From: Sphingobacteriaceae bacterium
GTDB lineage: Bacteria > Bacteroidota > Bacteroidia > B-17B0 > Aurantibacillaceae
Direction: 5' to 3'
Assembly (NCBI GenBank): GCA_023251775.1
Contig: JAHEYC010000024.1
Coordinates: 1 to 42,391 of the forward strand
Length of the DNA: 42,391 nt
Part shown: positions 1-42,391 of the stretch, piece after piece
Layout of the letters: each line of letters opens with the position of its first letter
Position numbering within the stretch: position 1 is the stretch's first letter
Program-made: the position numbers and the translations under genes
The notes under the pieces: generated by a model
What the model was told of the DNA's origin: nothing
The model's database searches: none
The model's input: the letters and a program-made list of their open reading frames with translations, nothing else

Positions 1-1
1 A

Positions 2-1501
2 ATGAAACGTTACGATTCGGTTGGTGACAGTGCGGTGAAAGTAAGCGACGATGATCTTAAAAAATATTACGAAGAAAATAAATACAAATACGTAAGCAAT
101 AAAACGAGTCGTAAAATTGAGTACGTATCGTTCCCTATAGCGCCAAGTATCGACGACGTTGCAGCCATTGAAAAAAATGCGATGGAAGTTGCCGATGCTT
201 TCAAAACCAAAAAAGCTTCGGAAGATAGCGCGTATATGATGGCGGAGAGTGAGAATGGACAGATCATTGTTCAGGAATTCAGTCGCAAGAATATGATCCT
301 GCGCGATACAACTATTTATACCGATGCTATTGGAACGGTGTATGGTCCTTACAACGAAGGTGCGTATTTTAAAATTTATAAATTAGCTGAGGTGCGTTCT
401 ATTGCCGATAGCGCAAACGTTCGTCACATTTTAATTGGCATTGTTGATCCTCAAACACAAAAGCCAACACGTGCAAAAGCGCGCGCTAAAAAACTAGCCG
501 ATAGTTTATTGGTTTTAATAAAAGATAAAAAACTCACGTTCGATACATTGGTAAAAACCTTTAGCGACGATAAAGGAAGCGTTGACAAAGGTGGTACCTA
601 TGGATGGATGAACGAGACCACACAATATGTGGAGCCTTATAAAAATGCCGGTTTAATGGGTGTAAAAGGAAATATCAGTGTTGTAGAAACGCCATTTGGA
701 TATCACGTCATTGAAGTTCTGGATGTAAGCGCAACGCGCCATACAAATTACCGTTTAGAGCAGATCTTTAAACCAATTGTACCAAGTGAAGAAACAACCA
801 AGCGTATCTTTGAAGAAGCAAAACAATTTGCGGGAGAAAATAATACCGCCGAATTATTCGACAAAGGCATTGAAACAAAAAAATTAACCAAGCGTATTGC
901 CGATAATATTGATGAGAATGATATCACTATTCCGGGTTTAGAGAGTGCAAAAGAATTAGTACGTTGGACATACTCTGCCACAAAAGGTGATGTGAATTTA
1001 TTTAGTTACAACGATAAACATATGGTGGTTAAACTTTCTTCTATCAAAGAAAAAGGATATTTGCCTTTGGAAGATGTAAAGGATGATGTAATGGCACAAG
1101 CAATTCAAGAAAAGAAAGCAGAGATGTTCATGGGCGAATTCAAAGCTAAAGCAGCAGGTGCGTCAAGCATTGATGATATTGCTAAAAAATTGAATTTGGA
1201 AGCTATGACACAGGATAATTTAGGTCCTGAAGCGCATAATGTACAAGGAATTGGACATGATGATGTATTAGTTGGTACGGCAGCAGGAACAAAAACAGGC
1301 GCTATGTCAAAACCAATTGCAGGTGAAGTAGGCGTATTTATTGTAAAAGTAAATTCGGTTGCGCCTGGTGCTCCAACAGCAGATTATAGAGATCATAAAA
1401 AGATGTTAGAGCAAATGTATTCTTACCGTGCCGATACTGAGTTTTATACAGCTTTAAAAGAAAAGGCTAATATTGAGAATCATACCGGTAGATTTGAATA
1501 A
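2..1501 (+). CDS. PpiD/SurA-type peptidyl-prolyl isomerase, 5'-truncated
   Basis: C-terminal 499 residues of a periplasmic foldase that would assist folding of exported and outer-membrane proteins. A parvulin (PpiC-type) rotamase domain is visible at about residues 135-245: it begins near VRHILIG, has the GSVDKGGTYGWM stretch and ends with TPFGYHVIEVLDV. A second, degenerate parvulin-like or linker region follows. There is no signal peptide or N-terminal membrane anchor, whereas Bacteroidota PpiD proteins are usually near 700 residues. The reading frame is open to the window edge, so the gene begins upstream and the Met at position 2 is probably internal. It ends 20 bases before a strong terminator. 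Family assignment is firm; PpiD versus SurA cannot be settled without the N-terminus. Confidence 0.88.
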   Translation: MKRYDSVGDSAVKVSDDDLKKYYEENKYKYVSNKTSRKIEYVSFPIAPSIDDVAAIEKNAMEVADAFKTKKASEDSAYMMAESENGQIIVQEFSRKNMILRDTTIYTDAIGTVYGPYNEGAYFKIYKLAEVRSIADSANVRHILIGIVDPQTQKPTRAKARAKKLADSLLVLIKDKKLTFDTLVKTFSDDKGSVDKGGTYGWMNETTQYVEPYKNAGLMGVKGNISVVETPFGYHVIEVLDVSATRHTNYRLEQIFKPIVPSEETTKRIFEEAKQFAGENNTAELFDKGIETKKLTKRIADNIDENDITIPGLESAKELVRWTYSATKGDVNLFSYNDKHMVVKLSSIKEKGYLPLEDVKDDVMAQAIQEKKAEMFMGEFKAKAAGASSIDDIAKKLNLEAMTQDNLGPEAHNVQGIGHDDVLVGTAAGTKTGAMSKPIAGEVGVFIVKVNSVAPGAPTADYRDHKKMLEQMYSYRADTEFYTALKEKANIENHTGRFE

Positions 1502-1521
1502 GAAATTTAAGGTTAAATGAT

Positions 1522-1550
1522 AAAAAGGACTCAGAAATGGGTCCTTTTTT
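1522..1550 (+). terminator. Rho-independent terminator after the foldase gene
   Basis: AAAAAGGACTC pairs with GGGTCCTTTTT (11 bp with one G-U pair) around the six-base loop AGAAAT. The right arm runs into a T tract. It lies 20 bases after the foldase stop codon and separates that gene from the phosphodiesterase gene. Confidence 0.85.
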
Positions 1551-1565
1551 ATTTTACATTTGTTT

Positions 1566-2429
1566 ATGCCGAGTTCAAGATCGATCATAATTATTGTTTT
1601 TGCATCTCTGCTTTCTTTTTGTAAAAAGGACCCAAAATTATTTACAACAGAAAACCTGAACAATAATACCATTTCAGTTTATGGTCATGCCGGTATGGGT
1701 ATTGGATTTCAGTATCCAATAGATACCTATGAATCGGTGGAGCCTTGTTTACGAATTGGCGCAGACGGAACTGAGTTGGATGTTCAGTTAACAAAAGATA
1801 GCGTTTTGGTTGTTTTTCATCATCAAAAATTAGAAGATGGGACTTTGTGTAACGGAATTATTAATGAAAAATATTGGACTGAGATAAAGGGTTGTAATCT
1901 TGCTTCGCCCATTTCAAGTAAAGTAAACCTCTTAACCTTTGATGAATTATTAAATAGATTGAGAGATGATAATTTTGATCTTAAGAAATATACATTTACG
2001 TTTGATTGCAAACTTTATACAATACAATCTGATCTTAAGAAATTTCGCGAACAATTTGCCAGAGCTATCTTAAACTGCATCTCAAAGAACGAATTAGAGG
2101 AAAGAATTTTGATAGAAAGTTCAGATACTTCATTCATTAGAGTTTTAAAAACGTTACAGCCTTCATTAAAATTGTTCATTTATCCATCCTCTTATTCTGA
2201 AGGATTAGCGATCGCTAAAAAAATGGATCTTTTCGGAATAACGATCCATAACGACTATGTTTCTGCAGAGCAAATTAAAGAGGCCCATGAAAATGGTTTA
2301 AGAATTACGCTTTGGGGCATCAATTCAGATGAAAATAATTTAAACGCCATTTATAAAAGCCCCGATTATATTCAAACTGATAGGATCATACATTTGCTAA
2401 AAGTATTCGATAAATACAAAGAGAAATGA
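1566..2429 (+). CDS. Glycerophosphodiester phosphodiesterase-family lipoprotein
   Basis: About 287 residues with the GDPD TIM-barrel signature. GHAGMG stands where the family has HRG, PIDTYES where it has PENT, then GADGTELDVQLTKDS and VVFHHQKL. The His and Glu/Asp residues expected for metal binding and catalysis are largely present. The family hydrolyses glycerophosphodiesters to glycerol-3-phosphate and an alcohol. The N-terminus has a hydrophobic stretch ending in LLSFCKKD, which resembles a loose lipobox, so a periplasmic lipoprotein is likely. A TTG six bases upstream could extend the frame by two codons; ATG at 1566 is preferred. A TACATTTG box sits only three bases before this ATG, which would imply a nearly leaderless mRNA, but no matching -33 box is seen. 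HAG for HRG and HH for HD are departures from consensus. Confidence 0.8.
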   Translation: MPSSRSIIIIVFASLLSFCKKDPKLFTTENLNNNTISVYGHAGMGIGFQYPIDTYESVEPCLRIGADGTELDVQLTKDSVLVVFHHQKLEDGTLCNGIINEKYWTEIKGCNLASPISSKVNLLTFDELLNRLRDDNFDLKKYTFTFDCKLYTIQSDLKKFREQFARAILNCISKNELEERILIESSDTSFIRVLKTLQPSLKLFIYPSSYSEGLAIAKKMDLFGITIHNDYVSAEQIKEAHENGLRITLWGINSDENNLNAIYKSPDYIQTDRIIHLLKVFDKYKEK

Positions 2430-2466
2430 GGTTAACACCAGACTGTTAATTGAAATTGAAGCTAGT

Positions 2467-2498
2467 TTTGCTTTGCATCATTTTTTGAATTATCTTTA
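2467..2498 (+). promoter_or_regulatory. Bacteroidota-type promoter for the propeller gene
   Basis: TTTG at 2467-2470 and TATCTTTA at 2491-2498 are separated by 20 bases. This matches TTTG-N19-21-TAnnTTTG except for the last base of the -7 box. The start codon at 2535 leaves a leader of about 30 bases. Confidence 0.5.
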
Positions 2499-2534
2499 AT
2501 AACATAAAACTTACCAAACTATAAATTCATAGCT

Positions 2535-4217
2535 ATGAAGAAAATTATACTTTTAGTATCCGCTGTTTTTTTATTGAGTATCAACTCTAACGCACAATTT
2601 AATTTAATGTGGGCCACTAGCATTGGTGGTGTCGACCTTGATGAAGGCATAAGCGTTGTTACCGATGCAGGAGGAAATGTATACACGGTTGGAACTTTTT
2701 CGGGAACTGCCGATCTTGATCCTAGTCCAAGTACGTTGAATTTTACCTCGGTAGGTAATGAAGATATTTACGTGATCAAACAAAATAGTGTTGGCGGATT
2801 AATTTGGGCAAAAGCATTTGGTGGTTCAAATACCGATTCACCTGCAGGCGTTGGCGTAGATGCTGCGGGTAATGTTTATATTTCGGGAACATATGGTGGT
2901 GCCATTGATCTTGATCCGAGTGCAGCAACATTCTCATTTTTTGCAGGCTCCATAGAAGTTTTTGTTTCTAAATTGGATGTTTCAGGAAATTTTGTTTGGG
3001 GAATTAGTATGGGAAGCGGTGGCAACGATAGAGCACTTGCCATGTGTGTGGATGGTTCGGGAAATGTATACACAGCCGGAAGTTTTGAAGGTATGATGGA
3101 TTTTGATCCGGGTGCGGGAACATATAATATAACTCCTTTTGGTTCGGGCGGCACTGATGTTTTTGTAAGCAAACTAAATACCAATGGTAATTTTGCTTGG
3201 GCTGTAAATTTGGGCGGCGTTGGTGTTGATGCGCCAAGTGCAATTAGTGTAGATGCTTTATTTAATGTGTATGTGGCCGGTTCGTTTGAAGTTGTTTCCG
3301 ATTTCAATCCGGGCGCTTCTACGTATACACTTTCGTCCATAGATCAAGAAGATGCGTTTGTGTGTAAACTGGATGGTAATGGTGCTTTTGTTTGGGCAAA
3401 ACAATTTGGCGGATTAGGTCGCCAAAATGGGACCGGTTTGGCCTTAGAGGGAAATACGAATGTTTATATCACAGGCGAATATCAAAATACAGTAGATTTT
3501 GATCCGAGTGCAGCAACGTATACCTTATCATCAACCGCTGCATTGTACTCAAGTTTTGCCGTGAAATTAAGTAATGCCGGAAATTTTTCTTGGGCAAGAA
3601 ATGTGAGTGGATCAAATGATGTATTGGGAAATAAAATAGTTTTTTCTTCTGCAAGCCAAGTGTATTGGGCAGGATATAATAAAGGAATGGCAGATCTTGA
3701 TCCGGGTGCAGGAGTAAATAATTCTACTTCGGTAACTGGATTTGATTCATTTTTAACCAAGTTAGATGCATCAGGTAATTATTTAATTGCTGAAAGTTTT
3801 CCGTATGTATGGAATTCCTTCGTGGTTAATTCTCTTGCCGAAATAATTTTAACCGGTAAATTTACCTTAACAAGAGATTTTGATCCGGGTGTTCCGTCAA
3901 CAACCGTGACCTCTGTTGGTGCAACTGATGGATGCATTGTGAAATTAAATCAATTGACACTTTCGGTGAACGAACTAAATTCTGAACTTTCTGAGGCCAC
4001 TATTTTTCCAAATCCAAGTAATGGAAATTTTATGATCAATTCTCCTGAAGGATCACACATACGAATTGTAAATTCTCTAGGACAAGAAATTTCAACGTTC
4101 ACTATCTTAAACAATAAGCAGAACATAAATTTACGCGAATGCAAAAGCGGAATTTACTTTGTGATGATGAGTAATAACGGAAAGCAGAGTTGTAAGAAAT
4201 TGGTGATAGCGGATTGA
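2535..4217 (+). CDS. Secreted seven-repeat beta-propeller (SBBP) protein with T9SS sorting domain
   Basis: 560 residues. Residues 1-21 are a clean signal peptide ending SNAQ. The body is a tandem array of about 55-residue units of the form (D/N)xDPxxxT...D.FV.KL...G.F.WA...GG...D......VD..GNVY..G. Seven DxDP-type corners are visible (DLDPSPST, DLDPSAAT, DFDPGAGT, DFNPGAST, DFDPSAAT, DLDPGAGV, DFDPGVPS), consistent with one seven-bladed propeller. Residues about 475-560 form a type A Por sorting domain (FPNPSNGNF...SLGQ...GIYFVMM), predicting export by type IX secretion and surface attachment or release. No catalytic residues were recognised; function unknown. The two larger paralogues at 10.2-15.8 kb share this propeller but carry extra C-terminal domains absent here. 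Confidence 0.85.
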   Translation: MKKIILLVSAVFLLSINSNAQFNLMWATSIGGVDLDEGISVVTDAGGNVYTVGTFSGTADLDPSPSTLNFTSVGNEDIYVIKQNSVGGLIWAKAFGGSNTDSPAGVGVDAAGNVYISGTYGGAIDLDPSAATFSFFAGSIEVFVSKLDVSGNFVWGISMGSGGNDRALAMCVDGSGNVYTAGSFEGMMDFDPGAGTYNITPFGSGGTDVFVSKLNTNGNFAWAVNLGGVGVDAPSAISVDALFNVYVAGSFEVVSDFNPGASTYTLSSIDQEDAFVCKLDGNGAFVWAKQFGGLGRQNGTGLALEGNTNVYITGEYQNTVDFDPSAATYTLSSTAALYSSFAVKLSNAGNFSWARNVSGSNDVLGNKIVFSSASQVYWAGYNKGMADLDPGAGVNNSTSVTGFDSFLTKLDASGNYLIAESFPYVWNSFVVNSLAEIILTGKFTLTRDFDPGVPSTTVTSVGATDGCIVKLNQLTLSVNELNSELSEATIFPNPSNGNFMINSPEGSHIRIVNSLGQEISTFTILNNKQNINLRECKSGIYFVMMSNNGKQSCKKLVIAD

Positions 4218-4229
4218 TCGAAGGAACTC

Positions 4230-4400
4230 TTCGCAGCTTCGCTGCTCACGTTATTTTAGCCACGAATTTCACTAATTTGCACTGATCTGTGTGATTAGAT
4301 TTCACTAATCTGTGTGTACTAATATAAATAATTTGAGTACTGATTAGTGTAATTTTAGTAAACACAGATTAGTTTTAATTTGTGGAATTAGTGGCAAGAG
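4230..4400. repeat. Fold-back intergenic repeat, CACTAAT / CTGTGT word family
   Basis: This fills the gap between two convergent genes. The left half reads GCCACGAATTTCACTAATTT and onward. The right half, reverse-complemented, reads GCCACTAATTCCACAAATT, so the arms fold on each other. An inner pair, CACTAATCTGTGT near 4353 and ACACAGATTAGT near 4370, pairs almost perfectly around an AT-rich loop. A small GCAGC-TTC-GCTGC hairpin lies at 4233-4245. No ORF is supported. It may serve as a bidirectional terminator, which is inference. Confidence 0.7.
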
Positions 4401-4413
4401 ACCTAGAGACTGT

Positions 4414-6249
4414 TTAATTTCCGTCAGGAGTTTTTAACCAATCGTTGAACGAATAACTTTTATTTTTTTCTTCCAGGTGTTTTTTAATATCCTCGGCTCT
4501 TCCTTTAGGAATTGAGTTAATGAGTTTTTGCGTGTATTCGCTTTTTGGATGATTATAGATCTCATCCGCATCGCCCATCTCTTCAATTTTTCCTTGGTTC
4601 ATCACCACCATACGATCGCTCATGAATTTTACAACGCTGAGGTCGTGACTAATAAAAATATAGGTGAACTTGAATTCCTTTTTAAGATCGTTCAATAAAT
4701 TCAATACTTGCGCTTGCACACTTACGTCCAACGCACTCACGCTCTCATCGCAAATAATGAATTTAGGATTCAAAGATAAAGCACGCGCGATACAAACCCT
4801 TTGACGTTGTCCTCCGCTGAATTCATGCGGATATCTGCTATAGTATTTGTATTCCAATCCAACTTTATCTAACAATTCCAATACCATTTTTTTACGATCG
4901 CTTCTATTCTTTCCAATGCCATGCACGGTCATAGGTTCCATTAAAGCATCGCCAATGGTCAAGCGAGGATTTAAAGAAGAATACGGATCTTGAAAAATGA
5001 TCTGAATATCTTTTCTTAAAAAACGGAAATCGCTTTCCTTCATTCTTAAAATTTCCTGACGACGATAAAATATCTGTCCTTCTTGCGCTTCGGTAAGTTT
5101 TAAAATGGTTCTTCCCAATGTAGATTTACCGCAACCGCTTTCTCCAACCAAACCAAGTGTTTCTCCTTCGTAAATATCAAAGGTAATATCGTCAACAGCT
5201 TTTGTCCAGCTTTTTACTTTCCCAAACATTGTTTTCTCGGCAGGGAACCAGGTCTTCACATTTTTAAGTTCAAGGATCTTATCGCGACGGTATAATTCGT
5301 TGTGTTGTGCAATGCGTTCTTCGCGCGTTACCATCACATTTTTAAGTGCTTCACCAACGTCGCGTTTTATTTCTTCAATTTCTCCATCTTCGTGGCGGAT
5401 CATAAAATCACTTACCACAGGTAAACGTTTCACGCGCATATCTAAAGGTGGACGACACGCCAATAAACTTTTTGTATAGGGATGTTGAGGGTTGCTAAAA
5501 ATATCCAATACATTTCCTTGCTCCACAATTTTCCCTTTGTACATTACCACCACGCGATCGGCTAATTCTGCGATCACCCCAAGATCGTGTGTAATGAACA
5601 TAATTCCCATATGATGATCCTGCTGCAATTTTTGCATCAGGTCTAATATTGTTTTTTGTACAGTAACGTCGAGTGCGGTTGTTGGCTCATCGGCAATTAA
5701 AATATTTGGATTGCAACTCATGGCCATAGCTATCATCACCCTTTGTTTTTGTCCACCCGAAATTTGGTGAGGATAACGATCCATCATTAATTCAGGCGTT
5801 GGTAATTGTACCTGACGAAAAAGATCAAGTGTGCGTAAGCGTGCTTCTTTTTGCGAAACCTTTTTGTGAAGCACAATAGCTTCCATCACTTGCTCACCGC
5901 ATTTTATCACAGGATTAAGCGATGTCATTGGTTCTTGGAATATCATGGCAATTTCATTTCCACGATAAGCGCGCATTACCGTTTCAGGCGCTTTTACCAG
6001 ATCAACAATTTTTCCGTTCTTATCTTTGTAAAGAATTTCACCGCCGGTAATTCGTCCCGGGGGATTTGGGATCAAACCCATGACCGAAAGAGAGGTAACT
6101 GATTTACCAGATCCGCTTTCTCCAACAATTCCTATGGTTTCGCCTTTATGGAGGGTGAAAGAAATATCATTAACAGCCTTGATGTACTCATCTTCAGTTT
6201 TGAATTCGGTAACCAGGTTTTTTATCTCTAAAAGGACTTCTTTCTCCAT
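4414..6249 (-). CDS. Peptide/nickel-type ABC transporter, fused double ATP-binding subunit
   Basis: 611 residues from the Met at 6249, reading [12 protein letters not shown]. The frame extends 13 codons upstream, but that extension is hydrophobic and does not match the family. Two complete ATPase domains are present. Domain 1 has Walker A GESGSGKS (residues 43-50), signature ISGGQKQR and Walker B ILIADEP. Domain 2 has [16 protein letters not shown] and FIICDES. This is the DppD-DppF or YejF/GsiA arrangement that powers uptake of oligopeptides or similar solutes across the inner membrane. The Ser after the second Walker B Glu is common in DppF-like domains. No permease or binding-protein gene is adjacent, so the substrate cannot be inferred. 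It converges on the propeller gene across a repeat. Confidence 0.92.
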
Positions 6250-6437
6250 AAAAATAGAACTAACGAAGTAAGCAATTTTTTTCATCAATCAAAAATGCTT
6301 TAGCTGTTATGAGCTTTTTTACCTACGAATTGATCTTAAAATAAATCTAAATTAGAGCGCGCTCAACAAAGGCATGTATCTTACTAATAATGAGCCTTAT
6401 ATAAGTTTAAAAATTATAAGATTAAAAGTTCTATTGC

Positions 6438-6469
6438 TTTGCTTTTTTAGGTTTCGAATGATAGATTTG
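6438..6469 (+). promoter_or_regulatory. Promoter of the sdhCAB operon
   Basis: TTTG (6438-6441), 20 bases, then TAGATTTG (6462-6469) is a full match to the Bacteroidota housekeeping promoter. It predicts transcription from about 6475 and a leader of about 40 AT-rich bases before the ATG at 6515. The rest of the 225-base gap holds a GAGCGCGCTC palindrome at 6355-6364 of unknown meaning. Confidence 0.72.
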
Positions 6470-6514
6470 TAACGCTTAACGTCAAGTTTAAAATCAAATT
6501 AATTATATCAAAAT

Positions 6515-7204
6515 ATGAGTAACGCAGGTTTTTTAAAGTCCTCTATTGGAAAGAAGGTCATCATGGGTGCAACCGGCCTTTTTTTGATCACTTTTCTTAT
6601 GGTGCATTGTTTCATTAATATGCTCATTTTCTTTCAAGATGGTGGAGAAACATTTAATAAGGGAGCAGAATTCATGGGAACAAATTGGTTGATCCGCGCC
6701 ATGGAAATTGTTTTATTTGTTGGCATTATTTTACACATTGTTCAAGCTTTAGTTCTTACACTCGAAAATCGCAAAGCACGTCCTGTACCTTACGAAAAAA
6801 TAAATGGCGCCGCCAATAGTTCATGGTATAGTCGCTCCATGGGATTATTAGGAACACTTATTTTAATGTTCCTCATTATTCACTTAAAACATTTTTGGGT
6901 AGTAAGTCGTTTTACCGATCATATTGCGCATAATGAATACGAAAAATTACCGGGACAAGAAACGCTCTTCAAAGAAATGATGGAAGTTTTCGAAAATCCA
7001 ATGGTAGTTTTGGTTTATGTTCTTGCTATGATCTCATTGACATATCATTTATTGCATGGATTTCAATCAGCCTTTCAAACGTTTGGATTGAATCATCGCA
7101 AGTACACACCAATAATTAAAAAAACAGGAATTGCATTTTCCATTATCATTTGTACACTTTTCGCATCGATGCCAATAGCCATGCATTTCGGTTTCGTAAA
7201 ATAA
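6515..7204 (+). CDS. sdhC: Succinate dehydrogenase/fumarate reductase cytochrome b subunit
   Basis: 229 residues with about five transmembrane segments. This is the single large anchor subunit found in Bacteroidota-type complex II, with no separate SdhD. Histidines inside or at the edges of the helices are H31, H74, H123, H126, H178 and H181; four of these probably bind two haems. The protein anchors SdhA and SdhB to the inner membrane and exchanges electrons with the quinone pool. It is the first gene of sdhCAB, directly behind a clear promoter. Whether the enzyme runs as succinate:quinone reductase or fumarate reductase cannot be read from this subunit. Confidence 0.92.
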   Translation: MSNAGFLKSSIGKKVIMGATGLFLITFLMVHCFINMLIFFQDGGETFNKGAEFMGTNWLIRAMEIVLFVGIILHIVQALVLTLENRKARPVPYEKINGAANSSWYSRSMGLLGTLILMFLIIHLKHFWVVSRFTDHIAHNEYEKLPGQETLFKEMMEVFENPMVVLVYVLAMISLTYHLLHGFQSAFQTFGLNHRKYTPIIKKTGIAFSIIICTLFASMPIAMHFGFVK

Positions 7205-7243
7205 CAATTCATCATTCAAAACTCATAATTCATAATTAAGAAT
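7205..7243. repeat. ATTCATAATTCATAATT word-repeat in the sdhC-sdhA gap
   Basis: The whole 39-base spacer consists of imperfect copies of CATAATT / CATTCAAAACT words. It is a short member of the degenerate intergenic repeats of this window. It shows no terminator features, so sdhA is probably co-transcribed with sdhC. Confidence 0.55.
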
Positions 7244-9256
7244 ATGGCTTCATCAAAAAAATTAAATTCAAACATTCCCGAAGGGCAATTAGAGCTTAAG
7301 TGGACAACTTACCGCTCAACTGTGCATCTGGTGAATCCTGCCAATAAACGAAGTTTAGAAGTATTGATCATTGGTTCGGGTTTAGCGGGCGCATCTGCTG
7401 CTGCAACACTTGCCGAAATGGGATATAAAGTAAAAGTATTTTGTTTTCAAGATTCGCCTCGTCGTGCGCATTCAATTGCGGCGCAAGGTGGAGTTAATGC
7501 TGCAAAGAATTATCAAAACGATGGTGACAGTGTTTACCGTTTATTTTACGACACAATAAAAGGTGGAGATTATCGTGCGCGTGAAGCAAACGTGCATCGT
7601 TTAGCAGAAGTATCAGGAAATATTATTGATCAATGCGTGGCGCAAGGTGTTCCGTTTGCACGTGAGTATGGCGGATTATTAAGTAACCGTTCGTTCGGTG
7701 GAACGCAAGTGCAACGTACATTTTACGCAGCAGGACAAACAGGACAACAATTATTATTAGGAGCGTATTCTGCATTACAACGTCAGGTTGGAATGGGCGC
7801 TGTAAAATTATTAGCGCGTCACGAAATGTTGGACATTGTAAATATCGATGGCAAATGTCGAGGTATTATTGCACGAGATCTTGTGAGCGGAAAATTGGAA
7901 AGACATTTTGGCCACGCTGTTCTTTTGTGCACGGGTGGATATGGAAATGTATTTTTCCTTTCTACAAACGCTATGGGAAGTAACGTAACCGCTGCATGGA
8001 AAGCACATAAAAAAGGAGCGTTCTTTGGAAATCCGTGTTATACACAAATTCATCCTACATGTATTCCGGTAAGTGGCGATCATCAATCAAAATTAACCTT
8101 GATGTCAGAATCACTTCGTAACGATGGAAGAATTTGGGTGCCAAAAAGCAAAGAACATGCGCAAGCTATTGCTTCAGGAAAAATGAATCCGAACGATCTG
8201 AAAGAAGATGACAGAGATTATTATTTAGAAAGAAGATATCCTGCGTTCGGAAATTTAGTTCCGCGCGATGTTGCATCACGTGCAGCAAAAGAAAGATGCG
8301 ATGCGGGCTTTGGTGTAAATGCAACAGGACAAGCAGTGTATTTGGATTTTGCGTTCAACATGAAATACAAATATGGTAAAACAGAAGCAACCAAAAAAGG
8401 AATTGAGAACCCAACGGAAGAGCAATTAACTGAATTTGGACAAGCAGTTATCAAAGAAAAATACGGTAATTTGTTTGATATGTACGCGCAGATCACCGGC
8501 GTTGATCCTTATAAAAATCCGATGATGATATATCCTGCGGTGCATTATACCATGGGAGGATTATGGGTAGATTATCATTTGATGACAACTGTTCCGGGCT
8601 TATACGCTTTAGGTGAAGCAAATTTTTCTGATCATGGCGCTAACCGTTTAGGTGCTTCGGCATTGATGCAAGGTTTAGCCGATGGTTATTTCGTAATTCC
8701 ATACACCATTGGAGAATATTTATCGGAAGAAATTCGCACTAAAGCAATTCCAACCGATAACGAAGCATTTGTAAAAGCAGAACAAGATGTAAATGATCGC
8801 TTGAATAAATTCTTAAACATAAAAGGAACAAAGTCGGTGGATCACTTTCATAAACGTTTAGGACATGTGATGTGGGACAAATGCGGCATGGCACGAAATG
8901 CTGAAGGTTTAAAGTGGGCTATTGAAGAGATCAAAAAGATCCGTTCAGAATTTTGGAGTGATGTTCGTGTACCTGGTACTGCAAATGAATTTAATCCTGA
9001 ATTAGAAAAAGCAGGACGCGTTGCCGATTTTATTGAGCTTGGCGAATTGATGTGTATGGATGCTTTACATCGTAACGAAAGTTGTGGTGGACATTTCCGC
9101 GAAGAATATCAAACCGAAGAAGGTGAAGCAAAACGTGATGATGATAAATTTGCATACGTAGCAGCATGGGAATACAAAGGCGAAAGCAATTTTGAATTAC
9201 ACAAAGAAGAATTGAAATTTGATAATATTAAGATCGCTCAACGTAGTTACAAATAA
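7244..9256 (+). CDS. sdhA: Succinate dehydrogenase/fumarate reductase flavoprotein subunit
   Basis: 670 residues; catalytic subunit interconverting succinate and fumarate. The FAD-binding motif [10 protein letters not shown] is at about residues 44-53. The covalent-FAD histidine is H76 in [11 protein letters not shown], followed by the [17 protein letters not shown] region. The active-site region [16 protein letters not shown] and the conserved HPTCIP and [10 protein letters not shown] stretches are intact. The length matches the Bacteroidota form, which is longer than the roughly 590-residue enterobacterial protein. It lies between the anchor and iron-sulfur subunits; the start codon follows the AT-rich repeat spacer and lacks a Shine-Dalgarno sequence. 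Confidence 0.96.
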
Positions 9257-9268
9257 AAAAAAGAAATT

Positions 9269-10042
9269 ATGGGAGGTACCACTGGAAAAAATATTAACGT
9301 CACCGTAAAAGTGTGGCGTCAACGCAACAAGAACGAAAAAGGAAGTTTTGAAACGCATGATATGAAAGGTGTTTCAACCGACATGTCGTTCTTAGAAATG
9401 TTCGACGTGTTGAATGAACGTTTGATCACCGAAGGAAAAGATCCTGTGGCATTTGATCATGATTGTCGCGAGGGAATTTGCGGTATGTGCAGTATGTATA
9501 TCAATGGCAGACCGCACGGACCAAAAAATGCGGTTACAACGTGTCAGTTGCACATGCGTAGTTTTAATGATGGTGATACCATTGTGGTTGAACCATGGAG
9601 AAGTGCTGCTTTTCCTGTTGTAAAAGATCTTGTTGTTGATCGCGCTGCATTTGACCGCGTTATTGCAGCAGGAGGTTTTGTATCGGTAAATACGGGTAAT
9701 GCAAAAGACGCCAATAATATTTTAATTCCAAAACCTGAAGCCGATGAAGCATTTAATGCAGCCGCTTGTATTGGATGCGGTGCTTGCGTAGCAGCTTGTA
9801 AAAATGGAAGCGCTATGTTATTTGTATCTGCAAAAGTTTCTCAATTAGCATTATTACCACAAGGAAAAATAGAAGCAGAGAAACGCGTATTAGATATGGT
9901 GCATCAAATGGATGTAGAAGGATTTGGAAATTGCACAAATACCGGGGCGTGTGAAGCGGAATGTCCGAAGAGTATTTCTCTCGAGAACATTGCTCGCATG
10001 AATAGGGAATATGTTTTTGCAAGCGCAAACGAAAAGAAATAG
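9269..10042 (+). CDS. sdhB: Succinate dehydrogenase/fumarate reductase iron-sulfur subunit
   Basis: 257 residues carrying electrons from FAD to the membrane subunit. The plant-type [2Fe-2S] ligands C66, C71, C74 and C92 lie in [10 protein letters not shown]...TTCQL. The second half has [12 protein letters not shown] and, later, [15 protein letters not shown], giving ligands for the [4Fe-4S] and [3Fe-4S] clusters. It begins 12 bases after the sdhA stop and ends 14 bases before a strong terminator, closing the sdhCAB operon. Confidence 0.95.
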
Positions 10043-10056
10043 AACTAAATAATTGT

Positions 10057-10087
10057 AAAAAGCCATCCAAAAGGGTGGCTTTTTTGT
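10057..10087 (+). terminator. Rho-independent terminator of sdhCAB
   Basis: AAAAAGCCATCC pairs with GGGTGGCTTTTT (12 bp, one G-U) around the loop AAAA, followed by more T. It is positioned 14 bases after the sdhB stop. Confidence 0.9.
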
Positions 10088-10132
10088 TTTTAGCTTGTTA
10101 AATCTGTAAAAATCCTGTGTTTTGTCAGCTCT

Positions 10133-10185
10133 ATTGATAGAATGTTAAATGAACAAGACATAAATTTTTATATTTTCGTATATCA
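10133..10185 (+). promoter_or_regulatory. Conserved upstream block of the first large propeller gene
   Basis: This block is closely matched at 13019-13070 upstream of the tandem paralogue: TTGA...AATGTTAAAT(G/A)AACA, then CATAAATTTT(T)ATATTTT, then TATCAAA. TATATTTT at 10169-10176 may be the -7 box. Conservation between copies, and a stop codon in the equivalent frame of the other copy, show the block is non-coding. Confidence 0.5.
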
Positions 10186-10198
10186 AACAATAATTCAA

Positions 10199-12862
10199 AT
10201 GAAAAGAATTTTACTGTGTTCACTTTTTGCAATTTTAAGTTTTAATGTTCAAGCTCAAACTTCGGTTAACTTAAGCTGGGCAAATGCCATGGGCGGTATG
10301 ATCGCCGGGGATGACGTTATGGTAAGGAGTTTTACTGACGCAGCAGGTAATATTTATATTACAGGACAGTTAGCAAACAGTGCTGACATGGATCCGAGCG
10401 CATCAACATTTACGCTTTACGGTAATTACTCATGCTTCCTTGCAAAATATACGGCAGCCGGAACTTTTGTTTGGGCAAAAGGATTTGCAGGAACAGCACA
10501 AAGCGTGGGAAAAGCTGTAGGTGTAGATGGAGCAGGGAACGTTTACTTAACGGGAACACTCAACGGTAGTACCGCTGATATGGATCCAACTGCGTCAAAT
10601 TTTCCTTTGAACGTAAATGGTCCATATGATATGTTCCTTGTCAAATATAATTCTTCGGGCGCGTTCCAGTGGGCGCAAAATATGGGTGGATTATCATCCA
10701 CTGTAAAGCCGGAGTGCATGCAAGTAAATGCGGCAGGAGATATTTTTGTAGGTGGCGCAATAAGTGCAATGGCACCCATTAATTTTAATCCGACCGGGCC
10801 AAGCTATACACTCACAAGTAATTTTGCCGTTGCAGATGCATATGTTGTAAAATACAATAGCGCCGGTTTGATCCAATGGGGATTTAGTATTGGCGGTACA
10901 ATGTCGGATTATGTTTACGATATGGCTATTGATGCGTCAAATAATATTTTTATCGCAGGAACATATCAAACGTATATCAATCTTGATCCGGCTGCGCCAA
11001 CTACTACTGTTCCGTCAAATGGAGCTGAAGATTGTTATCTCGCGAAGTATTCGTCAAATGGTACTTTTATATGGGGAAATGTGGCCGGTCAGGTTTTGAG
11101 CGACGCGTTTTATCGGATCAGTCTTGATGGCGCTGGTAATATTCTTGTTGCGGGATCAATGTGCAGTCCTTTTATGGATATGGATCCTTCGGCGGCAACT
11201 GCAACACTAACTAAAGTTGGAACCGGTACCGATGATTATTTTATTGGAAAATACGCTGCAAGCACCGGCGCATACATATGGGCAAAGAACTCCGGGGGAA
11301 ATGATCTGATACATGCAAAATCGATCACGTCCGATGCGCAAAACAATATTTATATCATGGGCGATTTTAATGATGTTGCAGATTTCGATATCACAGCGGC
11401 ATCGTTCACGCTTGGTGTAACATCAACTTCATACCATGATATGTTCCTCGCAAAATACGATGACACAGGCGCTTTGATCTACGCTAAATCTATTGGCGGC
11501 GCGCCAAGCTCCGACAATTTTGCAAGGGGTGTGCATGTGGATGCCACAAATAATATTGTTCTCACCGGTGCTCACAGTAGTTCGGTAAACGTTGATTTTA
11601 ATGCAACAAATAATTTAAATACATTCGGCGGCAGCGATTTCTTCATCGTAAAATACTCTCAGTGTATTGATGCAGGAACTCCAACCCTTTCGGCTTTTTC
11701 ACAAACAATTTGTGCAAATGGTGTGGCAACATTATCTATCGCAAGTGGTCAATTAAATTCGGCCACCAATTGGGTTTGGTCTACTGTGGTTTGTGGTTCC
11801 GGAACTGTTGGTGTTGGAACAACGCTAACTGTTTCGCCGGTATTTCTTACACAATATTATGTAAGAGGCGAAGGTGGATGTACAAATCCCGGACCATGCG
11901 CAGTTGCAAGCGTTGACGTGGTTCCATCAAAAGGCATCACGGGAACTGTAACAACAGGTGCAGCAATTCCTGTTCCCGGTTTAGTACAATTATTTAGATA
12001 TGAAGGTGCACTTACGAAATGGGATTCGGTAACTTATCAAAATGTGAATGCAACAGGTATTTATTCATTCAATGCAGTAAATTCTGCAAGTTATATCCTT
12101 ATGTGTATCCCTACAGCAACAAATATGGTTAAAACGTACGCACCAAATAATTCAACGTGGAAGAACGCTACTGTTTTTTCGCATAGTTGTTTAGCTGATT
12201 TCAATATTAATATTGATGTTGTTCCAATAACAACCTTAACACCGGGTCCGGGCGTTTTAGCAGGGAAGATAGTAGAAGGAGTAAATTATGGCGGTAAAGG
12301 AACTGCAATATCACCTGGGAATCCAATTGGTGGTTTAACTATCAAGGGAGGAAAAAATCCCGGTGGAGGAATAGTTGCCCAAGGTAAAACAGCAGGCGAT
12401 GGCACTTACACATTATCAGGATTGTCATTATCCGGTGTTGGCGAAACGTATTATGTTTTTGTGGATATTCCGGGAGTAGATACTTCCGGTACGCATTATA
12501 AAGCAATTACGTCGGGAACAACATCCTATGTTGATCTTGATTTTGTGGTTGATTCTGATTATGTGAGACCTATAGATTATACAGCAATTAAAGAATTGAA
12601 TTTAGATGGAGAATTGGTAACGGTTTATCCTAATCCTGCAAAAGACCTGGTGTATATTAAACTGGATGCAAAGAACGAATCAAACATCTCACTTGAATTA
12701 TATGATATGTTTGGCAAGAAAATAATGAGTGAGAATTATTATTCTGTTCAAAATGAATTTAAAACAGGAATTGATGTAGCGAAACTTAGTAGAGGAATTT
12801 ATTTTGTAAAAATAAGATTGAATACAGGCGAAGCTAGGATCAAATTGGTTCTTGCCGAATAA
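10199..12862 (+). CDS. Secreted beta-propeller/Ig-like/carboxypeptidase-regulatory-like protein with T9SS sorting domain (copy 1)
   Basis: 887 residues from the ATG at 10199, which opens a signal peptide (MKRILLCSLF...VQAQ). The frame continues 19 codons upstream, but that part lies in the conserved promoter block, so 10199 is the start. Domains in order: a seven-repeat propeller (DxDP corners such as DMDPSAST, DMDPTASN, NLDPAAPT) to about residue 485; an Ig-like domain with paired Cys (TICANG...VVCGSG...VRGEGGCTNPGPC); two carboxypeptidase-regulatory-like beta domains (KGITGTVTTG... and GVLAGKIVEG...); and a Por sorting domain (VYPNPAKDLVYI...GIYFVKI). Likely a surface or secreted structural protein; ligand unknown. 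The C-terminal third is about 95% identical to the next gene, while the propeller is far more diverged. Confidence 0.87.
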   Translation: MKRILLCSLFAILSFNVQAQTSVNLSWANAMGGMIAGDDVMVRSFTDAAGNIYITGQLANSADMDPSASTFTLYGNYSCFLAKYTAAGTFVWAKGFAGTAQSVGKAVGVDGAGNVYLTGTLNGSTADMDPTASNFPLNVNGPYDMFLVKYNSSGAFQWAQNMGGLSSTVKPECMQVNAAGDIFVGGAISAMAPINFNPTGPSYTLTSNFAVADAYVVKYNSAGLIQWGFSIGGTMSDYVYDMAIDASNNIFIAGTYQTYINLDPAAPTTTVPSNGAEDCYLAKYSSNGTFIWGNVAGQVLSDAFYRISLDGAGNILVAGSMCSPFMDMDPSAATATLTKVGTGTDDYFIGKYAASTGAYIWAKNSGGNDLIHAKSITSDAQNNIYIMGDFNDVADFDITAASFTLGVTSTSYHDMFLAKYDDTGALIYAKSIGGAPSSDNFARGVHVDATNNIVLTGAHSSSVNVDFNATNNLNTFGGSDFFIVKYSQCIDAGTPTLSAFSQTICANGVATLSIASGQLNSATNWVWSTVVCGSGTVGVGTTLTVSPVFLTQYYVRGEGGCTNPGPCAVASVDVVPSKGITGTVTTGAAIPVPGLVQLFRYEGALTKWDSVTYQNVNATGIYSFNAVNSASYILMCIPTATNMVKTYAPNNSTWKNATVFSHSCLADFNINIDVVPITTLTPGPGVLAGKIVEGVNYGGKGTAISPGNPIGGLTIKGGKNPGGGIVAQGKTAGDGTYTLSGLSLSGVGETYYVFVDIPGVDTSGTHYKAITSGTTSYVDLDFVVDSDYVRPIDYTAIKELNLDGELVTVYPNPAKDLVYIKLDAKNESNISLELYDMFGKKIMSENYYSVQNEFKTGIDVAKLSRGIYFVKIRLNTGEARIKLVLAE

Positions 12863-12863
12863 T

Positions 12864-12950
12864 TCATACGTTGATACCGATCACCAGAACATCATCAATT
12901 TGTTCTTAAGACTGTTTCCAATCCACAAAAGGGTTGGAAACTTTTTTTAT
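12864..12950 (-). pseudogene. Relic of the 3' end of the SpoIIE sensor gene
   Basis: The reverse strand translates to VSNPFVDWKQS, stop, EQIDDVLVIGINV, stop. The intact gene at 15755-18949 ends VSNAFADWKQSLEQIDDVLVIGIRV. The match is codon by codon, with a nonsense change (TTA to TAA) in place of Leu and one codon missing near the upstream end. Beyond about 12950 the similarity stops. The fragment sits one base after copy 1 of the duplicated propeller gene, exactly as the intact gene sits after copy 2, so it was carried along in the tandem duplication. It cannot be expressed as a protein but contains the hairpin terminator of copy 1. Confidence 0.85.
12914..12948 (+). terminator. Terminator of propeller copy 1, inside the gene relic
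   Basis: GTTTCCAATCC (12914-12924) pairs with GGGTTGGAAAC (12931-12941) over 11 bp with one G-U pair and the loop ACAAAA, followed by seven T. It is homologous to the hairpin at 15805-15832 but has a longer stem. Confidence 0.85.
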
Positions 12951-13018
12951 CATCTAAAACAATGATTTTAGGTATGAGTAATGTTAAAACCGTCTAAAAG
13001 ATCCTCTTTTGTTGATTC

Positions 13019-13070
13019 TCTTGAGATAATGTTAAATAAACATGGCATAAATTTTATATTTTAGCTTATC
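13019..13070 (+). promoter_or_regulatory. Conserved upstream block of the second large propeller gene
   Basis: Counterpart of the block at 10133-10185: AATGTTAAATAAACA, then CATAAATTTTATATTTT, then TATCAAA. In this copy a TAA interrupts the frame that stays open in copy 1. The block lies 14-65 bases before the ATG at 13084 and probably carries the promoter. The rest of the 221-base gap is the relic, its terminator and AT-rich sequence. Confidence 0.5.
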
Positions 13071-13083
13071 AAAAACTAGTATC

Positions 13084-15753
13084 ATGAGAAGACTTTTATT
13101 TTTATTTTTTGTTGTAGCAATTTGCAGCATTGAATCAAATGCGCAAACATCTGTTGACCTAACTTGGTTAAATGGTTTAGGCTCCAAAAATTCGGGGAAT
13201 GATATTGTAAAGGGATCTTTCGTAGATGCTTCCGGAAATATTTATATAACCGGTCAGATTGCTGATACAACGGATTTTGATCTAACGGCAGCAACTAATA
13301 CGCTTCAAGCGTTGAATCATTGTTTTGTAGCGAAATATAGCAGTGGCGGAACACTTGTTTGGGCAAAAGTATTGAACGGCCTTGGTGTATCTATGGGAAA
13401 TTGTGTGGGAGTTGATGGATCGGGAAATGTTTATTTAAGTGGAAGCTTTAGCGGTGGCAGTATTAATTTTGATCCCTTTGCAACAAATGTGTTGTTGAGT
13501 CCTTCACAAAATGATATGTTCATTGCCAAATATAATTCTTCGGGTGTTTATCAATGGGCATACGGAGTTGGTCAGTTATCAAGTAATGTTACATCGAGAG
13601 CGATGAAAGTTCAGAGTAATGGCGATATTATTGTTGGTGGTAGTTTCAACGCCATTGGTTTAATTGATTTCAATCCCGCTACTCCAAGTTATACAGTGCC
13701 TAATGCTGGCTCCAACGATGGATTTGTTGCCAAGTATAATAATTTAGGTGTATTGCAATGGGCTTTTAATATTGGTGATGTGAGTGGTGATTATGTAACA
13801 GCGGTTGATGCCGACGCAGCCGGGAATGTTTATTTTGCTGGAGATTTTCAAGGAACGCCTGATTTTGACCCAAGTGCCAGCACTTATCCGATCGCTTCAA
13901 CCGGTATGCAAGATTTTTTCTATTGTAAGTTTACAATAACCGGTACGTTAATTTGGGCAAAGAACTTAGGTGGAACTTTAGGAGATGGTGTTAGTCATAT
14001 GAAATTAGATAATTTAGGGAACCTGATCTTAACGGGTTATATGCAAAGCACAGATTTTGATGCCGACCCTTTACCTACTGCGACGGTGACATTAAATAAA
14101 GTAGGTGGAGGATTACAAGATATGTTTGTTGGTAAGTACGATAATTCGAACGGAAATTATTTATGGGCAAAAACCACCGGAAATAGTAATCAAATTTCGG
14201 CAAACGATGTTGCGATCGATGCATTGAACAATGTTTATATAACAGGACAATTTAATGCCACAACTGATTTTGACTTTAGTGCAGCAAATTATACGTTAAC
14301 GCCAACCATCACATCTTTGAATGATGTTTTTTTAGCAAAATACAGTAGTGCAGCAGGGCAATTACTTTTTGCTGATCATTTGGGAGGACCTACTTCACCT
14401 GGTAGCGCAGGTGCCACAATATTTGTTGATAATACAAATAACATTGTGTTAACCGGAACCTACGGTAGTTATATTGATCTTGATTTTTCGGTTGCTTCAA
14501 ATACAGTTACCGCCTATGGGGGAATGGATATTTTCTTTTCTAAATATTCTCAGTGCATAACAGCAGATGCACCAACAGTAGCTGTAACAATGCAAACCAT
14601 GTGCGCTAACAGTGTTGCCACATTATCTATCAGCGGTGGAAATTTGAATTCAGCAACCAATTGGGTTTGGGCAAGTTTAGTTTGCGGATCAGGAACTGTT
14701 GGAGTAGGAACAACCACAACGGTACAACCGGTATTTTTAACGCAATATTTTGTAAGAGGTGAAGGTGGATGTACAAGTCCCGGCCCTTGCGCAAGTGCAA
14801 CGGTTGATGTGGCACCTTTAAAAGGGATCACCGGAACTGTAACTACAGGCGCAGCAATTCCTGTCCCGGGTTTAGTGCAATTATTCAGATATGAAGGAGC
14901 ACTTACAAAATGGGATTCGGTAACGTATCAAAATGTAAATGCAACGGGGATCTATTCGTTCAATGCAGTAAACTCTGCAAGTTATATTATCATGTGCATC
15001 CCAACAGCAACCGACATGGTTAAAACTTACGCGCCCAATAATTCAACATGGAAGAACGCAACTATATTTTCTCATGGTTGTGTAGTTGATTATAATATCA
15101 ATATTGATGTTGTTCCAATTACAACTTTAACACCGGGTCCTGGAGTTTTAGCAGGGAAAATAGTGGAAGGTGTAAATTATGGCGGTAAAGGAACTGCAAT
15201 ATCACCGGGAAATCCAATTGGTGGTTTAACTATCAAAGGCGGTAAAAATCCGGGTGGCGGAATTGTTGCTCAAGGCAAAACAGCAGGCGATGGCACTTAC
15301 ACATTATCAGGATTGTCATTATCCGGTGTTGGCGAAACGTATTATGTTTTTGTGGATATTCCGGGAGTAGATACTGCAGGCACGCATTATAAAGCAATTA
15401 CGTCAGGAACAACATCCTATACCGATCTTGATTTTGTGGTTGATTCTGATTATGTAAGACCAATAGATTATACAGCAATTAAAGAATTGAATTTGGATGG
15501 AGAACTGGTAAAGGTTTATCCTAATCCTGCAAAAGACCTTGTGTATATTAAATTAGATGCAAAGAATGAATCCAACATCTCACTTGAATTATATGATATG
15601 TTTGGAAAGAAAATAATGAGCCAGAATTATTCTTCTGTTCAAAGTGAATTTAAAACAGGGATTGATGTAGCGAAACTTAATAGAGGAATTTATTTTGTAA
15701 AGATAAGATTGAATTCAGGCGAAGCTCGGATCAAGCTTGTGCTTACCGAGTAA
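13084..15753 (+). CDS. Secreted beta-propeller/Ig-like/carboxypeptidase-regulatory-like protein with T9SS sorting domain (copy 2)
   Basis: 889 residues: signal peptide (MRRLLFLFFV...SNAQ), then seven propeller units with (D/N)(F/L)DP-type corners (DFDLTAAT, NFDPFATN, DFNPATPS, DFDPSAST, DFDADPLP, DFDFSAAN, DLDFSVAS). Next come an Ig-like domain with conserved Cys and Trp, two carboxypeptidase-regulatory-like domains and a type A sorting domain ending in IKLVLTE. It is the tandem paralogue of the preceding gene. A run of 99 identical bases (15277-15375 versus 12386-12484) and about 95% protein identity over the last ~310 residues contrast with much weaker similarity in the propeller. Its stop codon is one base from the convergent SpoIIE gene stop, and its terminator lies within that gene. 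Function unknown. Confidence 0.87.
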   Translation: MRRLLFLFFVVAICSIESNAQTSVDLTWLNGLGSKNSGNDIVKGSFVDASGNIYITGQIADTTDFDLTAATNTLQALNHCFVAKYSSGGTLVWAKVLNGLGVSMGNCVGVDGSGNVYLSGSFSGGSINFDPFATNVLLSPSQNDMFIAKYNSSGVYQWAYGVGQLSSNVTSRAMKVQSNGDIIVGGSFNAIGLIDFNPATPSYTVPNAGSNDGFVAKYNNLGVLQWAFNIGDVSGDYVTAVDADAAGNVYFAGDFQGTPDFDPSASTYPIASTGMQDFFYCKFTITGTLIWAKNLGGTLGDGVSHMKLDNLGNLILTGYMQSTDFDADPLPTATVTLNKVGGGLQDMFVGKYDNSNGNYLWAKTTGNSNQISANDVAIDALNNVYITGQFNATTDFDFSAANYTLTPTITSLNDVFLAKYSSAAGQLLFADHLGGPTSPGSAGATIFVDNTNNIVLTGTYGSYIDLDFSVASNTVTAYGGMDIFFSKYSQCITADAPTVAVTMQTMCANSVATLSISGGNLNSATNWVWASLVCGSGTVGVGTTTTVQPVFLTQYFVRGEGGCTSPGPCASATVDVAPLKGITGTVTTGAAIPVPGLVQLFRYEGALTKWDSVTYQNVNATGIYSFNAVNSASYIIMCIPTATDMVKTYAPNNSTWKNATIFSHGCVVDYNINIDVVPITTLTPGPGVLAGKIVEGVNYGGKGTAISPGNPIGGLTIKGGKNPGGGIVAQGKTAGDGTYTLSGLSLSGVGETYYVFVDIPGVDTAGTHYKAITSGTTSYTDLDFVVDSDYVRPIDYTAIKELNLDGELVKVYPNPAKDLVYIKLDAKNESNISLELYDMFGKKIMSQNYSSVQSEFKTGIDVAKLNRGIYFVKIRLNSGEARIKLVLTE

Positions 15754-15754
15754 T

Positions 15755-18700
15755 TTATACTCTTATACCAATCACCAGAACATCATCAATTTGTTCTAAA
15801 GACTGTTTCCAATCTGCAAAAGCATTGGAAACATTTTTTTTCTGAACATCCATAGGCCTATCAATATTTTGTAGTAATAATTTTTGCATATTGGCCAACA
15901 TGAACTTTTTTCCCTTTGGTCCGCCGAACTGATCGGCAAAACCATCGCTGAAAATAAAAATGGTATCTCCTTTTTTTACTTCAATACTGTGATCAACATA
16001 TTCGCGTTTTTCTACTAACTCCAAACCACCAATTGGGAATTTATTTGGTTTTATGATCTCTAATTGATTCCCATTCTCTTTTCTGAATATCCAAAGCGGA
16101 CGATTTGCTCCCGAGTATTTTAATTTATTTGTTTTTTTATCAATAGCGCACAGTGCAATGTCCATACCATCGCGTCGCTCGCTTTCGTGATGATTTTGAT
16201 TGAGCGCAACCTTAACTCCCTTATGTAATTCTAAAAGTATTTTTCCGGGCTCGGAGATATTCCGTTGATTGATTATTTCGTTCAGTAAATTATTTCCAAC
16301 AATACTCATAAATGCACCCGGCACACCATGTCCTGTACAATCGGCCGCTGCAATGAATTGAATATTGTTGTGATCGGAATGCCAGAAAAAATCACCACTT
16401 ACAATATCTTTTGGCTGATACAAAATAAAACAATCCTTTAAAGAAATTTCGGTTTCTCGCAATGATGGCAATAATGCTTCTTGAATATTCTTGGCGTATT
16501 TTATGCTGTCAGTGATCTCAACGTTCTTATTTTGGATCTCCTCTTTTTGTTTTACAACTTCTTTGGTTCGTTCTTCAACTTGTTTCTCAAGTTTTTGTTT
16601 ATCGGCAATAAGTTTTTTGGTTTTGATAGTGTTGTAAGCAAAAATACTGCTAACGCCAACTAAAACACAGATCGTATAGAACCACCAGGTTTGATACCAC
16701 GGTGGTAATATCACAAAACTATAACTAGAAGCTTCTTTGGTCCATAAACCATCGTTATTCATTGCTTGTACCATAAATGTGTATGATCCCGGAGGAAGTG
16801 AAGGATAAGTAACTTCTGTTTTAGAGATCTCGGGTGTCCATGCGTTATCAAGCCCTTCGAGTTTATATTTATACAAAACTTTTTCGGGAGCTATTAAACT
16901 AATGCCAATGTATTTGAATGTGATGTTATTTTTTGAAGAAGGTAATACAAGTTCCTTTGGTAAATAATGAATACTGTCAATTCCTTTAGCATGATCCAAA
17001 ATATCTTCTTGCCCAAAAAATAATTTAATATCAGTGATGTTCAAAACAGGTTCTTTGGTATTAACGGCATCAATATTTGGATCATAGATCTCAAGACCGC
17101 CAACCGTGCCAATTAAAATGCGTCCGTCTTTGGCAATGTGTCCCGCATTTGAATTTGATTCTAAACTTAGCAAGCCATCATCTTTACCAAAATGCTTGAG
17201 TTTAGCTTCGTTAGTATAAAATGCTTTAATGTCTATGATATCTATACCATTATTTGAGCCAATGTATAAATTATCCTTACCATCAATTTGTAAAAAATTA
17301 ATGAAACCGCTGGTATATCCTTGTTTTTTGGAGATGCGAGTTAACGCACTGTAATTATAAAGATAAAGTCCAACAGAAGTACCCAGCCATATATTTTTTC
17401 GCGAGTCCATAACAGCGCAAGATACACGCGAATTGATGAATTTATTTTTATCGTTATACTGAACGATCTTATCTCCTTCGTATTCTACAATTCCATTCTC
17501 TGTTCCAATGAGTATTCGCCCAAATTTATCTTCCGAAATAAATAGGATGAGAATATGAATGCCTTTTCCTCGAACGGAATTTACTTTTGTTTCTTCGGTT
17601 ACAATGCCATCCTTTAAAGTGAAAACCCCTTGGTTAGTACCGATCCATAGTTTATTTTTTGAATCCAAATAAAGAGAACTGATATAACGGTTCTTGATCA
17701 CCGGATCGATTAGCGTGAGAAATTTTCCATTCTCAAAATGGTATAAACCTTCATCTGTCCCAAAATAAATAGTGCCGTCGCTCATTGGTAAAATGGCATT
17801 GATATTATTATCTATTAAACCCGGAGAATTCTTTTCACCTCTTTGATAACTTGTAATTGTTCCGTTCTTTATTTTAGCTAAGCCATGACTATTTAATGCT
17901 AACCATATAGCACCTTCTTTATCCTCCGCAACAGCATTGATATAATTTTCGGCAAGACCGTTCAGCTTTGTGAAATAAATAAATTTATTGGAAAAGAATT
18001 TATATACGCCCGAACCATTAGAACCTATCCAAATATTTTTTTCGCGATCCTGCAACAAGGCAAGAATGGGATTATTTGTTAGACCGTTCTCTGAGTTATA
18101 ATAACCCTTTCTTACTTTACTCGTAAAATCGTAAGAAAAGATACCTTCGGCGAACGTAGAAAAATAAAATTCATCCTCACCTGTTTTTATGATGCTGCTG
18201 AACGAGATATTTCCTTGGGCGGGGATCTCATTTGCAGCCCGAACGTTCATATCCTTATCAACAATGTTCAAACCTGTTTGGGTACCAACCAATACCTCTC
18301 CGTTAGAGCGTTGCGCAAAAGCGAAAACAAAATCATGCGATAAGCCGTTGGCGGAAGAGAGATGTTTGAATGTGCCATTTTTTCGATCATAGAATACTAA
18401 TCCGTTTTGCATGGTACCAAACCAAATATTATCATTCGCATCAATGAACATTGAATAGATAGTACTTGTATTAAGCACTTCATTTTTTGTGAACGCGCTG
18501 ATCTTATTGTTCTCTAAAATAAAAACGCCGTTCTGCGTTCCTATCCATGTTTTGTTGTTGTCGCAAAGTAATTTATAGACCCAGCTGTTGGCAAGACCAT
18601 TCTTCTCATTATAATTTGTGAAATTTAAATTCTTATAAACGCTTATGCCTTTGCTTGTACCAAAAAGTAATTCGTGGTTCGGCGTTTCAACTATTGAAAA

Positions 18701-18949
18701 AACAACATCGTTAATTAAACCGTCGTTAGCCGAGAGTTGATGAAATTTATTACCATCAAATTTTCCCGCACCTCCGCTGTTAGTTCCAAACCACACATAC
18801 CCTTTACTATCTTGAAAAACGGAAAGCACTTGTGATTGCGGTAAACCATGTTCGGTATTATAATTCTTAAAATTATAAGTTTGAGAAAATGAAAAACAGG
18901 AAACTAAAGTAACAAGAGAAGTAGTGAGATATTTTTTTAGCTTGATCAA
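15755..18949 (-). CDS. Membrane sensor: ligand-binding beta-propeller, Y_Y_Y domain, SpoIIE-type phosphatase
   Basis: 1064 residues. A signal peptide ends at FSFSQ. Two-component-type propeller repeats (GLPQSQV, DSKGYVWFGT, DNNIWFGT, REKNIWIGS, SKNKLWIGT) fill residues about 25-640. A Y_Y_Y domain (YKYKLEGLDNAW...LPPGSYTFMVQAMN) lies at about 685-745, a transmembrane helix at about 753-775, a short coiled coil (KQKLEKQVEERTKEV), and a PP2C/SpoIIE phosphatase from about 830 to the end. Its metal-binding acidic residues are visible in IVSGDFFW, AADCTGHG, FSDGFADQ and IDDVLVIG. The layout is that of a hybrid sensor with the histidine kinase replaced by a Ser/Thr phosphatase: periplasmic sensing, cytoplasmic dephosphorylation of an unknown partner, perhaps an anti-sigma-factor antagonist. 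No such partner gene is nearby. Its last codons encode, on the other strand, the terminator of the adjacent propeller gene. Confidence 0.9.
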   Translation of the reverse strand: MIKLKKYLTTSLVTLVSCFSFSQTYNFKNYNTEHGLPQSQVLSVFQDSKGYVWFGTNSGGAGKFDGNKFHQLSANDGLINDVVFSIVETPNHELLFGTSKGISVYKNLNFTNYNEKNGLANSWVYKLLCDNNKTWIGTQNGVFILENNKISAFTKNEVLNTSTIYSMFIDANDNIWFGTMQNGLVFYDRKNGTFKHLSSANGLSHDFVFAFAQRSNGEVLVGTQTGLNIVDKDMNVRAANEIPAQGNISFSSIIKTGEDEFYFSTFAEGIFSYDFTSKVRKGYYNSENGLTNNPILALLQDREKNIWIGSNGSGVYKFFSNKFIYFTKLNGLAENYINAVAEDKEGAIWLALNSHGLAKIKNGTITSYQRGEKNSPGLIDNNINAILPMSDGTIYFGTDEGLYHFENGKFLTLIDPVIKNRYISSLYLDSKNKLWIGTNQGVFTLKDGIVTEETKVNSVRGKGIHILILFISEDKFGRILIGTENGIVEYEGDKIVQYNDKNKFINSRVSCAVMDSRKNIWLGTSVGLYLYNYSALTRISKKQGYTSGFINFLQIDGKDNLYIGSNNGIDIIDIKAFYTNEAKLKHFGKDDGLLSLESNSNAGHIAKDGRILIGTVGGLEIYDPNIDAVNTKEPVLNITDIKLFFGQEDILDHAKGIDSIHYLPKELVLPSSKNNITFKYIGISLIAPEKVLYKYKLEGLDNAWTPEISKTEVTYPSLPPGSYTFMVQAMNNDGLWTKEASSYSFVILPPWYQTWWFYTICVLVGVSSIFAYNTIKTKKLIADKQKLEKQVEERTKEVVKQKEEIQNKNVEITDSIKYAKNIQEALLPSLRETEISLKDCFILYQPKDIVSGDFFWHSDHNNIQFIAAADCTGHGVPGAFMSIVGNNLLNEIINQRNISEPGKILLELHKGVKVALNQNHHESERRDGMDIALCAIDKKTNKLKYSGANRPLWIFRKENGNQLEIIKPNKFPIGGLELVEKREYVDHSIEVKKGDTIFIFSDGFADQFGGPKGKKFMLANMQKLLLQNIDRPMDVQKKNVSNAFADWKQSLEQIDDVLVIGIRV
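15805..15841 (+). terminator. Terminator of propeller copy 2, embedded in the antisense SpoIIE coding sequence
   Basis: GTTTCCAAT (15805-15813) pairs with ATTGGAAAC (15824-15832), a perfect 9-bp stem with a 10-base loop, followed by A and eight T. The hairpin starts about 50 bases after the copy 2 stop and lies wholly within the C-terminal codons of the convergent gene. The homologous hairpin at 12914-12941 supports the function. Confidence 0.75.
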
Positions 18950-18968
18950 TGGGTATTCAAATATAAAC

Positions 18969-19763
18969 TTAAAAACACTTATTAATAAATTTCTTCAACC
19001 CTTTATTCACCACAAGCGGACTTTCCAAAAATCCCATATGTCCATCGTGTTCTAAAACCAAGATCTGTTTATTGCGAATGGTTTCCGATTGTGCCAATAA
19101 ACTTTGGTAAGGTAAAATATTATCGTGCTCGCCAATGATCATCATAACGGGATAACTTACCATCCCTAAAATAATATCTCTGTTTGGTCTGTCTTTCATT
19201 CCTTCTAATGCTGCAACAGCTCCTTGTTTTGTAACACTCAATGCAATTTTTGTGGCGAAAGCAATTTCATCTTTTAAATACTTTAAATTTTTTGTCGCAA
19301 ATAAATTCTTGATGGTATCCTTGGTATAAACACGTTTGTTGGCTTTCACCAATTTTATTGCGCGCATTCTGTCTTTCTTTTTTTCTTCCGAATCGGGTAG
19401 GGCAGTGGAGTGACATAAACATAAACCACATAAATGTTCTGGATATAATTCAGCAAATGCAAGAGCGGCGTAACCTCCCATGCTATGACCAACGATCACA
19501 TATTTTTTTAATCGTAAACTATCCATTACTTTTTTTACGCACTTAGCTATGAGTTCCATACTATGTACATAACCAAAACAAGGTGTTTGTCCATGCCCCG
19601 GAAGATCAATGGCAATTACACGAAACGTTTTTGCAAGTTCCGCGATATTCTTCTCCCAAATTTCCTTCGAACCTAAATACCCATGTAATAAAACAACAAC
19701 ACGCCCTTCTCCCTGATCAGAAAAGGAAACTGCAGTATTTTTAAATAAGGCTGTTTTATCCAT
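18969..19763 (-). CDS. Alpha/beta-fold hydrolase
   Basis: 264 residues with the alpha/beta-hydrolase core. The oxyanion-hole motif is LLHGYLGS (near residue 26) and the nucleophile elbow GHSMGG gives Ser94. The acidic residue is in IIGEHDN and the catalytic His in EHDGHMGFLE near the C-terminus. AIDLPGHGQT is the usual loop after strand 4. No signal peptide, so cytoplasmic. The substrate cannot be predicted; esterases, MhpC-like hydrolases and BioH-like enzymes share this form. The start codon abuts the stop of the EVE-domain gene, so the two are probably co-transcribed. Confidence 0.87.
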   Translation of the reverse strand: MDKTALFKNTAVSFSDQGEGRVVVLLHGYLGSKEIWEKNIAELAKTFRVIAIDLPGHGQTPCFGYVHSMELIAKCVKKVMDSLRLKKYVIVGHSMGGYAALAFAELYPEHLCGLCLCHSTALPDSEEKKKDRMRAIKLVKANKRVYTKDTIKNLFATKNLKYLKDEIAFATKIALSVTKQGAVAALEGMKDRPNRDIILGMVSYPVMMIIGEHDNILPYQSLLAQSETIRNKQILVLEHDGHMGFLESPLVVNKGLKKFINKCF

Positions 19764-20171
19764 TTATTTCTCGCTCATTTTTAAGATCTCGTTGAATTGA
19801 TCCTCTGTAACTTTACTTACCGAGAGTCGCGCAATGCGTAATAATTCCATTCCCTTTAATTTCGGTGCCTTTTTGATATCTTCTAAGGAAACCGGCTTTT
19901 TAAGCGCTTTAAAAGGGCTAATATCCACAGCTAACCATGCCGTTTCTTCTGTGCTTGGGTCTTGGTAACTTTCTTTTACAAGCTTTGCTATTCCAACAAT
20001 GTTCAAACCCTCATTACTATGGTAAAAGAACAGCAGATCGCCCTTTTTCATGTCCCTTAAATTATTGCGTGCCGCGTAATTGCGAACGCCATCCCAGGTT
20101 GTAACCTTGTCTTTTACAAACTGTTCCCAACTGTACTTAAAGGGTTCTGATTTTATAAGCCAATAATTCAT
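19764..20171 (-). CDS. EVE-domain protein
   Basis: 135 residues from the ATG at 20171 (MNYWLIKSEPFKYSWEQF), the canonical EVE start. Eight further upstream codons are open but do not match the family. Hallmarks are WLIKSEP, TTWDGVRNYAARNNL, GDLLFFYHS and GIAKLV. EVE domains are PUA-like folds that bind modified bases in RNA or DNA. The gene is followed without a gap by the alpha/beta hydrolase. The biological role in this organism is unknown. Confidence 0.9.
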   Translation of the reverse strand: MNYWLIKSEPFKYSWEQFVKDKVTTWDGVRNYAARNNLRDMKKGDLLFFYHSNEGLNIVGIAKLVKESYQDPSTEETAWLAVDISPFKALKKPVSLEDIKKAPKLKGMELLRIARLSVSKVTEDQFNEILKMSEK

Positions 20172-20192
20172 GTTTTTTGAGGTTTTGGACAT

Positions 20193-20200
20193 CAAAGATA
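20193..20200 (-). promoter_or_regulatory. -7 promoter box of the EVE-hydrolase pair
   Basis: The reverse strand reads TATCTTTG, a perfect Bacteroidota -7 box, 21 bases before the ATG at 20171. A -33 TTTG at the right distance is not obvious. Confidence 0.45.
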
Positions 20201-20290
20201 AAACTTAAACCTGCCTAAACTTCTTTAAAAATCCAATGTTTAAAACATGCTGAAAACTACGACTAAGCTTATAAAAAACGCGCTTAAATA

Positions 20291-20322
20291 TTGTGGATTT
20301 CATCAAAAGATACTTATATTTG
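20291..20322 (+). promoter_or_regulatory. Promoter of the ATP synthase operon
   Basis: TTG at 20291-20293 and TATATTTG at 20315-20322 are 21 bases apart, matching the Bacteroidota consensus. The predicted start site near 20328 leaves a leader of about 33 bases before atpB. Confidence 0.65.
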
Positions 20323-20361
20323 CACCCAAATTAAAAGAAAACGTATTTTTTGATAGAATTC

Positions 20362-21459
20362 ATGAGTAACAGGACTATAATTTTAACAATATTCTTAATT
20401 TTTTCCAGCCTTTTTCCCGCTAAAATTTCAGCTTCTGAACCTACTGAGAATGAAGTTTCTGCACATGATACCATCCAGCCTGCCACAGCTCATCACGATG
20501 CTAAAGAAGGAAAATTAGACATGACCGCGCTCGCTTTCGAGCATATTTTAGATTCACATTATTGGCATTTTTGGGGTGAAGGCGAAGGAACAGTTGCCGC
20601 ACCGCTTCCATGCATTATTTATTCTAACACAAAAGGCTTACAATTTTTTATGTCTTCGGTTTTTGAACATGGTCATGCCACTTACAATGGTTATCGTTTA
20701 GAAGAAGAAAAAATAATTTCTGAAGATGAGCAAGAAAGTGTTTATGACTTCTCTATCACAAAGAACGTAATGCAATTGCTTTTATCGGCCACATTAATGT
20801 TTTGGCTTTTTACTTCTATTGCAAGAGCGTATAAGAACACAGGAGTTACAAGCGCGCCAAAGGGAAAACAATCATTTTTTGAACCTGTAATTACGTTTGT
20901 TAGAGATGATATTGCTAAAAATAATATCGGGGCAAAAAGCGACAGGTTTGTTCCGTACTTATTAACGGTGTTCTTTTTAATTTTAATAAATAATATTCTT
21001 GGTATGGTTCCAATTGGCGCCAACTTAACAGGAAATATTGCTTTTACCATGGTGCTTGCAACGTTCACTTTAATATTGACCAACGTGAATGGCAACAAAC
21101 ATTACTGGAAACATATTTTACTTCCACCGGTACCAAAAGCACTTTATATTATGATGATCCCTTTAGAGATCATTGGAATTTTTACAAAACCATTTGCCTT
21201 AATGATCCGTTTGTTCGCTAACATGACAGCAGGTCACATGATCGTCATAAGTTTGATAGGTTTGATCTTTATGTTCGAAACATTATGGATCTCGCCAATT
21301 TCAGTTGCCTTTACTTTATTCATTGATATTTTAGAATGCTTAGTGGCCATTTTACAGGCTTTCATCTTTACTCTTCTTACGTCATTATTCATTGGGTCAG
21401 CAGTTGCCGATCATCATGAAGAAGCGCATGAAGGTGAAGAACACAAAGCAGCACATTAA
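20362..21459 (+). CDS. atpB: ATP synthase F0 subunit a
   Basis: 365 residues from ATG at 20362 (MSNRTIILTIF); an in-frame TTG four codons upstream is less likely. An N-terminal signal-like segment ends near KISASEP, followed by a roughly 100-residue extracytoplasmic region typical of Bacteroidota subunit a. Then come five to six membrane helices. The essential arginine is in RLFANMTAGHM, which faces the c-ring and carries the proton half-channels. The C-terminus is His/Glu-rich (DHHEEAHEGEEHKAAH). First gene of atpBEFHAG. Confidence 0.95.
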   Translation: MSNRTIILTIFLIFSSLFPAKISASEPTENEVSAHDTIQPATAHHDAKEGKLDMTALAFEHILDSHYWHFWGEGEGTVAAPLPCIIYSNTKGLQFFMSSVFEHGHATYNGYRLEEEKIISEDEQESVYDFSITKNVMQLLLSATLMFWLFTSIARAYKNTGVTSAPKGKQSFFEPVITFVRDDIAKNNIGAKSDRFVPYLLTVFFLILINNILGMVPIGANLTGNIAFTMVLATFTLILTNVNGNKHYWKHILLPPVPKALYIMMIPLEIIGIFTKPFALMIRLFANMTAGHMIVISLIGLIFMFETLWISPISVAFTLFIDILECLVAILQAFIFTLLTSLFIGSAVADHHEEAHEGEEHKAAH

Positions 21460-21497
21460 TTAATAAAATTTTTAACCATAAATAAAACCAAGAAAAA

Positions 21498-21704
21498 ATG
21501 ACTGGAAGTATCGCAGCACTCGGTGCAGGATTATCGGCAATAGGAGCCGGAATAGGTATCGGATTAATTGGTGGTCATGCATTAGATGCAATGGCACGCC
21601 AACCCGAAATGTACAACAAAATTCAAACAACCATGTTTATTGCTGCGGCCTTAGTTGAAGGTGTTGCTTTATTCGGTATTGTTGTTGCCTTAATGCAAGG
21701 GTAA
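21498..21704 (+). CDS. atpE: ATP synthase F0 subunit c
   Basis: 68 residues forming two membrane helices joined by the ARQPE loop. The ion-binding carboxylate is Glu54 in ALVEGVALFG. The first helix has the glycine-rich packing motif GAGIGIGLIGG. No residues of the usual Na+-binding set are evident, which suggests proton coupling. A perfect hairpin follows in the gap to atpF. Confidence 0.95.
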   Translation: MTGSIAALGAGLSAIGAGIGIGLIGGHALDAMARQPEMYNKIQTTMFIAAALVEGVALFGIVVALMQG

Positions 21705-21712
21705 TATGTAAT

Positions 21713-21737
21713 TGTCCCTTACGTTTGGTAAGGGACA
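21713..21737 (+). other. Perfect RNA hairpin between atpE and atpF
   Basis: TGTCCCTTAC (21713-21722) pairs perfectly with GTAAGGGACA (21728-21737) around the loop GTTTG. It begins 8 bases after the atpE stop and is followed by TTATTTTAG, not a proper T tract. It may stabilise or process the mRNA behind atpE, or act as a partial terminator, so that the multi-copy c subunit is made in excess. That role is inferred. Confidence 0.75.
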
Positions 21738-21781
21738 TTATTTTAGCTTACTCGTTTTTTAATGAACATAAACATACGAAA

Positions 21782-22297
21782 ATGAATAGTTTAATTATTT
21801 TATCTTCACTCATCACCCCGGGGATCGGATTAATTTTCTGGACCACCTTGGTGTTCTTGTTGTTGATCTTTTTATTGGGGAAATATGCCTGGAAACCAAT
21901 TTTGGGCGCAATTAAAACTCGCGAAAAGAATATTGAAGAGTCTTTGGCAAAAGCCGAAAGCGCTTTGAATGATATGCGCGAATTACAAGCCAATAACGAA
22001 AAGATATTGGCAAAGGCTCGTGAAGAGCGTGATAGCTTATTAAAAGAAGCTCGCGAAACAAAAGAGAGCATTATTTCAGAAGCTAAAAGTAAAGCGCAAA
22101 AAGATGCCGATCGTATCATGGCGTCCGCACGCGATCAAATAATAAACGAAAAAAATGCTGCTGTTTCTGAATTAAAGAATCAAGTAGCTTCTTTATCTAT
22201 TGAAATTGCCGAGAAGATATTACGAAGCGATCTTTCAACGGATGAAAAACAAAAAGCATTGGTAAGTAATTTAATGAAAGACGTTAACCTGAACTAA
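21782..22297 (+). CDS. atpF: ATP synthase F0 subunit b
   Basis: 171 residues from ATG at 21782. The frame is open 19 codons further upstream, but that extension crosses the atpE-atpF hairpin and lacks family similarity. One N-terminal membrane helix (GLIFWTTLVFLLLIFLLG) is followed by KYAWKPILGAIKTRE and a long charged alpha-helix that forms the peripheral stalk dimer holding F1 still against the rotor. The stop is two bases before atpH. Confidence 0.93.
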   Translation: MNSLIILSSLITPGIGLIFWTTLVFLLLIFLLGKYAWKPILGAIKTREKNIEESLAKAESALNDMRELQANNEKILAKAREERDSLLKEARETKESIISEAKSKAQKDADRIMASARDQIINEKNAAVSELKNQVASLSIEIAEKILRSDLSTDEKQKALVSNLMKDVNLN

Positions 22298-22299
22298 CA

Positions 22300-22851
22300 A
22301 TGATCGTTGCTACAAGATACGCCAAATCACTCCTTGATCTTTCGCTTGAAAAAAAGCAGTTAGATGAGACACGGAATGATATGAAGTTGATCAAAACTGT
22401 TTGTGATCAAAATCACGATCTTGTTAATCTGTTCAATAGCCCTATTGTAAAAACAGATAAGAAGATCGCGATCATGAAAGCTGTTTTTGGAAAGAACATT
22501 TCTAAATTATCACAATCTTTCCTTGATCTTTTGGCAAACAAACGTCGCGAAAGTTATATTCCTCAAATAGCGAATTCATTTGATGAATTGTATAAGAACA
22601 AAATGAATATCACCACTGCTGTTATTAAAACAGCAATTGGTTTGGATGATAAATTAAAGAAACGTGTATTAGAGATCGTAAAACAAACTGCAGGAAAAGG
22701 AGAAATAGAACTTATTGAAAAAGTTGATCCTTCTATCATTGGCGGGTTTGTGTTAACGATAAGCGATAAACAATTAGATGAAAGTGTAAAACATAAACTG
22801 TCGGCACTCAAAAAGAATTTATTGGACAGTAAATATATAAGTGTTAATTAA
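22300..22851 (+). CDS. atpH: ATP synthase F1 subunit delta
   Basis: 183 residues, the usual length for OSCP/delta. It begins [12 protein letters not shown] (family A.RYA.AL) and ends with the conserved [20 protein letters not shown] region. It links the peripheral stalk to the top of F1. Tightly packed between atpF and atpA. Confidence 0.93.
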
Positions 22852-22865
22852 GAACCCTAAATAAA

Positions 22866-24440
22866 ATGGCTGAAATTAAACCGGCAGAAGTATCTGCAAT
22901 TTTAAGACAACAATTAACGGGCTTTAAAAGTGAAGCGGAGTTAGAAGAAGTAGGAACCGTATTGCAAGTAGGTGATGGTATTGCGCGTATCTACGGATTA
23001 TCAAAAGTTCAATCGGGTGAGTTGATCGAATTTGAAACAGGTTTACAGGCAATCGTATTAAATCTGGAAGAAGATAATATTGGTGCTGTATTATTAGGAC
23101 CAAGCGTTGGCATCAACGAAGGAAGTCCGGTAAAACGTACAGGTAAAATTGCCTCGTTAAAAGTAGGTGAAGGAATGTTAGGTCGTGTTGTGGATACCTT
23201 AGGAAATCCGATCGACGGTAAAGGACCAATTAAAGGCGAAACATATGAAATGCCAATTGAGCGTAAAGCTCCCGGTGTAATTTATCGTCAGCCTGTGAAC
23301 GAACCATTACAAACAGGTATCAAAGCTATTGATGCTATGATCCCTATTGGTCGCGGACAACGTGAGCTTGTAATTGGTGATCGTCAAACCGGAAAAACGG
23401 CGGTGTGTATTGATACCATCATTAACCAAAAAGAATTTTTTGAAGCAGGTAAACCTGTATTTTGTATCTATGTTGCTATTGGACAAAAAGCATCTACCGT
23501 TGCGAACGTTGTTCGTGTATTGGAAGAGAATGGCGCCATGGCTTATACAGTAATTGTTGCAGCTTCTGCAGCTGATCCTGCTCCTTTACAATTTTACGCG
23601 CCTTTTGCAGGTGCTGCTATCGGCGAATTTTTCCGCGATACCGGTCGCCCTGCCTTGATCGTGTATGATGATCTTTCAAAACAAGCGGTGGCTTATCGTG
23701 AGGTTTCATTATTACTTCGTCGCCCTCCGGGACGTGAAGCATATCCGGGTGACGTATTTTATTTGCACAGTAGATTATTAGAGCGTGCTGCAAAAGTTAA
23801 CGGTAACGATGCGATCGCGAAGAACATGAATGATCTTCCTGAATCGATCAAACATTTAGTAAAAGGTGGTGGATCATTAACGGCTTTACCAATTATTGAA
23901 ACACAAGCGGGCGACGTTTCGGCGTATATCCCAACAAACGTAATTTCAATTACCGACGGACAAATATTCCTTGAGTCGAATTTATTTAACTCAGGTGTTC
24001 GTCCCGCCATTAACGTAGGTATCTCTGTATCTCGTGTGGGTGGTAATGCGCAAATCAAATCCATGAAAAAAGTTGCAGGTACTTTAAAGTTAGATCAAGC
24101 ACAATACCGCGAGTTAGAGGCCTTCTCTAAATTTGGTTCCGACCTTGATGCTGCAACAAAATCTATTTTAGATAAAGGTTCTCGTAACGTGGAAATTTTG
24201 AAGCAAGCGCAGTTCTCGCCATTACGCGTAGAGCAACAAATTGCTATCATCTACTTAGGAACTAAGAATTTTGTAAAACAAGTTCCAATAAATAAAGTAA
24301 AAGAATTTGAAAAAGAATTCTTGGATGCAATGGAGCGTAAGTATAAATCAACATTAGATGCACTAAAAGCAGGTCAGTACACAAACGAGATCACCGATGC
24401 GATCGAAGCGTGTGCTAAAGATCTGTTGGGAAAATATTAA
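22866..24440 (+). CDS. atpA: ATP synthase F1 subunit alpha
   Basis: 524 residues. Walker A GDRQTGKT is at 171-178, the Walker B region is [13 protein letters not shown], and the arginine finger is in [10 protein letters not shown]. Non-catalytic nucleotide-binding subunit of the alpha3beta3 head. Starts 14 bases after atpH and is separated from atpG by a repeat-filled spacer of 66 bases. Confidence 0.97.
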
Positions 24441-24500
24441 TGAGATGATTAGCTGATGAGGTAATTAGCTAATTATCACATCATCTAATTTGCTAATTGA
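24441..24500. repeat. ATTAGCTAATT fold-back repeat in the atpA-atpG gap
   Basis: The spacer is built of GATTAGCTGATGAG / TCATCTAATTTGCTAATT words that fold around the perfect 12-bp palindrome AATTAGCTAATT (24463-24474). No T-rich terminator follows. It lies inside an otherwise tight operon and would form a hairpin in the mRNA just upstream of atpG. Confidence 0.65.
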
Positions 24501-24506
24501 AAAAAG

Positions 24507-25382
24507 ATGCCAAATTTAAAAGAGGTTCGAAATAGGATAGTATCAGTTGGTTCAACCATGCAGATCACAAGTGCCATGAAAATGGTGAGTGCTGCTAAAT
24601 TGAAGCGCGCGCAAGATGCGGTTGTTCAAATGCGTCCTTATGCCAATAAATTGAAAGAGATCCTTGAGAATGTAAGTTCAAGTTCAGAGGCAAGTCAAAA
24701 TAAATTCAGTAGAAAAGGTGCGGTAAAAAATGTGTTGATCGTTCCCATTTCTTCTAATCGTGGTTTAGCGGGGGCGTTCAACTCAAGCATCATTAAAAAA
24801 ACTTGGCTCATCATTAACGAACTTCAAGGAATGAATATTACAGTGATGCCTGTTGGTAAAAAAGCCTTTGATGCGTTCCATAGAACTCAATACAATATTC
24901 ACGGTAACGATATGCCTGATCACGGAAATGATCTTTTTAATAAACTTACGTTTGAAAATGTTTCGCCGTTCGCTGATATCATTATGAACGCTTACTCTGC
25001 AAAACAGTTTGATAAAGTGATCATCGTTTATAATCAATTTAAGAACGCGGCAGTGCAAATTCCAACCGAAGAACAATTATTACCAATAGAGGCTTCTAGA
25101 TCAGAAACTCCTAAAAAGAAAGCGGATTATGAATTTGAACCAGGTACAGAGTACATTGTAAATGAACTCATCCCACGTTCTATAAGGACACAATTTTATA
25201 AAGCATTATTAGATTCGTTTGCAAGTGAGCACGGAGCGCGTATGACTGCTATGCATAAAGCAACAGACAACGCCACAGCTATGCAAAAAGAATTAAAAAT
25301 TACGTATAATAAAGCCCGCCAGGCTTCTATCACCAAAGAGATCCTCGAGATCGTTTCAGGTGCCGAAGCTTTGAACGGTTAG
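24507..25382 (+). CDS. atpG: ATP synthase F1 subunit gamma
   Basis: 291 residues. The N-terminal MPNLKEVRNRIVSV...ITSAMKMVSAAKL and the C-terminal NATAMQKELKITYNKARQA...EIVSGAEAL are the two coiled-coil halves of the rotor shaft. The central Rossmann-like part includes PISSNRGLAGAFN. Last gene of the cluster here: atpD and atpC do not follow and must lie elsewhere, an arrangement known in many Bacteroidota. Confidence 0.95.
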   Translation: MPNLKEVRNRIVSVGSTMQITSAMKMVSAAKLKRAQDAVVQMRPYANKLKEILENVSSSSEASQNKFSRKGAVKNVLIVPISSNRGLAGAFNSSIIKKTWLIINELQGMNITVMPVGKKAFDAFHRTQYNIHGNDMPDHGNDLFNKLTFENVSPFADIIMNAYSAKQFDKVIIVYNQFKNAAVQIPTEEQLLPIEASRSETPKKKADYEFEPGTEYIVNELIPRSIRTQFYKALLDSFASEHGARMTAMHKATDNATAMQKELKITYNKARQASITKEILEIVSGAEALNG

Positions 25383-25400
25383 AAATAATTGTATGATCCC

Positions 25401-25477
25401 GTAAGATTATGCGAATGCTGTTGCAATTCCTTCTTGGAATTCTGGCTTAACCTCCCAACAACATTTCATGGTCTTAC
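25401..25477 (+). promoter_or_regulatory. Strongly folded 77-base element upstream of queA
   Basis: GTAAGATTATG (25401-25411) pairs with CATGGTCTTAC (25467-25477) over 11 bp, including two G-U pairs. After a bulged C the stem continues, GAATGCTGTTG with CAACAACATTTC, with one mismatch. Inside, AATTCC-TTCTT-GGAATT (25425-25441) makes a second hairpin, leaving about 14 unpaired bases (25442-25455). The G-U pairs suggest selection as RNA. It sits between atpG and queA, ending 21 bases before the queA ATG. It does not match the preQ1-I layout I know. It could be a leader regulating queA, a processed 3' element of the atp mRNA, or a small mobile palindrome. Confidence 0.55.
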
Positions 25478-25498
25478 ATTAAACAGAAAGAGAGAACC

Positions 25499-26551
25499 AT
25501 GAAGTTATCAATGTTCAAATTCAACCTGCCAAAAGAATTATTGGCAGAGTATCCGGCAAAGAATCGCGAAGACTCGCGTTTAATGGTGGTTGACCGTGCT
25601 ACAGGAAAGATCACCCATAAAAAATTCAAAGATATTTTAAGTTTTTTTGATGAAGGTGATGTGATGATGTTGAATGATACCAAAGTTTTTCCTGCTCGTA
25701 TGTACGGTAATAAGGAAAAGACCGGTGCCAAGATCGAAGTATTCTTACTTCGCGAATTAAATACCGAAAGTCGTTTATGGGATGTATTGGTTGATCCGGC
25801 GCGTAAAATTCGTATCGGTAATAAATTATATTTCGGAGAGAATAATGATGCGCTGGTGGCTGAGGTAATTGATAATACTACATCACGCGGAAGAACTTTA
25901 CGTTTTTTATATGACGGAAGTTACGAGGAGTTCCGTAAGATCCTTTACGACCTTGGGGAAACGCCGTTACCAAAATACATTAAACGTAAAGCCGAAGAAT
26001 CGGATATTGATCGTTACCAAACAGTTTTTGCAAAAAACGAAGGTGCAGTAGCTGCGCCAACGGCGGGATTACATTTTAGCAGAGAATTATTAAAAAAGTT
26101 AGAGATCAAAGGTGTGCAATTTGCGCCATTGACCTTGCATGTTGGATTAGGAACTTTCCGTACAGTAGAGGTAGAAGATCTTACCAAACATAAAATGGAA
26201 AGCGAAGAGGTGTTGATCGGAAGCGATACATGCAAAATAGTGAACTCTGCAAAAGAGAAAAAGAAAAAAGTGTGTGCGGTTGGAACTACAGTAATGCGTG
26301 CGGTGGAATCTTCAGTATCTACTACAGGGCAATTAAATCCTTATGTGGGCTGGACAAACAAATTCATTTTCCCTCCATACGAATTTAATGTAGCAAATTG
26401 TATGATCACCAATTTCCATATGCCTGAGAGTACTTTATTAATGATGGTAAGTGCGTTTGGCGGATATGATCTTATTACAAAAGCATACAAAGAAGCTATA
26501 AAAGAGAAATATCGCTTCTATAGTTATGGCGATGCGATGTTGATCTTGTAG
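25499..26551 (+). CDS. queA: S-adenosylmethionine:tRNA ribosyltransferase-isomerase
   Basis: 350 residues, usual length. It transfers and isomerises the ribosyl part of SAM onto 7-aminomethyl-7-deazaguanine in tRNA, giving epoxyqueuosine, the penultimate step of queuosine synthesis. Conserved blocks include [20 protein letters not shown]-like [57 protein letters not shown]-like [12 protein letters not shown] and [19 protein letters not shown]. Preceded by a folded leader and followed by a strong terminator, so probably its own unit or the tail of the atp operon. Confidence 0.95.
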
Positions 26552-26577
26552 TTAGTATAAGAATATAGTATAAGAAG

Positions 26578-26605
26578 AAGCCCCGCATAAATGCAGGGCT
26601 TTTTT
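26578..26605 (+). terminator. Rho-independent terminator of queA
   Basis: AAGCCCCGCA (26578-26587) pairs with TGCAGGGCTT (26592-26601) around TAAA, with one C-A mismatch; T residues continue to 26605. Confidence 0.88.
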
Positions 26606-26639
26606 GTTTATTATTGAATGCTGATCAAAAATCATATTT

Positions 26640-26680
26640 AATCATAAGCGATCCGCGTCATCTGCGTGCAATAAGGATAT
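26640..26680. repeat. GATCCGCGTCATCTGCGTGC word repeat
   Basis: This short stretch contains CCGCGTCATCTGCGTGCAATAA, a wording that recurs between genes in many Gram-negative genomes. It lies between the queA terminator and the convergent outer-membrane protein gene. No fold is evident on its own. Confidence 0.4.
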
Positions 26681-27556
26681 TTAATCCCAAACCAAACGAA
26701 ACAAAGGTTTTTTATCTGATGTTTCTTCTTGCATCTCTTTATTCGCACTTCTGATGCTCATTCTCTCATCCCACTTTTCTCTCCATGTTTTTCTTTCGGT
26801 TTCTTTCACACCTCTTTGTTTAAATATTCTAAAGCAAATACCAAACTCACCACCAAGACCTGTTAACATGGTTGAATAGCCTGTATTGTTTTGCGCATCT
26901 GTAATTGGATTTGACTTTGGTTTTTCTTTTGCAAACCCATTAAATGCGTAAAGCATTCCCATCACACCAAAGCGTTTTGTGAAATAAATTCTTGAGCGCA
27001 TTCCGGTGCGTATAACAGCTCCTCTACCATTGTAAGTGAATAATTCTTTTGAAGGCATACACGAAACTGCTCCAAAATTATCCACAGGGTTACTATATAC
27101 GCTTCCTTCCACTCTATAAAATCCTGTGCTTGCAAATAAAGAAAAGTCTATGCGTTTTGTTACAAATGGATGATAGGAAAAATCGAGCGTGAAGTACTTA
27201 GTTGAAGCCCACATTATATTATTTTCGGCAGGAAGACCGGCTTTATAAAAATCATTTACGTTAATATTGTAATTCTCACCACCGCGACTAAAACCAACAC
27301 CAATTTTATCGGTGATACCATACTCCATAATTAATGGATCAATGTTTCCGCGAATACGATCGCTGTGTGTCATATCACCATTTTTATTCCATGTGGTATA
27401 AACAGCAGTGCTTGGTCCGCCGGTAATGCTTGTTACCAAACATCTTTTATAAAACGCTCTTGGATCTTTTAATTGAGTATTAGACTCTTGGGCAAAACCG
27501 CAAGATGTAATAAGGAGAAGGACGATCTGACTTGTTAGGATGGTTAGATTCTTCAT
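26681..27556 (-). CDS. Putative outer-membrane beta-barrel protein, function unknown
   Basis: 291 residues. The N-terminus is either a signal peptide cut after FAQ or a lipoprotein signal (LITSC). The middle is rich in alternating aromatic/hydrophobic strands (KIGVGFSRGG, FTLDFSYHPF, RIDFSLFASTGFYRVEG, VIRTGMRSRIYF, FGVMGMLYAF, TGLGGEFGICFRIF), as in small barrels of 8-10 strands. The C-terminal 50 residues are charged (KETERKTWREKWDERM...). I do not recognise a named family. It lies alone between queA and aspS. Confidence 0.65.
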   Translation of the reverse strand: MKNLTILTSQIVLLLITSCGFAQESNTQLKDPRAFYKRCLVTSITGGPSTAVYTTWNKNGDMTHSDRIRGNIDPLIMEYGITDKIGVGFSRGGENYNINVNDFYKAGLPAENNIMWASTKYFTLDFSYHPFVTKRIDFSLFASTGFYRVEGSVYSNPVDNFGAVSCMPSKELFTYNGRGAVIRTGMRSRIYFTKRFGVMGMLYAFNGFAKEKPKSNPITDAQNNTGYSTMLTGLGGEFGICFRIFKQRGVKETERKTWREKWDERMSIRSANKEMQEETSDKKPLFRLVWD

Positions 27557-27701
27557 GGCTAGGTTGTTTAATGATATAACGTATGATAACAGCGTTTATT
27601 ATTTAAATGTAAATTAAAAAAAGCGGTTTGTAAAGTCCTTTTTGATAACTGGTAAGCGGAGACTGTTAATTTAACACTAAAATGGGGTAAGTGGAGGCCG
27701 A

Positions 27702-29465
27702 TTATAGCCTTAATCCCAGCTCCTTAAGCTGCTCTTGGCTGATCTCACTAGGGCTATCGATCATTACGTCTTTACCCGCATTATTTTTAGGGAAGGCGAT
27801 AAAATCACGGATACCATCGGCGCCGCCAAATAAACTGCATAAACGGTCAAATCCAAAGGCAATACCGCCATGGGGAGGAGCCCCAAATTCGAAGGCATTC
27901 ATTAAAAAACCGAATTGTTTTTGCGCTTCTTCTTTGGTAAAGCCCAATACTTCGAACATGGTTGCTTGTAAATTCTTATTATGAATACGGATACTTCCGC
28001 CGCCAACTTCTACGCCATTAATTACCATATCGTATGCATTTGCGCGAACATTTCCGGGATCTTTTTTTAATAAGTCAATATCTTCCGGTTTGGGAGAAGT
28101 AAAAGGATGATGTTTCGCCACCCAACGTCCCCTTAATGATTCCAATAAATTCGGATCGCCCTCATTCCATTCTAATAAAGGAAAATCAACCACCCATAAA
28201 CACGAGAATTTATTTTTGTCGCGCAATCCCAAACGATTTCCCATTTCCAAACGCAATTCTGATAATGCTTTGCGGGTTTTATCTTCGTCGCCCGCTAATA
28301 CTAACATTAGATCTCCGGGTTGTGCATTAAATGCTGCGGCCCATTTTTTAAGTTCTTCCTCGTTGTAAAATTTATCCACGCTTGATTTTAATGTTCCATC
28401 AGAATTATAACGTGCGTAAACCAAACCTGTAGCGCCAATTTGCGGACGCTTTACAAACTCCGTTAATTCATCCAATTGTTTGCGTGTGTATTCGGCTGCT
28501 CCTTTAGCGCAAATTCCTACAACTAATTTAGCATCATTAAATACTTTGAATTCTTTTCCTTTTACGACATCATTCAATTCTACAAACTTCATTTCAAAAC
28601 GCACATCGGGTTTATCGTTACCATAATTTTTCATGGCATCGGCATAGGTCATATGTGGCATTTTAGGAATGTCAATATTTTTTACGCTTTTGAATAAATG
28701 TTTTACTAAACCCTCAAACGTATTTAAAATATCTTCCTGCTCAATAAAACTCATTTCGCAATCTATTTGCGTGAACTCGGGCTGTCTGTCGGCACGAAGA
28801 TCCTCATCTCTAAAACATTTTACAATTTGGTAATAGCGATCAAAACCACTCACCATTAATAATTGCTTAAAGGTTTGCGGACTTTGCGGCAAGGCATAAA
28901 ATTGTCCTGAGTGCATGCGGCTTGGCACAACAAAATCGCGAGCGCCTTCGGGAGTTGATTTTATTAATACAGGCGTTTCAACTTCTATAAAATTTAATTT
29001 ATCTAAAAAATTACGTGTTTCTAAAGCCAAACGATGACGCAATTCCAAATTTTTTCGAACGATGCTTCTGCGAAGATCCAAATAACGATATTTCATACGT
29101 AACTCATCCCCACCATCAGTTTCATCTTCAATAGTAAATGGAGGGGTGATAGATTCGTTTAAAATTTTAAGTGTTTCTACTTTTATTTCAATATCGCCGG
29201 TGACATGATTTTTATTTTTGCTTTCGCGTTCAATAACAGTGCCGGTAATTTGGATCACAAATTCGCGACTAAGCTGACGTGCTTGTTCGCTTAACGTTTT
29301 ATCCCAATCAGGATTAAACACCAATTGCGTTATACCATAACGATCACGCAGGTCAACAAAGGTCATACCGCCAAGATCACGACTTTTTTGTACCCAGCCG
29401 CTAAGCGTAACTTTTTTGTCGATATCAGAACTTCTTAATTCCCCGCAGGTGTGTGAACGTAACAT
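27702..29465 (-). CDS. aspS: Aspartyl-tRNA synthetase
   Basis: 587 residues, the length of bacterial-type AspRS with the GAD insertion domain. An N-terminal OB fold ([26 protein letters not shown]) binds the anticodon. Class II motif 2 is [18 protein letters not shown] and motif 3 is [10 protein letters not shown]. The start codon is 33 bases downstream of the leuS stop, so it is probably co-transcribed with leuS. Confidence 0.97.
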
Positions 29466-29498
29466 ATGCTAAATATACTAATTTTTATCTTCTAAAAT

Positions 29499-32400
29499 TT
29501 AAACAACAATATTCACGATCTTCTTTGGAACAACGATCACTTTCTTTGGCGTTTTTCCTTCCAAGTATTTTTGAGAATTTTCGTGTTCCAAAACAATTTT
29601 CTCTATTTCGGCAGGAGAAAGTGTAGTAGGCAATTCAATATTGAAACGCATTTTACCATTGAAGGAAACAGGGTAATTGAAATTGTCTTCCACCAAGAAC
29701 GCCGGATTAAATTCCGGAAATTTTTCGAAAGCAATACTTTGTTTATGTCCTAAAATACTCCAAAGCTCTTCGGTAATATGCGGCGCATAAGGAGAAATTA
29801 AAATGATCAAGGGCTCTAATACCGAACGCTTATTACATTTAAGATCGGTCAACTCATTTACGCAGATCATAAAGTTACTTACCGAGGTATTGAACGAAAA
29901 ACGCTCAATATCTTCTGTAATTTTTTTGATGGTAGCATGTAATGTTTTTAATTCTGCTTTTGTTGGAGCATCTTCGCTAATGGTTCCAATATACAAACGC
30001 CATAATTTTTTCAAAAAACCTGAAACACCTGTAATACCATTGGTATTCCATGGTTTGCTTTGCTCTAAAGGACCTAAGAACATTTCGTAAAGGCGGAGAG
30101 TATCGGCGCCGAATTTTTCGCACATTTCATCGGGAGAAACAACATTCCATTTTGATTTGGACATTTTTTCCACTTCATCAGCACATCTGAAGTTTTCATC
30201 ACTTGGAAAAAGAAAAGCGTCTTTATATTCAGGCCTCCATTGTCTAAATTTATTTGCGTCCAAAATATCGTTGCTTACAATATTTACATCAACATTAATT
30301 TGATAATAACCTGCATAAGTATTGTTTTGAATAATAAAAGTATTTTTAAAATTAGGCTTGGCAGATTTTAGTTTTGCATTAACAACATTTTGAAATCCTA
30401 ATAGTTTTTTGTCCAATTCAGAGGGCTCATTCTTTTGTCTTGAATTTTGCTCTTGTTTTGATATTTCATCGTAGATTTCCTTCGAGATAAAAACCTCTGG
30501 AAAATGAAAAATTTCTTGATTTCCATCATGATCATCATCTTGTTTGAACATCCCAGAGCATTTATAGATCTTATTACTTCTCCCCTGTATCATCCCTTGA
30601 TTGATCAATTTCTGCGCAGGCTCTTCAATGTTAATATAACCAAGATCTTTTAAGGCTTTGGTCCAAAAGCGGACGTATAATAAATGTCCGGTAGCATGTT
30701 CGCTTCCGCCAATATAGAGGTCAACATTTTTCCAGTAATCCATGAACTGTTTACCAGCAAACTGCCCATTATTTTTCGCGTCCATATAACGCAAAAAATA
30801 CCAGCTACTTCCTGCCCATCCCGGCATAGTGCTATGCTCGTAAGCAAATTCATTTTTGTATTTCCAATTGTTTGCGCGCGCCAAAGGAGGTTCGCCATCT
30901 TCGGTAGGTAAATATTTATCTACTTCCGGTAAAACCAAAGGCAATTCATTTTCAGAAAGCGCGTAAGGAATATCATTTTTATAGTAAATAGGAATTGGTT
31001 CTCCCCAATAACGTTGACGTCCAAACACCGCATCGCGCAGACGGAAATTTATTTTTCCTTTTCCAATATTTTTCTTTTCAATTTCCGCAATGGCTTTTTT
31101 AATTGCGTCTTTTACTTCAAGTCCGTTCAAAAAATCGGAATTAATTAATTTTCCTTCTTTCTCTCCCCAAGCTTCTTTGTCTAAGTCGTGTTCTTTTGTA
31201 GGAACAATTACTTGCGGCAAAGGCAAACCAAAATGTTTCGCAAATTTATGATCGCGTTCATCGTGAGCAGGAACAGCCATTACAGCACCAGTGCCATAAC
31301 CTGCCAAAACATAATCGCCCACCCAAATAGGAATTAATTTTCCGGTAAAAGGATGCTCAACATAAGATCCAGTTGGAACTCCTGTAACTTTAGTTACATC
31401 GGTTTGGCGTTCTCTCTCGCTTCTGTTCTTTGCTTTAGTAACGTAATCTTCTACGATCGCTTTTTGTTCAGGCGTAGTTAATTGCGCCACCAATTCATGC
31501 TCGGGTGCAAGCGTAACAAACGAAACACCGAAGATGGTATCGGGGCGTGTTGTAAAAACTTCGATGTGGGTTTGGCTGCCAGCCTCACCCCCAGCCCCTC
31601 TCCTAAGGAGAGGGGGGCTGTCCCCTAACTTCTTTTTAATTACGGCTTTAACTGTATCGAGGCTTTTTGAAACTTCCGCATTTGTGAATCTAATGACGTC
31701 GAAACCTAATTCATTCAAAACTTTTGTTCGTTCTTCATCTTTTTCTTTTTGCTTCGAATGAATTTCGCCATCAACTTCAATGATAAGATTTTTTTCAAGA
31801 CAAATAAAATCGGCAATATAAGTTCCAATAGGATGTTGCCTTCTAAATTTAAATTCAAGTTGTCTATTGCGCAAAGCTTGCCATAGTGTATCTTCACTTT
31901 CCGTCAACGGCTGTCTGTTTTCCCTTGCGTAATTTTTTAAGAGTGCGTAAATAGCCGGATCTGCAGTCTGCCATTTTTGGCGCGCAGTCCCCTTCTCCTT
32001 TGGAGAAGGGTTAGGGATGAGGCTGAATCTCAAACTCGTTCCTTCACTTCTCCCGATCCAATGCCTTTGCGATTCTTTCAAACTTTCGGTCCAATCCAAC
32101 GTATCTAATCCTTCTAATAAACGCTGTGCATAAGCCGTAATGCGCATGCTCCATTGTTTCATTAATTTTCGTTCAACGGGATGTCCACCACGTTCGCTAA
32201 CGCCGTCTTTTACTTCGTCGTTTGCTAATACAGTTCCTAAAGCAGGACACCAATTCACATACGCTTCTCCCAAATACGCAATACGATACGCCATAAGCGC
32301 ATCGCTTTTTTGTTTTTCCGAAAATGCTTTCCACTCAGATGCAGAAAAATGTTTTACGTTGTCATCACATACCGCATTCACTTTTGAATTTCCATTTTTT

Positions 32401-32894
32401 TCAAATTCAGAAATGAGTGAATCTATTTTTTCGGTTTTATTAGATGTGTTATTATACCAACTATTAAAAATTTGGATAAAGATCCATTGGGTCCATTTGT
32501 AATAATTTGGATCAGAAGTTCTCACTTCTCTTTCCCAATCAAACGAAAAACCAATTTTATCTAATTGCTCGCGGTAACGGTTAATGTTTTGCTCGGTTGT
32601 AATAGCAGGATGCTGTCCGGTTTGAATTGCATATTGCTCTGCAGGCAAACCAAAACTATCATATCCCATCGGATGCAATACATTAAATCCTTTATGACGT
32701 TTATAACGCGCCACAATATCGGAAGCAATATAACCTAAAGGGTGACCAACATGTAAACCTGCGCCTGAAGGGTAAGGAAACATATCCAACACATAATATT
32801 TTGGTTTGGAAGAAGAATCTTCAGCTCGAAAAGTTTTATTCGCAGCCCAAAAAGCTTGCCATTTATTTTCTATTTCTCTAAAGTGGTATTCCAT
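29499..32894 (-). CDS. leuS: Leucyl-tRNA synthetase with an internal DUF559 endonuclease insertion
   Basis: 1131 residues, against roughly 920-950 in related bacteria as I recall them. HIGH is HVGH (48-51), the KMSKS loop is at 910-914, and the editing-site threonine region TTRPDT starts at 448. All parts of a working class I synthetase are present and in frame. Residues about 291-439 are foreign: they are encoded by a terminal-inverted-repeat element and include a DUF559 nuclease-like domain, placed between [12 protein letters not shown] and [10 protein letters not shown], at the mouth of the CP1 editing domain. A second enlargement, residues about 782-861, is hydrophilic and lies before the KMSKS loop where Bacteroidota LeuRS normally has a short loop. 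Because leuS is essential, the host enzyme must tolerate both. Confidence 0.95.
31580..31615. repeat. Left terminal inverted repeat of the leuS element
   Basis: Begins CAGCCTCACCCCCAG, then a 21-bp palindrome CCCCTCTCC-TAA-GGAGAGGGG at 31595-31615. It is coding in leuS (minus strand). Confidence 0.85.
31990..32025. repeat. Right terminal inverted repeat of the leuS element
   Basis: Reverse-complemented, begins CAGCCTCATCCCTAA, followed by the 21-bp palindrome CCCTTCTCC-AAA-GGAGAAGGG (31990-32010). It is coding in leuS (minus strand). Confidence 0.85.
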
Positions 32895-32930
32895 GGAATA
32901 AGTACGATTTTCCCCTGTTTATGAGGTGTA

Positions 32931-32961
32931 CAAAGATAGGATTTTAGCTGGGGAAATCAAA
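32931..32961 (-). promoter_or_regulatory. Promoter of leuS-aspS
   Basis: On the minus strand TTTG (32961-32958), 19 bases, then TATCTTTG (32938-32931) is a perfect Bacteroidota promoter. Its -33 box overlaps the last codons of the upstream amidase gene. The predicted leader is about 30 bases. Confidence 0.72.
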
Positions 32962-33742
32962 TATCGAGGCTGAATTCATCCGAATCCAAACCCACAGGGA
33001 AGATCTTGCGGAAATCCTCTAAATAATCGAGGTCGAGCTTAATGGTTTCAATACTTTCTTCATTGGCTTTGGTATGACTAATGATCTCGCCTCTTGGGTT
33101 CACAACCATGCTATCGCCAGAATGTGCAATATCGTTACCGTCTTTTCCAATGCGATTTACGCCAATAACGTAACATTGATTTTCGATTGCGCGGGCAATT
33201 AATAATTGTTTCCAAGGGTAATTTCTAACTTCGGGCCAGTTAGCGACGTAAATTAAAACATCATAATCCCACTTTGCCGCTTTGAATTTATTTCTGCTCC
33301 AAATAGGAAAACGAAGATCGTAACACACCAGCGGACAAATTTTCCAATCGTTTATTTTTTTGATGATCTTTTTCGTGCCTGCTGTATAAAATTCATCTTC
33401 TTTGGCCATTCTAAATAAATGACGTTTATCGTACGAATCAAATTTTCCGTTTGGTTCAACCCAATATAAACGGTTGTAATATTTATTATCTTCTTTTGTA
33501 GAGATACTTCCTGTAATGACCGCATTTTTTTCATGCGCCATTTTTTTCAGGAACTCAAATCCCATTCCCAAATGATCTTCCGCATTTTTTTCGGGCTTCA
33601 TGGTAAAACCGGTGGTGAACATTTCAGGCAAAACAATTAGATCGGTTTTTGTAGGAATAGATGATACCAATTTCTCGAAATGCTGGACATTCATTTCCAC
33701 ATCTTCCCAATGCAAATGAGTTTGTATGAGCGTAATGTTCAT
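32957..33742 (-). CDS. Nitrilase-family amidohydrolase (omega-amidase-like)
   Basis: 261 residues, the carbon-nitrogen hydrolase fold with Glu-Lys-Cys triad E40 (VLPEMFTTGF), K106 (YDKRHLF) and C140 (LVCYDLRFPIW). MFTTGF and YDLRFP place it with the YafV/omega-amidase branch, which hydrolyses 2-oxoglutaramate and 2-oxosuccinamate and so repairs side products of transaminases. No signal peptide; cytoplasmic. The leuS promoter overlaps its 3' end. Confidence 0.9.
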   Translation of the reverse strand: MNITLIQTHLHWEDVEMNVQHFEKLVSSIPTKTDLIVLPEMFTTGFTMKPEKNAEDHLGMGFEFLKKMAHEKNAVITGSISTKEDNKYYNRLYWVEPNGKFDSYDKRHLFRMAKEDEFYTAGTKKIIKKINDWKICPLVCYDLRFPIWSRNKFKAAKWDYDVLIYVANWPEVRNYPWKQLLIARAIENQCYVIGVNRIGKDGNDIAHSGDSMVVNPRGEIISHTKANEESIETIKLDLDYLEDFRKIFPVGLDSDEFSLDI

Positions 33743-33761
33743 TGCTTAAAGGTAATATTTA

Positions 33762-33912
33762 AACACTAAGAGACAAAGGAGTAATTAGGCCAATTTTAAA
33801 CACCAAGACACCAAGGCACGGTTCTATTATGTAGAAAAACCGTGTCTTCGTGTCTTGGTGTTTAATTATACACATCTAGTTAAATAAAACTCCGTGTCTC
33901 CGTGTCTTTGTG
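33762..33912. repeat. Long nested palindrome, CACCAAGACACC word family
   Basis: A 28-base arm (33796-33823) pairs with 33838-33865 at 26 of 28 positions around a 14-base loop. Outer words (CACTAAGAGACAAAGGAGT on the left, CTCCGTGTCTCCGTGTCTTTGTG on the right, given here as separate motifs) also fold back. It fills the gap between the divergent amidase and glycosyltransferase genes, and a spurious GTG start inside it extends the latter frame. Confidence 0.75.
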
Positions 33913-33939
33913 GCTAAAATTAATCCTTATCTTTACGCA

Positions 33940-34701
33940 ATGCCTCAAATCTCGGCCGTGATCATAGCTTTTAACGAAGAAAACAACATCGAACGTTGTT
34001 TAAAATCGCTGCAAGGTGTAGTGGATGAAATTGTGGTGTTGGATTCGTTCAGCAAAGATAGAACAGAGGAAATTTGCAAAAAATATAATGTGAGTTTTTA
34101 TCAACATGCGTTTGATGGACATATTCAACAAAAAAATAGAGCAATAACTTATGCAAAATTTCCGCATGTACTTTCGTTAGATTCGGATGAAGCATTGGAT
34201 GAAAATTTAAGAAAATCAATTCTTGATATAAAAAATAATTTCAATAAGGACGGTTATTACATGAATCGTCTTACCAATTATTGCGGACATTGGATAAAAC
34301 ATTGTGGTTGGTACCCGGATAAAAAAATGCGTTTGTGGGATAGTAGAAAGGGATCGTGGACAGGAATAAATCCTCACGATAAATATGAATTAACTGAGGG
34401 AGATGGTAATGCAGGTTATTTAAAAGGAGATATTTTGCATTACAGTTATTATTCGGTGGATGATCATTACAAACAAGTAGAATATTTCACCAATATTGCT
34501 TCTAAAGCATTTTATGATAATAAAAAGAAAGCACCGGCGTTTAAATTAATTGTAAATCCGATGGCGAAATTTATTGATCACTATTTTTTGAAGCTTGGAT
34601 TTTTAGATGGCAAAGCGGGATATTTAGTTTCTAAAATTTCGGCGTATGCCACGTATTTAAAATATAAGAAATTAAGAGCGCTGTATGCAAACGCAAAGTA
34701 A
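33940..34701 (+). CDS. Family 2 glycosyltransferase, LPS-core type
   Basis: 253 residues from ATG at 33940 (MPQISAVIIAFNEENNIERC). A GTG ten codons upstream lies in the palindromic repeat and is rejected. GT-A fold: AFNEENNIERCLKSL, then VVLDSFSKDRTEEI, and the metal-binding DSDE in VLSLDSDEALDENL. C-terminal HYSYYSVDDHYKQVEYF and a short amphipathic region resemble the WaaE/LgtF-like enzymes that add glucose to the inner LPS core. It overlaps the next gene, a heptosyltransferase-family enzyme, by 17 bases, which supports an LPS role. Confidence 0.85.
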   Translation: MPQISAVIIAFNEENNIERCLKSLQGVVDEIVVLDSFSKDRTEEICKKYNVSFYQHAFDGHIQQKNRAITYAKFPHVLSLDSDEALDENLRKSILDIKNNFNKDGYYMNRLTNYCGHWIKHCGWYPDKKMRLWDSRKGSWTGINPHDKYELTEGDGNAGYLKGDILHYSYYSVDDHYKQVEYFTNIASKAFYDNKKKAPAFKLIVNPMAKFIDHYFLKLGFLDGKAGYLVSKISAYATYLKYKKLRALYANAK

Positions 34702-35719
34702 ACAACGTATATTATTAAGTCGCACCGATTCAATTGGCGATGTTGTTTTAACTCTGCCCATGGCGGGCGTCATTAAAAGTCATTTTCCTAATTGGGAAAT
34801 AATATTTCTTGGAAGGTCATACACCCAAGCAGTTGTTGAATTAAGTGAACATGTAAATGAGTTCATTAATTTTGATGACATGGAAGAAATGGATCAAATT
34901 GAGCAGATCGAATATATCAAAACATTCAATATCGATATTTTTGTTCATGTTTTTCCGGTAAAAGAAATTGCAGAAATAGCCAAAGGCGCAGCCATAAAAA
35001 TAAGAGTAGGCACGCGCAATCGTTTATGGCATTGGTTCTTGTGTAACGAACTTGTTAGTTTGTCGCGCAAGAATTCTGATCTTCATGAGTCGCAATTAAA
35101 TATCCAATTACTTTCTTTTTTAGATATTAATACAAAAATAGAACTGAGTGATATTGATCGCTATTACGGATTCACAAAAGTAAAACGTTTAGGAAATGAA
35201 TTGTTTGTGAATATGATCGCTAAGGATAAAGTAAAAATTATTCTTCATCCGCGATCAAAAGGAAGTGCGAAAGAGTGGGGACTCGCCAATTTTTCGAAAC
35301 TCATTGAACAATTACCAAAAGAGAAATTCCAAATTTTTATTAGTGGAACAAAAGAAGACGGCATGCAATTGGAAAATTTCATCAAAGAAAATCCTTCGGC
35401 CATTGATATCACAGGGAAATTAAGTCTTGACGAATTTATTTCATTTATAAATTTGTGTGATGTGCTTATTGCGGCAAGTACAGGTCCTTTACATATTGCA
35501 GCGGCTTTGGGTAAAAAAGCTATTGGCTTGTATTCGTCAAGGCGTCCAATTCATCCCGGGCGTTGGGCTCCTGTTGGAAAAGATGCGCATGCTTTGGTAT
35601 TTGATGCTAATTGTGAACAATGCAAGGGTAAGAAGAACTGTAATTGTATTGAGAAAATAGACGTACAAAAAATCGTACATTTGATAAACGCAAAATGGGG
35701 TTTTTTAAAGATAAAGTAA
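34685..35719 (+). CDS. Family 9 glycosyltransferase (ADP-heptose:LPS heptosyltransferase-like)
   Basis: 344 residues. RTDSIGDVVLTLPMAGVIKSHFP at the N-terminus and ILHPRSKGSAKEWGLANFSKLIEQL plus AASTGPLHIAAALGKKAIGLYSSRRPIHP in the second half are standard GT9 blocks, GT-B fold. A Cys-rich tail (DANCEQCKGKKNCNC) follows. Overlaps the preceding glycosyltransferase by 17 bases and the following dehydrogenase by 25 bases, so translation is probably coupled. The exact sugar cannot be stated. Confidence 0.88.
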   Translation: MQTQSKQRILLSRTDSIGDVVLTLPMAGVIKSHFPNWEIIFLGRSYTQAVVELSEHVNEFINFDDMEEMDQIEQIEYIKTFNIDIFVHVFPVKEIAEIAKGAAIKIRVGTRNRLWHWFLCNELVSLSRKNSDLHESQLNIQLLSFLDINTKIELSDIDRYYGFTKVKRLGNELFVNMIAKDKVKIILHPRSKGSAKEWGLANFSKLIEQLPKEKFQIFISGTKEDGMQLENFIKENPSAIDITGKLSLDEFISFINLCDVLIAASTGPLHIAAALGKKAIGLYSSRRPIHPGRWAPVGKDAHALVFDANCEQCKGKKNCNCIEKIDVQKIVHLINAKWGFLKIK

Positions 35720-36489
35720 TTTGGATCACAGGTGCCTCTTCAGGAATTGGAGAAGCATTGGCTTTGGAACTTGCCAAGGGTGAAGCACGTTTGATAATAT
35801 CTGCGAGAAGAGAAGATGAATTAAAACGCGTTGCTGCTTTAACTAAATTACCTGATCTTGACCTGATGATATTGCCTTTTGATCTAAACGATACTTCTAA
35901 AGCAACAGCACTAACGGCAAACATCATTAATAAATTCGGACGTATAGATATATTGGTGAATAACGGAGGAATGAGTCAGCGTTCGGAAATGGAAAAAACA
36001 TCCATTGAAATTGACCGCGAATTAATGGAAGTAAATTATTTTTCGGCAGTAAATTTAACGAGAGCAGTTTTACCTTATATGAAACGCCAAAAAAGCGGAA
36101 ATATAATTGTGATAAGCAGTGTTGCCGGAAAATTTGGTTTTTATTTGCGTTCGGGATATTCGGCAGCTAAACATGCATTGCATGGATTTTTTGATTCGTT
36201 TAGATTGGAGACAGAAAAAGATGGAATTAAAACTTTGATCGTTTGTCCCGGAAAAATTAATACAAATATTTCGTTAAATGCAGTTACCGATAAAGGCAAA
36301 CATGGTAAAATGGATGTGAGTCATGCTAACGCCATGAGTGCTGGTGAATGTGCAAACATTATTTTAAAAGCCATCCAAAACAACCAAGAAGAAATTTTAA
36401 TCGGCGGTAAAGAATTAACGGCTGTAAAGATCAAACGCTTTTTTCCTAAGTGGTTTGGGAAGATCATACGGAAGCAGAGTCCGTTTTAA
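35695..36489 (+). CDS. Short-chain dehydrogenase/reductase
   Basis: 264 residues. The nucleotide-binding motif GASSGIGE is at 13-20, followed by NNGG and catalytic Ser (ISSVAGKFG) and Tyr-Lys (GYSAAKHA). This is the classical SDR fold, of the DHRS7-like type by its C-terminal PKWFGKIIRKQ. Last gene of a three-gene overlapping set with two glycosyltransferases; the substrate is unknown. Confidence 0.9.
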   Translation: MGFFKDKVIWITGASSGIGEALALELAKGEARLIISARREDELKRVAALTKLPDLDLMILPFDLNDTSKATALTANIINKFGRIDILVNNGGMSQRSEMEKTSIEIDRELMEVNYFSAVNLTRAVLPYMKRQKSGNIIVISSVAGKFGFYLRSGYSAAKHALHGFFDSFRLETEKDGIKTLIVCPGKINTNISLNAVTDKGKHGKMDVSHANAMSAGECANIILKAIQNNQEEILIGGKELTAVKIKRFFPKWFGKIIRKQSPF

Positions 36490-36501
36490 ATTTAAATTTT
36501 A

Positions 36502-36614
36502 AGAGGCAGAAACCACGAAGCGCTTCGCTTCACAAAGAAGGCACGAAGTACACAAAGTTTATGACATTGTGTCCTTCGTGAAAAAACTTCGTGTTCTTTG
36601 TGGTTTCTGCCTCT
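36502..36614. repeat. Perfect-ended fold-back repeat, CACGAAG word family
   Basis: AGAGGCAGAAACCAC (36502-36516) is exactly complementary to GTGGTTTCTGCCTCT (36600-36614). Between them CACGAAG / CACAAAG words fold on CTTCGTG / CTTTGTG words. The right arm runs into the stop codon of the minus-strand TPR gene. It lies between convergent genes and could end transcription in both directions. Confidence 0.8.
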
Positions 36615-38439
36615 AATTACAAAACTTCCCGTAAGCTCCCTTCGCAATTTCCATTCCGCTTTCGGCGGCACGTTTTAAGTCATCGCACGGACTTTCCTTC
36701 AAATTAATTTTAGCAACGCCTCGCCAATAATACGCGTCGATATAATTGGGATCAAGCGTTAAGCACGAATTAAGATCTTCAATGCACTCTTTAAAATTTT
36801 GTTGTTTTCCAAGGGCAATAGCGCGTTTAAAATAATAATCGGGCTCAAATTTATTTAAGTTGATAGCTTGTTTGTAAAAACCAACAGCGGCCGGCAGATC
36901 ATCCTGATCGTTGGCGCAATTGCCTAAAATAAAATAGGCTTTGCTGTTGTTCTTATCTACTAAAAGCGCATTGCTTGCATCTTTTCGCGCTTTAGCATGA
37001 TCCATGAGAGCATAATATGCAGATGCGCGAGCAACATATGCTTTAGGGTAATTATACATCACAATTACCGTATTGAATTCTTCAATGGCTTTTTTTGGAT
37101 TGTTGTTTTTTAAATACCATAAACCTTTATTGTAAAAGCCTTTGTAATTATACGGCGCAACACTTGTGGCTTTATTAAAATACATTAATGCTCTGTCATC
37201 GTTATTGCGCATCATGTTCTCCACGCCCAAACTATTTAGGGCTAAAAAATTATCCGGATATTTTTTCAAGATATCCTCGTAAAGGGTAATGCTGTTTTTC
37301 CATTTCGTATTTCGTATAAAAGAAAGTGACCCAAGTGCAACCACCAAAATTAGGGGAATGATCATTTTTTGTAGAGGGATCTTTTGAATTACGAATGCAA
37401 CCAGCCAAGCAAACCCAATTATCGCCACATACATATATCTATCCGCATATAATACTTCGCCAAAGGGAACAAATTGCAAAACCAAAATAAGATTGCATAA
37501 AATAAATAGAATTATGGCTACTACATCTGTTTTACTTTTTTTGAATAGAACATAAAGTGCAACGATGATCAAGAGAAGAAATGCAATTCCAGTTATTGTA
37601 AATACTATTTTCTTTTCAGGAAAAGGATAGATCACACTAAGATCATAAGGGACAATGAACAAATTAAAATATTTATATAGTGCAAAGCCCGCATTTGTAA
37701 TTCGTTCGTAAACCGGAAAATCATGCGCGTAATTAATGAATTGATCGGCAGCTTGCGTTTTTAAATTCACCAAACCAAATATCAATGAGATAATAAAGAA
37801 GGGAAGTTTGTTCGTTAATTGTTTTGGGTCAAATTTTTTGTACACGAACAGATCTAAACAAATCAAACTCAAAGGAAATACTACAGCCGATGGTTTGAAC
37901 AAACATGAGGCAATAAAAAAAAGTCCCGTGTGTAATAAAAATTTAGAGTTATTGCTCTCCGTAAATTTTAAATAACTCAATAAGCCTAATAAATAGACTA
38001 GGGCATAACCTAAATTCTTTAATTCCGAGATCCAATTTACTGATTCACTTTGTAAGGGATGCAATAAAAAAATAATAACGGAAATAGAAGCGATATTTTT
38101 TTCTTTGAATAAACGAAGGGTCAATGTATAAACCAAGTAACCATTTGTCAAGTGAAGTAGCAAGTTAACCAGATGATGTCCCATATCGCTTTTCCCGAAC
38201 AACAACCAATCGATGGCATGGGTTAACATTGTCAGCGGAATAAAATTCCCAACATAATGCGAAGAGAAAAGAGCACCAATATTAAAACTGATCACATCTC
38301 TGTTACGAAATACCATTTCGGGGTCATCCCAACTGATGTGTGGAAAATTTAAGGTATTGCCATAAGCAATAATAGTTGCCAGGAGGGCAACTATTAAAAT
38401 TAAGTGTTCGGCAGCAAATTTTTTTATGGAAGGAAGCAC
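36613..38439 (-). CDS. Polytopic membrane protein with C-terminal TPR repeats (GT-C-like)
   Basis: 608 residues. The first about 390 residues hold roughly ten membrane helices. An extracytoplasmic acidic pair, SWDDPEMVF, follows the first helix, and DWLLFGKSDMGHHLVNLLLH follows the second loop. This resembles GT-C glycosyltransferases such as the TMTC/PMT group, whose catalytic acids sit there. Residues about 395-600 are five to six TPR units (FLALNSLGVENMMRNNDDRAL, YKGFYNKGLWYLKNNNPKKA and so on). Function not established. It starts 6 bases after the Omp28 gene, as the last gene of the tlpA-like operon. Confidence 0.75.
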   Translation of the reverse strand: MLPSIKKFAAEHLILIVALLATIIAYGNTLNFPHISWDDPEMVFRNRDVISFNIGALFSSHYVGNFIPLTMLTHAIDWLLFGKSDMGHHLVNLLLHLTNGYLVYTLTLRLFKEKNIASISVIIFLLHPLQSESVNWISELKNLGYALVYLLGLLSYLKFTESNNSKFLLHTGLFFIASCLFKPSAVVFPLSLICLDLFVYKKFDPKQLTNKLPFFIISLIFGLVNLKTQAADQFINYAHDFPVYERITNAGFALYKYFNLFIVPYDLSVIYPFPEKKIVFTITGIAFLLLIIVALYVLFKKSKTDVVAIILFILCNLILVLQFVPFGEVLYADRYMYVAIIGFAWLVAFVIQKIPLQKMIIPLILVVALGSLSFIRNTKWKNSITLYEDILKKYPDNFLALNSLGVENMMRNNDDRALMYFNKATSVAPYNYKGFYNKGLWYLKNNNPKKAIEEFNTVIVMYNYPKAYVARASAYYALMDHAKARKDASNALLVDKNNSKAYFILGNCANDQDDLPAAVGFYKQAINLNKFEPDYYFKRAIALGKQQNFKECIEDLNSCLTLDPNYIDAYYWRGVAKINLKESPCDDLKRAAESGMEIAKGAYGKFCN

Positions 38440-38445
38440 ACGTTC

Positions 38446-39333
38446 TTATTTCCTTATTTTTATTTTTTCAACTTGCAATACTTCTCTAGTAGTTTCATCA
38501 TAAACAAAAGCTACTAATGATAAATGTCTATCGTTGAATTTAGTGTCCACAGAAAAATTATTATTTGCCATCGTAGTTGAAGTAAGCGCAGCAATTGGAG
38601 CGGTTTTAGCAACTTCTCCCCACGAACCATTGATGGCAGTGCGCAACATGTGTTCAAACTCATAGTCGTCAACATGATCAGGATTTTTTGAATAATCTAA
38701 TTGCGCACCAATAATACTATCTTCGGTTAACACCAATTGTAATTTTACGTTGTTAGGATAAGCTTGTAAGAATGTAAGCTTTGTACTTACATTTAAAGCG
38801 TGTGCAGTTTTATCATAGGCGCTCGAAAGATCAATTTTTACTACGAAAGGATCGCTTTGAGCTAAACCAACTGTTGTTGCCCAAGTATCTTTATGGACCA
38901 AAGTAAATCCGGGATAAATTTTGCGATTCACCATACCATTAGGATTACCAATACCGCTTACACCAAATCCTGAACCTGTAGTGCCATCCCAAGCTTGTCC
39001 GGCCGCGCATGTATAAGAAATAGGAAATTGTGAATCTGTTTTTGCAAAGAAACCTGCGTGAATAGCAATAACCACTAAAGAAGATTGATATTGCGCGCTT
39101 AAGCTTGCGGCTAAAATTGCGGCAGTAGGACAATTTCCACATTTATGTCCTGTATAATCTTCTAACAAGGTCTTTCTATACCCGGATATTGCGAAATTGT
39201 TTATGGAATCAAAGGTAGTACCAACAGCTGTTTGGGAAACAATGGTTGGGTTTTTAACCTTATCACAAGAATAAAAGCCTGCTAGGATAATTCCTAAAAC
39301 AATGCTTGAAATATATGTTCTCATGTTCATCAT
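38446..39333 (-). CDS. Omp28-related outer-membrane lipoprotein
   Basis: 295 residues. A lipoprotein signal ends at GFYSC. The mature part starts with LLEDYTGHKCGNCPTAA, a thioredoxin-like CxxC motif (KCGNCP) typical of the Omp28 family, then VVIAIHAGFFA, a central GNPNGMVNR and a C-terminal beta-rich domain ending VLQVEKIKI. The start may be any of three close Met codons. It lies 20 bases behind the DUF6029-like gene. Role unknown; the CxxC motif beside a TlpA-like protein suggests disulfide or redox work in the envelope. Confidence 0.83.
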   Translation of the reverse strand: MMNMRTYISSIVLGIILAGFYSCDKVKNPTIVSQTAVGTTFDSINNFAISGYRKTLLEDYTGHKCGNCPTAAILAASLSAQYQSSLVVIAIHAGFFAKTDSQFPISYTCAAGQAWDGTTGSGFGVSGIGNPNGMVNRKIYPGFTLVHKDTWATTVGLAQSDPFVVKIDLSSAYDKTAHALNVSTKLTFLQAYPNNVKLQLVLTEDSIIGAQLDYSKNPDHVDDYEFEHMLRTAINGSWGEVAKTAPIAALTSTTMANNNFSVDTKFNDRHLSLVAFVYDETTREVLQVEKIKIRK

Positions 39334-39353
39334 TTTTTCTAATTATAAATATA

Positions 39354-41171
39354 CTAAAAACTACTGGTAATTGAAAGCGAAATACCATTTGAGGCCGGTA
39401 CATTACGACAAACCCCTCCAACACAGAAGATACCGGCACTTTGCTTACCATAACTCATGGAAATACGGTGTGGGCCGCTATTATAACCCCCTGTTACAAG
39501 ATAATAATGGATCCTAAGGTCCTTAGTTGGAGTTAACGATTCGCTGCCTGTTTGCGGATTACCATAATTCCATTGATCAAATACTGCCACAAAGAAATTA
39601 CTATTAACACTCCATTCTACTAAAAGTGTGGTCCAATTTCCTTTACCAACGCCGTTAGATGTAGTTACAATATCTTTTGCAGGCGTTAGCAACCATTGAT
39701 TCTCAAAACGTATGGCACTTCCATGTTTGTATTTATACGTAACGTCCAATAAGAAAAGATCTGCATTCAGTTTTTTGAAACCTGCATTGGCCGAACCCGA
39801 TTGAATAATGTTACGATTATAAAATTGATGCGAGTACATGAATGTAGTTTTTATTTGTTTAGTGAATTTTTTATTGATCTCAATAAAGAAATCCTGATAG
39901 TAACGATAGTTATCATTATAGCTTACGCTGTACGAATTATATTTTCCATCGCGTAGAACACTATCCACATGATGTTCTTTACCCGAAAATTCTTTGAAAT
40001 CCCATTTGGTGGTATAAAATGTACGGGTCGTTGCCGAATCTCCAACCGGATATTGTCTTAAACCACTCGCTTGAGAATAATTCACAGTGATCTCAACTCC
40101 ATATTTTCCACCTAACGGTGTTCCCTTTTTAATTTTGTATTGCGCTTCCGTCATAAAACCAACTTCGCCTTTTAATTGGGTTGCATACGGATTCAATGCA
40201 AATAATGTATACGAGTGTTGTTTTGTTGTGGCAGGTAAATAATTGATCAAGAGATTTTGTAAAGCTTCGCCTCTATCACTTCTGTAACTCATATTATCAA
40301 TACGTTTTCCTTGAAATAAGATTGAATAACCATCGCCGGCATAAGAAGAGGTCAAATATAAAGCGTCGCCGTATTTATAATTGAATTTATTATCAGCCGA
40401 AGGATCATTTATTTTATAAGCATATTCTCCGCCAAAATTAAAACCATCGCGAATGATATTCAAGCGGCCTGCATAACAACCTACGTTCTCAGGCAAAACT
40501 AAATTCGGATCCTGGCCTGCTTGAAATTTACTTACAAAACTTCCTCCAATAATGATCTTAGTTTTCATTGAACCTAAGATCGAATCAAATAATTCGTTGA
40601 TGTTTATCTCTCCGTCAACACCGCGCACAATGCCCGGACCAACCGTAAAAAAGTAACGTTGTTTACCGATCACACCTTTTAATGTAATTCCTTTATAAGG
40701 ATTTGAAATAATGCGCGCGCCATCTAACGAATTATCATATAATAAACCCGGTTCGTAATAGGTACGTAAGGTTAAACCATTCCCAAACATCTCATAAAAA
40801 TTTCCAACGGTCACATCTAATAATTTATCTTGATAACGCACATAACGATTCACAATTCCTTGTCCTTTGTATTGCGGTAAAAAACCTTGCTTTACATTAT
40901 TGTATGCTTCGTAACGAACACCCGCCGAAAATTTTCCTTTAATGAAATTGATATTTCCAAAGGCATTCGACAATAATTTCTCGGGAACTTTTGGAGCGCC
41001 AATTAACGAATCGGCATTGTAATACTGCGCATCGATCTGGAAACTACCATGAACAGAAGAAACGTCGGGTTTACTGTGCTGCTCTTCTTGCGCAAAAAAA
41101 TTAAACGGATTTAGGATAAATGCTAATAAAAAAGTAGCGACTAGGCTACTCTTTAAATATGGTTTTGTCAT
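39354..41171 (-). CDS. DUF6029-like outer-membrane protein
   Basis: 605 residues with a signal peptide ending at FFAQ. The body is a regular series of beta-strands with aromatic girdles (FSAGVRYEAYNNV, LLDVTVGNFYEMFGNGLTLRTYYEPGLLYDN, SYTLFALNPYATQLKGEVGFMTEAQY), consistent with a barrel of 16 or more strands. I assign DUF6029 from memory of its VGNFYEMFGNGL block. It sits between a TlpA-like thioredoxin and Omp28, 18 and 20 bases away. Function unknown. Confidence 0.72.
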   Translation of the reverse strand: MTKPYLKSSLVATFLLAFILNPFNFFAQEEQHSKPDVSSVHGSFQIDAQYYNADSLIGAPKVPEKLLSNAFGNINFIKGKFSAGVRYEAYNNVKQGFLPQYKGQGIVNRYVRYQDKLLDVTVGNFYEMFGNGLTLRTYYEPGLLYDNSLDGARIISNPYKGITLKGVIGKQRYFFTVGPGIVRGVDGEININELFDSILGSMKTKIIIGGSFVSKFQAGQDPNLVLPENVGCYAGRLNIIRDGFNFGGEYAYKINDPSADNKFNYKYGDALYLTSSYAGDGYSILFQGKRIDNMSYRSDRGEALQNLLINYLPATTKQHSYTLFALNPYATQLKGEVGFMTEAQYKIKKGTPLGGKYGVEITVNYSQASGLRQYPVGDSATTRTFYTTKWDFKEFSGKEHHVDSVLRDGKYNSYSVSYNDNYRYYQDFFIEINKKFTKQIKTTFMYSHQFYNRNIIQSGSANAGFKKLNADLFLLDVTYKYKHGSAIRFENQWLLTPAKDIVTTSNGVGKGNWTTLLVEWSVNSNFFVAVFDQWNYGNPQTGSESLTPTKDLRIHYYLVTGGYNSGPHRISMSYGKQSAGIFCVGGVCRNVPASNGISLSITSSF

Positions 41172-41189
41172 GAAGGTAAAAATATCAAA

Positions 41190-41705
41190 TTAATGTGAAA
41201 GTGCTTCACCCTTAATTAGTTTTTTTACATTCTCGTATAGTTTTTCCTCGTCACCATCGGTATACGAATTATGACTCCAAACAATTTCTCCTTTACCATT
41301 AATAAGGAAGGTATGAGGCACATTATTGACGTTCATTGCTCTCTTAAAGTCCTGATTTTCATCAAGATACACTTCATATTTCCAGCCCTTTGTTTTAACA
41401 TCGGTAACCACTTTTGCCGAGCTGCGGATATCATCAATACTCACCGCGATCAATTTTACACCGGTTTCTTTTTGCCAGGTCTCATATTCTTCTGCAATGG
41501 CATCCAACTCTTTTTTGCACGGTTTACACCATGTGGCCCAGAAGCTAATAATGATAGGCTTTCCATCATTACTAAAGGTATTTGAGTTTATTTTTGAGCC
41601 ATCTAATTTTTTTATGGTTGCCGAAGGAATTTTGTCACCATCGCCACTCACCACAAAATTGGAAGCAAAAAGAGCGATCACAAAAAGGAATAGTAATTTT
41701 TTCAT
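41190..41705 (-). CDS. TlpA-like thioredoxin-fold protein
   Basis: 171 residues. A signal peptide (MKKLLFLFVIALFASNFVVS) is followed by a thioredoxin fold with active-site WCKPC (C60, C63) in SFWATWCKPCKKEL, the cis-Pro segment NNVPHTFLI, and DENQDFKRA. It is a periplasmic thiol-disulfide reductase of the TlpA/ResA type. First gene of a four-gene set running to 36613; the close Omp28 CxxC protein may be a partner, which is inference. Confidence 0.88.
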   Translation of the reverse strand: MKKLLFLFVIALFASNFVVSGDGDKIPSATIKKLDGSKINSNTFSNDGKPIIISFWATWCKPCKKELDAIAEEYETWQKETGVKLIAVSIDDIRSSAKVVTDVKTKGWKYEVYLDENQDFKRAMNVNNVPHTFLINGKGEIVWSHNSYTDGDEEKLYENVKKLIKGEALSH

Positions 41706-41866
41706 AGCTTGTTTTTATACTGTTACTATTCCAAAAATAATACCAATTTTTAGATAATGCTATTTCTAAACCTCGTTTAAAGGTATATTTCTCTATATTT
41801 TGTTAAAATTTACCAATATAGAAGTGGGTTCTTGCAAAAATTTTGCTGAGTTTTGTGTCCGCACAA

Positions 41867-42391
41867 ATGAGCATTAAACACATAGCAATTTTAGGAAGTA
41901 CAGGAAGTATTGGTACCCAGGCTTTAGACGTTATTAAAAGTAATCCCGATCATTTTAAAGTAGAAGTATTAGTGGCAAATGGGAATGCCGATCTTTTAAT
42001 AAAACAAGCTTTGGAGTTCGATCCAAACGCTGTAGTTATTGCAGATGAAAGTAAATATCAACAAGTAAAAGATGCACTTTTATCTCATGATATAAAAGTA
42101 TTTGCCGGCGCCAAAGCCATTGAGCAAATTGTGGAAATGGAAACTATTGATCTTGTTTTAGCGGCCATTGTTGGTTATGCCGGATTAGCGAGTGTGATCA
42201 ATGCCATTAAACACAAAAAAAATATTGCACTCGCCAATAAAGAAACATTGGTTGTTGCAGGAGAATTAGTAACAAAATTAGCATTCGAGAATGGCGTGAA
42301 TATTTATCCGGTAGATAGCGAGCACTCTGCAATCTTTCAATGTTTAGTTGGAGAGTTCGATAATAAAGTCGAAAAAATTTATCTCACCGCA
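41867..42391 (+). CDS. dxr: 1-deoxy-D-xylulose 5-phosphate reductoisomerase, 3'-truncated
   Basis: The frame from ATG at 41867 is open for 175 codons to the window end. NADPH-binding ILGSTGSIGTQALDVI is at residues 8-23. AAIVGYAGL, ANKETLVVAGELV (start of the active site) and PVDSEHSAIFQCL (metal and substrate binding) follow. The enzyme makes 2-C-methyl-D-erythritol 4-phosphate, the committed step of the MEP isoprenoid pathway. Family length is near 390 residues, so over half the gene lies outside. The 161-base gap to the divergent tlpA-like gene is AT-rich without a clear promoter on this strand. Confidence 0.95.
   Translation, partial: MSIKHIAILGSTGSIGTQALDVIKSNPDHFKVEVLVANGNADLLIKQALEFDPNAVVIADESKYQQVKDALLSHDIKVFAGAKAIEQIVEMETIDLVLAAIVGYAGLASVINAIKHKKNIALANKETLVVAGELVTKLAFENGVNIYPVDSEHSAIFQCLVGEFDNKVEKIYLTA

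Follow-up and report, generated by a model that had tools for sequence, protein, structure and literature searches.

A SpoIIE gene fragment with a predicted terminator behind the first copy of a tandemly duplicated propeller gene in a Sphingobacteriaceae bacterium

The DNA analyzed here, referred to as the window, is a 42,391-nt stretch from a Sphingobacteriaceae bacterium (GCA_023251775.1, contig JAHEYC010000024.1, positions 1 to 42,391 of the forward strand). It contains two adjacent direct copies of a gene for a secreted beta-propeller protein, the second convergent with a SpoIIE sensor gene. Upstream of this block are sdhA- and sdhB-like genes; the iron-sulphur protein gene at 9269-10042 (sdhB-like) is identified by domain match, while the sdhA name is assigned from neighbourhood. 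Copy 1 of the propeller gene is listed as an ORF from 10142, but the ATG at 10199 corresponds to the start of copy 2. The features discussed below are:

10057-10091, forward strand: intrinsic terminator of the sdhB-like gene with T-rich tail, from a terminator scan and the homology limits; the left edge of the block is just behind it
10085-10198, forward: region upstream of copy 1 (promoter), with homology to 12943-13083 by shuffle test
10199-12862, forward: propeller gene copy 1, with SBBP repeats and a type IX secretion sorting tail (domain matches, alignment with copy 2)
11702-12942, forward: homogenised stretch (compared with 14593-15833), including the relic; probably gene conversion, as judged from the divergence drop, an identical run and C-part identity
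12863-12942, reverse: SpoIIE 3′-end relic covering the final ~26 codons (homology to 15754-15833, in-frame stop at 12906-12908)
12914-12948, forward: predicted intrinsic terminator of copy 1, an 11-bp stem (12914-12941) followed by T7; -16.2 kcal/mol, z -4.4
12943-13083, forward: junction of the duplicated blocks and region upstream of copy 2 (homology limits, shuffle test)
13084-15753, forward: propeller gene copy 2 (alignment with copy 1, domain matches)
15755-18949, reverse: intact SpoIIE sensor gene, with Reg_prop, Y_Y_Y, and SpoIIE phosphatase domains (domain matches)
15805-15841, forward: equivalent copy-2 hairpin and T tract, within the SpoIIE coding sequence; -12.7 kcal/mol, z -3.9

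An Rfam search of 9800-19000 gave no match, and a scan of the genome's contigs gave one weak match. The SpoIIE phosphatase domain (PF07228) belongs to a very large family expansion, with 77 matches in the 3.6-Mb genome G000 and 43 in the related genome G033.

The segment behind copy 1 (12863-12942) aligns without gaps to the SpoIIE gene end (15754-15833) at an offset of 2891, with 69 of 80 positions identical (86%) and 11 differences. Chance similarity is ruled out by shuffles and by a window-wide comparison: the local score is 122, against 18.7 ± 3.6 for 500 dinucleotide shuffles, none of which scored as high, and the match scores 128, whereas no unrelated stretch on either strand of the window scores above 36. 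In antisense translation the relic reads ..WKQS*EQIDDVLVIGI.., where asterisks represent stop codons; the motif EQIDDVLVIGI is kept, the leucine codon TTA at 15797-15799 of the intact gene is TAA at 12906-12908, and several of the differences change amino acids. By homology and reading frame this is a pseudogene fragment, a SpoIIE homologue of ~26 remaining codons with a broken frame. At the stop-creating site the SpoIIE homologues of three relatives (G033, G029, G007) all have the copy-2 state, and at 12879 two of the three agree with it; because they match copy 2, these changes arose in the relic. A preliminary description had proposed an antisense, decayed copy of the last ~25 SpoIIE codons with a stop in place of Leu, lying one base past the copy-1 stop just as SpoIIE lies one base past copy 2, and this is what is found. 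Similarity between 12864-12950 and 15755-15841, on which that reading had been made to depend, is strong (0/500 shuffles), with the qualification that the relic ends slightly earlier than 12950: identity is at background past ~12943.

Compared pairwise, as had been suggested, the two block copies are homologous from edge to edge. Upstream regions and relic each score above all 500 shuffles, and the gene copies align throughout. The upstream regions (10043-10198 and 12943-13083) score 99 against 28 ± 5 (0/500 shuffles), with a 49-nt core at 80%. At the left edge, weak homology (5/500 shuffles) reaches just past the sdhB terminator, to ~10085; at the right, homology ends at 12942, where the T tract after the hairpin at 12914-12941 begins. 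Both edges are thus at T-rich terminator tails, and recombination at such tails may have been the breakpoint mechanism. The sequence comparison supports an origin of the block by tandem duplication reaching into the convergent neighbour. Its expected content of promoter, propeller gene, and a piece of the neighbour was correctly described, except that the piece is not the first ~85 bases of SpoIIE but, in its reading direction, the last ~80. An assembly artefact can be ruled out: the copies are saturated at silent sites in the propeller half.

Divergence between the copies is very uneven. In the propeller half dS is ~2.3 (saturated), and in successive bins of the 3′ part it is 0.79, 0.68, 0.25, and 0.38; the share of codons differing synonymously is 0.14-0.19 at the 3′ end, compared with 0.46-0.53 for the propeller half (Fisher p 3e-12). 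There is a 99-base identical run at 12386. At the protein level, the N-terminal parts of the copies are 46% identical to each other vs. 37-38% to the G033 protein, and the C-terminal parts 91.5% vs. 50%, so that in either half the copies resemble each other more than they do the G033 protein, with a far larger excess in the C part. The relic itself, with 11 of 80 positions changed, has diverged about as much as adjacent silent sites (Fisher p 0.71), a level that does not demonstrate extra constraint. The best reading of this gradient is a later gene conversion of the 3′ end, relic included. A single age for relic and block, as the preliminary description implied, does not fit: the propeller halves are saturated, while the 3′ part and relic are young. 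Since these were probably homogenised later, the relic cannot date the duplication.

The relic also contains a GC-containing hairpin and, immediately after it, a T tract, which together form the sequence pattern of an intrinsic terminator; nothing else terminator-like occurs from the end of copy 1 up to copy 2. Both hairpin arms are intact, as is the T tract, and copy 2 has the shorter stem. Four differences separate the two hairpins, all in the inner stem or loop; their direction cannot be polarised. No such hairpin is present at the SpoIIE ends of G033, G029, G007, or G023, while a count of antisense hairpins at other SpoIIE ends of G000 (0 of 56) was set aside, most of these pieces being too short for a hairpin plus T tract. 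The lenient terminator pattern is also matched by ~6% of random 100-base pieces, and a consensus terminator scan of 9000-19000 yielded no more sites than in shuffles. Folding and position nevertheless suggest that the relic hairpin could act in termination, and that the relic is probably the predicted 3′ UTR and terminator of copy 1 rather than plain junk. The term “pseudogene relic” is therefore apt as to SpoIIE homology and broken frame, but not if taken to mean only decayed, since this probable terminator lies within it. The predicted copy-2 terminator sits inside SpoIIE coding sequence, which would be why neighbour sequence came along with the duplicate. As antisense SpoIIE sequence, the predicted copy-1 3′ UTR is complementary to SpoIIE over unbroken stretches of 27 and 16 bases. 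It could conceivably pair in trans with the 3′ end of SpoIIE mRNA, with both propeller transcripts down-regulating the sensor gene, but we regard this as a long shot.

The ancestral junction was sought in relatives, as the preliminary description had recommended; one single-copy convergent relative, G033, carries this comparison. Synteny is kept there (sdhA 92%, sdhB 90%), and one propeller gene is convergent with SpoIIE. In trees of either half, copy 1, copy 2, and this G033 gene form one clade (100/100). An insertion of ~100 bases has since given the G033 SpoIIE gene a new end, DDVCIIGIRL*; its old end, DEVLVIGIKV*, has been displaced and overlaps with the stop codon of the propeller gene. 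Because of this overlap, the abutting junction of copy 2 and SpoIIE can be taken as ancestral, in agreement with the suggestion that the copy beside the intact gene had kept it. The displaced G033 tail was rejected as an orthologue of the window relic, having been moved by a palindrome insertion. Other differences in gene content were also seen. Between sdhB and the propeller gene, G033 carries one gene with a VTC domain and one with DUF4956 (L072:3867-5259), both absent from this place in the window. It has a second propeller-like gene beyond SpoIIE, on its other side; same-strand propeller-like genes are found upstream of SpoIIE in G033 (L072:11480-14230), G029, G007, and others, and this is the only type in six other genus members examined. 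In the window there is none at that position, SpoIIE directly adjoining an abhydrolase gene (18949-18969).

The insertion in G033 belongs to a wider set. The palindrome TTAGAGACGAAYGCNNNGCNNTGTCTC (TTAGAGACGAAYGC..GTCTC form) occurs eight times in 40 genus genomes at up to three mismatches, confined to four of them, and a reversed control pattern not at all. Family matches to Y1 transposases are present in each of these four genomes. A SpoIIE gene ends immediately before each of the eight sites, and after most of them its final ~10 codons (DDVxxxGxxx*) appear a second time. In the G033 orthologue of the window gene, the new end and the displaced old end are of different types. It is as if the palindromic element brought its own gene end, by analogy with integrases at tRNA 3′ ends. 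At other SpoIIE ends, where tails are likewise repeated, there are TCCCGAC/GTCGGGA palindromes or a palindrome that includes the stop codon, such as CGTGTGTATTATAGGC-ATTC-GCCTATAATACACACG. Stems of the stop-spanning type reach ~16 perfect pairs, with gene-specific sequence in both arms; TCCCGAC/GTCGGGA-type palindromes follow, some with tandem tail repeats. Loci with these features are:

L072:8136-8240, L112:2158-2375, L113:1798-1909, L156:1426-1535, L159:1238-1348, and L160:1251-1384: palindrome behind a SpoIIE gene, mostly with a repeated tail
L149:3210-3251, L150:3612-3655, and L151:1673-1711: stop-spanning SpoIIE palindromes

Searches of the literature gave no description of palindromes at the 3′ ends of SpoIIE genes. 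CGTC-tagged REPs are small palindromes beside GACG, which reads CGTC on the opposite strand; some are found at coding ends, and Bacteroidetes are among the phyla from which they have been described (PMC3733652). The GACG preceding the genus palindromes resembles this tag; unlike those REPs, the present REP-like palindromes are at SpoIIE 3′ ends, and behind most of them the last codons of the gene are repeated.

A history of the locus can be proposed as follows. Ancestrally, the propeller and SpoIIE genes would have stood tail to tail with abutting stop codons, and the final ~90 bases of the SpoIIE coding sequence would have housed the propeller terminator. A duplication in tandem would then have doubled the whole transcription unit, leaving a SpoIIE fragment behind copy 1; the left edge of the duplicated block would lie at or near the T-rich tail of the sdhB terminator, and the right edge at or near that of the propeller terminator inside SpoIIE. 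On the simplest account, a working duplicate had to carry SpoIIE bases because the propeller transcription unit extends ~90 bases into that gene. Freed from coding, the fragment would have lost its frame and kept its hairpin and T tract, and is now most likely the predicted 3′ UTR and terminator of copy 1. Gene conversion between the copies would later have renewed both the relic and the 3′ part of the gene, with the propeller halves left to diverge. We consider this history, duplication with a terminator-bearing SpoIIE fragment and later gene conversion, quite probable as a whole.

The nearest alternative is that the fragment came with the duplication but is functionless and simply decaying. 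Its in-frame stop, several amino-acid-changing differences, and divergence equal to that of neighbouring silent sites are all as expected for such a relic; intact hairpin arms and T tract, a stem longer than in copy 2, and the lack of another good terminator after copy 1 are not, and make this unlikely. It is slightly less likely still that the propeller genes are older neighbours, and that recombination overrunning the homology later replaced the original 3′ end of copy 1 with that of copy 2 and an adjoining 80 bases of SpoIIE. Divergence does drop steeply from ~11700 on, relic included, but the upstream regions are homologous too, the edges meet near 12943 as predicted for a tandem junction, and copy 1, copy 2, and the G033 convergent gene are one clade in both halves. 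Finally, the relic could be a SpoIIE tail displaced by a REP-like palindrome insertion, since such tails exist, even at the orthologous gene of G033. Those, however, begin at DDV codons, after the palindrome, while the window relic is ~15 codons longer; no such palindrome is present at the window, the sole G000 match being on contig C107; and a survey of ordinary SpoIIE ends in G000 and G033 turned up no displaced tail. The relic in the window does not belong to this group, and we give the idea almost no weight.

The preferred history, with a terminator-bearing fragment, is an ordinary kind of gene-duplication event, well resolved. It resembles other tandem duplications with a truncated flanking gene: the block is a direct repeat with one ancestral junction and another carrying a cut-off fragment of the neighbour. 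It differs from a plain relic of that kind in that the fragment has apparently been kept as a predicted 3′ UTR and terminator, and that its age has probably been reset by later homogenisation. Convergent bacterial genes with overlapping 3′ UTRs are known (reviewed in PMC7821165; for Rickettsia prowazekii, PMC3027695). As in these, the propeller transcript, as predicted here from sequence, would enter the convergent gene and end in antisense sequence; the difference is that here the antisense 3′ UTR was itself duplicated, and one copy is no longer opposite its matching gene. A terminator inside the coding end of the neighbour, so that the working unit overlaps it, would be a concrete reason for a duplicated gene to drag along a piece of a convergent neighbour; and where gene conversion renews such a junction relic, it is no clock.
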